A program made the translations under genes and the position numbers. This document shows, piece after piece, positions 1-5,514 of a stretch of 5,514 nt of DNA; position 1 is the first letter of the stretch; the number at the start of each line of letters is the position of its first letter. The stretch lies in contig CAMPIA010000096.1 in assembly GCA_946886175.1 (NCBI GenBank), positions 1-5,514 of the forward strand, given 5' to 3'. Under the pieces are notes generated by a model that did not search any database, was not told the origin of the DNA, and worked only from the letters and a program-made list of their open reading frames with translations. Source of the DNA: an uncultured Altererythrobacter sp. (GTDB lineage: Bacteria > Pseudomonadota > Alphaproteobacteria > Sphingomonadales > Sphingomonadaceae).

Positions 1-486
1 CCCAAACCCGTCTATCGCCTGCCGATCCTGGTCACCGGTTCGAGCCGCCAGGGCTTCGAGTGGATCGCCGCGCACGCGGACGGCTGGATCACCTATCCCC
101 GCGACCTCGCGCGGCAGGCGGAGCTGGTCGCGAAATGGCGCGCGGCGGTGGCGGTGGCGTCGCCGGGAGTGTTCAAGCCCTTCGTGCAGTCGCTCTATAT
201 CGATCTCGCCGAACGGGCGGAGGAACCGCCGCGGTCCATTCATCTCGGATTTAGGGCCGGCCGCCACTTCGTGCTCGATTTCCTGAACGAACTCGCCGGC
301 GCCGGCGTCAATCACGTCATCCTCAACCTCAAGTACGGTCGCCGCCCCGCGGGCGAGGTGATCGAGGAGCTCGGCCAGGAGGTGCTCCCGCGCCTCGGCA
401 AGCGCGGGCCGGCGCCGGCTCGCGAAGCGGCTGCGGCGAGCGAGGGCCTTGCAGCGCGAGACGCACTCCCGGCATCTTCGGGCTGA
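1..486 (+). CDS. LLM class flavin-dependent oxidoreductase, C-terminal part (5' end outside window)
   Basis: The frame is open from base 1 to TGA at 484-486, giving 161 residues with no start in view. It is the C-terminal half of a bacterial-luciferase-like TIM-barrel oxidoreductase, a family that uses reduced FMN or F420 and acts in the cytoplasm. The segment reading RLPILVTGSSRQGFEWIA, followed by HADGWITYPRD, is the late beta-strand and phosphate-binding region seen in the LLM subgroup that I know as TIGR03571-like. A later stretch, GAGVNHVILNLKYGRRP, fits the last barrel strand, and VIEELGQEVLPRL is the usual terminal helix. After that helix comes an Ala/Pro/Arg-rich tail of about 25 residues that such proteins normally lack. 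The internal ATG at 148 is not the start, because conserved sequence runs upstream of it. The substrate cannot be told. It is probably unrelated in function to the conjugation genes downstream. Confidence 0.85.
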   Translation, partial: PKPVYRLPILVTGSSRQGFEWIAAHADGWITYPRDLARQAELVAKWRAAVAVASPGVFKPFVQSLYIDLAERAEEPPRSIHLGFRAGRHFVLDFLNELAGAGVNHVILNLKYGRRPAGEVIEELGQEVLPRLGKRGPAPAREAAAASEGLAARDALPASSG

Positions 487-841
487 GCGATGTCGGCACG
501 GCGCAGATACATTCAGCGCGCGATTGCCGACGGGCGCGGCGGGGGGTGCGAGCCCGTGCTCGCGCGCGGTCCCGCCACGGGGCGCTTCGCGGCCAACCCT
601 GAGCGGACCTGCGGCTGACCCGCGCGTCGGCGGGTGCGCAGGGGAGCGGACCCGCCGCTCGGCCTGGCTGCTTCCCTGCTCTTGCGGGCATCCCTCGCCG
701 AGGGTGCGCGGTCGTCGCCTGGCGACACCGCGGGCAGGCGGCTTCAATCCGGCGATCGCCGCTTTCGAGCCTCCGCGGCTCGGGTCTCATGGGGCATGGA
801 GTGCGGCGCGGCGCAAGGGAGCGCGATTCAGCGAGGGTGTC
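487..841. other. Gene-free 355-bp region, palindrome-rich leader of the HTH-traF-transglycosylase operon
   Basis: I find no convincing gene here. The open frames on both strands translate to Arg/Pro/Ala-rich sequence without domain character, which is typical of shadow frames in GC-rich DNA. Several short inverted repeats can be seen: GCGAG/CTCGC with a 6-nt loop (548-563), the palindrome CCCTCG-C-CGAGGG (692-704) and GTCGCC-T-GGCGAC (714-726). The region ends in a GAGGG ribosome binding site at 833-837, just before the ATG at 842. It must hold the promoter of the downstream operon, but I can recognise no clear -35/-10 pair. A structured leader RNA or a transfer-related site is possible but not shown. 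Confidence 0.5.
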
Positions 842-1063
842 ATGGAAGACGAAGTGGCTCGCGCGGCGCGGGCGAAGAAGGGCTGCCCGTTCCTCTCGAC
901 CGAGCAGGCCGCGTTCTACCTCGGCCTCAGCGCCCGCCGGCTCCAGGCGATGCGGGCCGACGGCACCGGGCCGCGCTTCCGGCGTCACAGCCGCTACGTG
1001 CGCTATCACATCGACGATCTCGACAGCTGGTCGAAGGACTCGGCGGGGGTGCGCCATGCCTGA
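842..1063 (+). CDS. Small excisionase/MerR-like helix-turn-helix DNA-binding protein
   Basis: This is a 73-residue protein made of almost nothing but a winged-helix domain of the HTH_17/excisionase type. Residues 17-30 (FLSTEQAAFYLGLS) form the first helix and turn, 31-40 (ARRLQAMRAD) the recognition helix, 41-55 the wing (GTGPRFRRHSRYVRY), and 56-63 the typical closing helix (HIDDLDSW). Proteins of this size and fold act as excisionases (recombination directionality factors) or local transcriptional regulators on integrative elements. The ATG at 842 was chosen because GAGGG lies 4 bases upstream and the domain starts shortly after it; the frame is open much further upstream, but that part looks non-coding. 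The gene overlaps the next one by 8 bp, so the two are almost surely co-transcribed and translationally coupled. A plausible role is control of the transfer genes; the sequence does not prove it. Confidence 0.85.
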   Translation: MEDEVARAARAKKGCPFLSTEQAAFYLGLSARRLQAMRADGTGPRFRRHSRYVRYHIDDLDSWSKDSAGVRHA

Positions 1064-1580
1064 GCCTCGCGCCTGTCCTCGCCGATCGCGGATCGGTGCC
1101 GGCGCGGGCCTCGCGCTCGGGCTCCTGCTCGCGCCCCTGGTCCTCCAGCCCGCGCCGCGCCTGGTGTGGAACGCCAGCGCAAGCAGCCCGGTGGGTCTCT
1201 ATGCGGTAAGCCCGACCGGCACCCTTCGCCGGGGCGGCATGGCGCTCGCCTGGCCGCCGCCCGCGGCGCGCGCGCTCGGCGCGCAGCGCGGCTACCTCCC
1301 CGGCAACGTCCCGCTGGTGAAGCGCGTCGCCGCGGTCGCCGGCGACCGGGTCTGCGCGCGCGGCGCGGCGATCCTCGTCGAAGGCCGGCGCGTGGCGGGG
1401 CGGTTGCGCGCCGACCCCGCGGGGCGAGCGATGCCGTGGTGGAGCGGCTGCGCGCGGCTGCGCCCGGGCGAAGCGCTGCTGCTCTCGCCGGGCGTGCCGC
1501 TGGCGTTCGACGGCCGCTACTTCGGGCCGAGCCGCGCCGCGCAGGTCCTCGGGCGGGCGAGCCTGCTGTGGCCGCGGTGA
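1056..1580 (+). CDS. traF: TraF-type S26 family signal peptidase (conjugative pilin maturation)
   Basis: The protein has 174 residues, the usual size for TraF. A basic N terminus (several Arg in residues 5-12) precedes one membrane span at about 13-31, so the catalytic domain should lie in the periplasm. The S26 serine/lysine dyad can be placed: the serine box is NASASSPVGLY at 39-49, with the nucleophile most likely Ser43 (Ser44 is the alternative), and the general base is Lys89 in LVKRVAAVAGDRVC. The C-terminal box FDGRYFGP is also typical. In the RP4/Ti-type conjugation systems TraF cyclises the TrbC pilin instead of simply cleaving a signal peptide. The ATG at 1056 overlaps the end of the HTH gene by 8 bp, and the stop overlaps the start of the transglycosylase gene. 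No TrbC-like pilin gene is in the window, so its substrate must be encoded elsewhere or be lost. Confidence 0.9.
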   Translation: MPEPRACPRRSRIGAGAGLALGLLLAPLVLQPAPRLVWNASASSPVGLYAVSPTGTLRRGGMALAWPPPAARALGAQRGYLPGNVPLVKRVAAVAGDRVCARGAAILVEGRRVAGRLRADPAGRAMPWWSGCARLRPGEALLLSPGVPLAFDGRYFGPSRAAQVLGRASLLWPR

Positions 1581-2209
1581 GGGCCGCGCTGCTCGCCGCG
1601 GCGCTGGCGGCGGCGCTCGGCCGGGCGAGCCCGGCGGCGGCCGATCCGCTCGAGCGGTGGGCGCCGCACGTCGCCGAAGCCTCGGCGCGGTTCGGACTGC
1701 CGGCCGAATGGATCCGGCGCGTGATCCGCGCCGAGAGCGGCGGCCGCACGACCCTCGGCGGGGCGCCGATCGTCAGCCGGGCCGGCGCCATGGGGCTGAT
1801 GCAGCTGATGCCCGGGACCTGGAGCGCGATGCGGGCGCGGCTCGGGCTCGGGGCCGACCCGCACGATCCGCGCGACAACATCCTCGCGGGCAGCGCCTAC
1901 CTGCGGCTCATGTACGACCGGTTCGGCTATCCGGGGCTGTTCGGCGCCTACAACGCCGGTCCGGCGCGCTACGCGCGGCACCTGGCGACGGGACGGCCGC
2001 TGCCGGCCGAGACCCGGGCCTACCTCGCCGCGGTCGCGGGACCCGCGCCGGCGGAGCTTGCGGCCGGTTCCCGGCCGGTGCCGGGGCTTTTCGCCGTGCG
2101 GCGCGCCGAGGGCGCGGCCGCTGCGGACCCGGGACCCGCTTCCGGCTCCGCATCCCTTCCGTCCAGGGGCGCCCTGTTCGTCCTCGAGCGGACCGCCGCG
2201 CCCCGTTGA
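1568..2209 (+). CDS. Exported lytic transglycosylase (SLT domain, VirB1/TrbN-like)
   Basis: The protein has 213 residues. From the GTG at 1568 the product begins with a Sec signal peptide (Ala/Leu core, probable cleavage after Ala25, before DPLERW). GTG 1577, which would give a 4-bp GTGA overlap with traF, is an alternative, but 1568 has the GGGCGAG ribosome binding site at better spacing. The SLT fold is clear: catalytic Glu56 in RVIRAESGG, the GAMGLMQLMPGTW box, NILAGSAYLRLMYDRF and the AYNAGPARY motif. Such enzymes cleave glycan strands with formation of anhydromuramic acid and open the wall for secretion or conjugation machines. The last 60 residues or so are Ala/Pro-rich and contain two similar short motifs, GLFAVR (173-178) and GALFVLER (201-208), whose role is unknown. 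Overlap with traF by 13 bp indicates a tight operon. Confidence 0.9.
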   Translation: MAAVRAALLAAALAAALGRASPAAADPLERWAPHVAEASARFGLPAEWIRRVIRAESGGRTTLGGAPIVSRAGAMGLMQLMPGTWSAMRARLGLGADPHDPRDNILAGSAYLRLMYDRFGYPGLFGAYNAGPARYARHLATGRPLPAETRAYLAAVAGPAPAELAAGSRPVPGLFAVRRAEGAAAADPGPASGSASLPSRGALFVLERTAAPR

Positions 2210-2338
2210 GCGGGGGGGCGCTGGGGGCGAGGCCGCCTGCGGGTGGGAGCCTTGGGATACGCGAGGCGGATGAGGCCGGCGTTAGGCTCCGCGGGGGAGG
2301 GCACCGATCGCCCCGGCGCCGGGGGCGCCTCGCCTCGC

Positions 2339-2770
2339 TCAGGCCTTCTTGCGCCGTCCGCGGCGTTGCCCGGGCTTGCGGCCGAGGCCGATGGCCTTGG
2401 CGAGCGTGCGGCGCTTCTCGGCGTATTCGGGCGCGACCATCGGGTAGTCGGCCGGCAGGCCCCAGCGCGCGCGGTACTCGGCCGGGGTCAGCCCGTGATC
2501 GGTCATCAGGTGACGCTTGAGCATCTTCATCTTCCTGCCGTCCTCGAGGCAGACGACGTGGTCGTTCTTGACCGAGGAGCGGACCGAGACCGCCGGTTGG
2601 GGCCTGGCCTCGACTTGCGGGGCGGCGCCGAGTCCGGCGAGCGCGCCGTGGACGTTCCGGATGAGGGTCGGGAGGTCTTCGACCGCGACGCCGTTGTTGC
2701 TCACGTGCGCGGCGACGATGTCGGAGGTCAGGGCGATCAGCGTTTCTGCATCGAAACTTTGAGCGGTCAT
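2339..2770 (-). CDS. Ros/MucR family transcriptional regulator
   Basis: This 143-residue protein has the full MucR architecture. Residues 1-48 form the N-terminal helical part (SFDAETLIALTSDIVAAHVS, then DLPTLIRNVHGAL) that mediates oligomerisation in characterised members. A Pro-rich linker follows (about 49-66), then the Ros-type zinc finger and DNA-binding region from 70 to about 131. The metal site reads Cys74, Asp77, His87 and His92: the second cysteine of classical Ros is Asp, as in some MucR and Mesorhizobium homologues. The block LTPAEYRARWGLPADYPMVAP and the following YAEKRRTLAKAIGLGR are hallmark sequences. A very basic tail (GQRRGRRKKA) ends it. MucR proteins bind AT-rich targets, act in an H-NS-like way and often repress their own genes. 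The ATG at 2770 is preceded by a GGAGAGAG ribosome binding site; the longer open frame upstream is a palindromic repeat, not protein. It is convergent with the transglycosylase gene and divergent from the nuclease gene. Confidence 0.93.
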   Translation of the reverse strand: MTAQSFDAETLIALTSDIVAAHVSNNGVAVEDLPTLIRNVHGALAGLGAAPQVEARPQPAVSVRSSVKNDHVVCLEDGRKMKMLKRHLMTDHGLTPAEYRARWGLPADYPMVAPEYAEKRRTLAKAIGLGRKPGQRRGRRKKA

Positions 2771-2821
2771 GTCGGTTCTCTCTCCGCCTTGTTGTTCTGG
2801 GACGACCGCGCCCTGCGGTAG

Positions 2822-2857
2822 GGCCGGGAAGCCCGGGGTCAAGCCCGGGCACACCGG
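2822..2857. repeat. CCCGGG-type alphaproteobacterial intergenic palindrome
   Basis: GCCCGGG (2831-2837) and CCCGGGC (2844-2850) form an inverted repeat with the 6-nt loop GTCAAG, flanked by further GCCGG-rich sequence. Read on the minus strand, the core is GCCCGGGCTTGACCCCGGGC. This closely resembles the short palindromic elements that are dispersed between genes in many Alphaproteobacteria, and its frame shadow (CPGLTPGFPAL) is a common false protein sequence in such genomes. Only one copy is in this window. It lies in the untranslated region upstream of mucR and could form a stable RNA hairpin, but there is no T-tract to make it a classical terminator. Copy number in the genome cannot be judged here. 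Confidence 0.6.
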
Positions 2858-3027
2858 CGCGCTTGCCGCCGGTCGCCGATCGCAAGTCCGGAAGCTTTCG
2901 CGCCCCGCGGCCTCCGGTCCTGCGCCGGGGCGTGCTGACGCAATTGGCCAAGCCGGCGCCTCGTCGCGGGGGTAGGAACGCGAAACGGGAAGCCGTAGCT
3001 GGAGTTCGCAAGCCAAGGGGGGGAACG

Positions 3028-3966
3028 ATGAAACGAATCCTGGCAGGGGCGCTCGCCGCGCTCGCCGCCTCGACGGCGGTCTCGGCCGAGGAGTTGCGGG
3101 TGGCGACCTTCAACACCGAGTTCCTCATTCGCGAGAAGGTCCACATGCGCGAGGGCGTGTCCGACGCCGACGCCGCGAGCTGGACGGCCGCGCGGCGGGA
3201 GCAGGCGTTCGAGGACGCCGTGGAGCGGGTGGCGCCGGTCGTCGCCGGCCTCGACGCCGACATCGTCGTCCTCACCGAGATCGGGCCGGCTGCCGACGTG
3301 AGCTCGCTCAATGCCGCGCTGCCGGCGCCCTATCCGCACGTCGCGGTCTGCGAATGCACCGACACCGCGACCCGCCAGCACGTGGCGATCCTCTCGCGGC
3401 TCCCGTTCGACAGCGTGACACCGGCGATCGCCGGACGCGAGCACTACTTCACCGAGCTCGACGATCCCGAGAGCGAGCGCGACACCGGGATCTCCAAGGG
3501 GCTGAGCGCGACGGTCTCGTTCTCGGGGGAGCGGATCGCGATCTACGGGATCCACCTGCTGAGCGAGCGCGGCGGCCACGAGGGCGATGCCCAGCGCATC
3601 GCCCAGGCTTCGATCGTGCGCCGCAATTACCTCGGCGATCTCGCGGCGGGCCGCCACGTGATCGTCGCCGGCGATCTCAACGAGAAGCGCGGCGATCCCA
3701 CCCTCTTGCGCATCCGCGGGCTCGACGACATCGGGCCCGACCTGATCCAGACCGGTGCGGTCGAGTTCTTCGAGCGCGGGGCGCTCGGCGAGCGCTGGAC
3801 TTACGCGTTCGAGGGCGAGCGCAACCAGATCGACCATGTCCTGCTCAGCGACAGTTTCCGCGAGGCGGTCAAGCGCGGCGGCATCGACAGCGCGGTCGTG
3901 CGGGTCAGCGATCCGGCCGTGTCGGATCACTCGCCGCTCGTGGTCACGATCGACTTCCGGGAGTAG
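3028..3966 (+). CDS. Exported endonuclease/exonuclease/phosphatase (EEP) family protein
   Basis: The protein has 312 residues. It starts at ATG 3028 behind a strong ribosome binding site (AAGGGGGGG, 3015-3023) and carries a signal peptide (MKRILAG, hydrophobic core, cleavage probably after Ala20 in VSA/EE). The mature part is a complete Mg-dependent EEP (DNase I-like) domain: Asn29 in TFNTEF, metal-binding Glu84 in VVLTEIG, His176 in IYGIHLL, Asp216 and Asn218 in GDLNEKRGD, and the catalytic Asp300-His301 pair in SDHSPL near the C terminus. The family contains nucleases, sphingomyelinases and inositol phosphatases, so the substrate (extracellular DNA, phospholipid or another phosphoester) cannot be fixed. 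Periplasmic or secreted location is inferred from the signal peptide. The gene stands alone, 257 bp from the divergent mucR, whose product may control it. Confidence 0.9.
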   Translation: MKRILAGALAALAASTAVSAEELRVATFNTEFLIREKVHMREGVSDADAASWTAARREQAFEDAVERVAPVVAGLDADIVVLTEIGPAADVSSLNAALPAPYPHVAVCECTDTATRQHVAILSRLPFDSVTPAIAGREHYFTELDDPESERDTGISKGLSATVSFSGERIAIYGIHLLSERGGHEGDAQRIAQASIVRRNYLGDLAAGRHVIVAGDLNEKRGDPTLLRIRGLDDIGPDLIQTGAVEFFERGALGERWTYAFEGERNQIDHVLLSDSFREAVKRGGIDSAVVRVSDPAVSDHSPLVVTIDFRE

Positions 3967-4074
3967 CGCCCGGGCGGCGGCGCCGCGCGCGATCGCGCCT
4001 TCGCTTCGCAGGGCCGCTGCCGATGGCGGTCGCGCCCGCGCCGTCGGGCTCGCGCCGGCGTGCGGCTCGCCGGC

Positions 4075-4167
4075 CTAGCGCTTGCGGCGAAGGGCCCACA
4101 CGAGCGAGGCGAGGCTCGTGACGAGCGTGGCGAGCGCGGTCAGCCACAACGGATCGGTGAGGAACAT
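4075..4167 (-). CDS. Putative 30-residue single-span membrane protein
   Basis: A small frame runs from ATG (4167-4165) to TAG (4077-4075). The product begins MFLTDPLWLTALATL and ends in the basic tail WALRRKR. Residues 7-25 form a hydrophobic span rich in Leu, Ala, Val and Thr, followed by four positive residues, as expected for an N-out, C-in small membrane protein. Support for coding: 28 of 30 sense codons end in G or C, and an AGGAG ribosome binding site lies 9 bases upstream (4181-4177). I do not recognise the family. Its size and charge pattern resemble small stress or type I toxin peptides as well as harmless regulatory membrane peptides. The ribosome binding site lies inside a perfect hairpin, described separately. 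The gene faces the end of the nuclease gene 108 bp away and lies downstream of the recombinase remnant in the same direction. Confidence 0.6.
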   Translation of the reverse strand: MFLTDPLWLTALATLVTSLASLVWALRRKR

Positions 4168-4169
4168 GC

Positions 4170-4197
4170 GAATCGACTCCTGCTTCGGAGTCGATTC
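4170..4197 (-). promoter_or_regulatory. Perfect 11-bp hairpin enclosing the ribosome binding site of the 30-residue gene
   Basis: GAATCGACTCC (4170-4180) and GGAGTCGATTC (4187-4197) are exact reverse complements around a 6-nt loop. On the minus-strand transcript the 3' arm contains GGAG, most of the AGGAG Shine-Dalgarno sequence, and the ATG follows 2 bases after the stem. Folding would hide the ribosome binding site from the 30S subunit. No T-run follows on either strand, so a Rho-independent terminator is unlikely. It could alternatively be a protein-binding palindrome in the DNA. Confidence 0.65.
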
Positions 4198-4201
4198 AGA
4201 T

Positions 4202-4214
4202 AACCATTATGGTT
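4202..4214. repeat. 13-bp AT-rich palindrome AACCAT-T-ATGGTT, possible operator/promoter of the small gene
   Basis: The two 6-base arms are perfect, with one central base. On the minus strand it contains CATAAT (4211-4206), a fair -10 box; transcription from it would start near 4201-4199, so that the leader would be little more than the hairpin at 4170-4197. The -35 match at the right distance is poor (T-rich only). It also contains the TAA stop of the recombinase remnant. The surrounding 40 bases are clearly more AT-rich than the rest of the window. The operator role is inferred from position. Confidence 0.4.
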
Positions 4215-4528
4215 CATGTAGGAAAACGAAAAAGTGCCATTGCGGTCGATGCTGGGGCGCATCGGCGCGCGCCGGAAACCCGAAGATCCTGCGCTGCAGG
4301 TCCCAGTCGAGCGGCAGGGGCCCGTGGGCGAGCCGGCTCATGGTCAGGCCGGGAGGCTGTGCGCCCGCGAAGATCGCCGCGGCGATGTCGGGCGCGAGAT
4401 AGTTGAGGCGGAGCAGGCGGCAGAAGCGCTCGGTCGAGCATTTGAACTCGCGTGCCATGAGCTTGAGGTCGAAGTCGTCCGTGCTGTCGACCGCGGCCTG
4501 GGCGCGCCGCGCCTTCGCGAAGCGTCTC
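4207..4528 (-). pseudogene. C-terminal remnant of a large serine recombinase (recombinase family protein)
   Basis: The frame that ends at TAA (4209-4207) encodes about 107 residues that look like the end of an alphaproteobacterial phage/ICE-type serine recombinase. The diagnostic stretch is LMAREFKCSTERFCRLLRL, followed by NYLAPDIAAAIFAGAQPPGL and then GPLPLDWDLQRRIFGFP. In complete proteins this follows the resolvase and recombinase domains and forms a helix-turn-helix-like region plus the conserved xAPDIxxAI...QPxGL tail. The resolvase domain with its catalytic serine, and the zinc-ribbon part, are missing: upstream the frame runs directly into the abiEii gene, and recognisable similarity fades near its stop codon at 4531. 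A short protein could be made from the ATG at 4458, but a decayed gene is more likely. The last 20 residues or so (after FGFP) look atypical. Confidence 0.7.
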
Positions 4529-5467
4529 CTACAGGCGGTCGGCATGCTCCGCGATCCGCTCGAGGATTGCCTCGAGGCTGGGCTGCCCGCGGTAATAGAG
4601 GGCGGCCGTTGAGGCATAGGCCCGCGCGAAGCGCTCACGTATCGCCGTGTCCGGCAAGCTGAAAGCCGGGTTTTCGGCAATTACCTTGTTGTCCGCGCTT
4701 GGGAAGCGCGCCGCCTTGTGGGCGACATAGGCCTCGGTGCCGATGAAGGCCCGGACGCCCTGATCTCCGAGGAGGCAGTAGACGTCATAGTAATGGCGAA
4801 GGAAGTTCTGGGGCATGCTGCCGTCATCGACGTGCCGCCGGAACTTCGTCGAGATCGTCTGGAGCTTCTCGACCAGTGTGTAGCCGGGCTCGTAGCAGGG
4901 GACGTCGGCCGCCCGATTGTCGGTCAGGTCGCCGAGACCGCTCTCTGCCGCCTTGTCATAGGCCCATGAACTGATCAGGCACGGCCGGTTGGGAGCCACC
5001 TGATCGAAGCCCGCTTCGAGGAGAATCCCTTCCTTCACGCCCTCGGGGAGGGGCGTGTGGGGAGCATAGCGCAGCCGGATTCCGGCGCTGCGCATACGTG
5101 GGTCATCGAACGCTTCGTCACGCTCGACCTCGGAGAAGCCTGCGATTTCTATCTTTCGCGGCAGGCCGTCATAGAAGGATCGGCGGGCCGCGATGTGCGC
5201 GGCCTTGTTCTGGTTCCTGCCGGTCGGCAGGCCCTCGACGTCCGGGTGGATCTGGATGTCGATGTCTTCGGAGAATCGGTGGATGAGCCCATGCCCTTTC
5301 GAGAGCGACGTCCCGCCCTTGAGCTCGAAGGTAAAGCCGAGCTGCTGCAGGCCCCACAGGCCGTGCATGATCCAGTAGTCCTTTTCGACCAGGCCCGGAT
5401 CGATCGCCTGTTCGCGCGCGACGACCGCGAGGAGATCCCCGAAATCCTCGTGATCGTGCAGTAGCAT
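4529..5467 (-). CDS. abiEii: AbiEii/AbiGii family nucleotidyltransferase toxin
   Basis: The protein has 312 residues, the normal length of the family. Near the N terminus is VEKDYWIMHGLWGL (27-40), the usual entry of this family. The nucleotidyltransferase signature follows: KGGTSLSKG (50-58), then HRFSEDIDIQ (63-72) with the metal-binding pair Asp68 and Asp70. Further conserved blocks are GILLEAGFDQ in the middle, YTLVEKLQTISTK, where the Lys probably contacts the nucleotide, and RHYYDVYCLL. In AbiE systems this enzyme is the growth-arresting toxin of a type IV toxin-antitoxin pair, uses nucleoside triphosphates (MenT relatives modify tRNA), and gives abortive phage infection. The ATG at 5467 lies 8 bp after the stop of the upstream gene, in the antitoxin position. 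I see no truncation or missing motif, so the toxin appears intact. Confidence 0.93.
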   Translation of the reverse strand: MLLHDHEDFGDLLAVVAREQAIDPGLVEKDYWIMHGLWGLQQLGFTFELKGGTSLSKGHGLIHRFSEDIDIQIHPDVEGLPTGRNQNKAAHIAARRSFYDGLPRKIEIAGFSEVERDEAFDDPRMRSAGIRLRYAPHTPLPEGVKEGILLEAGFDQVAPNRPCLISSWAYDKAAESGLGDLTDNRAADVPCYEPGYTLVEKLQTISTKFRRHVDDGSMPQNFLRHYYDVYCLLGDQGVRAFIGTEAYVAHKAARFPSADNKVIAENPAFSLPDTAIRERFARAYASTAALYYRGQPSLEAILERIAEHADRL

Positions 5468-5475
5468 GCCGGTGC

Positions 5476-5514
5476 TCAGGCTCGCTCGAGAACGGGCGTG
5501 AGCAAGCGTTCGGC
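5476..5514 (-). CDS. C-terminal end of the upstream operon gene, probably the AbiEi-type antitoxin
   Basis: Only the last 12 codons and the TGA (5478-5476) are inside the window; the visible residues are AERLLTPVLERA. The frame is assigned because it ends 8 bp before the abiEii start, the spacing expected for the toxin-antitoxin operon. AbiEi-like partners (winged-helix antitoxin and autorepressor, including DUF6088-type proteins) are normally encoded directly upstream of AbiEii. The peptide itself is too short to identify the family, so the product is inferred from context alone. Confidence 0.5.
   Translation of the reverse strand, partial: AERLLTPVLERA

Follow-up and report, generated by a model that had tools for sequence, protein, structure and literature searches.

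A family of SidA-like small membrane proteins in sphingomonads and the promoter it shares with GTA genes

Introduction

Is a frame of 30 codons, lying beside the tail of a recombinase gene, a gene at all and, if so, what governs it and what may its product do? The question is raised by the window, that is, the whole stretch of 5,514 nucleotides from an uncultured Altererythrobacter sp. which was analysed here, and in which the frame is preceded by a perfect stem that takes in the ribosome site. The initial annotation of this DNA had described a single-span protein with a basic tail, whose defining control would be a hairpin hiding the ribosome-binding site.

Several tiny membrane peptides offer themselves for comparison. 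Among type I toxins, TisB, of 29 residues, and DinQ are SOS-linked peptides of the membrane whose leaders are structured. SidA, of 29 residues, is induced by SOS, sits in the inner membrane and inhibits division, interacting with FtsW, whose alleles F145L and A246T suppress it (PMC4211646); its gene is CCNA_02004 (PMC10769358), and the Caulobacter LexA box is given as GTTCN7GTTC (PMC12700426). In reported AlphaFold 3 models, SidA lies against transmembrane helix 7 of FtsW, although the confidence is not high (PMC13396833).

Layout of the window

The features that bear on the small gene are collected in Table 1. The neighbours named in the initial annotation, an AbiE system and a recombinase stub, were borne out by profile matches, and the last codons of the recombinase-tail frame overlap the promoter of the small gene. 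The AbiEi partner of the AbiEii gene was not found within the window, and would sit past its right end. Further frames to the left of the small gene correspond to HTH_17, a TraF-like S26 peptidase, a ROS/MUCR regulator and an endonuclease/exonuclease/phosphatase protein, the left part of the window also holding a luciferase-like fragment with a score just below the Pfam cut-off. At 842-2209 on the plus strand, HTH_17 and the TraF-like S26 signal peptidase are followed by an unassigned frame (1570-2209, without a match in the Pfam search), and this part is perhaps the remnant of a conjugative transfer region. No GTA gene adjoining the small gene was seen in the window, nor among the frames listed for the relative L001, where a serine-recombinase-like gene comes after the small gene. 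The endonuclease, used as a search anchor, retrieved no relative.

Table 1. Features of the window at and around the small gene
Feature	Coordinates	Strand	Evidence
30-codon single-span membrane-protein gene of the SidA-like family (DP..LTALATLVTSLASLVWALRRKR)	4075..4167	-	relatives, alignment, genome profiles, codon-position bias
Perfect 11-bp stem with 6-nt loop and GGAG ribosome site in the 3' arm	4170..4197	-	folding, shuffles
Palindrome AACCATAATGGTT enclosing CATAAT; second element (ACC-N5-GGT) of the GTA-type promoter	4202..4214	-	leader and genome pattern counts
TTTCCTACA, first element of the promoter; TCCTACA belongs to the genome-search pattern	4217..4225	-	leader counts
Open frame with recombinase C-terminal tail, upstream neighbour, mobile scar	4207..4680	-	phrog_14161, residues 46-135, 1.8e-13
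AbiEii nucleotidyltransferase toxin gene, neighbour outside the finding	4529..5467	-	PF08843, 1.2e-26

The small gene and its family

The product of the frame, MFLTDPLWLTALATLVTSLASLVWALRRKR, has one hydrophobic span (top 19-residue Kyte-Doolittle mean of 1.73, starting at residue 8) and a basic tail, just as had been described. In a large protein set, all 39 candidates were related to the 43-residue stop-to-stop query, with E-values from 5.8e-10 to 1.1e-5 and identities of 69-97%, and residues P6, L9, T10, A11, A13, R27 and R28 are invariant in the alignment of the relatives. In the homologue search that the initial annotation had proposed as a check, the frame is kept in relatives, and differences fall mainly at third codon positions (7, 2 and 15 at positions 1, 2 and 3 between the window and L008; 5, 0 and 9 between the window and L007). 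The small frame is a real gene for a tiny membrane protein. A tblastn search with the 30 residues against plasmid and phage records gave no match. Distant similarity at the DNA level was seen in 28 plasmid records, none of which covered 80% of the query, and led no further, and none of the six stretches matched by a protein search in viral contigs was confirmed.

The family consists mostly of single-span proteins of 27-35 residues with the typical ending LVWAxRRK, and occurs in sphingomonads and Caulobacter. When named genomes were scanned, 21 stretches fitted the patterns and six loci were confirmed, in Croceibacterium, Altererythrobacter segetis, Caulobacter segnis and two Sphingomonas, one of them with two copies. 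Within the family of A. segetis, which we take to be the Sphingomonadaceae of GTDB, 37 of 298 genomes had profile matches, and within its order 19 of 246; a narrower profile matched two of 385 genomes of the class, C. segnis among them. For the genus of C. segnis, the broader profile A3, whose first row is the window protein, gave matches at E <= 0.01 in 29 of 75 genomes. Some genomes (G002, G290, G884, G034) carry two or three copies of the small gene. G002, the genome of A. segetis, holds a copy of the GTA type and, on two different contigs, two near-identical copies of the SOS-box type (L012, L016) whose upstream sequences hardly differ.

For the comparison of leaders, 42 loci were taken for extraction, seven of which were without the core by pattern (L055, L056, L066, L068, L077, L082 and L097). 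L094, which has an in-frame stop, was excluded from the leader counts; L164, L165 and L168 had no frame with the core by pattern, L172 and L173 were left out, and so were, from the leader set, four Caulobacter-genus matches without a locus. The start codons of L042, L046, L058 and L088 were reset by hand for these counts. The 71 leaders collapsed to 68 distinct ones, 45 from sphingomonads, including that of the window, and 23 from the genus Caulobacter.

The stem over the ribosome site

The perfect 11-bp stem announced before the ATG is indeed present, and its 3' arm, GGAGTCGATTC, stops 2 nt short of the start codon. As for the claim of an AGGAG site buried 2 bases before the ATG, it is the arm that ends 2 nt away: the Shine-Dalgarno core GGAG is paired inside the stem, but the A of AGGAG lies unpaired in the loop and GGAG stands 9 nt from the ATG. 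The 140-nt stretch folds with z = -3.75 against dinucleotide shuffles, and no other perfect stem of at least 11 bp (loop 3-8) occurs in the window. Dinucleotide shuffling of the whole window produced such a stem somewhere in 14 of 200 cases, so that a stem of this size is just mildly unusual; at this place, it was reached in none of 300 simple shuffles of the 35-nt leader.

Whether hairpin and frame are conserved together was a check proposed in the initial annotation; the frame is conserved but the stem is not, as a perfect stem of at least 8 bp is present in just two of the 68 distinct family leaders (the window and L050), and one of at least 6 bp in 17 of them. Computed pairing of the ribosome site was also compared with that in shuffled leaders, for the 49 in which both an operator and a ribosome site could be identified, and was clearly higher in few of them (L087, L008 and L023; less so L016 and L012). 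The value for the window itself, 0.80 in a measure that counts the loop base too, was matched by 25 of 60 shuffles. The core GACTCC/GGAGTC is common to the window and L008, and the stem is lineage-specific. The Rfam search found no family at the site, giving two sub-threshold matches elsewhere, and a pattern search of viral contigs for the hairpin was likewise empty. The view of the hairpin as a conserved regulator was rejected, given that pairing in the 49 leaders is mostly not above that of shuffled ones and that stems of at least 6 bp are confined to 17 of 68 leaders; a hairpin hiding the ribosome-binding site is not supported as the defining control of this gene. A type I toxin-antitoxin system or an RNA thermometer is likewise unsupported, the stem not being conserved and the site being without an Rfam match.

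In two metagenome relatives (P0001, P0003), the frame continues upstream through the leader and reads FSYTNRYGYVSRL ahead of the start. By back-translation, FSYTNRYGYVSRL is compatible with both the promoter and the CGACTCC arm, and P0011, P0026 and P0029 are likewise compatible with the GGTTATCT portion of the L007 leader, though neither amounts to proof. A second Caulobacter group (L050, L053) consists of 27-residue relatives, MTPEHITALASLVTATAALVWAVRRRK, without an SOS box and with a ribosome-site stem of their own (TCCTTCAAG..CTTGAAGGA in L050, and a related shorter stem in L053 by eye).

Promoter elements in the family leaders

It is the promoter, not the stem, that is the conserved trait of the family. 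With at most one mismatch, TTTCCTACA is found in 39 of the 45 distinct sphingomonad leaders, including that of the window. An exact SOS repeat (a GAAC- or GTTC-N7 direct repeat) is present in 27 of the 45 and, at seven of eight letters, in 34 (control, 4), and CCTA..ACC-N5-GGT in 12, again with the window included. The control, consisting of the 150 nt starting 20 nt past the stop codons of the same genes, gave 0/45 for each of the three elements in the exact counts. The exact SOS repeat and CCTA..ACC-N5-GGT were never found together. Nine further leaders, for which no controls were taken, showed the SOS repeat in four, CCTA..ACC-N5-GGT in two (G015 and the second copy of G034), TTTCCTACA in six and neither operator in three. 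Furthermore, the SOS repeat lies upstream of TTTCCTACA in L009, L031, L045, L170 and L171 and downstream of it in the other leaders with both, so that these are two separate elements. Among the 23 Caulobacter-genus leaders, 15 have the SOS repeat (control, 0) and none has TTTCCTACA, and ACC-N5-GGT alone gave no signal there (1/23; control, 6).

In the window, the leader has no LexA box; the promoter reads TTTCCTACATGAACCATAATGGTTA, and TCCTACA-N1-4-ACC-N5-GGTT stands at 4201-4225 on the minus strand, close before the start codon. The initial annotation had pointed to a CATAAT within a 13-bp palindrome as being -10-like; the palindrome AACCATAATGGTT, a perfect odd one enclosing CATAAT, was confirmed and forms part of the control region of the gene. 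A sigma-70-type scan of 3900-4700 found no promoter.

The promoter in GTA genes

The pattern TCCTACAN{1,4}ACCNNNNNGGTT, hereafter the GTA-type pattern, was searched across genomes. In the family of A. segetis, 163 of 298 genomes contain it, the reversed pattern giving 12 hits in 11 of the 298. In the class, four hits in three of 240 genomes were obtained, one of these genomes being a member of the first set, against about 20 for the reversed pattern, which means that the motif is at chance level outside the family. Thirteen genomes, picked since most carried the small gene, contained 21 sites in ten genomes, with none in the reversed control: eight sites precede the small gene, eight a protein of about 137 residues, three a candidate TerS protein and two other genes. 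The one 137-residue protein tested is a GTA_holin_3TM (PF11351, 2.3e-31), the others being aligned by our own profile; two of the three candidate TerS proteins were tested and matched phrog_4044 (1.4e-18 and 4.9e-20), and one of the two other proteins is a tail fibre (phrog_12296, 5.5e-17). In the same 13 genomes, CCTAC with the SOS repeat gave five sites in four genomes, four of them at the small gene, and the reversed control also gave five; the count, therefore, shows no enrichment, but the places do.

One site per genome was then classified for the first 30 genomes listed; two of these loci, L127 and L128, appear to be close relatives. Of the 30 sites, 24 stand before GTA genes for a holin, for lysin and holin or for the small terminase; in detail, 17 precede a holin, six a muramidase-like gene and then a holin, one TerS, three a spike-like gene, one a tail-fibre-like gene and two a membrane protein of about 90 residues, where the muramidase, spike and 90-residue labels come from reading the sequences by eye. 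The kinds of genes behind these sites identify the motif as the promoter of the sphingomonad GTA regulon, and this promoter is common to the small gene and the GTA genes. As none of the 30 sites precedes the small gene, it must be a minor part of the regulon. Two families recur under the GTA-type promoter: the 90-residue membrane protein, in two genomes (L145, L146), and a family of about 142-154 residues, spike-like by eye (L112, L132, L133, L151), whose member L112 had no Pfam or PHROGs match.

The exact GTA-type pattern stands before the small gene in G002, G001, G198, G143, G093, G135, G884 and G015, and a looser form in G067, G096 and G034. The small gene does not track GTA, since the holin is present in 27 of 37 small-gene genomes and in 216 of 298 genomes overall. 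Within the former, it was found in eight of ten genomes with a GTA-type small-gene promoter (G034 and G015 being without it) against 19 of 27 others, no difference to lean on.

Stems were also sought in 42 GTA leaders (the 43 without the small gene, minus one without a start codon by rule), and are perfect over at least 8 bp in three and over at least 6 bp in eight. In five of these eight (L151, L147, L142, L120 and partly L114), which belong to terminase, lysin and spike-like genes, the ribosome site lies wholly or in part in the 3' arm, the letters varying by locus; L120 has the same GACTCC/GGAGTC core as the window, and the 3' arm in L135 is without the ribosome site. Such stems are possibly a weak recurring habit.

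A candidate regulator

The DnaA box is TTATCCACA, and TTTCCTACA matches it at six of nine positions. GafA of Rhodobacter is described as joining a DnaA-like domain to a sigma-like domain (PMC6363796, PMC9638019), and gafA homologues are reported for 196 of 208 genomes, drawn from across those alphaproteobacterial orders that contain GTAs (PMC9765227). GafY and GafZ of Caulobacter correspond to the halves of GafA, GafY alone binding many operons, and over-production of GafY was noted to inhibit division (PMC9632790). The elements given for Caulobacter are the YBE, ACTATG, for GafY, and the ZBE, GCGCCCG-CTGGCGC, for GafZ (PMC11150451). Taking the spread of gafA and the likeness to the DnaA box together with these differing Caulobacter elements, GafA as the binder of the sphingomonad motif is plausible and unproven.

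Proposed function and alternative explanations

Upon the observed family, its conserved frame, its promoter elements and the sharing of these with GTA genes, a reading can be built to which we give a probability of about 0.5: the small gene would encode a division inhibitor of the SidA type, governed by the GTA programme and no longer by SOS. The product would be a one-helix inner-membrane peptide, its basic tail presumably in the cytoplasm, which would halt division for a time by binding FtsW, the septal cell-wall synthase. Most of the sphingomonad relatives examined and the main Caulobacter group carry a LexA-type SOS box; the window and a minority of relatives are without such a box and have the promoter TTTCCTACA-N2/3-AACC-N5-GGTTA of sphingomonad GTA genes. 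As this is the promoter of small-terminase, lysin, holin and tail-fibre genes, production of the peptide would be expected while the GTA programme runs, with a GafA-type activator as the probable link; the window's own genome would then hold a GTA, and the ribosome-site stem would damp leaky translation. A GTA-type promoter on a SidA-like gene suggests that cells may stop dividing while making GTA particles. We further propose, with slightly less confidence, that in several lineages a SidA-type FtsW inhibitor, SOS-controlled in most relatives, has swapped its LexA box for a GTA activator site beside a constant TTTCCTACA, the motif TTTCCTACA-N2/3-AACC-N5-GGTTA defining the sphingomonad GTA regulon as the site of GafA. 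Against the reading of a SidA-type inhibitor under GTA control count the failure of the small gene to track GTA presence across genomes, its absence behind the 30 classified sites, the lack of likeness between the motif and the GafY and GafZ elements of Caulobacter, and the fact that one-helix peptides can look alike through convergence.

The promoter would also suit a small holin or lysis helper, permeabilising the membrane together with the lysin and holin genes that have the same promoter. A weak sub-threshold likeness to Phage_holin_10 (E 0.0015 at best, with E <= 1 for 24 of 40 members) points the same way, but the window protein reaches just 17 of the 27 bits required by the curated cut-off of this family (PF23987), and over positions 30-51 of 52 only. 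Moreover, 31 of the 40 members give an unrelated weak match to Gram_pos_anchor, which indicates that a helix followed by arginines matches loosely. With SOS boxes in 27 of the 45 sphingomonad leaders and Caulobacter members that fit SidA, a holin seems doubtful. Those same SOS boxes, together with the length, the single hydrophobic helix and the ribosome-site stem of the window, could speak for a membrane toxin of the TisB/DinQ type, induced by SOS or stress, with a structured leader and perhaps an antisense RNA. Nevertheless, the leader shows neither an Rfam match nor a conserved structure, and the similarity in sequence points to the SOS-box Caulobacter group, so that we consider a toxin distinctly unlikely.

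The half-site TAACC resembles CtrA half-sites, and the palindrome ACC-N5-GGT might be the site of a general sphingomonad regulator, of stationary phase or CtrA-like, with GTA genes among its targets. CtrA does act in the control of the Rhodobacter GTA (PMC6363796), but the 30 classified sites precede six kinds of genes only, 24 of them for GTA packaging or lysis, and the site is an inverted, not a direct, repeat; a general regulator is, in our judgement, unlikely. As for a chance frame beside a mobile scar, with an incidental inverted repeat, the 14 shuffles in 200 that yield an 11-bp stem would allow for the repeat, but the idea is refuted by the family, with its 39 relatives, its codon-position bias and its conserved promoter, and deserves next to no credence.

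Significance

SidA-like peptides are widespread in sphingomonads and form a new branch there; most have SOS boxes, and some, including that of the window, a GTA-type promoter. The SidA family would thereby be extended beyond Caulobacter, an extension that was not found in print in a literature search that had most subscription journals outside its scope, and the same search found no report linking SidA-like peptides with GTA. The promoter supplies a signature by which the GTA regulon of sphingomonads can be sought in the sequence of any genome, and points to genes outside the GTA cluster which may belong to the regulon, a candidate division inhibitor among them. If the proposed reading is true, a division stop is built into sphingomonad GTA production, and one tiny gene has been swapped between the DNA-damage and GTA programmes. 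A SidA-type peptide under GTA control would also be a direct way to test, in another order, the link between GafY and division noted in Caulobacter (PMC9632790).

Comparison with known systems

The tiny membrane peptides TisB and DinQ and their structured leaders are like the small gene by description, but the site in the window has no Rfam match. GTA_holin_3TM (PF11351) has the same promoter, but its members are about 137 residues long, with three spans by name, and the Pfam search gave no match between it and the 30-residue protein. The GafA/GafYZ regulon resembles the present one in having small-terminase, lysis and tail-fibre genes under one promoter type, with a DnaA-like domain in GafA and GafY to set beside TTTCCTACA; the sphingomonad motif, however, does not resemble the GafY or GafZ elements as given for Caulobacter (PMC11150451). 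DidA, which in Caulobacter is controlled by DriD, is likewise a small one-span protein with a damage-linked division block under non-SOS control (PMC4211646), but has 71 residues. Control by DriD was rejected for the small gene, the DriD site ATACGAC-N7-GTCGTAT (PMC12340889) being absent, by eye, from the window leader.

The likeness to SidA extends to size (about 29-34 residues), the single helix, a C-terminal core (TALATLVWAFRRKP / TSLASLVWALRRKR) shared with the Caulobacter group described here, and an upstream SOS box, which 15 of the 23 leaders from the Caulobacter genus and 27 of the 45 from sphingomonads possess, the window differing by its GTA-type promoter and strong ribosome-site stem in place of an SOS box. 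The main Caulobacter group, of which L061 is an example (profile E 9.6e-8), has proteins such as MDKELLSQLPIILSAVAGVFTALATLVWAFRRKP, of 34 codons from the ATG, and an in-frame TTG in several would give 29. Upstream lies GAAC-N7-GAAC, often as GAACAAAAAGAGAAC, which is the LexA box read on the other strand. The core is shared between the profile led by the window protein and this SOS-box group, a relationship in sequence. That this group is SidA (CCNA_02004) is what we infer, and by sequence and regulation SidA is the nearest characterised relative of the small gene.
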